This document shows positions 1 through 64,000 of a stretch of DNA of 64,000 bases, one piece after another. Origin of the DNA: Rhizobacter koreensis (GTDB lineage Bacteria; Pseudomonadota; Gammaproteobacteria; Burkholderiales; Burkholderiaceae_C); the NCBI RefSeq assembly GCF_013366375.1, contig NZ_JABWMJ010000001.1:186001-250000 (forward strand). Reading direction: 5' to 3'. The notes under the pieces were generated by a model. That model had not been told where the DNA came from. It saw only the letters and a program-made list of their open reading frames with translations, and did no database searches. Both the position numbers and the translations under genes were made by a program. Position 1 is the stretch's first letter, and each line of letters opens with the position of its first letter.

Positions 1-809
1 GCATTCAGCACCAGCGTCGGCACGCGGATCCGCGCCAGGTGCGGCTTGGCCGAGGCGCGCGACCAGTAGTCGTGGGTGTCGCGAAAGCCGTGCAGCGGCG
101 CGGTGAACACGTCGTCGAACTCGTAGAGCGTGCGCGCGCGCAGCAGCGACTCCGGGTCGAAGAGGCCGGGGTGCTGGGCGAGCTTGGCGAGCGCCTTCGG
201 CTTCATCGTGCGCAGGAACATGCGCGTGTAGACCTGCCGACCGAAGCCGCGCCCGATCGCCGCACCGCCGGCGGCGAGGTCGAGCGGCGCCGACACCGCG
301 GCGACGGCCGCGACGCGGCGCGCCGCCGCGTCGCCCGCCTCCTCGGCCCAGCGCAGCAGCGCGTTGCCGCCGAGCGAGACGCCCGCCGCGACAAGCGGGC
401 CCGGGTGCTCGCGCCGGAAGCGGTCGAGGATCCAGCCGACCTCCTCGTAGTCGCCCGAGTGATAGGCGCGCGGCGCCAGGTTGATCTCGCCCGAGCAGCC
501 GCGAAAGTGCGGCACCGCGAAGTGCCAGCCGAGCGCACGGGCGCGCGCCGCGAACGCCTGCGCGTAGTGGCTCGACGAGGAGCCCTCGAGGCCGTGGAAG
601 AGGACGAGCAGGGGCCGGTCGGAGCCCGCACCGGGCGCGGCGAGGGCCGCCGATGCCCGATCGACGTCGATGAAGTCGCCATCCGGCGTGCTCCAGCGTT
701 CGCGCCGGAACGTGGGCGGCACGCCTTCGTGACGCCTCGCGAACAGGGCGGGCCAGATCGTCTGGAAGTGCCCCCCGATCAGCCAGGCGGGCGAGCGGTA
801 GTCATCCAT
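1..809 (-). CDS. YheT-family alpha/beta hydrolase, C-terminus cut by window edge
   Basis: Predicted cytoplasmic serine hydrolase of the YheT/ABHD family; the substrate is unknown, and related proteins are carboxylesterases. The frame opens with MDDYRSPAWLIGGHFQT and reads without a stop to base 1, giving about 269 residues, so the C-terminal part with the catalytic His is outside. Visible motifs are the oxyanion-loop stretch LVLFHGLEGSS and the nucleophile elbow GVSLGGN, which carries the catalytic Ser. The ATG (807-809) overlaps the waaF stop by 8 bases, so the gene is probably translationally coupled to waaF in one operon. The family call is firm; the physiological role is not known from the sequence. 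Confidence 0.88.
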   Translation of the reverse strand, partial: MDDYRSPAWLIGGHFQTIWPALFARRHEGVPPTFRRERWSTPDGDFIDVDRASAALAAPGAGSDRPLLVLFHGLEGSSSSHYAQAFAARARALGWHFAVPHFRGCSGEINLAPRAYHSGDYEEVGWILDRFRREHPGPLVAAGVSLGGNALLRWAEEAGDAAARRVAAVAAVSAPLDLAAGGAAIGRGFGRQVYTRMFLRTMKPKALAKLAQHPGLFDPESLLRARTLYEFDDVFTAPLHGFRDTHDYWSRASAKPHLARIRVPTLVLN

Positions 810-1935
810 GCGAGCCTCGCCGGACGCCGGCCAGCGCCTCGCCGAGCGCGCGCTCGACCCGCGCCGGTTCGATGCCGACGAGGCAGCGGGTGTGTCCGAA
901 GCGGCACTCGCGGTCGAAGCAGGGCGCGCAGTCGAGCTGCAGCTCGTCCTTGAGCCACAGCACGCGCGCGTGGGGGTTGAGCGGCGGGGTGTGCAGCGGG
1001 CTCGTCGAGCCGAACATCGCGACCTGCGGAATGCCGAACGCGGCCGCCACGTGCATCAGCCCGGAGTCGTTGCTGGCGACGCCGCGGGCAGCGGCGATCA
1101 GCGCGATCGAATCGTCGAGCGACGTGACGCCCGCGAGCACGCGGCATGCGCCCGGAGCGCCGGCGGCGAGCGCCTCGCACAGTTCGCGCTCCTGGCGCGA
1201 GCCGAGCAGCACGACCGGTGCGCCGCTGCGGGCGTGCAGGCTCCGCGCGAGCTCGGCATAGTGCTCGGCCGGCCAGCGCTTGGCGGAGCCGTACTCGGCG
1301 CCGGGGGCGAACGCCCAGTACCCGGCCGCCTGCAGCTCGTGGACGTCGAGCAGCGCGGCGGCGCGGTCGCGGTCGACGTGCAGGCGGGGCGCGTGCCCGG
1401 TCGCCACCGCATGCGCGTCGTCGTCCCTCGACGCCGACGCCGCGCGAGCGCCGCTGCCGGCAGCGGCCGGCGCACCGAGCGCAGCGAGGGCGCGATAGAA
1501 CGCGACCATCGGCGGCCGGCCCGGCGGGTTCGGCAGGCGCCGGTTGAGCAGCACGTGCCGGCTTTCGCCGAGGTAGCCGATGCGCAGCGGCACGCGTGCG
1601 AGCCAGGGGATGAGCGCCGCCTTCAGCGAGTTCGGCAGCACGTAGGCGACGTCGAAGCGGCCGCGCCAGCCGGCCGCGATGCGGCGCCGCTCGGCGAGGT
1701 CGAGGCGTCCGTGGCCGAGCGCCATCTCGACCACCTCGGCAACTTCGGGCATCGCGCGATAGACCGGGGCGACCCACGGCAGCGCGGCGACGGTGACGCG
1801 CTCGCCGCGTGCCGCGAGGATGGCGACGAGCGGCTGCGACATGACGGCGTCGCCGATCCACTGCGGTGCGACGACGAGCGTCGCGCGAACGGGCGTCGCG
1901 GCGGGCACTGCGTCAGGGCCCGCGGCTGCAGCCAC
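802..1935 (-). CDS. waaF: Lipopolysaccharide heptosyltransferase II (GT9 family)
   Basis: Adds the second L-glycero-D-manno-heptose to the LPS inner core on the cytoplasmic face of the inner membrane. The GT9 N-terminal signature VVAPQWIGDAVMSQP lies near residues 20-34, and the ADP-heptose-binding signature NDSGLMHVAAAFG is followed by AMFGSTSPLHTPPL. Length of about 377 residues suits the family. No ATG is well placed: GTG at 1935 (used here) and GTG at 1908 are both possible, and neither has a strong Shine-Dalgarno sequence. It follows the zinc-finger gene by 11 bases and overlaps the YheT hydrolase gene. The order ilvE, zinc finger, waaF is one I associate with Burkholderiales. Function is confident; the start is not. 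Confidence 0.92.
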   Translation of the reverse strand: MAAAAGPDAVPAATPVRATLVVAPQWIGDAVMSQPLVAILAARGERVTVAALPWVAPVYRAMPEVAEVVEMALGHGRLDLAERRRIAAGWRGRFDVAYVLPNSLKAALIPWLARVPLRIGYLGESRHVLLNRRLPNPPGRPPMVAFYRALAALGAPAAAGSGARAASASRDDDAHAVATGHAPRLHVDRDRAAALLDVHELQAAGYWAFAPGAEYGSAKRWPAEHYAELARSLHARSGAPVVLLGSRQERELCEALAAGAPGACRVLAGVTSLDDSIALIAAARGVASNDSGLMHVAAAFGIPQVAMFGSTSPLHTPPLNPHARVLWLKDELQLDCAPCFDRECRFGHTRCLVGIEPARVERALGEALAGVRRGSHG

Positions 1936-1946
1936 GCCGGCCGGGT

Positions 1947-2150
1947 TCAGTGCGAGTGGACGACCTCGCCCGGCTTCAGCGCGTAGACGGTGCTGCAGTA
2001 CGGGCAGGCGCCTTCGCCGGCCGTGACGACGTCGATGAAGACGCGCGGATGGTGGCTCCACACCGGCATCTTGGGGTTCGGGCAGAACACGACGCCGGTG
2101 CTCAGGACGTCCTTGGCGGTGACCTCGACCTTGGCGGGCGGCTTGCGCAT
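1947..2150 (-). CDS. Small CHCC-type zinc-finger protein
   Basis: 67-residue protein of the zf-CHCC family (related to the zinc domain of mitochondrial NDUFS6). Zinc ligands are visible as C23 in VFCPNPKMPV, the His pair at 33-34 (WSHHPRVF) and the C49-P-Y-C52 knuckle. In bacteria its role is not settled; it is a small soluble protein usually found next to ilvE and waaF. Here it starts 8 bases after the ilvE stop and ends 11 bases before waaF, so the three are almost certainly cotranscribed. Family assignment is confident; any link between amino-acid transamination and LPS synthesis is only contextual. Confidence 0.9.
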   Translation of the reverse strand: MRKPPAKVEVTAKDVLSTGVVFCPNPKMPVWSHHPRVFIDVVTAGEGACPYCSTVYALKPGEVVHSH

Positions 2151-2158
2151 GGCGGGAC

Positions 2159-3082
2159 TCAGACCTTGGTCAGCCATTCGGCGTACTTCGGATTGCGGCC
2201 GTTCACGATGTCGAAGAACGCCGCCTGGATCTTTTCGGTGATCGGCCCGCGCTCGCCGGCGCCGATCTGCAGGCGGTCGAGCTCGCGGATCGGCGTGACT
2301 TCGGCGGCGGTGCCGGTGAAGAACACCTCGTCGGAAATGTAGAGCTCGTCGCGGGTGATGCGCTTCTCGACGAGCTTGAGGCCGAGGTCGCTGCAGATCG
2401 CGAGGATGGTGCTGCGCGTGATGCCGTCGAGCGCGCCGGCCGAGAGGTCGGGCGTGTAGACGACGCCCTTCTTGATCATGAAGACGTTCTCGCCGGCGCC
2501 TTCGCTCACGAAGCCGGCGGCGTCGAGCAGCAGTGCCTCGTCGTAGCCGTCGTCGGTGGCTTCCATGTTGGCGAGGATCGAATTGCTGTAGTTCGACACC
2601 GCCTTGGCCTGCGTCATCGTGATGTTCACGTGGTGCCGCGTGTAGCTCGAGGTCTTCACGCGGATGCCGCGCCGCATGCCCTCCTCGCCGAGGTAGGCAC
2701 CCCACGGCCAGGCCGCGACCATCACGTGGATCGTGTTGCCCTTGGGCGAGACGCCGAGCTTCTCGGAGCCGATCCAGACCAGTGGCCTGAGATAGCACGA
2801 CTCGAGGTTGTTGGCCCGCACCACGTCGCGCTGCGCCTGGACGATCTCGTCGAACCCGAACGGGATCTTCATGCGCAGGATCTTGGCGCTGTTGAAGAGG
2901 CGCTGCGTGTGCTCGTAGAGCCGGAAGATCGCGGTGCCGTCGACCGTGTTGTAGGCGCGCACGCCCTCGAACACCCCACAGCCGTAGTGCAGCGTGTGCG
3001 ACAGCACGTGGATCGTGGCGTCGCGCCATTCGACCAGCTTGCCGTCCATCCAGATCTTGCCGTCGCGATCGGCCATCGACAT
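2159..3082 (-). CDS. ilvE: Branched-chain amino acid aminotransferase
   Basis: PLP-dependent fold-type IV transaminase (307 residues) catalysing the last step of Leu, Ile and Val synthesis with glutamate as donor; cytoplasmic. Family signatures include GCGVFEGVRAY near residues 34-44, the PLP-lysine segment TQAKAVSNYSNS with the Schiff-base Lys at 160, and SEGAGENVF followed by DGITRSTIL. The start is supported by an AGGAGA Shine-Dalgarno sequence about 5 bases upstream. It is the first gene of a tight operon with the zinc-finger protein and waaF. No leucine-rich leader peptide or attenuator is evident upstream. Confidence 0.96.
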   Translation of the reverse strand: MSMADRDGKIWMDGKLVEWRDATIHVLSHTLHYGCGVFEGVRAYNTVDGTAIFRLYEHTQRLFNSAKILRMKIPFGFDEIVQAQRDVVRANNLESCYLRPLVWIGSEKLGVSPKGNTIHVMVAAWPWGAYLGEEGMRRGIRVKTSSYTRHHVNITMTQAKAVSNYSNSILANMEATDDGYDEALLLDAAGFVSEGAGENVFMIKKGVVYTPDLSAGALDGITRSTILAICSDLGLKLVEKRITRDELYISDEVFFTGTAAEVTPIRELDRLQIGAGERGPITEKIQAAFFDIVNGRNPKYAEWLTKV

Positions 3083-3144
3083 CGCACTCTCCTCGAAAAC
3101 CGGCGCCCGGCTGCCGGCAGGCAGTCACGGGCGGATCGCCGATT

Positions 3145-3534
3145 CTATTCGGGGGTGTCGGGGCGGGTCAGGGTCCAGCGCCGGGCACGGCCGCCCTCGA
3201 ACGTGACGACGACCTCGGATCCGCCGTTGTCGGCCCAGGCGAACACGTCCACGTCGGGCGCTTCGCTGACCTTGCGGCCGAGGCTGCGCGTCATGCCGAT
3301 CACCTGCATCAGCAGCATGCCCTTCTTGAGCTTGGCGTTGAGCTCGACCGCGCTCGGCACGCTGCCGACCGGCGCACCGGCGGCGTTCTTCATCACGCGC
3401 ACGGTGCGGTTGAACTGCAGCAGGAGCCAGAACACGATCAGCGTGACCGCGAGGGCGACGCCGCTCCAGCCGTAGGCCTGCCAGCTCGTGATGACGATCA
3501 GCACCGCCAGGATCCAGCCGACGATCGGATTCAT
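3145..3534 (-). CDS. Small inner-membrane protein of unknown function
   Basis: 129-residue protein not assigned to a named family. The N-terminus holds two hydrophobic helices (about residues 3-18 and 22-41), followed by a hydrophilic cytoplasmic or periplasmic domain with GMLLMQVIGMTRSLG and a C-terminus rich in charged residues. ATG at 3534 is chosen because the membrane segment begins immediately there; the open frame extends upstream into the radA 3' end but codes an arginine/serine-rich shadow. It begins 19 bases after the radA stop and is probably in the same operon. No function can be inferred beyond membrane location. Confidence 0.75.
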   Translation of the reverse strand: MNPIVGWILAVLIVITSWQAYGWSGVALAVTLIVFWLLLQFNRTVRVMKNAAGAPVGSVPSAVELNAKLKKGMLLMQVIGMTRSLGRKVSEAPDVDVFAWADNGGSEVVVTFEGGRARRWTLTRPDTPE

Positions 3535-3553
3535 GAGTCTGCGGGTCGAGTGA

Positions 3554-4933
3554 CTAAAGGGTGCGGGCGAGCTCGATCGCCTGCTCGATTCGATCGACCG
3601 CGTGGATGGTGAGGCCCTCGATCGGGCGGGCATTGCCGCGCGGCGCGTTGGCCTTGGGCACGATGGCGACGCTGAAGCCGAGCTTGGCGGCTTCCCTCAG
3701 GCGCTCCTGACCGCGCGGCGCGGGGCGCACCTCGCCGGCGAGCCCGACCTCGCCGAAGGCGATGAAGCCGCGCGGCAGGGCACGCCCGCGCAGGCTCGAC
3801 TGGATCGCCAGCATCACCGCGAGGTCCGCCGCCGGCTCGCTGATGCGGACGCCGCCGACCGCGTTGACGAAGACGTCCTGGTCGCTCATGGCGATGCCGG
3901 CGTGCCGATGCAGCACCGCCAGCATCATCGCGAGGCGGTCGCGCTCGATGCCGACCGAGAGGCGGCGCGGGCTCGGCCCGCCCGAATCGACGAGCGCCTG
4001 GATCTCGACGAGCAGCGGCCGCGAGCCCTCGAGCGTGACGAGCACGCACGAGCCGGCGACCGGGTCGCCGTGCGTCGACAGGAAGATCGCGCTCGGGTTG
4101 GCGACGCCCTTGAGCCCCTTGTCGGTCATCGCGAAGACCCCGATCTCGTTGACCGCGCCGAAGCGGTTCTTGATCGCGCGGATGAGCCGGAAGCTCGAGT
4201 GCGTGTCGCCCTCGAAATAGAGCACCGTGTCGACGATGTGCTCGAGCACGCGCGGCCCGGCGAGCGCGCCGTCCTTCGTGACGTGGCCGACCAGCACGAT
4301 CGTCGTGCCGCTGCTCTTGGCGATGCGGGTCAGCTGCGCCGCGCACTCGCGCACCTGCGCCACCGAGCCGGGCGCCGAGGTCAGCTCGTCGCTGTAGAGC
4401 GTCTGGATCGAGTCGATCACGCAGACCGCCGGCTGCTCGGCGTCGAGCGCGGCGGCGATCTTCTCGAGCTGGATCTCGGCCATCACGCGAACGCTGCTCG
4501 CCGCGAGGCCGAGCCGGCGCGAGCGCAGCGCGACCTGCGCCCCGCTCTCCTCGCCGGTGACGTACAGCACCTTGGCCGTGCGCGCGAGCGCGTCGAGCGC
4601 CTGCAGCAGCAGCGTCGACTTGCCGATTCCCGGGTCGCCGCCGATCAGCACCACGCCGCCGGCCACGAGGCCGCCGCCGAGCACGCGGTCGAGCTCGTCG
4701 AGGCCGGTCGGCTGACGCTCGACGTCGGCGGCCTCGATCTCGGACAGCGTCGCCACCGCCTGCGGCGCGTGCAGGCCGCGCACCACGCCGGCCTGGTAGC
4801 GGTTCTTCGCGGCGCCTTCGGCGACCGTCTCGACCAGCGTGTTCCAGGCCCCGCAGTTCGGGCACTTGCCGAGCCAGCGCGGACTGGTGCCGCCGCACTC
4901 GGTGCAGGTGTAGACCGACTTTTCCTTTGCCAT
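3554..4933 (-). CDS. radA: DNA repair protein RadA (branch migration helicase)
   Basis: RadA/Sms, 459 residues, a RecA-related ATPase that assists branch migration in recombinational repair. Domains in order: N-terminal C4 zinc finger (CTECGG...CPNCG), RecA-like ATPase with Walker A GGDPGIGKSTLL, the RadA-specific motif KNRFG, and a C-terminal Lon-protease-like domain. The length equals that of the E. coli protein. The ATG at 4933 is the natural start just ahead of the zinc finger. A small membrane protein gene follows closely downstream. Nothing unusual is seen in the sequence. Confidence 0.97.
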   Translation of the reverse strand: MAKEKSVYTCTECGGTSPRWLGKCPNCGAWNTLVETVAEGAAKNRYQAGVVRGLHAPQAVATLSEIEAADVERQPTGLDELDRVLGGGLVAGGVVLIGGDPGIGKSTLLLQALDALARTAKVLYVTGEESGAQVALRSRRLGLAASSVRVMAEIQLEKIAAALDAEQPAVCVIDSIQTLYSDELTSAPGSVAQVRECAAQLTRIAKSSGTTIVLVGHVTKDGALAGPRVLEHIVDTVLYFEGDTHSSFRLIRAIKNRFGAVNEIGVFAMTDKGLKGVANPSAIFLSTHGDPVAGSCVLVTLEGSRPLLVEIQALVDSGGPSPRRLSVGIERDRLAMMLAVLHRHAGIAMSDQDVFVNAVGGVRISEPAADLAVMLAIQSSLRGRALPRGFIAFGEVGLAGEVRPAPRGQERLREAAKLGFSVAIVPKANAPRGNARPIEGLTIHAVDRIEQAIELARTL

Positions 4934-5052
4934 CGCGCGACTGTAGCGGCGCCGACCGCGGCGCTCGCCGGCGCGCGGTTCGCGCACGGAGGCGTGCCTC
5001 GAAGGGCGAGCGGGCGCGCGCGGGGCGAACGGCCACCCCGCGCGCCCGCCCT

Positions 5053-6585
5053 TCACGCGGCGCTGAAGTTGCCGTGGAACCCGAGCGGCAGCGCGTACGG
5101 CAGCGTGGCCTGGGCGATCGGCCCGTCGGCGACGCGGCGCGCGTCGAGCACGTTGACCTGCGTCGCCTGCCGGCGCGCATCGAATGTGGTGCCGACGAGC
5201 CAGGCGTCGAGCTCGCGGGTCGAGCCGGGCTTCGGCACCACGATGTGCTCCTCGACGACCGCGTCGGCGCCGTAGTCGAAGCGGTCGACCCGGCCGCTCG
5301 CGAGGTCCTGTACCTGGATGCCGTGGAACAGCGTGCGCCCGCGCCCCGGGAAGCTCTTCCAGTTGACGGCGGTGACGAGGTGACGCGCCGGCAGGCCGAT
5401 GCGGCGCGGGTCGATGCGCGGGAACTCGACCGCGCCGGCGAGCGCGTCGACGCGGGCCCGGCCGCTCGCCATGTCGAGCGTCGCGACCTGCGTGCGGGTG
5501 TGCGTCGACATGCCGCCCTCGCCGCGCATCAGCGCGATGGCGTCGCGGGTCAGGAAGGTCGCGTCGGGCGCGCCCACGAAGCTGAGCACGATCGTCCCGT
5601 CGCTGCGCTCGTGGGCGTTGCCGACGTGGAACACGAACTGCGCCGGCAGCTCGAACACGCGGCGCTCGGCGACGTCGTCCTTCCTCATCACCAGGATGCG
5701 CAGGGGCTGGTCGGGCGCGAAGTCCATCGCCTGCTCGGGCTCGCGGCCACGGCCCGCGCGCCCGAAGTTGAGGCGCACCGGCGGCAGCGGCAGCACGATG
5801 TAGCGCTCGGTGATCGCGACGTCGTGCGCCATTCCGCCGGGGTAGGGCGACTCGCCGATCTGCACCCGCGCCAGCTTGCCGGCCGGGTCGACGTGCCAGA
5901 CCACCACCTTGTCCTGCGTGGTGCCGATGTTCCAGAGATTGCCCTGCGGGTCGAGCTTGGGGTGGGCGGAGAACGGCGCCTGCTCGAGGCCGGGCTGCCA
6001 GGTGACGGCGCCACGCGTCGAGAGGTCGGCCGGATCGAGCGCGAACGCCGAGCCGCCTTCCCACATCGCGAGCACGCGGCCTGCGTGCTCGATCGCGTTG
6101 GTGTTGGCGGTGTTGAACGAGTCGGGACCCTGCACCGGCGCCTCGTCGTCGATGCGGGTGCCAAGCGCATTGACGAGAAAGCGCCCGGCCTCGCGCTCGT
6201 TCGCGAGCTTGGGCGTGCGGACCATCCGGCCCAGGTGCGAGACGCCGTTCGGGCCGAACTCGAAGCGCTGCACCATGCCGTCACCGTCGAACCAGTGGCG
6301 GTAGCGCTGGCCACCGCGCTCGAACAGCGCCGGCCCGTTGCGGTAGAAGCGGCCGCGCAGCCCGGCCGGCCAGCGCCCGCTGACCGCGAGGCGGTCGCAG
6401 CGCAAGGTGTCGGTGCCGGCGCTCACGCCCTTGAGGGCGCCGAGCCAGCGCATCTCGGCGACAGCGCGGTCGAACGCGGCAGCGGCGGCCCCGCTGCCGG
6501 CGGGAGCGGCGTCGAGCGCGAACGCCGGCAGGGCCGAGCCGGCGCCGAGCGCGGCCAGCGCGCGAATCAGATCACGACGATTCAT
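5053..6585 (-). CDS. Exported carotenoid-oxygenase-family dioxygenase
   Basis: 510-residue member of the carotenoid cleavage / lignostilbene dioxygenase family: Fe(II) enzymes that split a carbon-carbon double bond with O2. The four iron-binding histidines are apparent at H208 (FSAHPKLDP), H254 (GGMAHDVAI), H320 (VFHVGNAHE) and H504 (GFHGNFS). The N-terminus MNRRDLIRALAALGAGS resembles a twin-arginine signal, so the protein is probably exported folded. A GGAGG Shine-Dalgarno lies close to the start. It sits 12 bases after an exported DUF2141 gene, suggesting a two-gene operon. The substrate (carotenoid, stilbene or other) cannot be told from sequence; no carotenoid biosynthesis gene is nearby. 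Confidence 0.88.
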   Translation of the reverse strand: MNRRDLIRALAALGAGSALPAFALDAAPAGSGAAAAAFDRAVAEMRWLGALKGVSAGTDTLRCDRLAVSGRWPAGLRGRFYRNGPALFERGGQRYRHWFDGDGMVQRFEFGPNGVSHLGRMVRTPKLANEREAGRFLVNALGTRIDDEAPVQGPDSFNTANTNAIEHAGRVLAMWEGGSAFALDPADLSTRGAVTWQPGLEQAPFSAHPKLDPQGNLWNIGTTQDKVVVWHVDPAGKLARVQIGESPYPGGMAHDVAITERYIVLPLPPVRLNFGRAGRGREPEQAMDFAPDQPLRILVMRKDDVAERRVFELPAQFVFHVGNAHERSDGTIVLSFVGAPDATFLTRDAIALMRGEGGMSTHTRTQVATLDMASGRARVDALAGAVEFPRIDPRRIGLPARHLVTAVNWKSFPGRGRTLFHGIQVQDLASGRVDRFDYGADAVVEEHIVVPKPGSTRELDAWLVGTTFDARRQATQVNVLDARRVADGPIAQATLPYALPLGFHGNFSAA

Positions 6586-6597
6586 GGCGGCCTCCGT

Positions 6598-7035
6598 TCA
6601 CTTCGACAGGTTGACGACGATCGGGCTGGCGTCGAGGGGCACGTGCGTCGTGTCCCAGGTCGGCGCCGACATCGCGGCGGGCTTGCCGGAGGCGCCCCAC
6701 GGTTCGCTCGGCATGCCGAACAGGCTGCGGTCGAGCTTGCCGTTGCCGTTGAGGTCCTGATAGAGCGTGAGCGCGACCTCGGCGCCGGTGAGGCCGCAGA
6801 GCGGAAACGTCTGCGTGGCGTCGCCGGCGGGCAGCGCGAGCGAGGCGGCCGGCTTCTTGTCGAAGCTCGCGGCGTCGGCATAGGCCGCGATCATCAGCGT
6901 GCCCTGCTGCGGGCGGACGTTGCGCACTTCCACCTGTGCGCAGTCGGCGGCTCCGGCGGGCGCTGCGCTGAACAAGGTGGCGGCGGAGAGCGCGGCGCCG
7001 AGCGCCGTCGCGAGGGTGAGTGAGCGTGCCTGCAT
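6598..7035 (-). CDS. Secreted DUF2141 protein
   Basis: 145-residue protein with a Sec signal peptide (cleavage likely after PAGAA, about residue 30) and a DUF2141 beta-sandwich. The diagnostic acidic loop YQDLNGNGKLDRSLFG followed by MPSEPWG is present. DUF2141 proteins are small periplasmic or outer-membrane-associated proteins of unknown biochemical role. The start has a strong GGAGGAA Shine-Dalgarno sequence. It is the first gene of a pair with the downstream carotenoid-oxygenase-like enzyme. The Asn/Asp/Gly loop resembles a calcium-binding loop, but that is inference. Confidence 0.85.
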   Translation of the reverse strand: MQARSLTLATALGAALSAATLFSAAPAGAADCAQVEVRNVRPQQGTLMIAAYADAASFDKKPAASLALPAGDATQTFPLCGLTGAEVALTLYQDLNGNGKLDRSLFGMPSEPWGASGKPAAMSAPTWDTTHVPLDASPIVVNLSK

Positions 7036-7181
7036 GGCGTTCCTCCAGGAAGTGACGACGCCTGCAGGCTAGGGATCGCGGGCGGCGGCTCCCACCGTCG
7101 TGCGACGGACTGCGCGAGGACGGCGCGAGTGGCGTGACGGCGGCGTGAACGGCGGCGCTCACGCGCGGGGGTCGCGTGCCG

Positions 7182-7595
7182 CTACGCGACGACCTTCGCG
7201 CGCTGCGCCTTCACCGCGCCGCGCGCGGTCTTCTGGTCGACGCGGCGTACCTGCGACGCGCGCGTGGGCCGGGTCGGCTTGCGCGGCGGTGCCGGGTCGG
7301 CGACGCGCTCGATCAGATCGTGCAGGCGGTCGAGCGCGGCGCGCCGGTTCTGCTCCTGGCTGCGGTACTGCTGCGCCTTGATGACGACGACACCCTCGTC
7401 GGTGATGCGCTGGTCTCGGGTGGCCAGCAGGCGCGCCTTCACCTCATCGGGCAACGACGAGGCGCGCACGTCGAAGCGCAGGTGGACCGCGCTGGACACC
7501 TTGTTGACGTTCTGCCCGCCGGCGCCTTGAGCGCGGATCGCGCTGATCTCGACCTCGTCGTCGCCGATCGCGAAGCGGCGCGGCAGATCCGCCAT
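7182..7595 (-). CDS. arfB: Alternative ribosome-rescue factor ArfB (peptidyl-tRNA hydrolase)
   Basis: 137-residue class-I release-factor-like protein (YaeJ) that rescues ribosomes stalled without a stop codon. The catalytic GGQ motif is at residues 26-28 within GAGGQNVNKVSSAVHL. The C-terminal tail, from about residue 100, is rich in Lys and Arg, as needed to enter the empty mRNA channel. There is no codon-recognition domain, which separates it from RF1/RF2. The gene starts 10 bases after the alr stop and is probably cotranscribed with it. Confidence 0.95.
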   Translation of the reverse strand: MADLPRRFAIGDDEVEISAIRAQGAGGQNVNKVSSAVHLRFDVRASSLPDEVKARLLATRDQRITDEGVVVIKAQQYRSQEQNRRAALDRLHDLIERVADPAPPRKPTRPTRASQVRRVDQKTARGAVKAQRAKVVA

Positions 7596-7605
7596 CGCGC
7601 GGCCC

Positions 7606-8766
7606 TCAGGGCACCACGCGCGTCGGCACCCGCGGCGCGCGTGCGCACATCAGCTCGTAGCCGAGCGTCCCGGCGGCCGCGGCAACCTCGTCGATCGGCA
7701 GCACCGCGCCGCTCGTCGCGCGGCCCCACAGCGTGACCTCGCTGCCGACGTGCGCGCCGGGCACCGGACCCAGGTCGACCGCGAGCATGTCCATCGAGAC
7801 GCGGCCGACGAGGCGGGTGCGCACGCCGTCGACGAGCACCGGCGTCGCCGCGCCGTTGCCGCCCGGTGCGACGCGCGGGTAGCCGTCGGCGTAGCCGCAG
7901 GCGACCACGCCGATCCGCATCGGGCGCTCGCTGCGGAAGGTGCTGCCGTAGCCGACCGCCTCGCCGGCAGCGACGTCCTGGCACGCGATCAGCTGCGAGC
8001 GCAGGCTCATCGCCGGCTCGAGCCCCCAGGCGGCGCTGCCGTGCGCCGGGTGATCGGGCGACGACCCGTAAAGCATGATCCCCGGCCGCACCCAGTCGCC
8101 GCGCACCGCCGGGTGGCTGGCGGCGAAGCGCAGCGTTGCCGCGCTGTTGGCGAGCGAGCGCTCGCCCGGCAGCTCGGCGGTCGCCGCCTCGAAGCGTTCG
8201 ACCTGGCGGGCGACGCTCGGCGGCAGCGCATGCGGGTCCTCCGAAGCGCCGTCGGAGCCGGCATCGACCGCCGCGTCGGCGTCCGCGAGGTGGGTGACGA
8301 GGCCGATGCGGTCGACCTGCGGCAGCGCGTCGAGGCGCAGCCACGCCGCGCGGTAGGCGGCCGGCGCGAAGCCGAGCCGGTTCATGCCGCTGTTCAGCTT
8401 GAGGAACACGTGATGCGGCACGTGCGTCTTGTGCGCCGCGAGCCACTCGATCTGCTCGCGCCGATGCACCACGTGCCAGACGTCGAGCCGCGAGCAGGCG
8501 TCGAGGTCGCGCGCGTCGAAACAGCCTTCGAGCAGCAGGATCGGCCCGCGCCAGCCGAGCGCGCGGACCTGCTCGGCCTCGGCGACGTCGAGCAGCGCGA
8601 AGCCGTCGGCCGCCTTCAACGCGTCGTACACCGCGGCGATGCCGTGGCCATAGGCGTTCGCCTTCACCACCGCCCACACCCGAGCCCCGGACGCGGCCGC
8701 GCGCGCTCGCGCGAGGTTGTTCTGCAGCGCGTCCGTATGGATCAGCGCTTCGATCGGGCGTGTCAT
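7606..8766 (-). CDS. alr: Alanine racemase
   Basis: 386-residue PLP enzyme (fold type III) converting L-alanine to D-alanine for peptidoglycan. The PLP-binding Lys is K35 in [10 protein letters not shown], and the second catalytic base is the Tyr in AVGYGSTF. The N-terminal TIM barrel and C-terminal beta domain ([12 protein letters not shown]) are both complete. A GAGG sequence precedes the ATG. An insertion of roughly 15-20 acidic residues near the middle ([17 protein letters not shown]) lengthens a surface loop. It is divergent from lplT across a 172-base intergenic region that must hold both promoters. Confidence 0.96.
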
Positions 8767-8938
8767 CGGCGCCTCGCGAGGGCTCGGCTCGGCTGCATGG
8801 AACGATTCTGCCAGTCGCGTGTCAGGTGCCTCGGCTCAGCCTACCGGACGGTCGGATATCGAAAAACCGCGTGCTATAACCGCCGCCGCACGAGGGGCGC
8901 GTCACCGACACGCGAGGCCCGTCGGTGCCGCAGCGCGA

Positions 8939-10216
8939 ATGAAAAAAGGTTTCTTCACCATCATGTCGGCGCAGTTCTTCAGCTCGCTGGCTGATAACGC
9001 GTTGCTGGTCGGTGCCATCGAACTGCTGCGGACGTCCGGCGCTCCGGACTGGCACATTCCCGCGCTGACGCCGCTGTTCGCGTTGTTCTACGTGATCCTC
9101 GCGCCGTTCGTCGGCGCGTTCGCCGACGCGGTGCCCAAGGGCCGGGTCATGCTGATCTCGAACACCATCAAGGTGATCGGGTGCCTCCTGATGCTGTTCG
9201 GCGCGAACCCGCTGTTCGCGTACGCGATCGTCGGGCTCGGCGCGGCGGCGTATTCGCCGGCCAAGTACGGCATCCTCACCGAGCTGCTGCCGAACTCGCA
9301 GCTCGTGAAAGCGAACGGCTGGATCGAGGGTCTCACGATCCTGTCGATCATCCTCGGCGTGCTGCTCGGCGGGCAGCTGCTCGGGCCGGCGGTGTCACAG
9401 CGGCTGCTCGCGATCGACATGCCGATGATGGACACCTCGATCGGCTCGGCGCCCGAGGCGGCGGTCGCGGTGATCGTCGTGCTGTACGTGATCGCGGCGA
9501 TCTTCAACCTGCGCATTCCGCGCACCGAGGCGCCGCTGCAGCCGCTGTCGCATTCGGTGAGCGGCCTGATCCGCGACTTCTCGAGCTGCAACGCGCGGCT
9601 CTGGAACGACAAGCTCGGCCAGATCTCGCTGGCGACCACGACGCTGTTCTGGGGCGTCTCGGGCAACCTGCGCGTCATCGTCTTCGCCTGGGCTGCCGCG
9701 GCGCTGGAATACACGACCACGCAGGCGTCGTCGCTGGTCGGCGTGGTCGCGGTCGGCACCGCCGCCGGCGCCGTGATCGCGTCGATGCGCATGCGGCTCG
9801 ATCAGGCCACCGGCGTGATCCCGCTCGGCATCCTGATGGGCGTGCTGGTGATCGGCCTCAACCTGATCACCAATGTCTGGATCGCGGCGCCGTTCCTGGT
9901 GCTGCTCGGCGCGATCGGCGGCTACCTGGTGGTGCCGATGAACGCGCTGCTGCAGCACCGCGGCGCCAACCTGATGGGCGCCGGCCGCTCGATCGCCGTG
10001 CAGAACTTCAACGAGCAGGCCTGCATCCTGGGCCTCGGCGCGTTCTATACCGGCATGACGCGCTTCAACGTCTCGACGTTCACCGCGATCGCGGTGTTCG
10101 GCCTGCTGGTGGGCGGCACGATGTGGCTGATCCGCCGCTGGCACGCGAACAACTGCGTGCGCCATCGCGACGAGGTGATGCACCTGCTGTCGATCGCGCG
10201 CCTCGACAAGCATTGA
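8939..10216 (+). CDS. lplT: Lysophospholipid transporter LplT-like MFS protein
   Basis: 425-residue polytopic inner-membrane protein of the major facilitator superfamily. The N-terminal MKKGFFTIMSAQFFSSLADNA and the segment YSPAKYGILTELLP match the LplT branch, which flips lysophospholipids to the cytoplasmic leaflet for re-acylation. About 12 hydrophobic segments are visible. The ATG at 8939 directly precedes the conserved N-terminus. There is no adjacent aas acyltransferase/acyl-ACP synthetase gene as in E. coli. A second LplT-like domain is fused to an acyltransferase at 22522-24429. The downstream DMT gene overlaps its stop. Confidence 0.87.
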   Translation: MKKGFFTIMSAQFFSSLADNALLVGAIELLRTSGAPDWHIPALTPLFALFYVILAPFVGAFADAVPKGRVMLISNTIKVIGCLLMLFGANPLFAYAIVGLGAAAYSPAKYGILTELLPNSQLVKANGWIEGLTILSIILGVLLGGQLLGPAVSQRLLAIDMPMMDTSIGSAPEAAVAVIVVLYVIAAIFNLRIPRTEAPLQPLSHSVSGLIRDFSSCNARLWNDKLGQISLATTTLFWGVSGNLRVIVFAWAAAALEYTTTQASSLVGVVAVGTAAGAVIASMRMRLDQATGVIPLGILMGVLVIGLNLITNVWIAAPFLVLLGAIGGYLVVPMNALLQHRGANLMGAGRSIAVQNFNEQACILGLGAFYTGMTRFNVSTFTAIAVFGLLVGGTMWLIRRWHANNCVRHRDEVMHLLSIARLDKH

Positions 10217-11172
10217 GCGCCGATCGCGACGTCGCGGCGCCACGCGCGCCGGCCGCTCCGTTCGCGCCTGCGCCGGTGCAACGCGCCGGCCCGGTGCTCG
10301 CGCTGCTCTTCAACGCGTTCGTGTGGGGCACCTCGTGGTGGCCGCTGCGCTTTCTCGAAGCGCACGGCGTGCACCCGCTCTGGACCACCGCGATCGTGTT
10401 CGTGCTCGCGTCGGCCGTCATCGCGGCCTGGCGCCCCGCCGCACTCGGCCGGCTTCTCGGCTCGCGCGCGCTCTGGCTGCTGCTGCTCGCCGCCGGCACC
10501 ACCAACGCGGCGTTCAACTGGGGCGTCGTCATCGGCGACGTCGTCCGCGTCGTCCTGCTCTTTTATCTGATGCCGGTCTGGAGCGTCCTGCTCGCCCGGC
10601 TGGTGCTGCACGAGCGCCTCGACGCCGCGGCCGCGCTGCGCGTCGCGCTCGCGCTGGCCGGTGCGGCGATCGTGCTGTGGCCCGAGCAGACCGGCGCCGG
10701 ATTCGCGCTGCCGTGGCCGCGCTCGCTCGGCGACTGGCTCGGCGTGCTCGGCGGCTTCACCTTCGCGCTCAACAACGTGATGCTGCGGCGCGAGGCGGCG
10801 CAGCCTGCCGAGGCGCGCGCGCTCGCGATGTTCGCCGGCGCGGCGCTGGTGCCCGGGCTGCTCGCCGGGCTCCTTGCGATCGACGACCCGTCCGTGCGCT
10901 TGCACGCGGTCGGCGCCGACGCGGCCGCGATGGTGCTCGCGCTCACGGTCGGCTTTCTCGCCAGCAACCTGGCGCTGCAGTACGGCGCGGCGCGCCTGCC
11001 GGCGTACCTGACCGCCGTCGTGATGCTCACCGAGGTGCTGTTCGCGTCGATCTCGTCGGCGCTGCTCGGCGCCTCGGCGTGGAGCCTGCAGCTCGGCGCC
11101 GGCGGCGCGCTGATCGTGCTCGCCGCGCTGCTCGCGGCAACCAGCCCGGCCCAGGAGGCTCAAGCGGGCTGA
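10213..11172 (+). CDS. DMT-superfamily (EamA) transporter
   Basis: About 319 residues with ten predicted transmembrane helices arranged as two EamA repeats (first from LLFNAFVWGTSWWPLRF, second from WLGVLGGFTFALNNV). Such proteins export or import small metabolites; the substrate is unknown. No ATG exists near the 5' end. A TTG overlapping the lplT stop (10213) or a GTG at 10276 are candidates; the GTG would start just before the first helix. Close packing with lplT upstream and gpx 40 bases downstream suggests a common transcript. Confidence 0.82.
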   Translation: MSADRDVAAPRAPAAPFAPAPVQRAGPVLALLFNAFVWGTSWWPLRFLEAHGVHPLWTTAIVFVLASAVIAAWRPAALGRLLGSRALWLLLLAAGTTNAAFNWGVVIGDVVRVVLLFYLMPVWSVLLARLVLHERLDAAAALRVALALAGAAIVLWPEQTGAGFALPWPRSLGDWLGVLGGFTFALNNVMLRREAAQPAEARALAMFAGAALVPGLLAGLLAIDDPSVRLHAVGADAAAMVLALTVGFLASNLALQYGAARLPAYLTAVVMLTEVLFASISSALLGASAWSLQLGAGGALIVLAALLAATSPAQEAQAG

Positions 11173-11212
11173 GACGATCCTCTACCATCGCCTCGCTTCC
11201 ACGAGACCCGCC

Positions 11213-11710
11213 ATGGCCGCTTCCGCAGAGAACGTCTACGCCTTCGAGGCGCTGTCGATCGACGGCCGGCCGCACCCGCTCGCCGAGCATCGCGGCAAGG
11301 TGCTGCTGATCGTCAACACCGCGAGCGCGTGCGGCTTCACGCCGCAGTTCGCGGGCCTCGAGAAGCTCTGGAACGACTACCGCGAGCGCGGCCTCGTCGT
11401 CGTCGGCTTTCCGAGCAACCAGTTCGGGGCGCAGGACCCCGGCAGCAACGCCGAGATCGCGAGCTTCTGCCAGCTCAACTACGGCGTCTCGTTCCCGATG
11501 ATGGCCAAGGTCGACGTGAACGGCGCGAGCGCCCACCCGCTCTGGAAGTGGCTCACCGCCGAGGCGCCGGGAATTCTCGGCACCAAGGCCATCAAGTGGA
11601 ACTTCACCAAGTTCCTGGTCGGCAAGGACGGCCGCGTGATCCGGCGCTACGCGCCCAACGACGCGCCGGCGTCGATCGCCGCCGACATCGAAGCCGCGCT
11701 CGCGGCCTGA
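11213..11710 (+). CDS. Glutathione peroxidase family thiol peroxidase
   Basis: 165-residue cytoplasmic peroxidase that reduces hydroperoxides, using thioredoxin or glutathione. The peroxidatic Cys is C40 in NTASACGFTPQ, so this is a cysteine rather than selenocysteine enzyme. The other tetrad positions are in FPSNQFGAQDPG (Gln) and KWNFTKFLV (Trp, Asn). It starts 40 bases after the DMT transporter and stops 13 bases before the aminotransferase gene. The family is sure; bacterial members often prefer thioredoxin, so glutathione dependence is not asserted. Confidence 0.94.
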   Translation: MAASAENVYAFEALSIDGRPHPLAEHRGKVLLIVNTASACGFTPQFAGLEKLWNDYRERGLVVVGFPSNQFGAQDPGSNAEIASFCQLNYGVSFPMMAKVDVNGASAHPLWKWLTAEAPGILGTKAIKWNFTKFLVGKDGRVIRRYAPNDAPASIAADIEAALAA

Positions 11711-11723
11711 AGGACCCCACCCC

Positions 11724-12935
11724 ATGTTCGAATCCGTCGAGACCTACGCCGGCGATCCCATCCTCAGCCTGAACGACGACTTCCAGAAGGATCCGCGCCC
11801 GAACAAGATCAACCTCAGCATCGGTATCTACTTTGACGATGCCGGCCGCATCCCGGTGCTCGAGTCGGTACGCCGCGCCGAGCACGCGGTCGCGAGCCGC
11901 GACACGCCCAAGCCGTACCTGCCGATGGAAGGCGCGGCCAACATGCGCCGCGCGGTGCAGCGCCTGCTGTTCGGCGCCGAGCATCCGGCGGTGACGAGCG
12001 GACGCATCGCGACGATCCAGTCGATCGGCTCGAGCGGCGGCCTCAAGGTCGGTGCGGACTTCATCGCGCGCTGGCTGCCCGGGAGCGCAGTCTGGGTGAG
12101 CGACCCCACGTGGGACAACCATCGCTCGATGTTCGAGGGCGCCGGCCTCAACGTGAACACCTACCCGTACTACGACCCGGCGACCGGCGGGGTGCGCTTC
12201 GACGCCATGCTCGACACCGTGCGCGAGCTGCCGCCGCGGAGCGTGGTGCTGCTGCACGCCTGCTGCCACAACCCCACCGGCGTCGACCTCACGCGCGAGC
12301 AGTGGGACCGCCTGATTCCGCTCATCGCCGAGCGCGACCTGCTGCCCTATCTCGACCTCGCCTACCAGGGCTTCGGCGACGGCATCGAGGAAGACGCCTA
12401 CGCGGTGCGTGCGCTCGCCGGCGCGCGCCGGCCCGACGGCAAGCCGGTCGCGTTCTTCGTCGCCAACTCGTTCTCCAAGAGCATGAGCCTCTACGGCGAA
12501 CGCTGCGGCGCGCTCAGCGTCGCCTGCGCCGACGCGGCCGAGGCCGACCGCGTGCTCGGCCAGCTCAAGTTCGCGGTGCGCCGCATCTACTCGAGCCCGC
12601 CGATCCACGGCGGCCAGATCGTCGCCGTCATCCTCGACGAGCCCGAGCTGCGCGCGCGCTGGGAAGACGAGCTCGGCGGCATGCGCGAGCGCATCCGCGC
12701 GATGCGGCAGGCGCTGCATCGCGTGCTGAGCGCGCAGCTGCCGGGCCGCGATCTCGACTACTTCCTGACCCAGCGCGGCATGTTCAGCTACACGGGCCTC
12801 GGTGCCGCGCAGGTCGATCGCCTGCGCGAGGAACACGGCCTCTACATGGTGCGTTCGGGGCGCATCTGCGTGGCGGGCCTCAACACGTCGAACGTCGAAG
12901 CGGCGGCGAACGCGCTCGCGGCGGTGATGCGCTGA
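11724..12935 (+). CDS. tyrB: Aromatic / aspartate amino acid aminotransferase
   Basis: 403-residue fold-type I PLP aminotransferase of the AspC/TyrB class: transfers the amino group between aromatic amino acids or aspartate and 2-oxoglutarate. The PLP Lys is K252 in NSFSKSMSLYGERCG; the cofactor ring is held by D211 (LDLAYQGF) and N183 (CHNPTGVD). AAGGA precedes the ATG. Sequence alone does not fix whether Tyr/Phe or Asp is the better substrate; TyrB is preferred by overall resemblance to betaproteobacterial annotations. Probably last gene of the lplT-DMT-gpx-tyrB run. Confidence 0.9.
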   Translation: MFESVETYAGDPILSLNDDFQKDPRPNKINLSIGIYFDDAGRIPVLESVRRAEHAVASRDTPKPYLPMEGAANMRRAVQRLLFGAEHPAVTSGRIATIQSIGSSGGLKVGADFIARWLPGSAVWVSDPTWDNHRSMFEGAGLNVNTYPYYDPATGGVRFDAMLDTVRELPPRSVVLLHACCHNPTGVDLTREQWDRLIPLIAERDLLPYLDLAYQGFGDGIEEDAYAVRALAGARRPDGKPVAFFVANSFSKSMSLYGERCGALSVACADAAEADRVLGQLKFAVRRIYSSPPIHGGQIVAVILDEPELRARWEDELGGMRERIRAMRQALHRVLSAQLPGRDLDYFLTQRGMFSYTGLGAAQVDRLREEHGLYMVRSGRICVAGLNTSNVEAAANALAAVMR

Positions 12936-12996
12936 CGCGGCTCGGGCCCTGCGCCGCCGTCGCCGTCTCGCCTCGTCGTCGAGGAGCTTCGGGGCG

Positions 12997-14325
12997 TCAG
13001 CGCCGGCTACCCGGGTGCAGGCGGTCCGACGCCCGGACTGCCGGCGTCCCGAAGCGGCGTTCGGCGTGCAGGGCGAGCCCGCTCGCCACGCTCGCGAAGC
13101 GCTCGCCCCGCCGCGTGCGTGCCGCAGGGAAGGCGGCGCCGATGCGTTCGGCGAGCACGCCGAGGCCGGTCGACCCGCCGGTGAGGTACACGGTGTCGAC
13201 GTCGCCCGGCGCCAGCCCGGCGTCGGCGACGGTCTGTCGCGCGGCGTCGACGATCCGCGCGAGGTCGCCTTCCAGCCAGCCGAGCGCGGCGGCTTGGTCG
13301 ACGTCCGCCGCCAGTCGGCGCTCGACGAGTCCGAGGTCGATGTGCGCACCGCCATGCTCCGAGACCGCGATCTTGGCGGCCTCCGCGCGCGCGGCGAGGT
13401 CGTGCCCGAGGCGCTCGTCGACCACGGTCATCAGGCGCCGGTGCTGCGCCGGGTCGGCGTAGAACGGGCGCATGGCGCGCAGCTCGGCGACGCGCTGCGG
13501 CGCGTAGACGGTGTTGATGAGGTGCCAGGTGGCGAGGTCGAAGTACACCGCGCTCGGCACCTCGCGCGCGGGCGCCGACGCGGTCGCGGGGCCGTACGCG
13601 CGATAGCCGAGCAGCGGCAGGATCGCGCCGAGCTCGACCCTCCGGTCGAAGTCGGTGCCGGCGACGTGCACGCCGTGGCTCGCCAGGATGTCGCGACGGC
13701 GGTCGAGCGCGTCGCGGCGGCTCGGGCCGACGCGCACCAACGCGAAGTCGGACGTGCCGCCGCCGATGTCGGCGACCAGCACGCACTCGTCGCGTTCGGT
13801 GCCCCGCTCGTGATCGAGGGCGGCGGCGATCGGCTCGAACTGAAACTCGACGTGCCGGAAGCCGGCGAGTGCCGCCGCCTCGCGCAACGCGCGCTCGGCG
13901 GCGGCGTCGCGCGCCGCGTCGTCGTCGACGAAGAACACCGGGCGCCCCAGCACCGCCTGCGCGATGCGCGCGCCGGCCGCCGCTTCCGCCCGCGTGCGCA
14001 GGTGGCGCAGGTAGCCGGCGATGACGTCGAGGTAGCGCACGCCGCGCCCGCCGCCGATCTCGGTGGTTCGCTCGACCAGGTCGCTGCCGAGGATGCTCTT
14101 CATCGAGCGCATCAGGCGGCCTTCGCTGCCTTCGACGTAGGCGGCGAGCGCGGCGCGGCCGAACGCGACCTGGGGGGCGCCGGCACCCTCGGTGCCGTAG
14201 AAGACGGCGGTCGGAATGGTGGTCTGGCCCGGCTCGAGCTCCACCAGGCGCATGGCGCCGGGAGAAGCGGGGTCCGGAATGGCGATCGCCGAGTTCGACG
14301 TGCCGAAGTCGATCGCGCAGTACAT
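12997..14325 (-). CDS. yegD: Hsp70-family protein, YegD-like
   Basis: 442-residue Hsp70/actin-fold ATPase. Phosphate-1 motif AIDFGTSNSAIA lies at the N-terminus, phosphate-2 is LVADIGGGTSDFALV, and the adenosine motif is VYLTGGSTGLGVL. The protein ends soon after the nucleotide-binding domain, so the canonical substrate-binding and lid domains of DnaK are absent, as in E. coli YegD. Clients and role are unknown. It faces the tyrB gene tail-to-tail and is transcribed alone; no J-protein or GrpE gene is near. Confidence 0.92.
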   Translation of the reverse strand: MYCAIDFGTSNSAIAIPDPASPGAMRLVELEPGQTTIPTAVFYGTEGAGAPQVAFGRAALAAYVEGSEGRLMRSMKSILGSDLVERTTEIGGGRGVRYLDVIAGYLRHLRTRAEAAAGARIAQAVLGRPVFFVDDDAARDAAAERALREAAALAGFRHVEFQFEPIAAALDHERGTERDECVLVADIGGGTSDFALVRVGPSRRDALDRRRDILASHGVHVAGTDFDRRVELGAILPLLGYRAYGPATASAPAREVPSAVYFDLATWHLINTVYAPQRVAELRAMRPFYADPAQHRRLMTVVDERLGHDLAARAEAAKIAVSEHGGAHIDLGLVERRLAADVDQAAALGWLEGDLARIVDAARQTVADAGLAPGDVDTVYLTGGSTGLGVLAERIGAAFPAARTRRGERFASVASGLALHAERRFGTPAVRASDRLHPGSRR

Positions 14326-14554
14326 CGCGGGTCCGCTGCACGGCCGTGGCCGCGAAGCGGCGCGATTCTACGCAGCGGGGGGTGGCGACGAACGGTCGCG
14401 AAGGCGCCCAGGCGTCGCTCGGAGGCGTCAGCGGTTGTTGCGCGGAACGCACAGGCGTGAAGTGCAGCGCGCGTCGAGGTTGACAACGCGCGCACGCCGG
14501 GCCGCCGCGATGCACACTGCCGCGACCGATGTTCCATCGGCCGCAAGGCTCCGC

Positions 14555-14761
14555 ATGAGACTGCTCCCCGCCATCGCCCGCCTCGTCGGCATCCGCCCGC
14601 GCCGCGCCAAGCCGCTCGGTGCGACCGACTTCGGCGACATGGGCACCGCGTTCGGTCTCGACGCGATCACCACCATCGACGAGACGCCGCTCGACGTCGC
14701 CGAACCCGCACCGCTGCAGTCGGCGCTGCAACGCCGCCTCGAGGGACGCTCGCGGCTCTGA
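14555..14761 (+). CDS. Hypothetical 68-residue protein
   Basis: Short frame starting MRLLPAIARLVGIRPR and ending in a basic QRRLEGRSRL tail. The N-terminal 12 residues are amphipathic/hydrophobic, while the middle is acidic (DETPLDVAEP). An AAGG sequence lies six bases before the ATG. It occupies the 477-base gap between the YegD-like and phosphoesterase genes, both on the other strand, and its third-position GC is high, as in neighbouring genes. I do not recognise a family. A longer start a few dozen bases upstream is possible. Existence is moderately supported only. Confidence 0.45.
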   Translation: MRLLPAIARLVGIRPRRAKPLGATDFGDMGTAFGLDAITTIDETPLDVAEPAPLQSALQRRLEGRSRL

Positions 14762-14802
14762 ACCTCGGGCAGTGCCGCGTGGCCCGCACGCCGCGTCGGT
14801 GG

Positions 14803-15570
14803 TCAGACCTCGATCAGCAGCTGCGGCCTGAACCCTTCGGCCTCGCCCTTGTGCGCGTGGCCGCGCGAGTTGCAGACCACCCGCGTCGCGCCGCCGGCGT
14901 GCGGCACCTGGTAGTCGTGCGCGCAGTGCAGGTGGCCGTGCAGCCAGAGATTGGCGTGCGCGAGCAGATCGTCGTCGGCGTTGCAGAAGCTCGCGGTGCC
15001 GCTCTGCACGCCGTAGCGCGGATCGGCGCTGCGCAGCGACGGCGCGAAGTGGGTCACGACGACCGTCGCGTCCCAGTCGCCGCGCCGCGCGAGTTCCGAC
15101 GCGAGCCACGCGCGGCACGCCAGCGCCTCGTCGCGCATGCGCTCGGCATCGAGCGGGGCGCCGTTGCGTGATGCGCCCATGAGGCGCAGGAAGTAGCCGG
15201 CGGCGCGCATCGCGCGGCTTCGGCCGGCGGTGCCGAGTGCGTCGAAGTCGGACCAGCGCGTGGTGCCGACGAAGCGGATGCGGCGCCCGTCGACGCCGCT
15301 GCGGATGACGCTCTCGCACTCGAGCACGGTGATCCCGAGTGCCGCGCAGCGCTCGCGCAGCGCCGGCCACGCGGTCGCGAGGTCGCGCCCGTCGAACTCG
15401 TGGTTGCCGGCGACGAACAGCACCGGCTGCGGCCAACCGCGGAAGCGCTCGAGGCCGCCCCAGCCGCTGTCGACGTCGCCGGCGACGACGAGCAGCTCGG
15501 CGCCGGGTGCCGGTTCCGGGTCGTAGCGCTCGGTCTCGAGGTGCAGGTCCGAGATCAGCTGCAGCCGCAT
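14803..15570 (-). CDS. Calcineurin-like metallophosphoesterase
   Basis: 255-residue binuclear-metal phosphoesterase. All five family blocks are present: SDLHLE at the N-terminus, GDVDSG, GNHEFDG, VTHFAPS and GHLHCAHD. No signal peptide or membrane helix is seen, so it is cytoplasmic. The substrate is unknown; relatives hydrolyse phosphodiesters or nucleotides. It begins 16 bases after the stop of the UPF0149/SEC-C gene, so the two probably form an operon. The C-terminus (EGFRPQLLIEV) is intact. Confidence 0.9.
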   Translation of the reverse strand: MRLQLISDLHLETERYDPEPAPGAELLVVAGDVDSGWGGLERFRGWPQPVLFVAGNHEFDGRDLATAWPALRERCAALGITVLECESVIRSGVDGRRIRFVGTTRWSDFDALGTAGRSRAMRAAGYFLRLMGASRNGAPLDAERMRDEALACRAWLASELARRGDWDATVVVTHFAPSLRSADPRYGVQSGTASFCNADDDLLAHANLWLHGHLHCAHDYQVPHAGGATRVVCNSRGHAHKGEAEGFRPQLLIEV

Positions 15571-15586
15571 CGCGCGAGCGGGTCGA

Positions 15587-16384
15587 TCAGGCGCCCGCGC
15601 TGCCGCCGTGGCAGAGCTTGAACTTCTTGCCGCTGCCGCACCAGCACGGGTCGTTGCGGCCGACCTTGGGTGCCTCGCGCTTGACGGTCTCGACCTTGTA
15701 GCGCTGGTCGGTGGTCAGGTCGTAGAGGTCGGCGACGCTCGCGACGAGCTCCTCGATCGCGGCATCGAGAGAGTCGAGCGGGCTTTCCTTGCGCAGGGTC
15801 TCGACCACGGCGCGCTCGTCGTCGGTCTCTGCCGGCAGGTGTCGATAGAGCCGGGCGAGCGCGAGCTGCACGGAGTCGTCCGCCATCTCGGCGAGCGCCG
15901 GGAAGGTGATGGCGGCGTGCTGGAATCCCGCGACCCACGGCAGCAGCGGCTCCGAAACGGCGTCGATGCCGAGCTGCTCGCGCTTGGCCGCGTCGGACTC
16001 CGACGCCGCGCTCGCTTCGTCGAGCTCGAGGATCAGCGGGTCGAACCAGCCGTTCTCGGCGAGCTCGCGGTTCAGCGCGGCGTGGCGGCGCTCGACGAGG
16101 CCGCGTACGCGCTCGAGCCAGGCGCGGCTGCCGCCGCGCGTCACCGGCCCGGCGCCGGGCTCCGGCAGCGGGCGACCGTCGAAGTCGAACACGCCCGGCA
16201 GCCAGTCGTCGCTGTCGATCAGCACCGGCTGCACGAGCACGCCGCACAAATAGCCGTCGAGCATCACCGCGTCGAGCGGCTCGAGCGGCTCGGGCGTCAT
16301 CTCGAGCAGGCGGTCGAGCTCCTCGAACTCGGCGTCGCTGAGGTCACGCGCGGTGGCCGCGCTGGGGGTTCGGGAGGTCGGCAT
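15587..16384 (-). CDS. UPF0149 (YecA-like) protein with C-terminal SEC-C zinc motif
   Basis: 265 residues: an N-terminal UPF0149/YgfB-like helical domain (about residues 10-190, including [17 protein letters not shown]) and a C-terminal SEC-C metal-binding motif, [17 protein letters not shown]. The SEC-C motif, also found at the end of SecA, binds zinc and can contact ribosomes or SecB. E. coli YecA has the same architecture. ATG at 16384 (MPTSRTP) is preferred; an upstream in-frame start at 16444 would add a basic extension. Located between pckG and the phosphoesterase gene, on the same strand. Confidence 0.9.
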
Positions 16385-16470
16385 GGCTTGAGCAGAAGGC
16401 GCGAGCGGCGAACGCGGCGCCATCATGCGCTTGCGCATCCACACGTGGCGGTGGGCGAGCGGGCGCGGGA

Positions 16471-16509
16471 AGAAGAAAGGCCGCGCCGGCGAGAACTCGC
16501 CGCGCGGCC
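16471..16509 (-). terminator. Rho-independent terminator of pckG
   Basis: A long inverted repeat (arms GGCCGCG and CGGCGAG with a one-base bulge, 16479-16509) lies about 45 bases after the pckG stop. On the minus strand it is followed by a pyrimidine tail TTTCTTCTT. Geometry fits an intrinsic terminator for pckG and would separate it from the UPF0149 gene downstream. Confidence 0.75.
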
Positions 16510-16552
16510 GCGGGGCAGCGCCGTGGCCCGAAGGCCACCGGCGCGACGCCTT

Positions 16553-18451
16553 TTACTGCGCCTCGAGACGGCCCTCGATCAGCTCCTTGGTCTTGAGCAT
16601 CTCGGCCGGCAGGTGGTACGCGAGCTGGTGGAACAGCTCCGAGTGCAGGTGCAGCTCGGCGCGCCATTCCCGGGCATCGACGTTCGTCAGGCGATCGAAC
16701 TGCTCGCGGTTCAGGTCGAGCCCGGCCCAGTCGAGGTCTTCATAACGCGGCGTGGTGCCGAAGGCGTTGAGCGTGCCTTCGGCCGTGCCCTCGATGCGAC
16801 CGATCATCCACTCGAGCACGCGCATGTTCTCGCCGTAGCCCGGCCAGATGAACTTGCCGTCGTCGCCCTTGCGGAACCAGTTCACGCAGAAGATCTTCGG
16901 CAGCTTGGCACCGTGCATCTCGAGGTGCAGGCCGAGGTCGAGCCAATGCTGGAAGTAGTCGCTCATGTTGTAGCCGATGAACGGCAGCATGGCGAACGGG
17001 TCGCGGCGCACGACGCCCTGCGCGCCGGCGGCGGCGGCGGTGGTCTCCGAGCCCATCGTGGCGGCCATGTAGACGCCTTCGGTCCAGTTGCGCGACTCGG
17101 TGACCAGCGGCACCGTGTTCGAGCGGCGGCCGCCGAAGATGAACGCGTCGATCGGCACGCCGGCCGGCGAGTCCCACTGCGGGTCGAGCACCGGGTTGTT
17201 GGTCGCGGCGACCGTAAAGCGCGCGTTCGGGTGCGCGGCCTTGGCGCCGGTGGCCTTGGCGATCTCGGGCGTCCAGTCCTTGCCTTGCCAGTCGATCAGG
17301 TGCGCCGGCGGGGTGTCGGTCATGCCCTCCCACCACACGTCGCCGTCGTCGGTCAGCGCGACGTTCGTGAAGATGGCGTCGCGCTTGAGGCTCGCCATGC
17401 AGTTGTGGTTGGTCTTGTCGTTGGTGCCCGGGGCGACGCCGAAGTAGCCGCCCTCGGGGTTGATCGCGTAGAGGCGCCCGTCGGCCTTCGGCTTGACCCA
17501 GGCGATGTCGTCGCCGACCGTCGTGACCTTCCAGCCCGACAGCGACTCCGGCGGGATCAGCATCGCAAAGTTGGTCTTGCCGCACGCGCTCGGGAACGCG
17601 GCCGCGACGTGGTACTTCCTGCCCTCGGGCGAGGTCACGCCGAGGATCAGCATGTGCTCGGCGAGCCAGCCCGGCTCCCCGCCGGTCGCCGCGGCGCGAC
17701 CCATGTACGACGCGATGCGCAGCGCGAAGCACTTCTTCCCGAGCAGCGCGTTGCCGCCGTAACCCGAGCCGTAGCTCCAGATTTCCTGCGTCTCGGGGTA
17801 GTGGACGATGTACTTGATGTCGTTGCACGGCCAGGCGACGTCGGCCTGACCCGGCTCGAGCGGCATGCCGACCGTGTGCATGCACGGCACGAAGTGGCCG
17901 TCGGTGCCGAGCACGTCGAGCACGCCGCGGCCCATGCGCGTCATCAGCCTCATGTTGACCGCGACGTACGGGCTGTCGCTGAGCTCGACGCCGATGTGCG
18001 CGATGTCCGAGCCGAGCGGGCCCATCGAGAACGGCACGACGTACATCGTGCGGCCGCGCATGCAGCCCTGGAACAGCCCGGGCGTGCCGTCCGGCAGGCC
18101 GTGCTGCAGCAGCGCGCGCATCTTGGCCGGGTCGGTCCAGTTGTTGGTCGGGCCGGCGTCTTCCTGACGCTCGGTGCAGATGAAGGTGCGGTCCTCGACG
18201 CGGGCGACGTCGCTCGGGCTCGAGCACGCGAGGTAGCTGTTCGGGCGGAGCTCCGGATTGAGCTTCTTGAAGGTGCCGGCAGCGACGAGCTGCGCGCACA
18301 GGCGGTCGTACTCGGCCTCGCTGCCGTCGCACCAGTAGACGTCACGCGCCTCGGTGAGCGCCGCCATCTGGGCGACCCAGTCGATCAGTCTGCGGTGGCG
18401 AACGTTCGCGGGAATGTTCAAGGTAAGCCCTTCGAGCAGGGGACGGTTCAT
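16553..18451 (-). CDS. pckG: Phosphoenolpyruvate carboxykinase (GTP)
   Basis: 632-residue GTP-dependent PEPCK, converting oxaloacetate to PEP and CO2 at the start of gluconeogenesis. The P-loop kinase motif [11 protein letters not shown] contains the reactive active-site Cys typical of the GTP class; GDDIAWVK supplies metal ligands. The length matches GTP enzymes (about 600-620) rather than the ATP class (about 540). The ATG at 18451 (MNRPLLEGL) agrees with family N-termini; the open frame upstream is not conserved-looking. Transcribed alone, with a terminator downstream and an AT-rich candidate promoter zone near 18640-18665. Confidence 0.96.
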
Positions 18452-18751
18452 GGGAATCCAGTCGGCGCGAATCGCGGTCAGGGAGGGGGCGAGAGACGGC
18501 CCGCGCGGTCGGCCCAGCGTCGCGCGGGTGGCGGAGGGCGCTGTGGATCCGAAGGGCGACGACGGCTGATCGAGCGCGTCGAGCCGCCCCATGACGGGTC
18601 GCGGGAGTTTACCGGGCACCGATTAGCCCCGTTTCGGCGCGTTATGCATATTGGGTATGACCCCATGTGACCGCTCGTCGGCTCGTGCCGCTCGCGGCAG
18701 GGCCGTGCTTCGCCCGGATAATCCGGCGATGCCCACGCACCCACCCGGCCG
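18452..18751. other. Intergenic promoter region between divergent pckG and MOSC gene
   Basis: 300 bases without a convincing gene. The first 150 bases are G+C-rich. An unusually AT-rich island (GTTATGCATATTGGGTAT, 18641-18658) stands out and is the best candidate for promoter elements on either strand. A 13-base palindrome, CCGGATAATCCGG, at 18714-18726 lies 25 bases before the MOSC start and overlaps a possible -10 box. No RNA gene was recognised. Confidence 0.5.
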
Positions 18752-19312
18752 ATGACGCGCACGCTCGTCAGCCTCAACACGGCGCGCAGTGACGTGCCGC
18801 GCACCGGCGTCGCGAGGACGGCGGTCGATGGCGCGCAAGGCCTTACCCTCTACGGCCTCGACGGCGAAGAGCGCGCCGACGCGGCGGCGTACGGCCTGCG
18901 TCGCGCGCTCTACGCGTACCCGAGCGAGCATTACGGGTTCTGGCAGACCGTGCGTGCCCAGGCGCTGGTCGCCGATTGGGGCGCGACGCTGCCGTGGGGA
19001 GCCCTCGGCGAGAACCTCACCCTCGCGGGCCTGGTCGAGAGTCAGGTCTGGATCGGCGACGTGCTGCGCTTTCCCGATTGCGCGCTCGCCGTCAGCGAAC
19101 CCGGGATGCCGTCGCCCGGGCTCAACGAGGCGCTCGGGTTCCCGCACGCCGCCAAGCTGATGGCGTCGAGCGGCTGGTGCGGCTTCTTCCTCTCGGTGCG
19201 CGTGCCGGGTTCGATCGGCCCCGGGCAACGCTTCGAGCTGGAACCCGGCCCGCGCGACGTCGGCATCCTCGAGCTCTTCCGCGAGCGCATGGAACGCGCC
19301 GCGGCGACCTGA
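18752..19312 (+). CDS. MOSC-domain protein lacking the usual domain cysteine
   Basis: 186-residue YiiM-like MOSC protein (molybdenum-cofactor sulfurase C-terminal fold). YiiM relatives reduce N-hydroxylated compounds, or bind Moco and sulfur. The family features YPSEHYGFW (normally HYxxW) and GENLTLAGL are present. In the position where relatives have a QPRxPCxKL-type segment, this protein reads SEPGMPSPGLNE, so the conserved Arg and Cys both appear replaced. The flanking WIGD and GWCGFF segments align normally, so this is not a frameshift. The rlmJ gene starts two bases after its stop. Confidence 0.85.
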   Translation: MTRTLVSLNTARSDVPRTGVARTAVDGAQGLTLYGLDGEERADAAAYGLRRALYAYPSEHYGFWQTVRAQALVADWGATLPWGALGENLTLAGLVESQVWIGDVLRFPDCALAVSEPGMPSPGLNEALGFPHAAKLMASSGWCGFFLSVRVPGSIGPGQRFELEPGPRDVGILELFRERMERAAAT

Positions 19313-19314
19313 CG

Positions 19315-20160
19315 ATGCTCGCCTATCGTCACGGCTTCCACGCCGGCAACCACGCCGACGTGCTCAAGCACACCGTCTTCACGGCGGTGCTGCGCCACAT
19401 GAACCTCAAGCCCAAGCCGTACCGCGTGGTCGACACGCATGCCGGCGCGGGCGGCTATTCGCTCGAAGGGCGCTACGCGCAGAAGAAGGGCGAGTACGAG
19501 GAAGGCATCGGCCGGCTCTGGTCGCGCAAGGACCTGCCGCCGCTGGTGGCCGACTACGTCGAGCAGGTGCGCGTCTTCAATCCCGACGGCAAGCTGGCGC
19601 AGTACCCCGGCTCGCCGGCGATCGCGCAGCTGCTGCTGCGTCCCGTCGACCAGCTGCGGCTCTACGAGCTGCACCCGACCGATCACCGCATCCTCGCGTC
19701 GGCGATGGCCGGACGAAGGGGTACCGAGATCCACGACAGCGACGGCTTCGACGCGCTCAGGGCGCAGCTGCCGCCGTCGACGCGGCGCGCGGTGGTGCTG
19801 ATGGACCCGAGCTACGAGGGCACCGGCGACTACCCGCGCGCGATCGCCGCGCTGCGCGAGGGCCTCGCCCGCTTCGCCGACGGCACCTACCTGCTCTGGT
19901 ATCCGCAGGTCACCAAGCTCGAATCGGCGCAGCTGCCCAAGCGCCTCGAGGCGCTCGCCAGCCAGACGAGCTGGCTGCATGCGCGCCTCACGGTGCAGCG
20001 CCCCGACGCGCAGGGCTTCGGGCTCGCCGGCAGCGGCGTCTTCGTGATCAACCCGCCGTACACCCTGCACGCCCAGTTGCTCGAGGTGCTGCCGTACCTC
20101 GCCGACGTGCTCGGACAGTTCGACGGCGCGAACTACCTGCTCGAGCAGCGCGCCGACTGA
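19315..20160 (+). CDS. rlmJ: 23S rRNA (adenine(2030)-N6)-methyltransferase
   Basis: 281 residues, SAM-dependent methyltransferase that modifies A2030 of 23S rRNA. The conserved N-terminus LAYRHGFHAGNHADVLKH, SAM site DTHAGAGGY and catalytic motif MDPSYEG (DPPY-type, with Ser at the third position) are present. The size equals that of E. coli RlmJ. It begins two bases after the MOSC gene stop, so translation is probably coupled. Confidence 0.95.
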   Translation: MLAYRHGFHAGNHADVLKHTVFTAVLRHMNLKPKPYRVVDTHAGAGGYSLEGRYAQKKGEYEEGIGRLWSRKDLPPLVADYVEQVRVFNPDGKLAQYPGSPAIAQLLLRPVDQLRLYELHPTDHRILASAMAGRRGTEIHDSDGFDALRAQLPPSTRRAVVLMDPSYEGTGDYPRAIAALREGLARFADGTYLLWYPQVTKLESAQLPKRLEALASQTSWLHARLTVQRPDAQGFGLAGSGVFVINPPYTLHAQLLEVLPYLADVLGQFDGANYLLEQRAD

Positions 20161-20230
20161 CTTGTGGCCAGGCGCCACGGCGATGCCGGTCGTGCCGTCG
20201 CGGCGGTCGCCGCCGCCGCACGCGACCCGT

Positions 20231-21037
20231 TCAGCGCTTCGCGACGCGCACGGTTCGCACCGCGCCGGCCGACGCACCGGCGGTCGCCCCCGGGGCGGCA
20301 TCGTCGATGCGCTTCAGGTCGCGGAACGCGGCGAACAGCCACGAGCGCATGCCGACCACCAGCGTGTAGGCGCGGCGCTGCTCGGCGGGCAGCTTCTGGT
20401 CGGCGAGGTGCTGCTGCGCGAAGTCCTGACCGATACGCTGCAGCCGCTCGACGAAGGTCGCGGCCAGGCTCTTGCCGATGTCGCCGTGCACGAGCATCAG
20501 CAGCTCGCCGTCGCCGTCGAAGCCGCCGCTGTAGTAGTCGTCGACGACGTGGCGTCGGAAGTACGCCATCACCGGGCCGTGCGGCCGCCAGCGGAAACCT
20601 TTCGCGACCTTTAGCCGGTAGCGGTTGAGCGGCCGCAGCTCGATGATGCCGAGCCGGTCGAGCTGGACCAGGTACTTCACGCACTCGGCGTCGCCGATCG
20701 CGTAGGCGTCCGTGATCTGCTCGAAGGTCCACTGGCTCAGGCAGCAGATCGCCATCAGCAGCAGCTTGCGATCGGCGACGACCGCAGCCTCCTGCTCGGC
20801 GCTCAGCTCGCGGCGCGCGGGCTGCGCATCGACCACCTTGCGAGCCAGCTCGGCGAAGTCCATGTGGAGCACCCGCAGCACCTCGTCGATGCGCGACAGC
20901 GGCATGTCGCCCTTCGCGAAGATCCGCTTGATGCTCGACTCCGACAGGCCGAGGCTGCGCGCGAGCTCGGCGTAGGTGACGTCGGCCGAGCGCAGCTCGG
21001 CCTTGAGGGCCGTGACGAGGTCTTGGGTGGTGCTCAT
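20231..21037 (-). CDS. HTH transcriptional regulator
   Basis: 268-residue DNA-binding regulator. An XRE-like helix-turn-helix is visible at about residues 20-42 (YAELARSLGLSESSIKRIF). The rest is mostly helical and not assigned to a named ligand-binding fold; a second winged-helix-like section around FEQITDAYAIGDAECVKYL is possible. It is divergent from the small exported protein / DUF2145 pair. A near-perfect 19-base palindrome lies 32-50 bases upstream of its start, so autoregulation and control of the divergent genes are plausible inferences. Confidence 0.82.
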   Translation of the reverse strand: MSTTQDLVTALKAELRSADVTYAELARSLGLSESSIKRIFAKGDMPLSRIDEVLRVLHMDFAELARKVVDAQPARRELSAEQEAAVVADRKLLLMAICCLSQWTFEQITDAYAIGDAECVKYLVQLDRLGIIELRPLNRYRLKVAKGFRWRPHGPVMAYFRRHVVDDYYSGGFDGDGELLMLVHGDIGKSLAATFVERLQRIGQDFAQQHLADQKLPAEQRRAYTLVVGMRSWLFAAFRDLKRIDDAAPGATAGASAGAVRTVRVAKR

Positions 21038-21068
21038 GGGCGGCGACGGCGGCCGAGTATCGCAAAGC

Positions 21069-21087
21069 GGTATCGCCGCGCGATACC
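21069..21087. promoter_or_regulatory. Palindromic operator candidate
   Basis: The sequence GGTATCGC-cgc-GCGATACC has two perfect 8-base inverted arms around a 3-base spacer. A third half-site, GTATCGC, lies in direct orientation at 21057-21063. The cluster sits between the divergent HTH regulator and the small exported protein gene, where an autoregulatory operator would be expected. Assignment to this regulator is inference. Confidence 0.55.
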
Positions 21088-21181
21088 GGCCGTGCCGGTA
21101 GCCGCGACGCGCGCCGCCGCGCTGGCGCGCCACGCGACGCGTGCCGATGATGGCGCCGCATCGCAACACCGGAGACCGACC

Positions 21182-21637
21182 TTGATCGACGCCAGACCGA
21201 ACCGCCTCGCCGCGCCCTGCTTCCCGCGATCCGTCCTGTACCGCAGCGCGGCCGCGGCCTGCCTCGCCGTCGGGCTGGCGCAGGCGAACGCGCAGTCGGC
21301 GATCTCCGACGCAAGCCGGCTCTCGGCGGTGCCGGTGGGCGCGTCCGTCGCGGCGACCGGCGCCGTGCTGTCGGCAGGCGCGACGCTGGTCGTCGTCTCG
21401 GTCGTAGCCAGCGGCGACGGCGCGGTCTGGCTGCTCGAGCGGGCGTCGACCGGCGCGCGGACGAGCGTGCGGGTCGGCTTGCAGGCCGTCGGCGGCGCGT
21501 CGGTGGCAGCCGGCACCCTCGTCACGGTGACCGCGGTCAGCACCGGCTGGGTGCTGTCGGCGGCGAGCGAAGCGGTCGCCTTCGTCCCCAACGAGATCGG
21601 CAGCGCGCTGCTCTACGACGAACGGGTCACCCGATGA
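21182..21637 (+). CDS. Small exported protein, unknown family
   Basis: 151 residues starting from TTG, which is backed by a GGAG Shine-Dalgarno eight bases upstream; no ATG is available nearby. Residues 1-38 form a Sec signal peptide (RSAAAACLAVGLAQANAQS). The mature part is Val/Ala/Ser/Gly-rich with two related segments, GASVAATGAVLSAGATLV and GASVAAGTLVTVTAVST, suggesting an internal duplication and possible membrane association. The last base quartet ATGA overlaps the start of the DUF2145 gene. I do not recognise the family; partnership with DUF2145 is the only functional clue. Confidence 0.72.
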   Translation: MIDARPNRLAAPCFPRSVLYRSAAAACLAVGLAQANAQSAISDASRLSAVPVGASVAATGAVLSAGATLVVVSVVASGDGAVWLLERASTGARTSVRVGLQAVGGASVAAGTLVTVTAVSTGWVLSAASEAVAFVPNEIGSALLYDERVTR

Positions 21638-22479
21638 GCGCGGCAACGATTGGACCGGCCGCGTGGGCCAGCCGGCGCCGTGCCCTGACCCGGCGCCTGC
21701 TCGGCGCGATGCTGACCGCCGCGCTGGCCCTCGCCGGAGCGAACGCGCACGCCGGCCGCAACTGCGACGGCAAGCGGCCCGACGCGCTCGCCATGGGGCG
21801 CTCGCTCGACCTCGCGCGGCGCGCCGCCGACCAGCTCGATCGATCGGGCGCGCAGGTGGTGGTGCTCGCGCGCGCCGGCCAGAACCTCGACGAGTACGGC
21901 TTGCGTTACTCGCACCTCGGCCTCGCGTATCGCGACGGCAGCGGCGCCGCGGCGCGCTGGCGCGTCGTGCACAAGCTCAACCAATGCGGCACCGCGCGCG
22001 CCTCGATCTACCGTCAGGGCCTCGGCGAGTTCTTCCTCGACGACCTCTACCGCGACGAGGGCGCGATGGTCGTGCTGGCGCCCGAGCTGCAGGCGCGGCT
22101 GCTGCCGCTGCTGCGCGACAACGCCCGGGTGGCGCAGCTCGACGAGCCGGCCTACAGCATGCTGGCGTATCCGTGGTCGGTCCGATACCAGCAGTCGAAC
22201 CAGTGGGCCCTCGAGACGCTCGCGCTGGCCGAGGACGCCGACGCGACGACGCGGCAGCGCGCGCAGGCCTGGCTGCGGCTCAAGGACTACCAGCCGACCA
22301 CCCTGCACCTCTCGGCATTCAAGCGGCTCGGCGCGCGCCTGACGACGGCCAACATCGCGTTCGACGACCACCCGGGCGAGAAGCGCTTCGGCGACCGCAT
22401 CGAGACTGCGACCGTCGACTCGGTGTTCGCCTGGCTGCTGCGCAGCCGGCTCGGCGATCCCGCCCAGATCATCCGGTAG
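21634..22479 (+). CDS. Exported DUF2145 protein
   Basis: 281 residues with an N-terminal signal peptide (RRLLGAMLTAALALAGANAHA) and a DUF2145 domain. Recognisable segments are GLRYSHLGLAYRD and a C-terminal region with FDDHPGEKRFGDRIETATVDSVF. The domain is of unknown function; the conserved Cys, His and Arg pattern could reflect a papain-like/NlpC-like hydrolase fold, but this is not established here. Its ATGA start overlaps the previous stop, so it is translationally coupled to the small exported protein. The fused transporter-acyltransferase gene starts 42 bases later. Confidence 0.83.
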   Translation: MSAATIGPAAWASRRRALTRRLLGAMLTAALALAGANAHAGRNCDGKRPDALAMGRSLDLARRAADQLDRSGAQVVVLARAGQNLDEYGLRYSHLGLAYRDGSGAAARWRVVHKLNQCGTARASIYRQGLGEFFLDDLYRDEGAMVVLAPELQARLLPLLRDNARVAQLDEPAYSMLAYPWSVRYQQSNQWALETLALAEDADATTRQRAQAWLRLKDYQPTTLHLSAFKRLGARLTTANIAFDDHPGEKRFGDRIETATVDSVFAWLLRSRLGDPAQIIR

Positions 22480-22521
22480 ATTTGCTCGGTCAACAGATTT
22501 CGCACGCTCGCAGGAGCCGCC

Positions 22522-24429
22522 TTGGACCCGACCCGTTCCAGCACCCCCGACGCCGAGCACCCGAACCAGTTCTCCCTGCTCGGCCAGCGCCGCTTCGCGC
22601 CGTTCTTCTGGACCCAGTTCCTCGGCGCCGGCAACGACAACCTGTTCAAGTTCGCACTGACGGTGCTGGTGACCTATCACCTGCAATCCGACCTGCTGCC
22701 GCCGACGCTCGCCGGCCTCGTGATCGGCGCGCTCTTTATCCTGCCCTTCCTGCTGTTCTCGGCGACCAGCGGGCAGCTCGCCGACAAGTTCGACAAGGCG
22801 CGGCTGATCCGCCTCGTGAAGTCGCTGGAGATCGCGATCATGGCGTTCGCCGGCTGGGGCTTCGTCGCCGCCAACGTGCCCGTGCTGCTGGCCTGCGTGT
22901 TCCTGATGGGCGTGCACTCGACGCTGTTCGGCCCGGTGAAGTTCGCCTACCTGCCGCAGCACCTCAGCGAGCGCGAGCTGACCGGCGGCAACGGCATGGT
23001 CGAGATGGGCACCTTCGTCGCGATCCTGCTCGGCAGCGTCGCCGGGGGCCTGTTGATCGCGATTCCCGGCACCGGCGCCCGCTACGCGGCGCTGGCCTGC
23101 GTCGCGCTCGCCGTGGTCGGGCGCCTCACCGCGCACGCGATCCCCGCGTCGCCCCCCGCGGACCCGCGGCTGCGCATCAACTGGAACCCGGTGAGCGAGA
23201 CCTGGGCCAACCTCAAGCTCGCGCACGCCAACGTGGTGGTGTTCCGCTCGCTGCTCGGCATCTCGTGGATGTGGTTCTTCGGCGCGGTGTTCCTGTCGCA
23301 GTTTCCGGCGTTCGCCAAGGAGGTGCTGCACGGCGACGAGCGCGTCGCCTCGCTGCTGCTGGTGGTGTTCTCGGTCGGCATCGGCGTCGGCTCGCTGCTT
23401 TGCGAGGTGCTGTCGCGGCGCCACGTGGAGATCGGCCTGGTGCCGCTCGGCGCGATCGGCATGAGCGTGTTCTCGATCGACCTGTACTTCGCCGCGCGCG
23501 GGCTCGCGCCGGCGGCGAGCCTCGGCGTCGCCGACTTCGTCGCCCGGCCGGCGCACTGGCGCGTGATGGTCGACCTGGCGCTGCTCTCGCTGTTTGCCGG
23601 CCTCTACAGCGTGCCGATGTATGCGCTGATCCAGATGCGCTCGGCGCCGAGCCACCGGGCGCGCGTGATCGCGGCCAACAACATCCTCAACGCGCTGTTC
23701 CTCATCCTCAGCTCGCTCGGCGTCGGCGTGCTGCTCGGCTTTGGTCTGACCATTCCTCAGGTCTTCCTGGTGACGGGCCTGCTCAACGCGGTGGTCGCCG
23801 GCTACATCTTCTTGCTGGTGCCCGAGTACCTGCTGCGCTTCGTCGCGTTCGTCGCGACTCGCGTGGTGTATCGGTTCCGGGTCCGCGGCGACGCGAACAT
23901 TCCGGTCAGCGGGCCGGCGATCCTGGTCTGCAACCACGTCAGCTTCGCCGACCCTGTGCTCCTGATGGCGGCGAGCCCGCGGCCGATCCGCTTCATCATG
24001 GACCACCGCATCTTCCGGGCGCCGCTGCTCGGCTGGTTCTTCCGCCTCGCCAAGGCGATCCCGATCGCGCCGCAGCGCGAGGACCCGGCGATCTATGCGC
24101 AGGCCTTCGAACGGGCGCGTGCCGCGCTCGCCGACGGCGAGCTCGTCTGCATCTTTCCGGAAGGCGCGATCACCCGCGACGGCGCGCTCGGCGAGTTCAA
24201 GGGCGGCGTGATGAAGCTGCTGGAGACGCACCCGGTGCCGGTGATTCCGCTCGCGCTGCAGAACCTCTGGGGCTCGTTCTTCTCGCGCGCGGGCGGCAAG
24301 GCGATGAGCCAGCCGCTGCGCCGCGGCATGTTCAGCCGGATCGGCCTCGTCGCGGGCGCACCGCTCGCGCCGCACGAGACGTCGCCCGGCGCGCTGCGCG
24401 AGCGGGTGGCCACCCTGCTGGCGTCCTGA
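22522..24429 (+). CDS. MFS transporter fused to PlsC-type acyltransferase
   Basis: 635 residues in two domains. Residues about 15-440 form an LplT-like MFS transporter (QFLGAGNDNLFKFALTV, LFGPVKFAYLPQHL). Residues about 445-630 form a 1-acylglycerol-3-phosphate acyltransferase domain with the catalytic NHVSFAD (HX4D) and FPEGAITRDG motifs. The acyl-ACP synthetase domain found in Aas-type fusions is missing. Known LplT and Aas act together to import and re-acylate lysophospholipids, so a single-chain flip-and-acylate protein is a reasonable inference. It lies 42 bases after the DUF2145 gene on the same strand. Confidence 0.9.
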   Translation: MDPTRSSTPDAEHPNQFSLLGQRRFAPFFWTQFLGAGNDNLFKFALTVLVTYHLQSDLLPPTLAGLVIGALFILPFLLFSATSGQLADKFDKARLIRLVKSLEIAIMAFAGWGFVAANVPVLLACVFLMGVHSTLFGPVKFAYLPQHLSERELTGGNGMVEMGTFVAILLGSVAGGLLIAIPGTGARYAALACVALAVVGRLTAHAIPASPPADPRLRINWNPVSETWANLKLAHANVVVFRSLLGISWMWFFGAVFLSQFPAFAKEVLHGDERVASLLLVVFSVGIGVGSLLCEVLSRRHVEIGLVPLGAIGMSVFSIDLYFAARGLAPAASLGVADFVARPAHWRVMVDLALLSLFAGLYSVPMYALIQMRSAPSHRARVIAANNILNALFLILSSLGVGVLLGFGLTIPQVFLVTGLLNAVVAGYIFLLVPEYLLRFVAFVATRVVYRFRVRGDANIPVSGPAILVCNHVSFADPVLLMAASPRPIRFIMDHRIFRAPLLGWFFRLAKAIPIAPQREDPAIYAQAFERARAALADGELVCIFPEGAITRDGALGEFKGGVMKLLETHPVPVIPLALQNLWGSFFSRAGGKAMSQPLRRGMFSRIGLVAGAPLAPHETSPGALRERVATLLAS

Positions 24430-24500
24430 AAGCGCACCGCCGCGAACGCTCGGCGCGCCGCGAGCCAAGGCCGCAGCCGCCTCGCCTGCCGCGCGTCGCG

Positions 24501-25445
24501 TCAAAGCTCGCGCGGCGCCGCCTCGGTGCGGAAGTCCTGGGGCGTCTCCTCGATCGGCTGGCCGTGGTCGATGCGTTCGTACTCCGAGATCACCTGCGCG
24601 CCGAACAGCAGCAGCGCTGCCGCGAGCTCGAGGCTGAGCAGCACGACGATCGCGGTGGTGAGCGACCCGTAGACCACGTTCACCTGCGAGAGCGTCGCGA
24701 AATACCAGACCAGTACATGACGCGTCAGCTCCCACAGCAGCGCGGCGGTGACCCCGCCGATCAGCGCGTGGCGCCAGTGCAGGCGGCCGACCGGCATCAC
24801 CAGGTACACCGAGGTGACGACGAACACCTCGCCCGCGAATCCGAGCAGGTAGAGCAGCGCGCCCGAGAGCCCGCCGAGCGACCACTCGCGGCCGAGGAAC
24901 TCGATGTGCTCCTCGCCGATCGCCTGCAGGCTGCCGGCGACCAGCGTCACCAGCAGCAGGCCGACGCCGAGCGAGAGGATGTAGCAGTACGGCAGCAGCG
25001 CCGAGAACACGAAGCGGCGCCGCCGCACCGCGACGCGGTGGATGAAGATCACCGACATCGCGTTCTCCAGCACGGTGAACGCGAGCGAGCTGAAGAAGAT
25101 CATGGTGCCGAGCAGCAGCCAGCCGACGCTCCCCCGGTTGTCCATGAAGTGCGAAAGCTCGGCGACGATCGCGCGCGACTGGCCGGGCACCAGCCATTCG
25201 AGGTAGCGCCCGATCGTCTGCAGCAACTCGGTCTGGTCGATCCAGTTCGAGAGCGCGATCACCGACAGGATCAGCAGCGGCACGATCGAGAGCAGCGCGT
25301 AGTACGCGACCGCTCCGGCGAGCAGCAGGCCCTGGTTGGCGCGAAAGCCCTTGAGCGTCTGCAGCGCGAACGCGGCGGGGTGGCGCAGCACGTGCTGCGC
25401 CGAGCGCCCGATCACGCGACGCAGCAGGAACGAGCGGACCGTCAT
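24501..25445 (-). CDS. YihY/BrkB-family inner-membrane protein
   Basis: 314 residues, five or six hydrophobic helices (for example GAVAYYALLSIVPLLILSV, then LLGTMIFFSSLAFTVLENAM). The YihY family, once called ribonuclease BN or BrkB, is of uncertain function; members have been proposed to be envelope transporters. The C-terminus is a short charged cytoplasmic tail. It starts 24 bases after the CBS-domain gene stop and is probably cotranscribed with it. It is convergent with the MFS-PlsC gene. Confidence 0.9.
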   Translation of the reverse strand: MTVRSFLLRRVIGRSAQHVLRHPAAFALQTLKGFRANQGLLLAGAVAYYALLSIVPLLILSVIALSNWIDQTELLQTIGRYLEWLVPGQSRAIVAELSHFMDNRGSVGWLLLGTMIFFSSLAFTVLENAMSVIFIHRVAVRRRRFVFSALLPYCYILSLGVGLLLVTLVAGSLQAIGEEHIEFLGREWSLGGLSGALLYLLGFAGEVFVVTSVYLVMPVGRLHWRHALIGGVTAALLWELTRHVLVWYFATLSQVNVVYGSLTTAIVVLLSLELAAALLLFGAQVISEYERIDHGQPIEETPQDFRTEAAPREL

Positions 25446-25469
25446 CGGCCGTGCCGGGTGCGACCCGGC

Positions 25470-25886
25470 TCAGTCGGGTTGCGAGATCTCCCGCAGCGCA
25501 TCGTCGACATGCCGGGATTGCCGCGTCGCCAGGTCGCCGAGCGCAACGATGCCGACGATCTCGCGCGACGCGCTCAGCACCGGGAGGCGCCGCACCTGCT
25601 CGTCGCCCATCTGCGCCATCACGTCCTCGACGCTGTCGTCCTCGCTGCACCACTGCACGTCGGGCGTCATCACGTCGGCGACCAGCGCCTCCTGCGGAAC
25701 CATCCCGTCGGCGACGCCGCGCACCGCGATGTCGCGGTCGGTCACCATGCCGGCGAGCGCCGGGCCGTCGCCGACCGGCAACGCGCCGATGTCGAGGTCG
25801 CGCATCATCTGCGCGGCCTCCTGCAGGGTGGCGTCGCGCTGAACCACGGCGACGCCGCGCGTCATGATGTCTCGGATCTGGGTCAT
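25470..25886 (-). CDS. CBS-domain pair protein
   Basis: 138 residues consisting almost entirely of two CBS domains (MTQIRDIMTRGVAVVQ..., then VADVMTPDVQWCSEDD...). Such stand-alone Bateman modules bind adenosine nucleotides and act as regulators or sensors; the partner here is unknown. A GGAG Shine-Dalgarno precedes the ATG at 25886; the open frame continues upstream but codes arginine/proline-rich shadow sequence. The YihY membrane protein follows directly and is the likeliest partner by context. Confidence 0.9.
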   Translation of the reverse strand: MTQIRDIMTRGVAVVQRDATLQEAAQMMRDLDIGALPVGDGPALAGMVTDRDIAVRGVADGMVPQEALVADVMTPDVQWCSEDDSVEDVMAQMGDEQVRRLPVLSASREIVGIVALGDLATRQSRHVDDALREISQPD

Positions 25887-26078
25887 CGCGATCTCCGGTG
25901 TGCGGCCGCTTGGCCGTGCTGCGGCCGGCTCGGGTGAGCGGCTCGACGGCGCGCGGCCTGGGTTCGACCGCATCGGCGCGAGGTTAGTCGCCTCGGCAGA
26001 TGCGGTCAGCAGGCGAACACCGCGACGACCGTCGGAACGCGACACCCGGCGCGGTCAGCCGCGTCCGACGCCCGCCCC

Positions 26079-27218
<1,140 letters not shown>

Positions 27219-27417
27219 TCAGCCGAATTGCGGCGAACGCGGCAGCGCCGGAGTGGACGAACCCCGGTGCGGCTCGGCCCGCAGCGTCGAGTCAGCCAGG
27301 CGTGGGCATCGCTCTGGCAGCCCGCCGCGGGTGCGGGTCGACGAGGCAACGGCTGCCGCCGCTGCGGCACTGTGCGCTGGATCTGCGGGCGATGCCTGCG
27401 TCCCCGGTGTGGCGCCC

Positions 27418-28740
27418 TCAGCGCTCGCGCACCAGCATCAGGATCCGCCGATTCCGGTCGTCGGCGACCAGCAGGGCACCGCTCATGGCGACGGCGACGC
27501 CGGCCGGCGCGAACGCGCCGCCGCGGCTGCGGGGGCGCTCGCGCAGCCACTCGATCGGGGCGCCGCTCGGCACGCCGTCGGCGTCGAGCGGGAAACCGAC
27601 CACGCGGTGCCCGGCGGCGCGGTGACCGTGCCAGGCCACCAGCAACTGGCCCGCGAACGGGCTGCGATGCTCGGTCGGCAGCGCGAGCGCGTGCAGCGGC
27701 GCCGCGTGCGCCGGCCAGAGCTTGAGCGGCGCGGTCGTGCGCGCGCACGGCGGGTCGGCGTAGCCGCGTGCCGGCCGCCGTGCGCCCACGCACGCCGGCC
27801 AGCCGTAGTCCGCGCCGTCGCGCAGCAGGTTCAGCTCCTCGGGCGGCGCGCCGGCGTCGGGGTAGTCGATCGAATTCTCGCCCTGCAGCAGCGTTCGTGT
27901 CTGCGGCAGCCAGGCGAGCGCGAGCGAGTTGCGCAGGCCCGTCGCGAACGGCCGCAGCGAGTGCAGCGTCTGCCGCGGTCCGGCGAGCAGCGCCTCGTAA
28001 ACCGCAGCGCGCGGCCGTTCGCCGCTCATTTCGGGGCAGGGCAGCGTCTGGCGCCCGGCGGCATCGCGACACGCGTCGGTCGCCGAGCCGACGCCGATGA
28101 AGAGCCGGCCCGGCCCGCCGAACACGATCTCCTTGAGCGGATGCGCGCCGTCGGCCGGCAGGCCGTCGATCACCGCGTCGGGCCGCAGCGGCGCACCCGG
28201 CGCGAGGCGCCAGACGCGGCTCGCCTCGGCGACGTAGATCCGGCCATCGGGCGCGCCGACCATGCCGAACGGCCGGTCGAGCCGATCGAGCAGCACCCGC
28301 GTCTGCGCGCGCGGGCCGGCGTCGCCCACCTGCCCGACGCGCAGTTCGATCAGGCGCCCCTGGTTCGGCTCCCAGCTCCCCATGTCGACCACCCAGAAGC
28401 GGTTCGGCGCCACCTCGAGCATGCGACGCGGCATGCGCAGGCCGTCGGCCGCGCCGGCGACGAGCGCCACGCAGGTGCCGGGCGGCGACGCGAGGTCGAC
28501 CCGCGCAAAGCCGGCGCAGGTGGCGGCGGCGCTCGCCGCGGCGGAGCGGGCCGAGGCTGCTCCGGCCGGTTCGACGGCGGCGGAGCCCGCTGCAGCCGCC
28601 CGCTGCGGCACCGGACGCGCGGGCTCGGCGGCATGCACGCTGGCGCTCGCAGCGGCGGCCAGGCAGACGAGAAGCGCGCCGGCGAAGCGTCCCGACGTCC
28701 GTCTCGCGTTCGCTGCGCGGCTGGTCGGCTCACCGGACAC
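27418..28740 (-). CDS. Exported sorbosone/glucose dehydrogenase-like beta-propeller
   Basis: About 440 residues with a Sec signal (RFAGALLVCLAAAASASVHA), an Ala-rich linker, and a six-bladed beta-propeller of the soluble quinoprotein glucose/sorbosone dehydrogenase family. Typical segments are PFGMVGAPDGRIYVAE, FIGVGSATDAC, PEELNLLRDGADYGWP and GVAVAMSGALLVADDRN. GTG at 28740 is chosen because it places the signal peptide correctly; a GTG at 28836 overlapping the queA stop would add 32 basic residues. No PQQ biosynthesis genes are in the window, so cofactor use is not proven. It interrupts the common queA-tgt order. Confidence 0.82.
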   Translation of the reverse strand: MSGEPTSRAANARRTSGRFAGALLVCLAAAASASVHAAEPARPVPQRAAAAGSAAVEPAGAASARSAAASAAATCAGFARVDLASPPGTCVALVAGAADGLRMPRRMLEVAPNRFWVVDMGSWEPNQGRLIELRVGQVGDAGPRAQTRVLLDRLDRPFGMVGAPDGRIYVAEASRVWRLAPGAPLRPDAVIDGLPADGAHPLKEIVFGGPGRLFIGVGSATDACRDAAGRQTLPCPEMSGERPRAAVYEALLAGPRQTLHSLRPFATGLRNSLALAWLPQTRTLLQGENSIDYPDAGAPPEELNLLRDGADYGWPACVGARRPARGYADPPCARTTAPLKLWPAHAAPLHALALPTEHRSPFAGQLLVAWHGHRAAGHRVVGFPLDADGVPSGAPIEWLRERPRSRGGAFAPAGVAVAMSGALLVADDRNRRILMLVRER

Positions 28741-28828
28741 CGCCGGGCGGCGATCCCGAGCCGGCGCGGCGCTGTCGGCGGTAACGCCTGGCGCTCTCCG
28801 CCGCCGCGGCCCGACTTGCCTCTGCACG

Positions 28829-29890
28829 TCAGCCACCGGCAGCCGCGGGGGTTCGCTCGAGCAGCATCGCGTCGCCGTAGCTGAAGAAGCGGTAGCGCTC
28901 GCGGATCGCGTGCGCGTAGAGCGCGCGGATGCGCGCGTGCCCGGCGAACGCGCTGACCAGCATCATCAGCGTGCTCCTGGGCAGGTGGAAGTTCGTGATC
29001 AGCACGTCGACGACGCGGAACGCGAAGCCCGGCTTGATGAAGATGTCGGTCTCGGCGCTGCCGGCGCGCAGCGTTTCGCCGGGTGCGGCGTCGCGCGCCG
29101 CCGATTCGAGCGCGCGCAGGGTGGTCGTGCCGACCGCGACGACGCGGCCGCCGCGCTGCCGCGTCGCCTCGATGGCGGCGACGGTCGCGGGCGGCACCTC
29201 GAACCACTCGCTGTGCATGGTGTGCGACGCGATGTCGTCGCGCACCGGCTGGAAGGTGCCGGCGCCGACATGCAGCGTCACGCTGGCTCGGTCGACGCCT
29301 TGCGCGGCGAGCGCGTCGAGCAGGGCGGCGTCGAAGTGCAGGGCGGCAGTCGGCGCCGCGACGGCACCGGCGCGCGCCGCAAACACGGTCTGGTAGCGCC
29401 GCTCGTCGTCGGCGCCGGCGTCGTGCGCGATGTACGGCGGCAGCGGCACCGCGCCGTGGCGCTCGAGCAGGGCGAACGGATCGTCGGGAAAGTGCAGCCG
29501 CACCAGCGCGTCGCCGGGGCCGTCGCGCCCGATCACGTCGGCGTCGAACGCGTCGGCGAAGCGGATGCGACCGCCGGGCTTGGGCATCTTGCTGGCCCGC
29601 ACGTGAGCCAGGACGTCGTTGCCGGGCAGCACGCGCTCGACCAGCGCCTCGACCGCCCCGCCGGTCGCCTTGGTGCCATGCAGGCGCGCCTTGATCACCC
29701 GAGTGTCGTTGACGACGAGCAGGTCGCCGGTGCGCAGCAGGCCGGGCAGGTCGCGGAAGCGACGATCGACCGGCTCGGCGCCGCGGCCGTCGAGCAGACG
29801 CGAGGCGGTGCGCTCGGCGGCAGGTTGCTGCGCGATGAGCTCGGGCGGCAGGTCGAAGTCGAAGTCGCTCAGCGTCAGGGGCTCGCTCAT
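28829..29890 (-). CDS. queA: S-adenosylmethionine:tRNA ribosyltransferase-isomerase
   Basis: 353 residues; converts preQ1-tRNA to epoxyqueuosine-tRNA using the ribosyl part of SAM. Family segments include [39 protein letters not shown], and [18 protein letters not shown]. The ATG at 29890 ([10 protein letters not shown]) matches family N-termini; the open frame upstream overlaps recG and is ignored. It is divergent from recG with only 16 bases between the two start codons. Confidence 0.97.
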
Positions 29891-29906
29891 CGGCCAAAAT
29901 TGTCCC

Positions 29907-32126
29907 ATGAGCACCCCGCCGCCCGCGTCCGCCGCCGCGGCGTCGCGCGAGCCAGCGGCGCCGGCCCCGCCGACCAGGGCGGCCAAGAGCGGCCCGCAGC
30001 AGGCGCTCGAGAAGCTCGGCCTCGTGCGCGACATCGACCTCGCGCTGCACGTGCCGCTGCGCTATGACGACGAGACGCGGGTCGTGCCGATCGCGAGCCT
30101 GCGCGACGGCGCCACCGCACAGGTCGAGGGCGTGGTCACCGACTGCCGCGTCGAGTTCCGGTCGCGGCGCCAGCTCGTCGTCAAGATCGGCGACGGCAGC
30201 GACGACCTGGTGCTGCGCTTCCTGCACTTCTACCCGTCGCACCAGAAGACGCTCGCGGTCGGGCACCGCGTGCGGGTGCGCGGCGAGGTGCGCGCGGGCC
30301 TCCTGGGCATCGAGATGGTCCACCCGACGTTCCGCGCGGTCGACGCCGGCACCCCGCTGCCGCGCACGCTGACGCCGGTCTATCCCACCAGCGCGCAGCT
30401 GCCGCAGGCGTACCTGCGCAAGGCCGTCGCCGGTGCGCTGCCGCGCGCCGACCTGGCCGAGCACGTGCCGGGCGACCTGCTGCCTGCTGGCACCATGCCG
30501 CTGCGCGCCGCGCTCGCGGTGCTGCACGCGCCCGGCCCCGACGACGACCTCGACGCCATCGAGGATCGCAGCCACCCCGCGTGGCAACGCCTCAAGTTCG
30601 ACGAGCTGCTGGCGCAGCAGATCGCGCAGCTCGAGGCCAAGCGCGAGCGCGAGCGCCAGCGCGCGCCGCGCTTCGCCGCGCGCGTCGGCGCGCTGCGCGA
30701 CGCGCTGCTGGCCGCGTTGCCGTTCGGCCTCACGAGGGCGCAGCAGCGCGTCGTCGCCGAGATCGACGCCGACCTCGCGCGCGAGCAGCCGATGCACCGC
30801 CTGCTGCAGGGCGACGTCGGCTCCGGCAAGACGGTGGTCGCGGCGCTCGCCGCCGGGCGCGCGATCGAGGCGGGCTGGCAGTGCGCGCTGATGGCGCCGA
30901 CCGAGATCCTCGCCGAGCAGCACCTGCGCAAGCTGGTCGGCTGGCTCGCGCCCCTCGGCGTCGGCGTTGCCTGGCTGACCGGCAGCCGCAAGGGCAAGGC
31001 GCGCGACCGGATGCTCGAGCAGGTCGCGTCGGGCGAGGCGATGCTCGTGGTCGGCACCCACGCCGTGATCGAAGAGCAGGTGCGCTTCGCGCGGCTCGGC
31101 CTCGCGATCATCGACGAGCAGCACCGCTTCGGCGTCGAGCAGCGTCTCGCGTTGCGGGCGAAGCTGGTCGCCCAGGCGTCGAGCGCCCACGGCGGCGCGG
31201 CGCTCGAGCCGCACACGCTGATGATGAGCGCAACGCCGATCCCGCGAACGCTCGCGATGACGCTGTTCGCCGACCTCGACGTCAGCACCATCGACGAGCT
31301 GCCGCCCGGCCGCATGCCGATCGTCACCAAGCTGTTCGCCGACGCCCGTCGCGACGAGGTGATCGCGCGCATCCGCGACGAGATCGCGCGCGGGCGGCAG
31401 GCGTACTGGGTCTGCCCGGTGATCGACGACGAGACGGAGGATGGCGCCGACTCGACCGGCGAGGGGCCCGGCGCCGGCGCTCGCGCCGCACGGCCGGGCG
31501 CCCGCAACGCCGCGCGCGGCACCGCGTCGGCGGCCGCGCGCGAACTCGAGAACGTCACCCGCACGCATCGGCGCCTGTCGGCGGCGCTGCCCGGCCAGCC
31601 CGTCGGGCTGCTGCACGGCCGCATGCCGGCGGCCGAGAAGGCGGCGACGATGGCCGCGTTCGCGGCCGGCCACGTCGCGGTGCTGGTCGCGACGACCGTG
31701 GTCGAGGTCGGCGTCGACGTCGCCAATGCCTCGCTGATGGTGATCGAGCACGCCGAGCGCTTCGGCCTGTCGCAGCTGCACCAGCTGCGCGGCCGCGTCG
31801 GGCGCGGCTCGGTCGCGAGCGTTTGCGTGCTGCTCTACGGCAGCCCGCTCTCGATCACCGCGAAGGCGCGCCTCAAGGCGATGCTCGAGACCGCCGACGG
31901 CTTCGAGATCTCGCGGCGCGACCTCGAGATTCGCGGGCCCGGCGAGTTTCTCGGTGCGCGTCAGTCGGGCGCCGCGCTCCTGCGCTTTGCGGACCTGCAC
32001 GCCGACAGCGAACTCGTCGAGCAGGCGCGCGGCGCCGCCGAGACGCTCCTTGCCCGCGACCCGGCCGCCGCCGCGCGCCACGTGGCGCGCTGGCTCGGTG
32101 ATCGCGCCGAGTACCGCAAGGCCTGA
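29907..32126 (+). CDS. recG: ATP-dependent DNA helicase RecG
   Basis: 739 residues; remodels stalled forks and Holliday junctions. Order: N-terminal wedge/OB domain, Walker [18 protein letters not shown]-type box [13 protein letters not shown]-like motif [14 protein letters not shown], and helicase C motifs [10 protein letters not shown] and [11 protein letters not shown] low-complexity Ala/Gly/Arg insertion is found at about residues 510-545, between VCPVIDDE and the [11 protein letters not shown] segment. The start ATG at 29907 is followed by an Ala/Pro-rich tail not present in the E. coli protein. Divergent from queA. Confidence 0.97.
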
Positions 32127-32243
32127 CGCGCCCTCGCGCACACCGGCCGGCTCGCTCGCGCGACCGGTGCGTCGCCCGTCGCTAACATCGCCCGCCACGG
32201 CGACGCGCTGCCGCGCACGACGAACCTGGGAGGAAGCACTCGG

Positions 32244-33584
32244 ATGTCACTGTTCGGTCGCGCCGCAGCGATCCTGCTGAAGCCGCGGCGAACCTGGCTC
32301 GCGATCACGGCCGAGCCGCGCGCCCGACGCGTCGCCGGCCACCTCGCGCTCGTCATGCTGCTGCCCGCGCTCGCGGTGTTCATGCGCCGCTCGGTGCTCG
32401 GCGGAGCCCGGCCCGACGCCCCCGACGCCGCCTGGCTCGGTCGCGCACTGCTCTGGCCGGCGGTCACGTACGGCGGCGCGCTGCTCGCGGTCGGCGCGCT
32501 CACGCTGCTCGTCGACGCGCTCGCGCCGCTGTTCGGCACGCGCCGCAACCTCAAGGCGACGCTCGACCTCGTCGGCTACACGGCGACGGCCGTGGCGCTG
32601 GGCTGCGTGCTGCTCGCGACCCCGCTGCCCGCGCTCGCACTGCTCGGCGCAGCCTGGGCGGTGTACCTCTTCCACACCGGCCTCGCGCCGCTGCTGAAGA
32701 CGCCGCGCCCGAACGCGCTCGCCTACACGTCGGCCGTGACGGTGGCGAGCGGGCTGATCGCGCTCGCGGTCGGCGCACTGCTCGAACGCTCCGTCCCGGC
32801 GAGTCCCGGCCCGCGCTGGGCGAGCGCCCAGCGTGCGCCGGAGCCGCTCGGGTTCGACCGCACCACCGTGGCGGCGATCGCCGAACAGATGGAGGCGACG
32901 AGCCGGCGCATCGCCGCGGCGGCGGGCGATGCCGCGCGCGCGGGCGACGGCGCCGCGGCCGCTTCGGCGGGGTCCGGGCCGGAGCCGGTCAGTGGCGCCG
33001 GTGCAGCGCCGCCCGCCTCGGCATCGGCGGCCGGACCAGCGGCCGCGTCGGCGAGCCCTGCAGCGCCCGCATCGGCCGCGCGCGCCGCGGCGTCGAACCC
33101 GGTCGCCGCGAGCGTCCGCGTCGCACCCGGCGGTCGCCCGCTCCCTGCAGCGGACCTGCGCGCCGCGTTGCCCGAGACCCTGCGCGACTGGCGCCGCGAG
33201 TCCATCGCCGCGCGCGACGCGCGGCCCGGCGACACGCTGCTGGCGTGGGCGAAGGCACGCTACGCGTCGGGCGAGCGGCGCGTCAGCGTTGCCGTCGCGG
33301 ACCTCGGCGGCGCCGTGCTGCAGCCCGAGATGCGCACGCGCCCGCACGTCGAACTGCACAGCCGATCGGCGACGCAGAGCGAGGCCAGCTACAACGACGG
33401 CCAGCGCGCGATCCGCGAGGTTTCGACTGCGGACGGCGCGCGCGCGACCTTCACGGTGATCCTCGCCAACGGCGTGATGGTCGAGGTGCAGGGAGAGCGG
33501 GTGCCGATGCCGTTCCTCAAGGGCCTCTACGCGGCACTCGACGTGGCACGGCTCGAGGCGCTGCAGCGCGCGCCGACGCGCTGA
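32244..33584 (+). CDS. Yip1-domain membrane protein with long Ala/Ser/Pro linker
   Basis: 446 residues. The N-terminal 180 residues hold about five hydrophobic helices and match the bacterial Yip1 pattern (VGYTATAVALGCVLLATP). Residues about 225-290 are an Ala/Ser/Pro/Gly-rich linker, and residues 300-440 form a soluble domain with a beta-rich C-terminal part (ATFTVILANGVMVEVQGERV). Function is unknown; the soluble part is not recognised. A GGGAGGAA Shine-Dalgarno precedes the ATG. It stands alone between recG and the solute-binding protein. Confidence 0.78.
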   Translation: MSLFGRAAAILLKPRRTWLAITAEPRARRVAGHLALVMLLPALAVFMRRSVLGGARPDAPDAAWLGRALLWPAVTYGGALLAVGALTLLVDALAPLFGTRRNLKATLDLVGYTATAVALGCVLLATPLPALALLGAAWAVYLFHTGLAPLLKTPRPNALAYTSAVTVASGLIALAVGALLERSVPASPGPRWASAQRAPEPLGFDRTTVAAIAEQMEATSRRIAAAAGDAARAGDGAAAASAGSGPEPVSGAGAAPPASASAAGPAAASASPAAPASAARAAASNPVAASVRVAPGGRPLPAADLRAALPETLRDWRRESIAARDARPGDTLLAWAKARYASGERRVSVAVADLGGAVLQPEMRTRPHVELHSRSATQSEASYNDGQRAIREVSTADGARATFTVILANGVMVEVQGERVPMPFLKGLYAALDVARLEALQRAPTR

Positions 33585-33718
33585 AAAGCGGCGCGAAAAC
33601 GCGCCGCGGTGCCGGTGAAGACACCGCCCCGCCGCCGATCCGGAACCGCGTGCGGGGTGAAGGCCGCGCGATATCCTTGCGCACCGCTGCTCGCCAGCTC
33701 GCCCCGGAAAGGCCGCTC

Positions 33719-34615
33719 ATGATCCGTCTCGTCCCGCGCTCGTTCCTGCTGCTCGCGCTCGCGGCGCCGCTGCTCTCGATGGCGCAGACACCCACGTCGA
33801 CGCTCGACAAGGTCAAGCAGAGCGGCGCGATGACGCTTGCCTACCGCGAGTCGTCGATCCCGTTCTCGTACCTCGACGACAAGGCGCAGCCGGTCGGCTT
33901 CGCGCACGAGATCTGCATGAAGATCGTCGACCAGGTCAAGCGCGCGACCGGCCGCAACGACCTCAAGGTGAACCTGCAGGCGGTGACCTCGCAGAACCGG
34001 ATTCCGCTGCTGCAGAACGGGACCATCGACATCGAGTGCGGCTCGACCACCAACAACAGCGAGCGCGGCAAGCAGGTCGCGTTCGCGACCAACTACTTCT
34101 ATACCGGCACGCGCTTCCTGGTGAAGACCGGCACCCAGGTCAAGTCGATCGCCGACCTGGCCGGCAAGCAGGTGGTGTCGACCACCGGCACCACCAACTA
34201 CCGCATCCTTCGCACGCTCAACGAGGAGCGCAAGCTCAACATGGACCTGCTGAGCGCCAAGGATCACGCCGAGGCCGCGCTGATGGTGCAGACCGGTCGT
34301 GCGGTCGCGTTCGGCATGGACGACATCCTGCTGTACGGCCTGCGGGCCGCGGCGCAGAACCCGGCCGAGCTCGCGGTGGTCGGCGAGGCGATCCAGGTCG
34401 AGCCGTACGCGATCATGCTGCGGCGCGACGATCCGGCGTTCAAGAAGCTCGTCGACGACACGCTCGCGGGTCTCATGAAGAGCGGCGAATTCGAGGCGCT
34501 CTACAAGAAGTGGTTCCAGTCGCCGATCCCGCCCAAGGGCATCAACCTGCAGGTGCCGATGAGCAAGGAGCTGATGGACAACATGAAGGCGCTGAGCGAC
34601 AAGCCGGCGACCTGA
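33719..34615 (+). CDS. Amino-acid ABC transporter substrate-binding protein (GltI-like)
   Basis: 298-residue periplasmic binding protein of SBP family 3. Residues 1-22 form a Sec signal (SFLLLALAAPLLSMAQ). The mature start DKVKQSGAMTLAYRESSIPFSY and the ECGSTTNNSERGKQVAF block resemble glutamate/aspartate-binding GltI. GGAAAGG precedes the ATG. No permease or ATPase gene is adjacent, so the cognate transporter must be elsewhere, or the protein serves another receptor. A terminator follows 18 bases after the stop. Confidence 0.9.
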   Translation: MIRLVPRSFLLLALAAPLLSMAQTPTSTLDKVKQSGAMTLAYRESSIPFSYLDDKAQPVGFAHEICMKIVDQVKRATGRNDLKVNLQAVTSQNRIPLLQNGTIDIECGSTTNNSERGKQVAFATNYFYTGTRFLVKTGTQVKSIADLAGKQVVSTTGTTNYRILRTLNEERKLNMDLLSAKDHAEAALMVQTGRAVAFGMDDILLYGLRAAAQNPAELAVVGEAIQVEPYAIMLRRDDPAFKKLVDDTLAGLMKSGEFEALYKKWFQSPIPPKGINLQVPMSKELMDNMKALSDKPAT

Positions 34616-34633
34616 CGCGCACCGCGCGTCGCG

Positions 34634-34661
34634 AAAGGCCGGCCGCGTGCCGGCCTTTTTT
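34634..34661 (+). terminator. Rho-independent terminator after the solute-binding protein gene
   Basis: A perfect 7-bp GGCCGGC/GCCGGCC stem with a CGCGT loop, extended by AAA/TTT, ends in six T residues. It starts 18 bases after the stop codon and closes the transcription unit before oxyR. Confidence 0.9.
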
Positions 34662-34785
34662 CATGGGCGCGTGCGATCGCGGGCGGCCCGGGCGCTCCGA
34701 CGCCCGGCGGCGCGCTGCCGCATCCGGGCTCGTCGCGTGCCACAAGCCCTGACATACTTTCCGCGCCGGCCTTCCGACGCATGCC

Positions 34786-35709
34786 ATGACGCTCACCGAA
34801 CTCCGTTACGTGGTCGCCGTCGCGCGCGAGCGTCACTTCGGGCGCGCGGCCGAGTCGTGCTCGGTGTCGCAGCCGACCCTCAGCATCTCGATCAAGAAGC
34901 TCGAGGACGAGCTCGAGGTGCGCATCTTCGAGCGCGGCACCAGCGACGTGAGCGTCACCCCGATCGGCGAGGAGATCGTGCGCCAGGCGCAGGCGGTGCT
35001 CGACCAGGTGAACTCGATCCGCGAGACCGCCAAGCGCCGCCACGACCCGGTGGCCGGCCCGCTCCGCCTCGGCGTCATCTACACGATCGGCCCCTACCTG
35101 CTGCCCGAGCTCGTGCGCGAGGCGATCGAGCGGGTGCCGCAAATGCCGCTGATGCTGCAGGAGAACTTCACCGTCAAGCTGCTCGAGATGCTGCGCGCCG
35201 GCGAGCTCGACTGCGCGATCATGGCCGAGCCGTTCCCCGACAGCGGCCTGGCGATCGCCAAGCTCTACGACGAACCGTTCGTGGTCGCGCTACCGAAGGC
35301 GCACCCGCTCGCCAGCCGCGCCTCGATCAGCGCCGACGAGTTGCGCCAGGAGAAGATGCTGTTGCTCGGCACCGGCCATTGCTTCCGCGACCACGTGCTC
35401 GAGGTCTGCCCCGAGTACGCGCCGTTTTCCGGCAACGCCGAGGGCATCGGCAAGACCTTCGAGGGCTCGTCGCTCGAGACGATCAAGTACATGGTTTCGG
35501 CCGGCATGGGCGTCACGGTGGTGCCGCGCCTGTCGGTGACCGACGAGCCGCAGCCGCACATCGCGTACGTGCCATTCGCCGATCCGGCGCCGACGCGTCG
35601 CGTGGTGCTGGTCTGGCGCCGCAGCTTCACGCGCTACGAGGCGATCGCGGCGCTGCGCAACGTCATCTACGCCTGCAGGCTCGACGGCGTCCACCGGCTG
35701 ACGCCGTAG
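34786..35709 (+). CDS. oxyR: Hydrogen-peroxide-sensing LysR regulator OxyR
   Basis: 307-residue LysR-family activator. The winged helix-turn-helix is at residues 5-60 (FGRAAESCSVSQPTLSISIKKLE). The redox pair is at C199 and C208 in GHCFRDHVLEVC, the same positions as in E. coli OxyR, so peroxide-driven disulfide switching is strongly expected. No katA/katB or ahpCF gene is adjacent; a glutathione peroxidase gene lies 23 kb away. It stands between a terminator and pldA. Confidence 0.95.
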   Translation: MTLTELRYVVAVARERHFGRAAESCSVSQPTLSISIKKLEDELEVRIFERGTSDVSVTPIGEEIVRQAQAVLDQVNSIRETAKRRHDPVAGPLRLGVIYTIGPYLLPELVREAIERVPQMPLMLQENFTVKLLEMLRAGELDCAIMAEPFPDSGLAIAKLYDEPFVVALPKAHPLASRASISADELRQEKMLLLGTGHCFRDHVLEVCPEYAPFSGNAEGIGKTFEGSSLETIKYMVSAGMGVTVVPRLSVTDEPQPHIAYVPFADPAPTRRVVLVWRRSFTRYEAIAALRNVIYACRLDGVHRLTP

Positions 35710-35821
35710 CCGCGGCTTGCCTGCGGCCGCGGCGACGCGGTGCGGCGTGCCCCGATGGCACACTCGCCGGCCCCGGACCTGCCGGCCTCGTCATCCCGGC
35801 CGTCGCCCGGTCGTCGTTTCC

Positions 35822-36931
35822 ATGTCGCTTCGCCTCCCGTTCCCGTCCGCTCCCGCTGTCGCGGCCTTGCTCGCCGCGGCCGCCGCGGCGTCCGCAAGCG
35901 CCCAACCGGCCGAGCCCGCCGCCCGCCTGCCGGGGGCGATCGAGGCATGCGCGCCGCTGCGCGTCGACGCCGAGCGGCTCGCCTGCTTCGACCGGGCGGT
36001 GGCGGCGCAGGTCAAGGGTGCGCCCGCCGGCGCGCCGACCGCGCCCGAGGCGCAGGCCGCGGCGGCCGCCCCCGCCGCGGCGCCGCAGGCGGCGGTCACC
36101 GGGTCGGTCGACGACTCCGGCAGCTACCTCGACGCCCTCTGGGAGCTCACCCCCGAGAGGAAGCGCGGCACCTTCAACTTCAGCGGCTACCGCCCGAACT
36201 ACTTCTTCCCGCTGCACGCGACGACGCGCGTCAACCGTCACCCGCGCTCGCCGGCACCCGACCACTCGGGCACCCTGCCGCACTACCGCAGCGTCGAGGC
36301 CAAGCTGCAGATCTCGCTGCGCACCAAGCTCGCCGAAGGCCTGCTTCTGCCGGACGCCGACCTCTGGTTCGCCTACACCCAGCAGTCGCTCTGGCAGATC
36401 TACAGCGGGGGCATCTCGCGGCCGTTCCGCGTGACCGAGCACGAGCCCGAGCTCGTCTACGTGGTGCCGTTCTCGCAGTCGCTGCCGTTCGGCTGGCGCA
36501 CCCGCCTCGTCGGCCTCGGCCTCGCGCACCACTCGAACGGCCAGGCGCTGCCGTTCTCGCGCAGCTGGAACCGCTGGTACGCGATGGCGGCGGTCGAGAA
36601 CGGCCCGTTCGCGATCACCGCGCGCCACCACGTGCGCATCCACGAGAGCGACGACCAGGACGACAACCCCGACCTCACGCACTTCCGCGGCCGCACCGAG
36701 CTGCTCGGCGTGTGGACACCCGGTGCGTACACGCTGAGCGCGCTCTGGCGCACCAACTTCGACACCCGGCACGGCTCGCTGCAGCTCGACGCCACGATGC
36801 CCGTGAACCGCAAGGACCCGAAGGGCCTGCGCTGGTACCTGCAGGCGTTCAGCGGCTACGGCGAGACGCTGATCGACTACAACTTCCGCCAGAGTTCGAT
36901 CGGGTTCGGCGTGACGCTGTTCGGCTGGTAG
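35822..36931 (+). CDS. pldA: Outer-membrane phospholipase A
   Basis: 369 residues: Sec signal peptide (AVAALLAAAAAASASAQ), a Cys-containing N-terminal segment, an Ala/Pro-rich linker (about residues 65-95), then a 12-strand barrel of the OMPLA family ending in Phe-Gly-Trp, as is typical for outer-membrane proteins. The catalytic His-Ser pair is in GLAHHSNGQ, and the Asn is in the following SRSWNRWY. OMPLA hydrolyses acyl chains of phospholipids that reach the outer leaflet. Activity would supply lysophospholipids to the LplT-like proteins elsewhere in the window. Confidence 0.92.
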   Translation: MSLRLPFPSAPAVAALLAAAAAASASAQPAEPAARLPGAIEACAPLRVDAERLACFDRAVAAQVKGAPAGAPTAPEAQAAAAAPAAAPQAAVTGSVDDSGSYLDALWELTPERKRGTFNFSGYRPNYFFPLHATTRVNRHPRSPAPDHSGTLPHYRSVEAKLQISLRTKLAEGLLLPDADLWFAYTQQSLWQIYSGGISRPFRVTEHEPELVYVVPFSQSLPFGWRTRLVGLGLAHHSNGQALPFSRSWNRWYAMAAVENGPFAITARHHVRIHESDDQDDNPDLTHFRGRTELLGVWTPGAYTLSALWRTNFDTRHGSLQLDATMPVNRKDPKGLRWYLQAFSGYGETLIDYNFRQSSIGFGVTLFGW

Positions 36932-36998
36932 GCGCCTCGCCCGGCAGCGCGCCCCGATAATTGCGGGTTTCCCCCGCCGGCCGCTCGGCCGCGACCGC

Positions 36999-38639
36999 AT
37001 GTCCGACCTCACCCCGCCGGCGATCGAACGCGAAGTTCGGCGCCGCCGCACCTTCGCGATCATTTCGCACCCCGACGCCGGCAAGACCACGCTGACCGAG
37101 AAGCTGCTGCTGTTCTCGGGCGCGATCCAGATCGCGGGCTCGGTGAAGGCGCGCAAGGCGTCGCGCCACGCGACCTCCGACTGGATGGAGATCGAGAAGC
37201 AGCGCGGCATCTCGGTCGCCAGTTCGGTGATGCAGATGGAGTACCGCGACTGCGTCATCAACCTGCTCGACACGCCAGGCCACCAGGACTTCTCGGAAGA
37301 CACGTATCGCGTGCTGACCGCCGTCGACGCCGCGCTGATGGTGATCGACGCCGCCAACGGCGTCGAGCCGCAGACCCGCCGGCTGCTGCAGGTCTGCCGC
37401 GCCCGCAACACGCCGATCCTGACCTTCGTCAACAAGATGGACCGCGAGGTGCAGGAGCCGCTCGCGCTGATGGACGAGATCGAGCGCGAACTCGGCATGG
37501 AAGTCGTGCCGTTCACCTGGCCGGTCGGCATGGGCAAGACGTTCCATGGCGTGATGGACCTGCGCGCGCAGCAGATGCGCGTGTTCAAGCCGGGCGCCGA
37601 CCGCAACGAGGACGACGACGAGATCCTCGCCGGGCTCGACAACCCGGCTTATGCCGAGCGCTTCGGCGCGCCGTACGAACAGGCTGCCGGCGAGATCGAG
37701 CTGCTCACCGACGCGGCGCCGCCGTTCGACGAGGCGGCGTTCCTCGCGGGCCGGCAGACACCGATGTTCTTCGGGTCGGCGGTCAACAACTTCGGCGTGC
37801 GCGAGGTGCTCGACGCCCTCGTCGACCTCGCGCCGCCGCCCGACAAGCGGGTCGCGATCCAGCGCGAGGTGCTGCCCTCGGAACCGAAGTTCAGCGGCGT
37901 GGTGTTCAAGATCCAGGCCAACATGGACCCGGCGCACCGCGACCGCATCGCGTTCCTGCGCGTGGCGTCGGGTCACTTCGAGCGCGGCATGCGGCTCAAG
38001 GTCGTGCGCTCCGGCAAGGAACTGCGCCCGAACAGCGTCGTGAGCTTCCTCAGCCAGCGGCGCGAGCTGCTCGACGAGGCATTCGCCGGCGACATCATCG
38101 GCATTCCGAACCACGGCGTGCTGCAGCTCGGCGACACCCTCACCGAAGGCGAGCCGCTGCAGTTCACCGGGCTGCCGTTCTTCGCGCCCGAGATGTTCAG
38201 GAGCGTCGAAGTCGCCGATCCGCTGCGCACCAAGCAGCTGCGCGCCGGCCTCACCCAGCTCGGCGAGGAGGGCGCGATCCAGGTGTTCCGTCCCCTCGCC
38301 GGCTCGCTGCTGCTGCTCGGCGCGGTCGGCCAGCTGCAATTCGAGGTGGTCGCGCACCGCCTCGAGCACGAGTACGGCGTGAAGGCGCGCATCATGCCGA
38401 GCCGTTTCCAGGTCGCCCGCTGGGTCACCTGCCCGCCCGAAGCGGGCGGTCAGAAGGAATTGCAGCGCTTCATCGACGCCAACGCGCACCGGGTCGCCTA
38501 CGACGCGGTCGACGCGCCGACGGTGCTGGTCGAGTACGCGCCCGAGCTGCGCGCGATCGAGTCGAACTGGCCGCAGATCCGCTTCCATGCGTTGCGCGAG
38601 CACGCCGGGCTGGTGTTCCAGCGCCAGCTCGAAGGCTGA
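36999..38639 (+). CDS. prfC: Peptide chain release factor 3
   Basis: 546-residue translational GTPase that recycles RF1/RF2. G1 is SHPDAGKTTLTEK, G3 DTPGHQDFSEDTYR, G4 NKMD; the C-terminal domains are complete (HALREHAGLVFQRQLEG). No frameshift. It is 67 bases downstream of pldA on the same strand; its own promoter may lie in that gap. Confidence 0.97.
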   Translation: MSDLTPPAIEREVRRRRTFAIISHPDAGKTTLTEKLLLFSGAIQIAGSVKARKASRHATSDWMEIEKQRGISVASSVMQMEYRDCVINLLDTPGHQDFSEDTYRVLTAVDAALMVIDAANGVEPQTRRLLQVCRARNTPILTFVNKMDREVQEPLALMDEIERELGMEVVPFTWPVGMGKTFHGVMDLRAQQMRVFKPGADRNEDDDEILAGLDNPAYAERFGAPYEQAAGEIELLTDAAPPFDEAAFLAGRQTPMFFGSAVNNFGVREVLDALVDLAPPPDKRVAIQREVLPSEPKFSGVVFKIQANMDPAHRDRIAFLRVASGHFERGMRLKVVRSGKELRPNSVVSFLSQRRELLDEAFAGDIIGIPNHGVLQLGDTLTEGEPLQFTGLPFFAPEMFRSVEVADPLRTKQLRAGLTQLGEEGAIQVFRPLAGSLLLLGAVGQLQFEVVAHRLEHEYGVKARIMPSRFQVARWVTCPPEAGGQKELQRFIDANAHRVAYDAVDAPTVLVEYAPELRAIESNWPQIRFHALREHAGLVFQRQLEG

Positions 38640-38955
38640 CTGCGCGGCCGATCGGTGTCGGGGCGACCCGTCGGCGCGAGCTCGGCGTGCCCTGATCCCG
38701 GTCCGACGGCGGACCGGCTGAACGACCACCGTCCCGCAAGCGACGCAGCGCTGACGCCCTGTGGGGAACCGAGCCAGCCGGCCCTCCGGAAGCGGCCGAG
38801 GCGTCGCGCCACGCTTGCGGCTCGGTGGATTCCCGCACGCCGGATTCACGGCGTCGATGACGAGCATCGAAATTCGTCACTTCCGGCCTTGGCAGCCGGT
38901 TCCTATCCTTGTTGCGGGCCGACGCAGAGCGGCCGACCCCCACAAGGAGACAACC
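38640..38955. other. Intergenic region between prfC and the amidohydrolase gene
   Basis: 316 bases with no convincing reading frame. A TGACGA / TCGTCA inverted repeat (10-base spacer, 38858-38879) and an AAGGAGA Shine-Dalgarno just before the amidohydrolase ATG are the only structured elements. No intrinsic terminator for prfC was seen. Confidence 0.4.
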
Positions 38956-40668
38956 ATGAAGAGCCTCTGGTACGGCGCTCCCGGCGCCTGGTTGCGGGGC
39001 CTCGCCGCCGCGACGCTGCTGCTGGCCGGTGCCGCCGTCTCGGCGAACGACGCCGATCGGGATCGCGACCGCGACAACGACTGCCCGCACGGTCGCGACA
39101 TCACGCTGATCAACGGGCGCATCCACACGATGGACGCGTCGAATCGCGTCGTCTCGACGCTGACGATCCACGACGACCGATTCGCGGCGGTCGGACGCGC
39201 GTCGTTCGCGTTCGGCGAGCACTGCCAGCAGGTGGTCGACCTCGGGGGTCGCACCGTGCTGCCGGGCCTGGTCGACAACCACAACCACATCGTGCTGCTC
39301 GGCATCCGGCCCGGCTATCACACGCCGATCGAGACCGCGCGCACATTCGCCGACATTGCGTCGACCTACCGCATGCGCATCCGCAACGCGCCGGCTGGCG
39401 CGTTCATCACCTCGATCGGCGGCTTCAACCCGGCGCAGTTCGTCGAGAAGCGGCTGCCGACGCTCGCCGAGCTCGACGCGATCGCGCCGTCGAACCCGGT
39501 CTACCTGCAGGTGGCGTTCACCGGCCCGTCGGTCACCAACTCGGCCGGACGTGCGTTCTTCACAAGCCGCGGCATCGCGGTCGGCGCCGACGGCTCGATC
39601 GCCGCCAACGCCCCGACGGTGGCGGCACTGAACGCGCTGCGCTCCGTGCAGACGTTCGACGACAAGAAGCGCGGCACGCTCGACGCCATGGCGTACGCCG
39701 CCGCGCTCGGCGTCACGTCCAACTTCGACATGGGGGGCTTCCTGATCCCCGGCTCGCCGAACCACGAGGACGAGTTCACCTTCGACGGCGCCGCGAGCTG
39801 GGACCCGTACACCGCGTACGACCCGATCCTCGAGCTGCATCGCAACGGGCAGATGAAGGTGCGGGTGCGCGTGTTCTTCCTCAGCATGGACAACTCGCTC
39901 GCCATCCCGATCCTGTCGCGCCGCGTCGAGAACGCGTTCCGCGAGTTCGGCAACGACTGGCTGAAGACCGCCGGGCTTGGCGAGTTCATCACCAACTGGC
40001 CGCTGTTCGGGCAGGTGGTGCTGCCGGCCAACTACCCCGCGGCGGTGCGCAAGGCCGCCCAGCGCGGCTGGATCTATCAGCAGCACACGCTGTCGTCGGC
40101 CGAGGACAACGCGGCCATCACCGCCTGGGAACAGCTCAACGCGCAGGTGCCGATCGCGCCGCTGCACTGGTCGCTGGCGCACGCGATGACGATCACGCCG
40201 CAGAACGTGCAGCGCCTGAAGGCGATGGGCGCCGGGCTGGCGCTGCACGGCTTCCGCTACCTCGCCGGTACGCCGGCCGCGGCTGGGCCGCCGTACCGGA
40301 TGATCCTCGACAGCGGCATCAAGGTCGGCGCCGGCTCGGACTCGGCGCAGATCTCGGCGCTCAACCCGTGGCTGATGCTGTACTACATGACAACCGGGAA
40401 GAACAGCTCGGGCGAGCTGATCAACGCCGGCCAGACGCTGACCCGCCAGGAGGCGATCCGCCTCTACACCGCGGCGAACGGCTGGTTCAGCAAGGAAGAG
40501 GACAAGATCGGCTCGATCGAGGGCGGCAAGCTCGCCGACCTGGTGGTGCTGAACGACGACTACTTCCGCGTTCCGGACGAGTCGCTGAAGAAGCTGCGCT
40601 CGGTGCTGACGATCGTCGGCGGCAAGGTGGTGCACAACAGCGGCGACGTGCGGATGTACGGGTTCTGA
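38956..40668 (+). CDS. Exported amidohydrolase (YtcJ-like, amidohydrolase 3)
   Basis: 570 residues with a Sec signal peptide (GLAAATLLLAGAAVSA) followed by an Asp/Arg repeat (DADRDRDRDND). The metal-dependent hydrolase fold begins with ITLINGRIHTMD, and the HxH metal motif is GLVDNHNHIVLL. Further conserved segments are PLHWSLAHA, GAGSDSAQIS and EGGKLADLVVLNDD. The substrate is unknown; relatives act on amides or cyclic imides. An AAGGAGA Shine-Dalgarno supports the ATG. The export signal is notable because many YtcJ-like enzymes are cytoplasmic. Confidence 0.88.
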   Translation: MKSLWYGAPGAWLRGLAAATLLLAGAAVSANDADRDRDRDNDCPHGRDITLINGRIHTMDASNRVVSTLTIHDDRFAAVGRASFAFGEHCQQVVDLGGRTVLPGLVDNHNHIVLLGIRPGYHTPIETARTFADIASTYRMRIRNAPAGAFITSIGGFNPAQFVEKRLPTLAELDAIAPSNPVYLQVAFTGPSVTNSAGRAFFTSRGIAVGADGSIAANAPTVAALNALRSVQTFDDKKRGTLDAMAYAAALGVTSNFDMGGFLIPGSPNHEDEFTFDGAASWDPYTAYDPILELHRNGQMKVRVRVFFLSMDNSLAIPILSRRVENAFREFGNDWLKTAGLGEFITNWPLFGQVVLPANYPAAVRKAAQRGWIYQQHTLSSAEDNAAITAWEQLNAQVPIAPLHWSLAHAMTITPQNVQRLKAMGAGLALHGFRYLAGTPAAAGPPYRMILDSGIKVGAGSDSAQISALNPWLMLYYMTTGKNSSGELINAGQTLTRQEAIRLYTAANGWFSKEEDKIGSIEGGKLADLVVLNDDYFRVPDESLKKLRSVLTIVGGKVVHNSGDVRMYGF

Positions 40669-40856
40669 ACGCGCACCCCGCAGGGTGCCTGGCAGCGGGG
40701 CTGCGGCAGTCCGCCAGCGCCGCGCGCGGCCCCGCCAGCTGAACCGCGGGTGCGGCCCGCGCCGGCAGCCGTCGATGCCGCGCCGCCGCGGCCGCGCTCG
40801 TCGCGCGGCGCTCCGCTGCGCGAGGTCGCAGTCCGGCCACCCCCGACAATCGCGGC

Positions 40857-41723
40857 ATGGCCACGCTGCCCGCGCCCTCCCGCCTTTCGCTCTACCTCGA
40901 CCTCATCCGCTGGGATCGTCCGGCGGGCACCTGGCTGCTGCTCTGGCCGACGCTCGCCGCGCTATGGATCGCGGCGCGGGGCTTTCCGGGCTGGCACCTG
41001 CTCGTGGTGTTCACGCTCGGCACCTTCCTGATGCGCAGCGCCGGCTGCGCGGTCAACGACGTCGCCGACCGCGACTTCGACCGCCACGTCAAGCGCACCG
41101 CCAACCGGCCGGTGACGAGCGGCCGCGTCAGCGTGCGCGAGGCGCTCATGCTGGGCGCCGCGCTCGCGCTCGTCGCGTTCGCACTGGTGCTGACCACCAC
41201 GCCGGCGGCGGTCGCCTGGAGCGTCGCGGCGCTGGCCGTGACATTGGTCTATCCATTCAGTAAGCGCGTGCTGTCGATGCCGCAGGCGGTGCTCGGGGTC
41301 GCCTTCAGCTTCGGCATTCCGATGGCGTTCGCCGCGGTGCTCGGCCAGGTGCCGGCGATCGCCTGGGCGCTGCTCGCCGGCAACCTGTTCTGGGTGCTCG
41401 CCTACGACACCGAGTACGCCATGGTCGACCGCGACGACGACCTCAGGATCGGCATCAAGACGTCCGCCATCACGCTCGGCCGCTTCGACGTGATCGGCGT
41501 GATGGCGTTCTATGCCGTGTACCTGGCGAGCTGGGCCGCGATCGGCGCCCGGCTCGAACTCGGCGCCGCGTTCTACCTCGGCATCGCCACCGCCGCGGGG
41601 ATCGCGGCCTGGCACTACACGCTGATCCGCGACCGCTCGCGCGAAGGCTGCTTTCGCGCCTTCCGACTCAACCACTGGGTCGGCTTCGCGGTGTTCGCCG
41701 GCGTGGTCGCCGGGCTGATCTGA
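40857..41723 (+). CDS. ubiA: 4-hydroxybenzoate polyprenyltransferase
   Basis: 288-residue inner-membrane prenyltransferase that attaches the polyprenyl tail to 4-hydroxybenzoate in ubiquinone synthesis. The two Asp-rich motifs are [15 protein letters not shown] and [12 protein letters not shown], and about eight helices are visible. The motif with Asn-Asp followed by DxxxD and [10 protein letters not shown] is typical of UbiA. No ubiC gene is adjacent. Confidence 0.96.
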
Positions 41724-41731
41724 CATGAAAG

Positions 41732-41762
41732 AGGCGCTGCGCGACGGTTCGCGCGAGCGCCT
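41732..41762. terminator. Stem-loop between convergent ubiA and glutamate dehydrogenase genes
   Basis: AGGCGCT-GCGCG pairs with CGCGC-AGCGCCT (one bulged G) around a 6-base loop. There is no T-run on the plus side; on the minus side the stem is followed by CTTTCATG. It may end either transcript, but a classical U-tract is missing. Confidence 0.4.
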
Positions 41763-41804
41763 GGGTGTCCGAGCGGCGCAGCCCTCGCGGTCGGGAACCT
41801 CTGC

Positions 41805-43076
41805 TCAGGGATAGAGGCCGCGCTCCTCGCGCGCCATCAGGATGCGCTCGCAGGCGACCGCGTAGGTCGCGGTCCGCAGGCTGATCTTGTAGTGGTCGGC
41901 GGTGTCCCAGATCTTGCGCAGCGCGTCGACCATGATGCGGTCGAGGCGCGCGTTGATCTCGTCCTCGCTCCAGAAGAAGCTCGAGAAGTCCTGCACCCAC
42001 TCGAAGTAGCTGACCGTCACGCCGCCGGCGTTGCAGATGACGTCGGGCACCACCAGCACGTTGCGGTCGGCGAGCACGTCGTCGGCCTGCGGAAGGGTCG
42101 GACCATTCGCGCCTTCGAGCACCAGCTTCGCCTTGATGCGCTGCGCGCGCTCGGGCGTGATCTGGCCTTCGAGCGCGGCCGGGATCAGGATGTCGCACTC
42201 GACGTCCCAGAACGCCTCGCGGTCGACGCGCTCGGCGTCGGCGTAGTTGGCGATGCCGCCGTCGCGGCGCAGCACCTCGTTCGCCTTGGCGAGGTCGAAG
42301 CCGCCGGGGTTGACCAGGGTCGCGCTGTGGTCCTGCACCGCGACCAGCCTGGCGCCGGCCTGCACGAACAGCTCGGCGGCCGAGCCGCCGACGTTGCCCA
42401 TGCCCTGCACCGCGATGCGCGCACCTTCGAGCGGCAGGCCGATGCGGGTCGCGGCCTCGCGGCCGGTGACGAACACGCCGCGCCCGGTGGCCTTGACGCG
42501 GCCCAGCGAGCCGCCCAGGTGCAGGGGCTTGCCGGTGACGACGCCGGTCGCTGTCATGCCGGTGTTCATCGAGTACGTGTCCATCATCCAGGCCATGATC
42601 TGGCCGTTGGTGTTCACGTCGGGCGCCGGGATGTCGCGCTGCGGGCCGATGATGATGCCGATCTCGCTCGTGTAGCGCCGCGTCATGCGCTCGAGCTCCT
42701 TCTCGGACAGCTTCTTGGGATCGACGCGGATGCCGCCCTTGGCGCCGCCGTACGGCAGGTTGACGGCGGCGCACTTGATCGTCATCCACGCGGAAAGCGC
42801 CATCACCTCTTCCAGCGTCACGTCGGGGTGGAAGCGGATGCCGCCCTTGCCGGGCCCACGCGAGAGGTTGTGCTGCACCCGGTAGCCCTCGAAGTGGGCC
42901 ACGCTGCCATCGTCCATCTCGATCGGCACGTCGACGATCAGCGCGCGCTTGGGGCGCTTGAGCGTCTCGGCCCAGCGCGCGAGCGGCCCCAGATAGGGCA
43001 GCACGCGGTCGACTTGCGACAGATAGGTGTGCCAGGGGCTCGTCAGGGTGGGCGTCAGGTAGGACAGGTAACTCAT
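41805..43076 (-). CDS. Glu/Leu/Phe/Val-family dehydrogenase, probably glutamate dehydrogenase
   Basis: 423 residues; oxidative deamination of an amino acid, most likely glutamate, with NAD(P). Catalytic region: [13 protein letters not shown] and [13 protein letters not shown] with the active-site lysines. The Rossmann nucleotide-binding site is [14 protein letters not shown]. The length is typical of hexameric GDH (about 420). GGAG precedes the ATG. Transcribed alone and convergent with ubiA; proC follows upstream on the same strand after 125 bases. Coenzyme preference is not decided. Confidence 0.92.
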
Positions 43077-43201
43077 TCAGGGCTCCGAAGAAGGGGCGCT
43101 CGCATGGCGCCCAGCGAGACTGTAGGGGCAAGCGCAGCCCCGCTTCGTGACATCCCTGCCCCGCGTGCCGGACCGCGGCAGCGCCGCGCGCGAGGCTCGG
43201 G

Positions 43202-44011
43202 TCAGCCGAACTCGTCGCCCAGCTCGGCGGCACGCCGCCGCGCCGCCTCGAGCGCCGCGCCGAACGCCGCGCGCACGCCGTGCGCGTCGAGTGTCGCCAG
43301 CGCCGCGGCGGTGGTGCCGCCCTTGGAGGTGACCTGCTCGCGCAACCGGCCGAGCGGCTCGCTGGAACCTTGCGCGAGGGACGCCGCGCCGGCACACGTG
43401 GCGAGCGCGAGGCGCCGGCCCTGCTCGGCGCTGAGCCCCATTGCGGTCGCGGCGTCGGCCATCGCCTCGGCGACGTAGAACACGTAGGCGGGACCCGAGC
43501 CGGAGAGCGCGGTGACCGCGTCGAGCTGCACCTCGGCGTCGACCCACAGCACCTCGCCGGTCGGCGCGAGCAGCGCCTCGACGCGTGCCCGCTCGTCCGC
43601 GCCGACCTCGGGGCGCGCGTAGAGCCCGGCGATGCCGCGCCCGATCAGCGCCGGCGTGTTCGGCATCGCCCGCACCACGCGCTCGTTGTCGAGCGCACGC
43701 GCGATCGCCTCGCTGCGGATGCCCGCCATCACGCTGAGGTGGAGCGCGGCGGCGACGTGCGACGCGCACGGCGCGGCGGCGGCCTTGAAGTACTGCGGCT
43801 TGACGGCCCACACGACGAGCCCGGCGCCGGCCAGCGACGCGTCGGCGGCGCCGAGCGTGCGCACGCCGAAGCGTGCCGCCAGGCGCTCGCGCTGGCCTGG
43901 ATCGGGGTCGACGACGACGATCCCGGGCGCGTGGCCCTCGCTGCGCTCGACGAGGCCGCCGATGAGCGCGCTGGCCATGTTGCCGCCGCCGATGAATGCG
44001 ATGCTGTCCAT
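43202..44011 (-). CDS. proC: Pyrroline-5-carboxylate reductase
   Basis: 269 residues; last step of proline synthesis, NAD(P)H-dependent. The N-terminal Rossmann motif is AFIGGGNMASALIGGL, and the C-terminal family signature contains VTALSGSGPAYVF and REQVTSKGGTTAAAL. The ATG at 44011 directly precedes the Rossmann strand. The upstream neighbour is yggS on the same strand, a common pairing. Confidence 0.96.
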   Translation of the reverse strand: MDSIAFIGGGNMASALIGGLVERSEGHAPGIVVVDPDPGQRERLAARFGVRTLGAADASLAGAGLVVWAVKPQYFKAAAAPCASHVAAALHLSVMAGIRSEAIARALDNERVVRAMPNTPALIGRGIAGLYARPEVGADERARVEALLAPTGEVLWVDAEVQLDAVTALSGSGPAYVFYVAEAMADAATAMGLSAEQGRRLALATCAGAASLAQGSSEPLGRLREQVTSKGGTTAAALATLDAHGVRAAFGAALEAARRRAAELGDEFG

Positions 44012-44160
44012 CGCGGCAGTGTAAGGAGCCCCCGTTGCGTCGCGCCGCTTCAGCCGGCACCCTTCGCAGCGCACCGTCTTCAGGGCACGCCTCTACTTCA
44101 GCGACGGCGCAGGAGAGCGCTGCCCTCGATGCCGCGGAGCCGGACCCCGGCTCCGCTCGA

Positions 44161-44847
44161 TCAGCGGGCGCGCGTTCCGAAAATGGCCGAGCCGACGCGC
44201 ACGATGGTCGCACCCTCGGCGATCGCCGCCTCGAGATCGTCGCTCATGCCGATCGACAGGGTGTCGAGCCCGTGGCCGCGCGCCCGGAGCGCATCGAAAA
44301 GCTTGCGCAAGGCGCGATGCGGCGCGCGCTGCGCCGCGACCTCCGTCGACGGCTCCGGGATCGCCATGAGGCCGCGCAGACGCAGCGCCGGCAGCCCCGC
44401 GACCGCGGCGGCGAGCGCCTCCACCTCCTCGGGCGCGACGCCGCTCTTCGTCGCCTCGCCGCTGATGTTGACCTGGAGGCACACCGAAAGCGGCGCCAGA
44501 CCCGCCGGCCGCTGCGCCGACAGCCGCTCGGCAATCTTGAGCCGGTCGACGCTGTGGACCCAGTCGAAGCGCTCCGCCACGATGCGCGTCTTGTTGCTCT
44601 GCAGCGGTCCGATCAGGTGCCACTCGAGGCGCTCGCGGAGGTCGGCGAGCGTCTCGATCTTGTCGACGCCCTCCTGCACGAGGTTCTCGCCGAAGCGCGT
44701 CTGCCCCGCGGCGACCGCCTCGCGGACGCTCGTTGCAGGAAAGAACTTGCTCACCGCGAGCAGCGTGACGCTTTGCACGGGCCTTCCGGCTGCCGCGCAC
44801 GCGCGTGCGATGCGCCCTCGCACGCTTTCGAGGTTTGCTGCGATCAT
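44161..44847 (-). CDS. yggS: PLP homeostasis protein YggS/PLPBP
   Basis: 228 residues; a single-domain fold-type III PLP-binding protein without known catalytic activity that buffers PLP and affects amino-acid and vitamin B6 balance. The PLP Lys is in LLAVSKFFP, and the conserved FGENLVQE and HLIGPLQSNK segments are present. It is divergent from pilT, as in many proteobacteria; proC follows after 149 bases. Confidence 0.95.
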   Translation of the reverse strand: MIAANLESVRGRIARACAAAGRPVQSVTLLAVSKFFPATSVREAVAAGQTRFGENLVQEGVDKIETLADLRERLEWHLIGPLQSNKTRIVAERFDWVHSVDRLKIAERLSAQRPAGLAPLSVCLQVNISGEATKSGVAPEEVEALAAAVAGLPALRLRGLMAIPEPSTEVAAQRAPHRALRKLFDALRARGHGLDTLSIGMSDDLEAAIAEGATIVRVGSAIFGTRAR

Positions 44848-45020
44848 TGCGCCACTGCGTCCGACAGCGCCGGGCACCCTCTCGAACCGCGCGCGTCGAC
44901 AGCCGCCGGCCACCCCGGGCCGGCGACCGCCTGCCACGGTGCGCGTGGCATTGCGCCTGGCCACGGCTCACGGACCCGCTCCGTGCCGACTCTCATCTGC
45001 CGCCCCACCGCTCGAGGCCC

Positions 45021-46064
45021 ATGGACATCACCCAACTGCTTGCGTTCTCCGTCAAGAACAAGGCATCCGACCTGCACCTCTCGGCCGGCCTGCCGCCGAT
45101 GATCCGGGTCCATGGCGACGTGCGCCGGATCAATGTCGACCCGCTCGAGCACAAGCACGTGCACGACATGGTCTACGACATCATGAACGATTCGCAGCGC
45201 AAGGCGTACGAGGAGACGCTGGAGTGCGACTTCTCGTTCGAGATCCAGGGTCTGGCGCGCTTCCGCGTCAACGCGTTCAACCAGAACCGCGGCGCCGGCG
45301 CCGTGTTCCGGACGATTCCGTCGAAGATCCTCACGCTCGAGCAACTGAACTGCCCGCCCGTGTTCGCCGAGCTGGCGCTCAAGCCGCGCGGCATGGTGCT
45401 GGTGACCGGCCCGACCGGCTCGGGCAAGTCGACCACGCTGGCCGCGATGGTGAACCACCTCAACGAGAACGAGTTCGGCCACATCCTGACGGTCGAGGAC
45501 CCGATCGAGTTCGTGCACGAGTCGAAGAAGAGCCTCGTCAACCAGCGCGAGGTCGGCCCGCATACGCTCAGCTTCGCGAACGCGCTGCGCTCGGCGCTGC
45601 GCGAGGACCCGGACTGCATCCTGGTCGGCGAGATGCGCGACCTCGAGACGATCCGCCTGGCGCTCACCGCCGCCGAGACCGGCCACCTGGTATTCGGCAC
45701 GCTGCACACCTCGAGCGCCGCCAAGACGGTCGACCGCATCGTCGACGTGTTCCCGGCCGCCGAGAAGGAAATGGTCCGCTCGATGCTGTCGGAGTCGCTG
45801 ATCGGCGTGATCTCGCAGACCCTCATGAAGACCAAGGACGGCTCCGGCCGCGTCGCCGCGCACGAGATCATGCTCGGCAACGCGGCGATCCGGAACCTGA
45901 TCCGCGAGAACAAGGTCGCCCAGATGTACTCGGCGATCCAGACCGGCAACAACGTCGGCATGCAGACGCTCGACCAGAACCTCGCGGACCTCGTGCGCCG
46001 TAACATCGTCACGGCCTCCGAAGCCCGCGCCAAGGCCAAGTTCCCCGAGAACTTCCCGGGGTGA
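45021..46064 (+). CDS. pilT: Type IV pilus retraction ATPase PilT
   Basis: 347 residues; hexameric motor powering pilus retraction for twitching. Walker A is GPTGSGKSTTLAAMV, the Asp box precedes VEDPIEFVHES, Walker B is in CILVGEMRD, and the His box is FGTLHTSSAAKT. The C-terminal AIRNLIREN motif needed for retraction is present. It pairs with pilU 103 bases downstream and is divergent from yggS. Confidence 0.97.
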   Translation: MDITQLLAFSVKNKASDLHLSAGLPPMIRVHGDVRRINVDPLEHKHVHDMVYDIMNDSQRKAYEETLECDFSFEIQGLARFRVNAFNQNRGAGAVFRTIPSKILTLEQLNCPPVFAELALKPRGMVLVTGPTGSGKSTTLAAMVNHLNENEFGHILTVEDPIEFVHESKKSLVNQREVGPHTLSFANALRSALREDPDCILVGEMRDLETIRLALTAAETGHLVFGTLHTSSAAKTVDRIVDVFPAAEKEMVRSMLSESLIGVISQTLMKTKDGSGRVAAHEIMLGNAAIRNLIRENKVAQMYSAIQTGNNVGMQTLDQNLADLVRRNIVTASEARAKAKFPENFPG

Positions 46065-46081
46065 GTCGGGACGACTCCGGG

Positions 46082-46099
46082 ACCGCGCTTGCAAGCGCG
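46082..46099. repeat. Perfect 18-base palindrome between pilT and pilU
   Basis: CCGCGCTTG-CAAGCGCGG is a perfect inverted repeat just after the pilT stop, preceded by a second small stem (GAGTC/GACTC). There is no T-tract, so it is more likely an RNA-stability or partial-termination structure, or a protein-binding site, than a terminator. Confidence 0.6.
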
Positions 46100-46167
46100 G
46101 GCTTGGGCAAGAGGGCCGACTTCCAGACAACAGCGCCGAGCGCCCGCGCAACGAACACTGAGCCTCC

Positions 46168-47304
46168 ATGGAACGCGATCAAGCCTCCAAGTTCGTAACC
46201 GACCTGCTGCGCCTCATGGTGTCGCGCAACGGCTCGGACCTGTTCCTCACGGCCGACTTTCCGCCGGCGATCAAGGTCGACGGCAAGGTGACGAAGGTGT
46301 CGCCGCAGCCGCTCACCGGCCAGCACACGCTGGCCCTGACGCGGTCGATCATGAACGACAAGCAGGCCGCCGAGTTCGAGCGCACCAAGGAGTGCAACTT
46401 CGCGGTCGCGCCGGTGGGCCTCGGTCGCTTTCGCGTCAATGCGTTCGTGCAGCAGGGCAACGTCGGCCTGGTGATGCGGACCATCCCGCAGCAGATCCCG
46501 AGCATCGATTCGCTCACCCTGCCGCCGGTGCTCAAGGAGGTCGCGATGACCAAGCGCGGCCTCGTGATCTTCGTCGGCGCCACCGGCTCCGGCAAGAGCA
46601 CCTCGCTCGCCGCGATGGTCGACCACCGCAACGAGAACTCGTACGGTCACATCATCACTATCGAGGATCCGGTCGAGTTCGTGCACCAGCACAAGAACTG
46701 CATCGTCACGCAGCGCGAGGTCGGCATCGATACCGACGACTGGGGCATCGCGCTCAAGAACACGCTGCGTCAGGCACCGGACGTGATCCTGATGGGCGAG
46801 ATCCGGGACCGCGAGACCATGGAGCACGCGGTCGCGTTCGCCGAGACCGGTCACCTGTGCATGGCGACGCTGCACGCCAACAGCGCCAACCAGGCACTCG
46901 ACCGCGTCATCAACTTCTTTCCCGAAGAGCGCCGCGCGCAGCTCCTGATGGACCTGTCGCTCAACCTGAAGGCGCTGGTGTCGCAGCGGCTGCTGCCGCG
47001 CCAGGAAGGCAAGGGCCGTGTCGCCGCGGTCGAGATCCTGCTCAACACGCCGCTGGTCTCGGACCTGATCTTCAAGGGCGACGTCGCCGAGATCAAGGAG
47101 ATCATGAAGCGCTCGCGCGAACTCGGCATGCAGACCTTCGACCAGGCGTTGTTCGACCTGTACGAGGCCGAGACCATCACCTTCGAGGACGCGCTGCGCA
47201 ACGCCGACTCGGTGAACGACCTGCGCCTGCAGATCAAGCTGCACAGCCGTCGCGCGCGCAGCGCCGACCTCAGTGCCGGCACCGAGCACATGCACATCAT
47301 CTAA
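46168..47304 (+). CDS. pilU: PilT-like retraction accessory ATPase PilU
   Basis: 378 residues; PilT paralogue that supports PilT-driven retraction. Walker A GATGSGKSTSLAAMV, IEDPVEFVHQHKN and CMATLHANSANQALDR are present. The C-terminus ends SAGTEHMHII and differs from PilT. A strong terminator follows 23 bases after the stop. Confidence 0.95.
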   Translation: MERDQASKFVTDLLRLMVSRNGSDLFLTADFPPAIKVDGKVTKVSPQPLTGQHTLALTRSIMNDKQAAEFERTKECNFAVAPVGLGRFRVNAFVQQGNVGLVMRTIPQQIPSIDSLTLPPVLKEVAMTKRGLVIFVGATGSGKSTSLAAMVDHRNENSYGHIITIEDPVEFVHQHKNCIVTQREVGIDTDDWGIALKNTLRQAPDVILMGEIRDRETMEHAVAFAETGHLCMATLHANSANQALDRVINFFPEERRAQLLMDLSLNLKALVSQRLLPRQEGKGRVAAVEILLNTPLVSDLIFKGDVAEIKEIMKRSRELGMQTFDQALFDLYEAETITFEDALRNADSVNDLRLQIKLHSRRARSADLSAGTEHMHII

Positions 47305-47326
47305 TTGGACGCTTCGCTGAGTTCAA

Positions 47327-47355
47327 GACGGCCTCTTCGAGGCCGTCATGTTTTT
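47327..47355 (+). terminator. Rho-independent terminator of pilTU
   Basis: A 9-bp perfect stem GACGGCCTC/GAGGCCGTC with a TTC loop is followed by ATG and five T residues. It ends the pilT-pilU unit. Its T-tract abuts the Shine-Dalgarno of the next gene. Confidence 0.85.
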
Positions 47356-47368
47356 GGAGAATCAAGTC

Positions 47369-48268
47369 ATGGCTGAACGGACCTACGACCCCATTCCGGC
47401 GCAGCGCGTCGCGTTCCTCGGCCTCGGCGTCATGGGCTACCCGATGGCGGGCCATCTCGCGCGCGCCGGCCATCAGGTCACGGTCTACAACCGCACCGGC
47501 GCGAAGGCCGACGCCTGGGCCGGCGAGTACGGCGGCCGCAGCGCGCCGACGCCGCGCGAGGCGGCGGAAGGCGCCGACATCGTGTTCGCGTGCGTCGGCA
47601 ACGACGCCGACCTGCGCTCGGTCGTGCTCGGCGACGACGGCGCGTTCGCCGGCATGCAGCCGGGCGCCGTGTTCGTCGACCACACCACCGCGTCGGCCGA
47701 CGTCGCCCGCGAGCTGAGCGCGGCGGCGCGCGCGCAGGGTCTCGCGTTCGTCGACGCCCCGGTATCGGGCGGCAACCTCGGCGCCATCAACGGCGTGCTC
47801 ACCGTCATGTGCGGCGGCGACGCCGACGCCTTCGAACGCGTGCGCCCGGTGATGCTGGCGTTCGCGCGCTCGATCGCGCGGCTCGGCGAGTCGGGCGCCG
47901 GCCAGCTCGCCAAGATGGTCAACCAGATCGCGATCGCGGGGCTCGTGCAGGGCCTGTCGGAAGCGATCGCGTTCGGCGAGCGCGCCGGTCTCGACATGAC
48001 CGCCGTGCTCGGCGTCATCGGCAAGGGCGCCGCGCAGAGCTGGCAGATGGACAACCGCGGCCCGACCATGATCGCGGGCAAGTTCGACTTCGGCTTCGCG
48101 GTCGACTGGATGCGCAAGGACCTCGGCCTGGTGCTCGACGAGGCGCGCCGCAACGGCGCCCAGCTGCCGGTCGCCGCCCTCGTCGACCAGTTCTACGCCG
48201 ACCTGCAGGCGCACGGCGACAACCGCCTCGACACCTCGAGCCTGATCAAGCGGCTGCGCGCCGACTGA
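47369..48268 (+). CDS. NAD(P)-dependent beta-hydroxyacid dehydrogenase (HIBADH/GarR family)
   Basis: 299 residues. N-terminal Rossmann domain VAFLGLGVMGYPMAGHL, substrate-binding DAPVSGGNLGAING, and the catalytic Lys region GAGQLAKMVNQI. Members oxidise 3-hydroxyisobutyrate, or reduce tartronate semialdehyde or succinic semialdehyde; the substrate is not predictable here. The ATG at 47369 has a GGAGA Shine-Dalgarno at ideal spacing; an in-frame ATG at 47348 lies inside the upstream terminator and is rejected. Confidence 0.92.
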   Translation: MAERTYDPIPAQRVAFLGLGVMGYPMAGHLARAGHQVTVYNRTGAKADAWAGEYGGRSAPTPREAAEGADIVFACVGNDADLRSVVLGDDGAFAGMQPGAVFVDHTTASADVARELSAAARAQGLAFVDAPVSGGNLGAINGVLTVMCGGDADAFERVRPVMLAFARSIARLGESGAGQLAKMVNQIAIAGLVQGLSEAIAFGERAGLDMTAVLGVIGKGAAQSWQMDNRGPTMIAGKFDFGFAVDWMRKDLGLVLDEARRNGAQLPVAALVDQFYADLQAHGDNRLDTSSLIKRLRAD

Positions 48269-48291
48269 CTCGGGCGTCGCATCGACGACAG

Positions 48292-48310
48292 AGGCCGCCC
48301 GCGGCGGCCT
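48292..48310. terminator. Hairpin between convergent dehydrogenase and PEP-CTERM genes
   Basis: AGGCCGCC-CGC-GGCGGCCT is a perfect 8-bp stem located between the two stop codons. Neither side has a real T-run (plus side TCTCG), so termination is possible but weak. Confidence 0.45.
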
Positions 48311-48331
48311 TCTCGACGAAGACGCCGGCCT

Positions 48332-48991
48332 TCAGGCGCGACGCCGGCGCGCGAGCAGCAAGAGGCCCAGGCCGAGCAGCGCGGTCGACGTCGGCTCCGG
48401 CACGCCCGCGGGCGTGGCCAGACCGAACGCATGGTTGTCCGTCTCGAACGCGTTGCCGGTGCTTGCGTAGACGATGCTGGTGTAAAGCGAGCCCGGGAAG
48501 TAGTCGACGAAAGCCGAGACCAGCCCGTTCGCCGAGCTGTTCGGGAACACCACGCTGTTGATGTCGGTGCCGTTGAACGAGTCGACCAGCACGCCGTTCA
48601 GGAAGAACTGCACCGTGTTGTAGTCGTCGAGCGAGCCGGCGTAGAAGCCGAAGTAGTTGGCCGGGTTGGCGAGGGTGACCGTGACCGGCGTGCCATGCGA
48701 GGGCCCGACGGCGAGGTAGGTCGTGGTGTCGCCGGCCGGCGAGACGGCGACCGACGAGTTGCCGGTGCGGAAGTGCGCGGCATTGAGCGGCAGGCCTCCG
48801 CTCTCGCTGTAGGTCGCGCCGCAGAGGTTGAGCGCGCTCGCGGCGTTGAAGTCGACCGTGCAGACGCCCGCCTTGCTCGAGATCTGCCCGTTGGCGCCCG
48901 CGGCCATGCCGCCGACCTGGATGGTGCCGGCAACGGCAAGACCACAAGCGAGGAGGCCCGAGACGGCGACGAAGGTGGCTTTCACGTTCAC
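48332..48991 (-). CDS. PEP-CTERM secreted protein
   Basis: 219 residues with a Sec signal peptide (FVAVSGLLACGLAVAG), a beta-rich extracellular region, and a C-terminal PEP-CTERM sorting signal: VPEPTS, a hydrophobic helix ALLGLGLLLLA and an RRRR tail. Such proteins are cut and anchored or released by exosortase (EpsH/XrtA). GTG at 48991 is the start because AGGAG lies seven bases upstream. No exosortase gene is in the window. A Cys pair (VCTVDF...NLCGATY) may form a disulfide. Function of the mature domain is unknown. Confidence 0.88.
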   Translation of the reverse strand: MNVKATFVAVSGLLACGLAVAGTIQVGGMAAGANGQISSKAGVCTVDFNAASALNLCGATYSESGGLPLNAAHFRTGNSSVAVSPAGDTTTYLAVGPSHGTPVTVTLANPANYFGFYAGSLDDYNTVQFFLNGVLVDSFNGTDINSVVFPNSSANGLVSAFVDYFPGSLYTSIVYASTGNAFETDNHAFGLATPAGVPEPTSTALLGLGLLLLARRRRA

Positions 48992-49152
48992 GAGGCGACT
49001 CCTGATGTGTGCTGCAGCCGTCAGCCACGGCACGGCTGGCGCTGCGGCGCCGACGGGAGCCGAATCATCCTAGAAATCGGCCGATCGTGTGCGCGGGCGC
49101 CGGGCAGAACTCGCGCGGTCGCGGCGCCGGCGCAACGCTACGGCGGCCACGC

Positions 49153-49785
49153 CTAGGGAGCCGGCGTGCGGGTGCGGATCTTTTCGAGGTCCGCGTCGCT
49201 CATGACCTCGAACACGCGCACCACCTTGCCGACGCCGCTGACGCCGCGCGCGATCTCGGTCGCGCGGTGCGCCTCGCGCTCGCTGACACGCCCCATCAGG
49301 TAGATCACGCCCTGGTGCGCGACCACCTTCACCGAGTTGGCGAAGATGTCCTGGGCGTCGACCAGGCTGGCCTTCACCTTGGCCTCGACCAGGATGTCGC
49401 CCGAGCGGCGCGGCAGCGAGCGCAGCTCGCCGACCTGCAGTTCGTTGACGACGCCCTGCACGTTGTCGACACGCTCGGCAATCGAGGTCGCGGTCGCCTT
49501 GTCGGCTTCGCTCGCGATCTCGCCGGTGAGCAGCACGCGACGGTTGAAGCTCGTCACGTTGATGCGCGCGCGCTCGCCGAACGTGTCGTCGAGGCGCGAG
49601 CCGATCTTCACCTCGAGCACCTGGTCGTCGATCTGGGTGCCGGAGGTGCGGCGGTCGGTCGCGACCATCGCGCCGCCGACCACCGCGCCGCCGAAGAGGA
49701 GCGGCGCACAGCCGCTGAAGCCGGTGGTGACGACGAGGGCGGCGAGCAGCGTGCTCGCCTGGCGGGGAATGCGGCAGGTCGCCAT
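49153..49785 (-). CDS. dolP: BON-domain outer-membrane lipoprotein (DolP-like)
   Basis: 210 residues. The signal ends in a lipobox-like TGFSGC with the lipidated Cys at 26, followed by two BON domains (about residues 50-115 and 125-195). E. coli DolP (YraP) is an outer-membrane lipoprotein that binds anionic phospholipid and supports BAM function. The ATG overlaps the stop of the upstream SIS gene (TGATG), showing translational coupling. The order yraN, SIS, dolP matches the E. coli cluster. Confidence 0.92.
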   Translation of the reverse strand: MATCRIPRQASTLLAALVVTTGFSGCAPLLFGGAVVGGAMVATDRRTSGTQIDDQVLEVKIGSRLDDTFGERARINVTSFNRRVLLTGEIASEADKATATSIAERVDNVQGVVNELQVGELRSLPRRSGDILVEAKVKASLVDAQDIFANSVKVVAHQGVIYLMGRVSEREAHRATEIARGVSGVGKVVRVFEVMSDADLEKIRTRTPAP

Positions 49786-50393
49786 CACGTGCTCTCCGGT
49801 TCGCCGAGCAGTTGCAGGTCGACCGCATCGCACAGGCAGTGCAGCACCAGGAGGTGAACCTCCTGGATGCGCGCGGTGCGATCGTGCGGGACGCAGATCA
49901 TCACGTCGGTGTCGACCAGCCGCTCGCGCAGCTTGCCGCCGGTATTGCCGGTCAGCGCGATCACGGTCATGTCCTTCTGGCGCGCGGCGTCGACCGCCGC
50001 CAGCACGTTCGCCGAGTTGCCGCTCGTGGTGATCGCGAGCAGCACGTCGCCCGGCGCGCCGAGCGCCTGCACCTGCTTGGCGAACACCACCTCGAAGCTG
50101 TAGTCGTTGCCGACCGCTGTGAGGATCGACGCGTCGGTGGTCAGCGCGATCGCGGCGAGGCCGGGGCGCTCGCGTTCGAAGCGGCCGACGAACTCGGCGG
50201 CGAAATGCTGGGCGTCGCCGGCCGAGCCGCCATTGCCGCAGCTCAGCACCTTGCCGCCGCCGGTGATGCAGCCGACCAGCGCGCTGACCGCATCGGCGAT
50301 CGGCTTGCTCAGCAGTTCGGCAGCGGCGTACTTGAGGTCGGCGCTGTCGAAGAACTGCTGCTGGATGCGTTGTTCGAGCATGCGGCCGATCAT
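49785..50393 (-). CDS. SIS-domain protein: phosphoheptose isomerase / DiaA-like
   Basis: 202-residue single SIS (sugar isomerase) domain. CGNGGSAGDAQHFAAEF and RIQEVHLLVLHCLCDAVD are the diagnostic segments. Gene order yraN-SIS-dolP points to DiaA, the DnaA-binding initiation factor. However, the catalytic Glu (HFAAE) and His (QEVH) of GmhA phosphoheptose isomerase are retained, whereas E. coli DiaA has Ser at the Glu position. GmhA activity, which would feed the WaaF pathway, is therefore possible. Start ATG at 50393 is used; 50381 is an alternative. Confidence 0.85.
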   Translation of the reverse strand: MIGRMLEQRIQQQFFDSADLKYAAAELLSKPIADAVSALVGCITGGGKVLSCGNGGSAGDAQHFAAEFVGRFERERPGLAAIALTTDASILTAVGNDYSFEVVFAKQVQALGAPGDVLLAITTSGNSANVLAAVDAARQKDMTVIALTGNTGGKLRERLVDTDVMICVPHDRTARIQEVHLLVLHCLCDAVDLQLLGEPEST

Positions 50394-50460
50394 ATCGACC
50401 CGGTCCTGCCGGCTCGAACGGCGGGCTTTGCGCCGGAGGGAAGGCATCGGCGCCCGGTTG

Positions 50461-50835
50461 TCAACCGGCGTCGAACGCTCCGCGCAGCCAGGTGATGCGC
50501 TCGCCCTCGACGGCGATCACGTCGAAGCGGCAGGGCGGCAGCTTCGCGAGGCCGGTCAGGAAGTGACGCGCCGCGTAGACGACGCGCCGCTGCTTGGCCG
50601 GCAGCACGCTGGCCGCCGCGCCGCCGTGGCTCGCCGCCGCGCGGGCCCGCACCTCGACGAAGACGAGCGTGCCGTCGCGGTCGCGCACGATCAGGTCGAC
50701 CTCGCCGCCGGGGGCGGACGGCCCGCGTGCGACCCGATAATTGCGCCGCACCAGGGCCAGGCCGTGCGCCTGCAGGTGCGCGAGGGCCGCCGCTTCGGCG
50801 GCGTCGCCCACCTCCTTGGTCGAACGGGTCGCCAT
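50461..50835 (-). CDS. yraN: UPF0102 endonuclease-fold protein YraN
   Basis: 124 residues with a PD-(D/E)XK-like fold: GGEVDLIVRDRDGTLVFVEVRAR contains the Asp/Glu/Lys-type core (Arg in place of the final Lys). Function is not established. It starts four bases from the divergent rsmI start and lies 67 bases before the SIS gene. The Ser/Ala-rich middle (AAASHGGAAASV) is a loop. Confidence 0.92.
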   Translation of the reverse strand: MATRSTKEVGDAAEAAALAHLQAHGLALVRRNYRVARGPSAPGGEVDLIVRDRDGTLVFVEVRARAAASHGGAAASVLPAKQRRVVYAARHFLTGLAKLPPCRFDVIAVEGERITWLRGAFDAG

Positions 50836-50839
50836 AACG

Positions 50840-51766
50840 ATGAAGGCTTCGCTGGTGTTGCAGGCTGCTGCCGAGGCGGCGGGCGGCCAGCAGTATCCGC
50901 GAGGCGCCCTCTACGTCGTCGCGACGCCGATCGGCAATCTCGCCGACCTGACGCTGCGCGCGATCCACGTGCTCGCCCTGGTCGACGCGATCGCCTGCGA
51001 GGACACCCGCCACAGCGCGCCGCTGCTGCGCCAGTTCGGCATCGACAAACCTCTCGTCGCGCTGCACGAGCACAACGAGCGACAAGCGGCCGGGCAGGTG
51101 CTCGAGCGGCTCGCGCGCGGCGAACGCGTCGCCTACGTGAGCGATGCGGGAACGCCGGGCGTCTCGGACCCCGGCGCCGAACTCGTGCGCACGGTCCGCA
51201 GCGCCGGTCAGCGAGCGATCCCGATTCCCGGAGCGAGCAGCGCGCTCGCGGCGCTCAGCGTCGCCGGCGATCCGGGCGCCGAGCAGTTCGCGTTCGTCGG
51301 CTTCCTGCCGGCCCGCGGCCCCGCGCGTGCGCAGGCGGCCAGGCAGCTCGCCGCAGCGAGCGCGGCGCAGATCGTGTTCGAGGCCCCGCACCGCATCGTG
51401 TCGCTCGCCGCGTTGCTGGCGCAGGTGTGCCCCGAGCGCAGCGTCAGCGTCGCGCGCGAGCTGACCAAGCAGTTCGAGAGCGTCGAGACGCTGCGTGCGG
51501 CCGACTTCCCGGCCTGGCTCGGCGCCGACCCGAACCGCGCACGCGGCGAGTTCGTGGTCGTCGTCCACTCTCAGGCGCAGGCAACCGACGACGCCACAGC
51601 GACGCACGACCGCGTGCTGCGCGCGCTGCTTCGCGAGCTGCCGCTCAAGCAGGCGGTCGGCCTCGCGGCCGAGCTGACCGGAGCGCCGCGCAACGCGCTC
51701 TACACGCGCGCGCTGGCGCTGAAACAGGGCGTCGACGCCGGCGCGGCCGAAGCCGGCGAGCCCTGA
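50840..51766 (+). CDS. rsmI: 16S rRNA (cytidine(1402)-2'-O)-methyltransferase
   Basis: 308 residues; SAM-dependent methyltransferase of the tetrapyrrole methylase fold. VVATPIGNLADLTLRA, ACEDTRHSAPLL, YVSDAGTPGVSDPG and PGASSALAALSVAG are conserved blocks. Its ATG is only four bases from the yraN start on the other strand, so its ribosome-binding region lies inside yraN coding sequence. The gene ends 13 bases from the convergent small secreted-protein gene. Confidence 0.95.
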   Translation: MKASLVLQAAAEAAGGQQYPRGALYVVATPIGNLADLTLRAIHVLALVDAIACEDTRHSAPLLRQFGIDKPLVALHEHNERQAAGQVLERLARGERVAYVSDAGTPGVSDPGAELVRTVRSAGQRAIPIPGASSALAALSVAGDPGAEQFAFVGFLPARGPARAQAARQLAAASAAQIVFEAPHRIVSLAALLAQVCPERSVSVARELTKQFESVETLRAADFPAWLGADPNRARGEFVVVVHSQAQATDDATATHDRVLRALLRELPLKQAVGLAAELTGAPRNALYTRALALKQGVDAGAAEAGEP

Positions 51767-51779
51767 GTGGTCCGACCGA

Positions 51780-52094
51780 TCAGCGGCGGCCGTTGCGCTC
51801 GGCCGTGCGGATCATGACGTCGGCCTCGCGCTGCATGCGGCGCAGCGTCTGGCGTTCCTGCGGGGTCACGACGCCGTCGGCCTTCGCGCGCCGCTCGTAG
51901 CGCCGGATCTCGGCCTGCTTGCGGTCGAGGGCGCGCTGCTCGCGGGGCGTGAGCCGGCCGCTCGACGCGGCGTGGTCGATGCGGCGCTCCTGCACCGACT
52001 GGCGGGCATCGATGCCCGGAGTGGGCTGCGCGATGGCGCCGATCGACGCACCGGTGAGGGCGATGGCGGCAGCTAGAGTCTTGATGTTCAGCAT
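51780..52094 (-). CDS. Small secreted protein with two EF-hand-like repeats
   Basis: 104 residues: signal peptide (TLAAAIALTGASIGAIAQ), then two similar helical repeats, ASSGRLTPREQRALDRKQ and AKADGVVTPQERQTLRRMQ. The second has a DGVVTPQE pattern reminiscent of an EF-hand loop; the first lacks the acidic ligands. An AGGAG Shine-Dalgarno supports the ATG. No function is known. Transcribed alone between convergent rsmI and divergent tldD. Confidence 0.78.
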   Translation of the reverse strand: MLNIKTLAAAIALTGASIGAIAQPTPGIDARQSVQERRIDHAASSGRLTPREQRALDRKQAEIRRYERRAKADGVVTPQERQTLRRMQREADVMIRTAERNGRR

Positions 52095-52283
52095 GGTGTT
52101 CTCCTTCTGGTGATGGGACGAGGCGATTGTCGAGTCGCCCCCGTACAACGATCGGCCGGCCGAGACGACCGACACGCGCCGGGTAAACCCGCCGTAAAGA
52201 CGTGTGAAAGGGCATTCGCCAGGCGCGCCGGCCAGCGAGGGGCGACTTCTACAATCGACCGCCTTACCGAGCAAGGAACGCGC

Positions 52284-53759
52284 ATGATTTCCCGCGAACC
52301 CACGATCGAACGCCTCGCCGTCGCGCGCACGCTGCTGCTCGAGCCGTTCGGCCTCAACGAGGCGGCGCTGACGCGCGCGCTCGGGGCCGTCGCGACGCAC
52401 CAGATCGACGACGCCGACATCTACTTCCAGGCCACCCGCAGCGAGGGCTGGAGCCTCGAGGAAGGCATCGTCAAGAGCGGCAGCTTCGGCATCGACCAGG
52501 GCTTCGGCATCCGTGCCGTCGCCGGCGAGAAGACTGCGTTCGCGTACTCGGACGACATTTCGGAAGCGGCGTTGATGGACGCTGCGCAGACCGTGCGCAC
52601 GATCGCTGCGGCGGGGCAGAGCCGGCGCGTGCGGGTCGCGCCGACGGTGACCACGGCGCGCAGCCGCGTGCTGTACGCCGCGACCGACCCGATCGGCACC
52701 CTCGACAGCGCCGCCAAGGTCGAGCTGCTCGGCAAGGTCGAGCGCCTCGCGCGCGCCAAGGATCCGCGCGTCAAGCAGGTGATGGCCGGCCTCGCGAGCG
52801 AGTACGACGTGGTGCTGGTCGCGCGCGCGGACGGCACCATTGCCGCCGACGTGCGGCCGCTGGTGCGCCTTTCAGTGACGGTGATCGCCGAGCAGACCGT
52901 GGGTGGCGTGGTGCGCCGCGAGTCCGGCAACGGCGGCGGCGGCGGCCGTTTCGGCCTCGCGCTGTTCGACGACGCTGCGATCGCGAGCTACGTCGACCAG
53001 GCGGTCAGCGCCGCGCTCACCAACCTCGAATCACGCCCCGCCAAGGCGGGCCTGATGAGCGTCGTGCTCGGCCCGGGCTGGCCCGGCGTGCTGCTGCACG
53101 AGGCGATCGGCCACGGCCTCGAAGGCGACTTCAACCGCAAGGGCTCGAGCGCGTTCAGCGGCAAGATCGGCGAGCGCGTCGCCGCACCGGGCGTCACGGT
53201 GCTCGACGACGGCACGCTGCCCGAGCGCCGCGGCTCGCTCAACATCGACGACGAAGGCAACGCGAGCCAGCGCAACATCCTGATCGAGGACGGCATCCTC
53301 AAGGGCTACATCCAGGATTCGATGAACGCGCGCCTGATGGGCGTCGCACCGACCGGCAACGGCCGCCGCGAGAGCTACGCCGCGGTGCCGATGCCGCGCA
53401 TGACCAACACCTACATGCTCGGCGGCGACAAGGATCCCGAAGAGATCGTGCGCAGCCTCAAGCGGGGCCTCTACGCCACCAACTTCGGCGGCGGCCAGGT
53501 CGACATCACGAGCGGCAAGTTCGTGTTCTCGGCATCCGAGGCGTTCTGGGTCGAGAACGGCAAGGTCCAGTACCCGGTCAAGGGCGCGACCATCATCGGC
53601 AACGGCCCCGACGCGCTGACGCGCGTCAGCATGATCGGCACCGACATGCGCCTCGACACCGGCGTCGGCGTCTGCGGCAAGGAAGGCCAGAGCGTGCCGG
53701 TCGGCGTCGGTCAGCCGACGCTGCGCATCGACCGGCTCACGGTCGGCGGCACCGCCTAG
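52284..53759 (+). CDS. tldD: Metalloprotease TldD
   Basis: 491 residues; with TldE/PmbA forms a zinc protease that trims unfolded or ribosomally made peptides and antitoxins. The metal site is HEAIGHGLEGD (HExxxH). C-terminal family segments GGGQVDITSGKFVFSA and GNGPDALTRVSMIG are present. AAGGA precedes the ATG. The partner pmbA is not adjacent. Confidence 0.96.
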   Translation: MISREPTIERLAVARTLLLEPFGLNEAALTRALGAVATHQIDDADIYFQATRSEGWSLEEGIVKSGSFGIDQGFGIRAVAGEKTAFAYSDDISEAALMDAAQTVRTIAAAGQSRRVRVAPTVTTARSRVLYAATDPIGTLDSAAKVELLGKVERLARAKDPRVKQVMAGLASEYDVVLVARADGTIAADVRPLVRLSVTVIAEQTVGGVVRRESGNGGGGGRFGLALFDDAAIASYVDQAVSAALTNLESRPAKAGLMSVVLGPGWPGVLLHEAIGHGLEGDFNRKGSSAFSGKIGERVAAPGVTVLDDGTLPERRGSLNIDDEGNASQRNILIEDGILKGYIQDSMNARLMGVAPTGNGRRESYAAVPMPRMTNTYMLGGDKDPEEIVRSLKRGLYATNFGGGQVDITSGKFVFSASEAFWVENGKVQYPVKGATIIGNGPDALTRVSMIGTDMRLDTGVGVCGKEGQSVPVGVGQPTLRIDRLTVGGTA

Positions 53760-53770
53760 GCGCGGCGCGC

Positions 53771-55480
53771 TCAGGCGCGCGACGGCGCTGCGCGCGGCGC
53801 CGCGACGGCGCCCAGCACGTGCTCGACCATCGCGTTGGCGAGCTCGGTCTCGCCGACGAACACCCGCGCCGTGCCCTCGGCCTCGAGCAGGCGCGCCTCG
53901 TCGACGTTGTGGCTGCGCACCGCGATGCGGATCGCCGGGTTCAGCGTGCGCGCGATCTCGGCCATCCGACGCACCTCGATCGTCTCGGGCGTCGCGATCA
54001 CCAGCATGTGGGCGTGCGCGATGTGCGCCTGGATCAGCACCGCCGGGTCGGTGGCGTTGCCGAACACCGCGGGGGTGCCGCCGGCACGCAGCTGCTCGAC
54101 CGCCTCGCGGTTCTCGTCGGCGACGACGAACGGCACGCCGGCCTGCCTGAGCGCGCTCGCGATCGACCGACCGACGCGGCCATAGCCGACCAGCACGACC
54201 TGGCGCGAAAGGAACTTCGCCTCGGTCGACATCGGCAGCTCGGCGAGCGGATCGCTCGCGAGCGTCCGCAGGCCGGCCCACCGCGTGACGCCGGCGAGCA
54301 GGCGGCCGAGCGGCGCGGAGAGCTCGAAGAAGAGGGGGTTCAGCGCGATCGAGATCAGCGCGCCGGCGACGATCAGGCTCTGGCCCTCCACCGGCAGCAG
54401 GCCGAGCGCGACGCCGAGCGCGGCAAGGATGAACGAGAACTCGCCGATCTGGCCGAGCCCGGCCGACACCGTGAGCGCGGTGCGCAGCGGATAGCCGAAC
54501 GAGAGCACCAGCGCCGCCGCGGCGACCGACTTGCCAAACACGATGATCAGCACGACTTCGAGCACGCGCAGCGGGTGCTCGACGAGCACCGTGGGATCGA
54601 ACAGCATGCCGACGGACACGAAGAACAGCACCGCGAACGCGTCGCGCAGCGGCAGCGTCTCCTCGGCGGCGCGATGGCTGAACTGCGATTCGCGCAGCAC
54701 CATGCCCGCGAAGAACGCGCCGAGCGCGAACGACACGCCGAACAGCAGCGACGAGCCGTAGGCGATCGACACCGCGGCGACGATCACCGCCAGCGTGAAG
54801 AGCTCGCGCGAGCCGGTCTTGGTGACCTGCCACAGCACCCATGGGAAAAGCCGGCGGCCGACCACCAGCATCAGGGCGACGAACGCGCCGACCTCGAGCA
54901 CCGTGCGGCCGAGCGTCCACCAGAGGCTCTGCGTCGTCGGGGCGACCTGCCCACCGAGCGCGCCGGCGAGCGGCGGCAGGACGACGAGCACCACCACCAT
55001 CGCGAGGTCCTCGACGACGAGCCAGCCGATCGCGATGCGGCCGTCGCCCGAATCGAGCCGGCCGCGGCTTTCGAGCGCCTTGAGCAGCACCACGGTGCTC
55101 GCGACCGAGAGCGCAAGTCCGAACACCAGCCCGGCGCCGAACGACCAGCCCCACAGCATCGCGGCCGCGCAGCCGAGCGCGGTCGCCACCGCCATCTGCA
55201 CCACCGCGCCCGGGAGCGCGACCTTGCGCACCGCCAGCAGGTCGGCCAGCGAGAAGTGCAGGCCGACGCCGAACATCAGCAGCATCACGCCGATCTCGGC
55301 GAGCTGCGCGGCGATCTCGGCGTCGGCGACGAAGCCCGGCGTCGCCGGGCCGATCACGATGCCGGCGACCAGGTAGCCGATGAGCGCCGGCAGCTTGCAG
55401 CGCGCGGCGATGAAGCCGAACACGAGCGCGAGCCCGAAGCCGGCGGCGAGGGTGCTGATGAGGCTGACCGCGTGGGGCAA
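53771..55480 (-). CDS. Monovalent cation:proton antiporter-2 (YbaL/KefB-like)
   Basis: 569 residues: an N-terminal Na+/H+ exchanger domain with about 12 helices (residues 1-385; GLHFSLADLLAVRK, GQIGEFSFILAALGVALG) and a C-terminal TrkA-N (RCK) Rossmann domain starting QVVLVGYGRVGRSIASAL. Similar E. coli proteins are KefB, KefC and YbaL; potassium efflux is likely, and control by NAD(H) or another ligand is expected. Convergent with tldD, divergent from the DAHP synthase leader. Confidence 0.92.
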   Translation of the reverse strand: MPHAVSLISTLAAGFGLALVFGFIAARCKLPALIGYLVAGIVIGPATPGFVADAEIAAQLAEIGVMLLMFGVGLHFSLADLLAVRKVALPGAVVQMAVATALGCAAAMLWGWSFGAGLVFGLALSVASTVVLLKALESRGRLDSGDGRIAIGWLVVEDLAMVVVLVVLPPLAGALGGQVAPTTQSLWWTLGRTVLEVGAFVALMLVVGRRLFPWVLWQVTKTGSRELFTLAVIVAAVSIAYGSSLLFGVSFALGAFFAGMVLRESQFSHRAAEETLPLRDAFAVLFFVSVGMLFDPTVLVEHPLRVLEVVLIIVFGKSVAAAALVLSFGYPLRTALTVSAGLGQIGEFSFILAALGVALGLLPVEGQSLIVAGALISIALNPLFFELSAPLGRLLAGVTRWAGLRTLASDPLAELPMSTEAKFLSRQVVLVGYGRVGRSIASALRQAGVPFVVADENREAVEQLRAGGTPAVFGNATDPAVLIQAHIAHAHMLVIATPETIEVRRMAEIARTLNPAIRIAVRSHNVDEARLLEAEGTARVFVGETELANAMVEHVLGAVAAPRAAPSRA

Positions 55481-55624
55481 GGTTCAGCCCCTCCGCACGT
55501 GCGTTCCGGCGCGGCGCGCGCCTCGCGCCCGCGGCGCAGCGAGTCTCGACATCTTCAGCAGGTCCTCGGGGGGTAGGGGCCGGCACCGAATCGGAGCCGT
55601 CGACGACCGTGCTACATTCCGCCG

Positions 55625-55699
55625 ATGCTCACGCGCGCCTGGCCTTTTGCCTATTTTGCGTTCTCGTACCGCCCGGCGGTCGGAGAGGCCCAGCGCTAG
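55625..55699 (+). CDS. Aromatic-amino-acid leader peptide of DAHP synthase
   Basis: A 24-codon frame whose residues 6-15 read WPFAYFAFSY, with Trp at 6, Phe at 8, 11 and 13, and Tyr at 10 and 15. Six aromatic residues in ten is far above chance. The stop TAG (55697-55699) lies 21 bases before a terminator stem, the classic leader-peptide position. No clear Shine-Dalgarno is seen, and a TACATT -10-like box at 55613-55618 would make the transcript begin almost at the ATG, so translation initiation is the weak point. Confidence 0.7.
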   Translation: MLTRAWPFAYFAFSYRPAVGEAQR

Positions 55700-55733
55700 C
55701 AACTGCAAGCACGATCTCCGAAAACCGCCGGGC
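55671..55733 (+). promoter_or_regulatory. Antiterminator helix of the DAHP synthase attenuator
   Basis: Bases 55671-55686 (GCCCGGCGGTCGGAGA) pair with 55715-55733 (TCTCCG, a bulged AAA, ACCGCCGGGC): 10 plus 6 perfect base pairs. The 3' half is also the 5' arm of the terminator, so the two structures exclude each other. The 5' half lies directly after the Phe/Tyr codons. A ribosome stalled at Tyr10 or Phe11 would leave it free, while a ribosome at the stop codon would cover it. Confidence 0.75.
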
Positions 55734-55754
55734 ACCCCCCGGCGGTTTTCGTTT
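55721..55754 (+). terminator. Attenuator terminator upstream of DAHP synthase
   Basis: AAAACCGCCGGG pairs with CCCGGCGGTTTT (12 bp) around a CACCC loop, followed by CGTTT. It lies between the leader peptide and the structural gene and competes with the antiterminator helix. Confidence 0.82.
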
Positions 55755-55798
55755 ATGCGCTCGAGAAAAAGCGCCAACGAACCATGGGAAGCCGGATC

Positions 55799-56914
55799 AT
55801 GACCTCCAGCAGCGCAGCGAGCCGCGAGTGGATCGCGAACAGCGAACGCACCAGCCAGACCGACGACCAGCGCATCGTCGACGTCAAGCCGCTGCCCCCG
55901 CCGGAGCACCTGATCCGCTTCTTCCCGATCGCCGGCACGCCGGTCGAGCAGCAGATCGAGGCGACCCGTGGGGCGATCCGCCGCATCATGCAGAAGCAGG
56001 ACGACCGCCTGCTCGTGATCATGGGGCCATGCTCGATCCACGATCCGGTCGCCGCGGTCGACTACGCCAAGCGCCTCAAGGCCGAGCGCGACCGGTACGC
56101 CGACACGCTCGAGATCGTGATGCGAGTCTACTTCGAGAAGCCGCGCACCACGGTCGGCTGGAAGGGCCTCATCAACGATCCGTACCTCGACGAGACGTAT
56201 CGCATCGACGAGGGCCTGCGTATCGGCCGCCAGCTGCTGCTCGAGATCAACCGGCTCGGCATGCCCGCCGGCAGCGAGTTCCTCGACGTCATCTCGCCGC
56301 AGTACCTCGGCGACCTGATCGCCTGGGGTGCGATCGGCGCGCGCACCACCGAGAGCCAGGTGCACCGCGAGCTCGCCTCGGGCCTCTCGGCGCCGATCGG
56401 CTTCAAGAACGGCACCGACGGCAACATCAAGATCGCGATCGACGCGATCCAGGCGGCGGCGCGGCCGCACCACTTCCTGTCGGTGCACAAGAACGGGCAG
56501 GTCGCGATCGTCGAAACGCGCGGCAACACGGACTGCCACGTCATCCTGCGCGGCGGCAAGGCGCCGAACTACGACGAGACGAGCGTCGCCGCCGCCTGCC
56601 GCGAGCTCGACGCCGCACAGCTCGACTGCGCGCTGATGGTCGACTGCAGCCATGCCAACAGCAGCAAGCAGTACGCGCGCCAGGTCGAGGTCGCACGCGA
56701 CGTCGCGGTGCAGCTGCGCGCCGGTCAACGCAGCGTGTTCGGCGTGATGGTCGAGAGCCACCTGGTCGCCGGCGCGCAGAAGTTCAGCGCCGGCAAGGAC
56801 GACCCGGCGCAGCTCGTCTACGGCCAGAGCATCACCGACGCGTGCATCGGCTGGGACGACTCGGTCACCATGCTGCGCGAGCTGAGCGATGCGGTGCGCG
56901 CGCGGCGCGGCTGA
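55799..56914 (+). CDS. aroG: 3-deoxy-D-arabino-heptulosonate 7-phosphate synthase, class I
   Basis: 371 residues; condenses PEP and erythrose 4-phosphate, the first step of the shikimate pathway. Class I signatures: VIMGPCSIHDP, GFKNGTDGNIKIA, and metal-binding VDCSHANSSKQY. ATG at 55799 has GGGAAG upstream; ATG at 55784 is an alternative adding five residues. Which aromatic amino acid inhibits it allosterically cannot be told, so the aroG/aroF/aroH choice is open. Expression is predicted to be controlled by the upstream Trp/Phe/Tyr attenuator. Confidence 0.94.
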   Translation: MTSSSAASREWIANSERTSQTDDQRIVDVKPLPPPEHLIRFFPIAGTPVEQQIEATRGAIRRIMQKQDDRLLVIMGPCSIHDPVAAVDYAKRLKAERDRYADTLEIVMRVYFEKPRTTVGWKGLINDPYLDETYRIDEGLRIGRQLLLEINRLGMPAGSEFLDVISPQYLGDLIAWGAIGARTTESQVHRELASGLSAPIGFKNGTDGNIKIAIDAIQAAARPHHFLSVHKNGQVAIVETRGNTDCHVILRGGKAPNYDETSVAAACRELDAAQLDCALMVDCSHANSSKQYARQVEVARDVAVQLRAGQRSVFGVMVESHLVAGAQKFSAGKDDPAQLVYGQSITDACIGWDDSVTMLRELSDAVRARRG

Positions 56915-56992
56915 AAGCCGAGCATCCCATGCGCTGGTGCGCTAAGGCGTAGCCTGACGCATCGCGCCAGCGCGCTCGCAAGGAGAACCGCC

Positions 56993-57688
56993 ATGAAGGC
57001 AACGCCGCTCCCGGTCGAGGATGACCGCGGCCGCGCCGACGCCGCGCCCGACGGAACGCGGCGGCGCGTGCTGCACGCGGCGCTCGGCGCCGCCGTGCTC
57101 GGCGTGCCCGCGTTCGCGACGGCGCGCGGTGGGCTGCCGCCGATCACCGAAGGTCCGTTCTACCCGCCGGCGTCGTGGCGCGCGCGCACCCTCGACGTCG
57201 ATGCCGACCTCACCACGGTGCGCAGCGGAAACGGCAGCGCCCAACGTGCGCTCGGCGAACATCTCGACCTGCTCGGCGTCGTCAGCGACGCCGACGGTCG
57301 CACGATCGACGGCGCGACGGTCGAGATCTGGCAGTGCGACGTCTTCGCGAGCTACCGCCACCCGCACGGCGCCGGCGCTCGCGTCGATGCCGGCTTTCAG
57401 GGCTTCGGCGAGAGTCGCAGCGACGCCCGCGGCGCGGTGCGCTTTCGCACGATCCGGCCGGTGGCGTATCCCGGCCGCACGCCGCACATCCACGTCAAGG
57501 TGCGCCACCCGTCGTTCGGCGAGCTGACCTCGCAGCTGTTCGTCGCCGGCGAGCCGGGCAACGCGCGCGACGGCCTCTGGCGCAGCCTGCCGCCCGAGGC
57601 GCAGGCACGCGTCGCCATGGCGCTGCGCGCGGCGCCAGCCGGCTCGGGCGTGCGCTGGGTCGTCGAGCAGGCGCTGGTCGTCGGCTGA
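56993..57688 (+). CDS. Exported intradiol ring-cleavage dioxygenase family protein
   Basis: 231 residues. TRRRVLHAALGAAVLG near the N-terminus is a twin-arginine-like signal. The protocatechuate/catechol dioxygenase beta-sandwich follows, with EGPFYPP, WQCDVFASYRHP and PHIHVKV carrying likely Fe(III) ligands (two Tyr, two His). The substrate is unknown, and export is unusual for aromatic-ring catabolism. An AAGGAG Shine-Dalgarno precedes the ATG. It lies 78 bases after aroG, but a functional link is not implied. Confidence 0.86.
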   Translation: MKATPLPVEDDRGRADAAPDGTRRRVLHAALGAAVLGVPAFATARGGLPPITEGPFYPPASWRARTLDVDADLTTVRSGNGSAQRALGEHLDLLGVVSDADGRTIDGATVEIWQCDVFASYRHPHGAGARVDAGFQGFGESRSDARGAVRFRTIRPVAYPGRTPHIHVKVRHPSFGELTSQLFVAGEPGNARDGLWRSLPPEAQARVAMALRAAPAGSGVRWVVEQALVVG

Positions 57689-57748
57689 GCTCGCACGCGC
57701 GAACCGCCGCCCAAGGTTCGCCGCCTCCGGGCGCGCGCAGGTGCGAAG

Positions 57749-58324
57749 CTACGGCGCGTCGCGCGCCAGCCGCTCGCTGTTCCAGTAGACGTCGTCGCCG
57801 CCGAGCCCGTCGAGGTTGGCGCGATTGAGCACGCGCGCGAGGACGAACAGCAGATCGCTCAGCCGGTTGAGGTACTGCAGCGGCTCGGACCGCACGCCAC
57901 CGTCCTCGGCGAGTGCCACCACGGCGCGCTCGGCGCGGCGCGCGACGCTGCGCGCCACGTGGGCGAGCGCCGCGCTGCGCGTGCCGGCGGGCAGGATGAA
58001 CTCCTTCAGGCGCGGCAGGTCGGCGTTGTAGCGCGCGAGCGCCGCGTCGAGCGCGCGCACCGCGTCCGGCTTCAGCAGCTCGAACCCCGGAATCGACAAC
58101 TCGCCGCCGAGGTTGAAGAGCTCGTGCTGAACCGTGACCAGGAGGCTGCGTACGTCGTCGGGCAGCGGCTCGGCGAGGAGCACGCCGAGCTGCGAGTTCA
58201 GCTCGTCGACGTCGCCCATGGCGGCAACGCGCGGGTGGCTCTTGGCGAGCCGAGTGCCGTCGCCGAGGCCGGTGGTGCCGTCGTCGCCGGTACGGGTCGC
58301 GATCTGCGTCAGTCGGTTCGCCAT
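57749..58324 (-). CDS. Cob(I)alamin adenosyltransferase, PduO type
   Basis: 191 residues; transfers the adenosyl group of ATP to cob(I)alamin. The ATP-binding N-terminus is TRTGDDGTTGLGDGTRL, and the C-terminal ARSVARRAERAV and YLNRLSDLLFVLAR helices are conserved. Complete length. No cobalamin biosynthesis gene or B12 riboswitch is seen nearby. It lies 34 bases downstream of the SpoVR gene on the same strand and could belong to that operon. Confidence 0.94.
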   Translation of the reverse strand: MANRLTQIATRTGDDGTTGLGDGTRLAKSHPRVAAMGDVDELNSQLGVLLAEPLPDDVRSLLVTVQHELFNLGGELSIPGFELLKPDAVRALDAALARYNADLPRLKEFILPAGTRSAALAHVARSVARRAERAVVALAEDGGVRSEPLQYLNRLSDLLFVLARVLNRANLDGLGGDDVYWNSERLARDAP

Positions 58325-58358
58325 CGTGCGGCGATGCTAGCGCCGCACGCGGCTCGCT

Positions 58359-59996
58359 TCAGCGCGACTCCGGCGCGTGCAGCGACCAGCGCGCGGCGAT
58401 GTCGCCGTAACCGTCGACACTCTCGAGGTTGACGCCGAAACCCCACAGCCGCGCGACGTGCTTGAGCACCTCGTGTGCGCTGTCGTTGAGGGGGCGGTTG
58501 CTGTGGCGCGTGTGGCGGAGCGTGAGCGACCGATCGCCGCGCCGGTTGACGTTCCAGACCTGGATGTCGGGTTCGCGGGTGCCGAGGTCGTACTGCTTCG
58601 ACATCGCCTCGCGCACGTGCCGGTAGCCGGCATCGTCGTGGATCGCCGACACCTGCAGGTGGTCGACGTGCTCGTCGTCGACGATCGCGAAAAGGCGCAG
58701 GTCGCGGATGACCTTGGGCGAGAGGTACTGGCCGATGAAGCTCTCGTCCTTGAAGTTGCGCATCGCGTGATGCAGCGCCGGCAGCCACGGCGTTCCGGCG
58801 AGGTTGGGGAACCACTCGCGGTCCTCGTCGGTCGGGTTCTCGCAGATCCGCTTGATGTCGGTGTACATCGCGAAGCCGAGCGCATAGGGGTTGATGCCGC
58901 CGTAGGCGCGGTGCCCGACCGGCGGCTGGTAGATCACGTTCGTGTGCGACTTCAGCCACTCGATCATCACGCCGTCCGTGAGGTAGCCGTCGTCGTAGAG
59001 CGTGTTGAGCAGGTGGTGGTGCCAGAACGTCGCCCAGCCCTCGTTCATGACCTTGGTCTGGCGCTGCGGGTAGAAGTACTGCGCAACCTTGCGGACGATC
59101 CGCACGATCTCGCGCTGCCAGGGCTCGAGCAGCGGCGCGTTCTTCTCGATGAAGTACAGCAGGTTCTCCTGCGGCTCGGCCGGGAAACGCTTGCTCTCCG
59201 TCGCTTCCTCCGCGCGATCGGCACGCCGCGGCAGCGTGCGCCAGATGTCGTTGACCTGGCGCTGCGCGTACTCGTGGCGCTCGGCCTGGCGCGCGAGCTC
59301 CTCGGCAAGCGAGATCTTGCTCGGCCGGTGGTAGCGGTCGACGCCGTAGTTCTGCAGCGCGTGGCAGCTGTCGAGCACCTCCTCGACCGCCTGCATGCCG
59401 TGCTTCTCTTCGCACTCGGCGACGTAGTTCCGGGCGTAGACCAGGTAGTCGATGATCGACGACGCGTCGGTCCAGAGCCGGAACAGGTAGTTGCCCTTGA
59501 AGAAGCTGTTGTGTCCGTACGCCGCGTGCGCGATCACGAGCGCCTGCATCGCGGTCGTGTTCTCCTCCATCAGGTAGCTGATGCAGGGGTCGGAGTTGAT
59601 GACGATCTCGTACGCGAGGCCCATCTGGCCGCGCCGGTACTGCCGCTCGTTGGCGATGAACTCCTTGCCGTAGCTCCAGTGACGGTAGTTCACCGGCATG
59701 CCGACCGACGCGTAGGCGTCCATCATCTGCTCGGCGGTGATCACCTCGAGCTGGTTGGCATAGGTGTCGAGGCCGAACCGCTGCGCGGTCGCGCGGATGA
59801 CCTCGTGGTACTCCTCGATGAGGTCGAAGGTCCAGTCGCTCGGGTCGGGCAAGGGCTTGTCCGGCCGCGGGCCGGGCGGCAGCGGATGCTGCAGCAGCTC
59901 GCGCTCCGGGCGGATGCGGCGTGCGGGCGAGCGGATCGGCTCGCGCACCTCGTGGGCTGCGGCATCCTGCGTGACGCCTTCGACGATGTGACTCAT
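58359..59996 (-). CDS. SpoVR-family protein
   Basis: 545 residues; family of B. subtilis SpoVR and E. coli YcgB. Diagnostic blocks are YHEVIRATAQRFGLDTYANQ, NYRHWSYGKEF, AAYGHNSFFKGN and KVMNEGWATFWHH. Biochemical function is unknown; members accompany PrkA and DUF444 proteins and are induced in stationary phase or nutrient stress. The ATGA start overlaps the DUF444 stop, so production is coupled. ATG at 59996 is used; the longer frame overlaps the DUF444 gene. Confidence 0.95.
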   Translation of the reverse strand: MSHIVEGVTQDAAAHEVREPIRSPARRIRPERELLQHPLPPGPRPDKPLPDPSDWTFDLIEEYHEVIRATAQRFGLDTYANQLEVITAEQMMDAYASVGMPVNYRHWSYGKEFIANERQYRRGQMGLAYEIVINSDPCISYLMEENTTAMQALVIAHAAYGHNSFFKGNYLFRLWTDASSIIDYLVYARNYVAECEEKHGMQAVEEVLDSCHALQNYGVDRYHRPSKISLAEELARQAERHEYAQRQVNDIWRTLPRRADRAEEATESKRFPAEPQENLLYFIEKNAPLLEPWQREIVRIVRKVAQYFYPQRQTKVMNEGWATFWHHHLLNTLYDDGYLTDGVMIEWLKSHTNVIYQPPVGHRAYGGINPYALGFAMYTDIKRICENPTDEDREWFPNLAGTPWLPALHHAMRNFKDESFIGQYLSPKVIRDLRLFAIVDDEHVDHLQVSAIHDDAGYRHVREAMSKQYDLGTREPDIQVWNVNRRGDRSLTLRHTRHSNRPLNDSAHEVLKHVARLWGFGVNLESVDGYGDIAARWSLHAPESR

Positions 59997-61273
59997 GCGT
60001 GGGCCCCCTCGGTCTTGAAGAGATCGCGGAACACCGGGTAGATCTGCGACGCGTCGGTCACCTTGCGCATCGCGAAATGCGTGTTGAGCTCGCGCAGCCG
60101 CGCGTACTCTTCCCAGAGGTTCTGCTCTTCCTCGGCAACCTGCACGTAGGCGAAGTAGCGGCACTTCGGCAGCAGGGTCTCCGTGAGGATCTCGCGGCAG
60201 CGTCCGCTGTCGTGGTGCCAGTTGTCGCCGTCGCTGGCCTGCGCCGCGTAGATGTTCCAGTCGCTCGACGAATAGCGCTGCTCGATGATCTCGTCCATCA
60301 GCACGAGCGCGCTCGAGACCACCGTGCCGCCGGTCTCGCGGGCGCGGAAGAAGCTCTCCTCGTCGACTTCCTGCGCCTGCGTGTGATGGCGAATGAAGAC
60401 CAGGTCGATCTTCTCGTAGTGCCGCGTGAGGAAGAGGTAGAGCAGGATGAAGAAGCGCTTGGCGAGCTCCTTGCGGGCCTCGTCCATCGATCCCGACACG
60501 TCCATCAGACAGAACATCACCGCCTTGGCGGTCGGCACCGGCAGACGCACGCGATTGCGGTAGCGCAGATCGATCGGGTCGAGGTACGGGATGCGCTTGA
60601 GGCGCGCCCGCAGCTCCGCCACGCGCGTCTCGATCACCTTGCGCTCGAACTCGCGCGCCGCATCGCCGCGGTCGTCGCCCCAGGCCTCGAGCTGCGCCTC
60701 GAGCTCCGCGAGCTCGGCACGCGAGCCGGCTCCGATCGCGACGCGGCGCCCGATCGCGCCGCGCATCGAACGCAGCACCGACAGGTTGCTCGGCGTGCCG
60801 GCGTTCGAATATCCCGCGCGATGCGACTTGTACTCGGGCGTCTCGACGAGCTGCGTGCGGATCATCCGCGGCAACGCGAGGTCGTCGAAGAAGATCTGCA
60901 TGAACTCTTCCTTGGTCAGGTGGAAGACGAAGTCGTCCTCGCCTTCGGCCGCCTGGCCGCCCTGACCCTGGCCGCTGCCGCGCCCGCCCCCGCCCTTGGG
61001 CCGCTCGATGCGATCGCCGCGCACGTACTCCTGATTGCCTGGATGGACCATTTCGCGCGCGCCGCCGGCACCATGCCCGAACACCGGCTCGCTGATGTCG
61101 CGCTTGGGGATCGTGATGTCCTCGCCACGCTCCATGTCGCGGATGCCGCGGTTGTCGACCGCACGCCGAACCGCGTCGCGCAGCTGATCCTGGTAGCGAC
61201 GCAGGAACCGCTCGCGGTTGCCGATCGACTTGTTCTTGCCGGCGAGCCGGCGATCGATGATCTGCTGCAGCAT
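59993..61273 (-). CDS. yeaH: DUF444 / YeaH-family protein
   Basis: 426 residues. The N-terminal half is basic and Gly-rich (PKGGGGRGSGQGQGGQ, about residues 92-107). The C-terminal half is a von Willebrand A-like domain with the MIDAS motif MDVSGSMDEA. E. coli YeaH is encoded next to the kinase YeaG (PrkA) and acts with it in stress and nitrogen-starvation survival. The gene begins 85 bases after prkA and overlaps the SpoVR gene by four bases. Confidence 0.95.
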   Translation of the reverse strand: MLQQIIDRRLAGKNKSIGNRERFLRRYQDQLRDAVRRAVDNRGIRDMERGEDITIPKRDISEPVFGHGAGGAREMVHPGNQEYVRGDRIERPKGGGGRGSGQGQGGQAAEGEDDFVFHLTKEEFMQIFFDDLALPRMIRTQLVETPEYKSHRAGYSNAGTPSNLSVLRSMRGAIGRRVAIGAGSRAELAELEAQLEAWGDDRGDAAREFERKVIETRVAELRARLKRIPYLDPIDLRYRNRVRLPVPTAKAVMFCLMDVSGSMDEARKELAKRFFILLYLFLTRHYEKIDLVFIRHHTQAQEVDEESFFRARETGGTVVSSALVLMDEIIEQRYSSSDWNIYAAQASDGDNWHHDSGRCREILTETLLPKCRYFAYVQVAEEEQNLWEEYARLRELNTHFAMRKVTDASQIYPVFRDLFKTEGAHA

Positions 61274-61358
61274 CAGGCGTCCTCGGTGCCGCCGGCTCTG
61301 CCGCGGACGCGCCCGCTGTGGAGCGGCGAAGGCGACATGCGTGGCGGCACGCTGTCCA

Positions 61359-63281
61359 TCAAGAGCTCTTGCGCACCCGCAGGTACCACTCGCAGAGCAG
61401 GCGCACCTGCTTGGGCGTGTAGCCCTTCTGGACCATGCGGTTGACGAAGTTCTCGTGCTTCTTGGCCTCGTCGGCGCTCGCCTTGGCGTTGAAGCTGATC
61501 ACCGGCAGAAGCTCCTCGGTGTTCGAGAACATCTTCTTCTCGATCACCGTGCGCAGCTTCTCGTAGCTCGTCCACGCCGGGTTCTTGCCGGCGTTGTTGG
61601 CACGCGCGCGCAGCACGAAGTTGACGATCTCGTTGCGGAAGTCCTTCGGGTTCGAGATGCCGGCAGGCTTTTCGATCTTCTCGAGCTCGGCATTGAGCTG
61701 GGCGCGGTCGAACACCTCGCCGGTGTCGGTGTCGCGGTACTCCTGGTCCTGGATCCAGTAGTCCGCATACGTGACGTAGCGATCGAAGATGTTCTGCCCG
61801 TACTCGCTGTAGCTCTCGAGATAGGCGGTCTGGATCTCCTTGCCGATGAACTCGGCGTAGCGCGCCGACAGATGCTCCTTGATGAAGCCGAGGTACTTCT
61901 GCTCGAGCTCGCTCGGAAACTGCTCGCGCTCGATCTGCTGCTCGAGCACGTACATCAGGTGCACCGGGTTGGCGGCGACTTCGGCCGGGTCGAAGTTGAA
62001 GACCTTCGAGAGGATCTTGAACGCGAAGCGCGTCGAGATCCCGCTCATGCCCTCGTCGACGCCGGCGTAGTCGCGATATTCCTGGTAGCTCTTCGCGCGC
62101 GGGTCGGTGTCCTTGAGGTTCTCGCCGTCGTAGATCAGCATCTTCGAGTAGAGCGAGCTGTTCTCGGGCTCCTTCAGGCGCGTGAGCATCGCGAACTGGC
62201 TCATCATCTTCAGCGTGCCGGGCGCGCACGGTGCCTCGGCCAGCGACGAGTTGCGCAGCAGCTTCTCGTAGATCTTGATCTCTTCCGAGACACGCAGGCA
62301 GTACGGCACCTTCACGATGTAGATGCGGTCGAGGAATGCCTCGTTGTTCTTGTTGTTGCGAAAGCTCTTCCACTCGCTCTCGTTCGAGTGCGCCAGCACG
62401 ATGCCGTCGAACGGGATCGCGCCGAAGCCCTCGGTGCCCTTGAAGTTGCCTTCCTGGGTCGCGGTCAGCAGCGGGTGCAGCACCTTGATCGGCGCCTTGA
62501 ACATCTCGACGAACTCCAGGAGGCCCTGGTTCGCGAGGCACAGGCCCCCGGAGAAGCTGTACGCGTCGGGGTCGTCCTGCGCGTAGGTCTCGAGCTTCCT
62601 GATGTCGACCTTGCCGACGAGCGCCGAGATGTCCTGGTTGTTCTCGTCGCCCGGCTCGGTCTTGGCCACACCGATCTGCTTGAGCACGCTGGGGTGCCGC
62701 TTGACGATCTTGAACTTGCGGATGTCGCCGCCGAACTCGTCGAGACGCTTCACGGCCCAGGGGCTGAGGATGCGGTTCAGGTAGCGCCGCGGGATGCCGT
62801 ACTCGCTCTCGAGCAGCGGGCCGTCCTCGGCGGGGTCGAAGAGGCCGAGCGGCGACTCGTTCACGGGCGAGCCCTTGATCGCGTAGAACGGCACCTGCTC
62901 CATCAGCTGCTTCAGGCGCTCGGCGATCGAGCTCTTGCCGCCACCCACGGGCCCGAGCAGATACAGGATCTGCTTCTTCTCCTCAAGCCCCTGGGCGGCG
63001 TGGCGGAAGTAGCTGACGACCTGCTCGATCGCGTCTTCCATGCCGTAGAACTCGGCGAACGCGGGGTAGATCTTGATGACCTTGTTCGCGAACAGCCGCG
63101 ACATGCGCGGGTCGTTGCGCGTGTCGACCATCGTCGGCTCGCCGATCGCCTTGAGCATGCGTTCGGCGGCGGTGGCATAGGCGAGCGGGTTGCGCTTGCA
63201 CTCGGCCAGGTAGTCTTCGATCGACAGCTCTTCTTCGCGGCTTCGCTCGAAGCGAGCGGCGAAATTGCTGATGACATCCAT
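61359..63281 (-). CDS. prkA: PrkA-family serine protein kinase / AAA ATPase
   Basis: 640 residues; YeaG/PrkA. An N-terminal AAA-type ATPase domain with Walker A LGPVGGGKSSIAERL is followed by the C-terminal PrkA kinase-like domain (RLLCEWYLRVRKSS at the end). A GGAG Shine-Dalgarno stands six bases before the ATG. First gene of the prkA-yeaH-spoVR operon. Upstream, a near-consensus sigma-54 promoter (63493-63510) and a structured leader fit the known dependence of E. coli yeaGH on nitrogen-stress sigma-54 control. Confidence 0.95.
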   Translation of the reverse strand: MDVISNFAARFERSREEELSIEDYLAECKRNPLAYATAAERMLKAIGEPTMVDTRNDPRMSRLFANKVIKIYPAFAEFYGMEDAIEQVVSYFRHAAQGLEEKKQILYLLGPVGGGKSSIAERLKQLMEQVPFYAIKGSPVNESPLGLFDPAEDGPLLESEYGIPRRYLNRILSPWAVKRLDEFGGDIRKFKIVKRHPSVLKQIGVAKTEPGDENNQDISALVGKVDIRKLETYAQDDPDAYSFSGGLCLANQGLLEFVEMFKAPIKVLHPLLTATQEGNFKGTEGFGAIPFDGIVLAHSNESEWKSFRNNKNNEAFLDRIYIVKVPYCLRVSEEIKIYEKLLRNSSLAEAPCAPGTLKMMSQFAMLTRLKEPENSSLYSKMLIYDGENLKDTDPRAKSYQEYRDYAGVDEGMSGISTRFAFKILSKVFNFDPAEVAANPVHLMYVLEQQIEREQFPSELEQKYLGFIKEHLSARYAEFIGKEIQTAYLESYSEYGQNIFDRYVTYADYWIQDQEYRDTDTGEVFDRAQLNAELEKIEKPAGISNPKDFRNEIVNFVLRARANNAGKNPAWTSYEKLRTVIEKKMFSNTEELLPVISFNAKASADEAKKHENFVNRMVQKGYTPKQVRLLCEWYLRVRKSS

Positions 63282-63346
63282 GCTGATCTCCTGTGCGTCG
63301 AGGAGGCTTGGCCGCGGCAGCTGCCGCGTCCAATTCCGGGGAAGTT

Positions 63347-63373
63347 CTGATGGAGCCCGGCGGGCGCCATCAG
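63347..63373 (-). other. Stem-loop in the prkA 5' leader
   Basis: CTGATGG and CCATCAG form a perfect 7-bp outer stem, with an inner GCCC/GGGC stem after one mismatch and a 3-base loop. It would lie in the prkA leader RNA about 65 bases before the start codon. Possible roles are RNA stability or translational control. Confidence 0.55.
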
Positions 63374-63492
63374 AGCTTTCCTGGGATCAGCGCTGTTCGA
63401 TCGAAACGTCGTTCACATGATCCTGTTCGATGCCGCGAAAGCAAGACCGCCTGGATGTCGGGAGCGGCCCTTCGCTGGACACATCATGATTT

Positions 63493-63510
63493 AGCAAGCT
63501 CCGTGCCGCA
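63493..63510 (-). promoter_or_regulatory. Sigma-54 (RpoN) promoter of the prkA operon
   Basis: On the minus strand the sequence is CGGCACG-GAGC-TTGCT. The GG and GC elements are separated by exactly ten bases, as required for -24/-12 promoters, and only the T before GGCACG differs from the consensus TGGCACG-N4-TTGCW. Transcription would start near 63482, about 200 bases ahead of prkA. Confidence 0.72.
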
Positions 63511-63530
63511 ACAACCGACCGGCGCCCGCA

Positions 63531-63560
63531 CTTTCACAGAGCGCGACACGCGTGAGAAAG
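63531..63560. promoter_or_regulatory. Candidate enhancer-binding site upstream of the sigma-54 promoter
   Basis: CTTTCaCA and TGaGAAAG form an imperfect inverted repeat with a 14-base spacer, centred about 60 bases upstream of the predicted transcription start. Sigma-54 promoters need an activator bound upstream; this repeat is the only clear candidate. The activator is not identified. Confidence 0.35.
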
Positions 63561-63609
63561 TTCCTGCCGGGCCGAGGCGTTTGCAATCCTTCACGCAGTG
63601 CCGCGGGCG

Positions 63610-64000
63610 TCAACCCGGGGGTAGCCCGAGTCGGCTGAGCAGCCCGTTCAGTTCGTCGAGCGAGCCGAACGCGATCGCCACCTCGCCGTTCTCGCCGCGC
63701 GCACCGCGCTTCTTGATGCGGATGTCGACCGCCGCGGCGAGCGTGTCCGACAGCTGCTGCTCGATGCGCAGCAGCTCGCGGCCCTTGTCGCGGCGCTGGC
63801 GCAGCAGCGGCGCCTGCCGCCCGCTCGGCACGCCGTGGCGTGCGACCAGCCGCTCGGCATCGCGCACGCTCAGCTTCTTGGCGACGATCTCGTTGGCGGC
63901 CTGGATCTGCTCGGCGCCTTGAAGCGGCAGCAGCGCGCGCGCGTGCCCCATCTCGAGGTCGCCTGCCATCAGCATCTGCTGCACCGGCTCGACGAGGTTC
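63610..64000 (-). CDS. parB: ParB/Spo0J-family protein, C-terminal part
   Basis: About 130 residues of the C-terminal end; the N-terminus lies beyond the window. The visible part includes the central helical DNA-binding region (NLVEPVQQMLMAGDLEMGHA, then ALLPLQGAEQIQAANEIV) and the C-terminal dimerisation domain ending GSLDELNGLLSRLGLPPG. A chromosomal ParB that binds parS sites is likely, and parA would be expected next to it, outside the window. No parS sequence was noticed in the window. Confidence 0.9.
   Translation of the reverse strand, partial: NLVEPVQQMLMAGDLEMGHARALLPLQGAEQIQAANEIVAKKLSVRDAERLVARHGVPSGRQAPLLRQRRDKGRELLRIEQQLSDTLAAAVDIRIKKRGARGENGEVAIAFGSLDELNGLLSRLGLPPG

Follow-up and report, generated by a model that had tools for sequence, protein, structure and literature searches.

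In the E. coli trpL and pheL attenuators, the leader RNA follows a "1:2, 2:3, 3:4" hairpin layout. The aroG leader described here resembles them (pheL preceding pheA) in that a short leader carries codons for the products of the pathway and a stalled ribosome would free an arm that blocks an intrinsic terminator, possibly within the same "1:2, 2:3, 3:4" layout. It is unlike them in that its target is a DAHP synthase and not a terminal branch, in that three aromatic amino acids are represented in the leader, and in that it has no Shine-Dalgarno sequence and no match to an Rfam leader.

Attenuation in front of a DAHP synthase gene has been described in C. glutamicum, where, in the published account, the aroR leader (Phe-Tyr-Phe) precedes aroF and Phe limitation raises transcription (PMC4046766); aroR-aroF attenuation is also treated in a review citing Neshat et al. 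2014 (PMC11802643). We liken this system to the aroG leader by function, as far as the published descriptions go, and it differs in belonging to an Actinobacterium and in having Phe-Tyr-Phe as the named control residues, with Tyr reported to be without effect. The original prediction, which gave trp and pheA as the well-known cases and named none for a betaproteobacterial DAHP synthase, had overlooked this prior art. In the open-access literature we found no aroG attenuator described for Burkholderiales or Xanthomonas: the accessible text of PMC2965389 and PMC7011215 holds nothing on aroG, and that of PMC5343134, on control by TyrR/TrpR, mentions attenuation solely for trp and pheA.

Leaders that begin with their own start codon are likewise on record. 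In the accessible text of PMC7298713, the 5′ end of S. meliloti rnTrpL is the ATG of the trpL leader ORF, and the predicted aroG leader RNA would begin in the same way; the S. meliloti system differs in its host, an alphaproteobacterium, in responding to Trp only, and in its target, trpE(G). In S. lividans, leuL, trpL, ilvL, and other attenuator leaders are reported to lack a 5′ UTR, one of them located before leuA (PMC8079986); they differ in coming from an Actinobacterium and in their −10 element, TAnnnT, for which the accessible text mentions no TGC extension, and there is no DAHP synthase leader among the eight that it lists. The mechanism class is already known from trp/phe attenuation, from aroR-aroF, and from the leaderless leaders of rhizobia and Streptomyces. 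What is new, judged by the open-access literature, is the leader family itself, its spread among Burkholderiales, the three-amino-acid leader, its restriction to one aroG type, and a front end held in common with leuA.

The window, by which we mean the whole stretch of 64,000 nucleotides analyzed (contig C1, positions 186001 to 250000), carries the following elements at the aroG locus.

55609 to 55618, plus strand: extended −10 element GTGCTACATT (TGn plus the hexamer TACATT), with spacing conserved in the family.
55625 to 55699, plus strand: leader ORF MLTRAWPFAYFAFSYRPAVGEAQR, with its ATG at the predicted transcription start (leaderless) and the stop codon TAG.
55640 to 55669, plus strand: putative control codons W P F A Y F A F S Y (codons 6 to 15), from sequence reading and ribosome-position folding.
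55668 to 55680, plus strand: small hairpin ACCGC-CCG-GCGGT, a candidate "1:2" hairpin competing with the antiterminator.
55671 to 55686, plus strand: arm A, the antiterminator 5′ arm GCCCGGCGGTCGGAGA, overlapping a conserved GAGAG box; from sequence, alignment, and compensatory changes.
55715 to 55733, plus strand: arm B, the antiterminator 3′ arm, also part of the terminator; from sequence and alignment.
55719 to 55751, plus strand: terminator hairpin B:C, whose 12 bp become 14 with the flanking CG pairs, and a TTT after it; from sequence, fold, and compensatory changes.
55784 to 56914, plus strand: aroG, DAHP synthase (PF00793, 6.2e-92; TIGR00034, 3.5e-159).

We hold with high confidence that these elements form a ribosome-mediated transcription attenuator of aroG, probably with a leaderless front end, for which we infer start site, leader translation, stalling, and termination as follows. 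RNA polymerase would begin transcription on the A of the leader ATG or beside it, and a ribosome would initiate on the leaderless AUG. When Phe-, Tyr-, or Trp-tRNA is short, the ribosome would stall among the clustered aromatic codons, at a point 3 to 10 codons upstream of arm A, leaving arm A free to pair with the emerging arm B, and transcription would proceed into aroG. When the aromatic tRNAs are charged, the ribosome would reach the stop codon and mask arm A, B would pair with C, and transcription would end near 55750. The core of the original prediction, leader-peptide attenuation of aroG, finds its support in the conservation of leader and helices and in the placement of the codons; by the features tested, the element very probably belongs to the trp/phe type of ribosome-mediated transcription attenuators and is conserved and functional.

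Pfam and NCBIfam profile matches identify the aroG product as a class I DAHP synthase, whose closest named relatives are those of Rhizobacter MAGs (85% and 82% identity). Its first ATG lies at 55784, and a second possible start at 55799 follows GGAAG. In the source assembly (5.6 Mb, 98.3% complete, 7.2% contamination), a single match to the AroG protein was obtained and no type II DAHP synthase was found; the genome's second PF00793 match was ruled out as another DAHP synthase, being a KDO-8-phosphate synthase. With no DAHP synthase other than aroG found in the genome, a single switch would govern entry to the entire pathway. The locus gave no match against a plasmid collection.

Read off the window sequence, the leader ORF consists of 24 codons plus TAG, and its codons 6 to 15 include one Trp, three Phe, and two Tyr codons, exactly the frame with six aromatic codons in ten that had been proposed. 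No matching family for the leader peptide exists in NCBIfam or Pfam, and neither the window nor the loci of nine relatives contain an Rfam leader family (Phe_leader, Trp_leader, or others) at the gathering score. The sole Rfam match in the window is Bcj11 (Burkholderia RNA 11) at 23207 to 23328, with 118.9 bits.

For the comparison among relatives, the AroG protein was searched in 120 genomes from 119 genera of the window's family, eight of which were left out (no match, fragments, contig edge, or a paralogue alone); one locus with a short upstream region (L191) was removed from the 112 primary aroG genes, leaving 111, and another (L195) from the 18 paralogues, leaving 17. In 14 of 130 upstream stretches, an in-frame stop falls among the first 10 codons of the loose match to the protein, and these cases were taken as fuzzy match starts. 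With a leader defined as an ORF having at least five F/Y/W in 12 codons, an aromatic-rich ORF precedes the primary aroG in 109 of the 111 genomes, compared with 12 of 555 sequences made by dinucleotide shuffling of these regions, and the two remaining genomes, with a score of 4, are also leader-like. Phe, Tyr, and Trp are all present in 102/111 leaders, and the Trp codon, found in 104/111, usually lies inside the cluster (FAYFWFS). In the window's genus (two genomes), the usual Trp position is Ala and the Trp codon stands six codons further upstream, so that the strength of a Trp response here is uncertain; the proposal that one leader could integrate the whole pathway is to that extent qualified.

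When 100 leaders were aligned by their last Trp codon, five codons of the cluster had T in the first position, T or A in the second, and T or C in the third in 97 to 99 of the 100, from which we conclude that the cluster is conserved as Phe/Tyr codons. The expectation that third positions vary more than the first two fails at some codons, where the second position switches between Phe and Tyr. Across 30 genomes, TTT accounts for 60% of the Phe codons in the leaders and 7% of those in aroG, an excess consistent with slow or sensitive decoding.

Both helices of the original prediction, the 16-bp antiterminator and the mutually exclusive 12-bp terminator, are present as described. The antiterminator comprises a 10-bp part, in which GCCCGGCGGT (55671 to 55680) pairs with ACCGCCGGGC (55724 to 55733), and a 6-bp part, in which CGGAGA (55681 to 55686) pairs with TCTCCG (55715 to 55720), the two parts being split by a 3-nt AAA bulge and totaling 16 bp. 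The terminator stem pairs 55721 to 55732 with 55738 to 55749 (12 bp, or 14 bp including flanking CG pairs), with the loop CACCC and the tail TTTTCGTTT, and the two structures exclude each other through their common arm, 55724 to 55732. The whole-leader fold has a z score of −2.92, with 2 of 200 shuffles equally stable. Four U of the window's tail pair with A, leaving CGTTTATG unpaired, and this interrupted U-tract is the weaker one when compared with many relatives, whose T runs are longer. Over 55000 to 57000, a simple scanner flagged neither a promoter nor a terminator. It accepts a promoter only if the two hexamers are present and leaves U within the stem uncounted, and these two requirements, given the four paired U, explain its negative result. 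Among the family genomes, a terminator with a U-tract was called in 107/111 (4 without a call), of which 12 calls were judged wrong and left out of the alignment, covariation, and folding, so that 95 were kept.

Arm A can also pair with the bases just 5′ of it, forming a small hairpin with a stem of at least four pairs in 92/119 leaders, in some of which CGTC/GACG replaces CCGC/GCGG. This hairpin could serve as the "1:2" hairpin, and if it does, the upstream Trp codon of the window's genus might trigger poorly. The GAGAG box that follows arm A (GAGAGG at 55683 to 55688 of the window) is about 90% conserved among relatives, and its pairing partner before the terminator looks variable.

Helix covariation was evaluated in an aligned set of 95 leaders. 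In the terminator helix, 90.8% of the cells are paired and double changes occur in four pairs (13 cells versus a shuffled mean of 3.3), while the antiterminator core has 88.5% paired cells and double changes in three pairs (10 cells versus a shuffled mean of 1.1), these shuffles ignoring the relatedness of the sequences. For the antiterminator, two of five measures are unexceptional, with 18/500 shuffles as high in double-change pairs and 131/500 in pair types. Helices slid out of register gave 1 to 12 double-change cells with 35 to 64% pairing for the terminator (12 cells at −2) and 0 to 12 cells with 16 to 53% pairing for the antiterminator (10 to 12 at +2/+3); the slid versions with the most double changes were paired at 30 to 53%, compared with 90.8% and 88.5% unslid. 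The core CCGCC/GGCGG is nearly invariant in the aligned leaders, and the covariation therefore rests on few positions. Since arm B pairs with both A and C, threefold changes are the most telling: at position 6 the arms A/B/C read C/G/C in 77/119 leaders and T/A/T in 16/119, and at position 4 the A:B pair G-C becomes A-U in seven leaders with B:C becoming a U-G pair, one of these seven A/T/G rows (L148) having a doubtful arm. In this joint count, the A and C arms were chosen to maximize pairing, which biases it towards pairing, and in the MAFFT alignment (A1) arm A is one column off in some rows. On these few positions, the compensatory changes support both helices and, together with the 109/111 leaders, the conservation among relatives by which the original prediction was to be judged. 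In the leader tail, the RNA boxes CCGGCGG and GAGAG are kept while the peptide frame differs (RPAVGEA, PGGGEA, PGGREA), indicating that the tail is kept as RNA.

The relation between codon position and helix choice was modeled in 119 sequences by placing an assumed ribosome footprint on each codon in turn and folding the RNA, as far as arm B, at equilibrium, a model that largely restates the spacing between the codons and arm A. In the model, arm B is paired with a mean probability of 0.95 to 0.96 for stalls 3 to 8 codons before arm A and 0.93 over the aromatic codons as stall sites; with the ribosome on or past arm A the probability is 0.15 to 0.35 (0.24 when the A site holds the stop codon). 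Aromatic codons make up 76 to 93% of codons at distances 3 to 6 from arm A, 43% at 7, and 65 to 88% at 8 to 10, and 27% at distance 2 and 3% at distances 0 to 1. For stalls 11 to 15 codons upstream, modeled pairing of arm B declines from 0.92 to 0.77 and just 9 to 14% of the codons are aromatic; because the effective range extends upstream beyond the cluster, the folding model explains the near edge of the cluster and not the far one. In the window's leader, arm B is paired with a modeled probability of 1.00 for stalls at W6, F8, Y10, F11, and F13. With the last Tyr codon (55667 to 55669) in the A site, the ribosome covers arm A and the modeled probability is 0.00. Arm A does start two bases after this codon, at 55671, as originally noted, but the stall geometry attributed to that position would not hold, and the last Tyr is predicted not to favor antitermination. 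Effective control would fall to codons at least three upstream of arm A's 7-bp core. The place of the last Tyr is taken in relatives by Tyr in 2/100, His in 31, and Val in 25, so that the assumption of His in most relatives was wrong.

The absence of an evident Shine-Dalgarno sequence before the leader ATG, regarded initially as the weak point of the prediction, is genuine and conserved across the family (0/111, and 1/107 with a wider 4-mer set), counts which rule out that such a sequence was merely overlooked, and its likely explanation is leaderless initiation. In the window, the extended −10 TGCTACATT ends 6 nt before the leader ATG, with no good −35 at 17 bp from it (ATCGGA there). In an earlier count of this spacing, the start codon could be the one with a −10, ATG being preferred; a neutral rule was then used, which assigns no ATG in 4/111 genomes (some in the wrong frame) and leaves 107. 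Under this rule, blind to the promoter, TGnTAnnnT ends 6 to 10 nt before the leader ATG in 95/107 genomes, with gaps of 7 nt in 60, 8 nt in 21, 6 nt in 9, 9 nt in 4, and 10 nt in 1 and none in 12, compared with 0/557 for the same motif 4 to 10 nt upstream of other ATGs in these regions. The family consensus is GTGCTACATT, mostly with CC immediately before the ATG. If leaderless genes are taken to have an AUG, a −10 located 6 to 8 nt upstream, and no Shine-Dalgarno sequence, the gap lies in that range in 90/107. At sigma-70 promoters, transcription starts about 7 to 8 bases past the −10 hexamer, which would put the start here on the first base of the leader ATG or beside it. The aroG leader is probably leaderless in the window's family, judging from these spacings; the leaderless form would be a feature of this family and possibly also of Xanthomonas-type leaders, as seen by eye.

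An unlikely alternative, which keeps attenuation, is an ordinary leadered mRNA that starts further upstream and has a 5′ UTR without a Shine-Dalgarno sequence. Such an arrangement would agree with Burkholderia, Caballeronia, Massilia, and similar loci and with Oxalobacteraceae-type loci, in which a −10 of the TATAA or TATAG type is seen by eye about 40 nt before the leader ATG, and with the leaders outside the family, which also lack a Shine-Dalgarno sequence (0/24). Moreover, Shine-Dalgarno-like 4-mers precede the possible starts of aroG itself in just 35/111 genes, which makes their absence before the leader weak evidence. The leadered start is nevertheless disfavored in the family by the contrast between 95/107 leader ATGs and 0/557 other ATGs in −10 placement and by the CC before most ATGs.

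The conserved RNA boxes of the tail, maintained whatever the peptide frame, would also be expected if the terminator were simply constitutive or the leader RNA fixed, with no control by amino acids and with the aromatic peptide either coincidental or acting as a peptide. We consider this highly improbable in view of the aromatic content (109/111 leaders versus 12/555 shuffles and 0/17 paralogues), the codon pattern, the use of rare codons, and the placement of codons relative to arm A. A further possibility, a little less probable than the leadered mRNA, is that the leader peptide, or the leader RNA once terminated, has an additional role in trans alongside attenuation, as reported for peTrpL and rnTrpL of S. 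meliloti. The terminated RNA would be a leaderless mRNA of about 130 nt, like rnTrpL as described in the accessible text of PMC7298713, whereas the tail of the leader peptide is not conserved as a peptide.

The promoter-start arrangement is not confined to aroG. A search of 100 family genomes for the exact pattern GTGCTACATT-N5-8-ATG gave 69 occurrences, compared with 4 for a reversed-pattern control. Sorted by hand from coordinates and ORFs, the 69 comprise 42 aroG leaders, 24 sites before leuA or a LeuA-like gene (18 in which a leader ORF such as MNKISLALLLLPHGRKQ was read, the other 6 assigned solely from coordinates), and 3 that are neither; at L301, L316, L320, and L358 the LeuA-like gene was recognized by eye and not by family search. 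Among 45 leuA loci picked by gene, 32 have a Leu-rich leader by the corresponding rule, 26 of these 32 with a −10 at 6 to 7 nt, and in several of the loci failing the rule the scanned stretch probably missed the operon head. Leader Leu codons are CTA in 28/56 cases versus 3/437 in the leuA genes (12 loci). The source genome's own leuA leader, MTRLRLSAILLLLPSIRVR at G000:C34:208176, has TGCTATATT 6 nt before its ATG and Leu codons other than CTA, followed by a GC-rich inverted repeat and TTTTG, with leuA 142 nt downstream; this locus is L355 (G000:C34:208136-208320). Other Leu-leader loci are L295, L296, L300, L301, L307, L308, L311, L312, L316, L319, and L320. On this sequence evidence, the Leu-rich leaders of leuA and LeuA-like genes, with the same −10/ATG spacing, are a probable sibling leaderless attenuator. 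We somewhat favor the view that a fused promoter-start cassette (TGCTACATT, 6 to 8 nt, AUG first) is a common front end of the family's amino acid attenuators, at least those of aroG and leuA, providing leaderless, Shine-Dalgarno-free leader genes in a Proteobacterium. Such a cassette is perhaps kept because leaderless initiation loads the first ribosome at once, coupled to the polymerase, or because it is responsive to the state of the free 70S ribosomes. A front end common to aroG and leuA raises the question of why attenuators of unrelated bacteria start their RNA at the AUG.

Elsewhere in the source genome, the regions upstream of ilvB and pheA gave nothing above the script thresholds. Upstream of trpE (L375, contig C1, minus strand) there is a short ORF, MSISHRIASRSADRGAWPWRA, which contains WPW and begins eight nt after TGCTACACT; no U-tract terminator was seen after it, and, lying about 240 nt upstream of trpE, it is a possible Trp leader.

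Restriction of the switch to one aroG type emerges from the paralogues, a second type (57 to 64% identity): an aromatic-rich leader precedes 0 of the 17 with readable upstream regions, and a switch common to both types is ruled out for these sampled cases. One aroG type thus carries the switch and the other, in 17 sampled cases, does not. The switch is a likely main control over how carbon enters aromatic amino acid synthesis in a large bacterial group, and the more than 100 natural variants allow codon choice, arm sequence, and spacing to be compared.

In addition, 80 named loci were inspected, one of which was too short; of the other 79, 65 score at least 5 (one, L051, being doubtful) and 14 do not. 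The positives include Variovorax, Polaromonas, Acidovorax, Hydrogenophaga, Burkholderia, Caballeronia, Paraburkholderia, Massilia, Janthinobacterium, Oxalobacter, and Xanthomonas bonasiae, and among the 14 below the leader score are three Polynucleobacter, two Cupriavidus, Thauera, Azoarcus, and Enterovibrio. In a wider draw of one stretch from each of 80 genomes, with a leader defined by at least six F/Y/W plus a terminator motif, both were found in 12/40 regions of the same order (in 11/36 families other than the window's) and in 2/40 regions of other orders, both from one family with Xanthomonas-like leaders; absences in this draw weigh little because, for each genome, only the top aroG match was examined. 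Other Burkholderiales families have aromatic leaders that differ in sequence (L216, L230, L244, and others).
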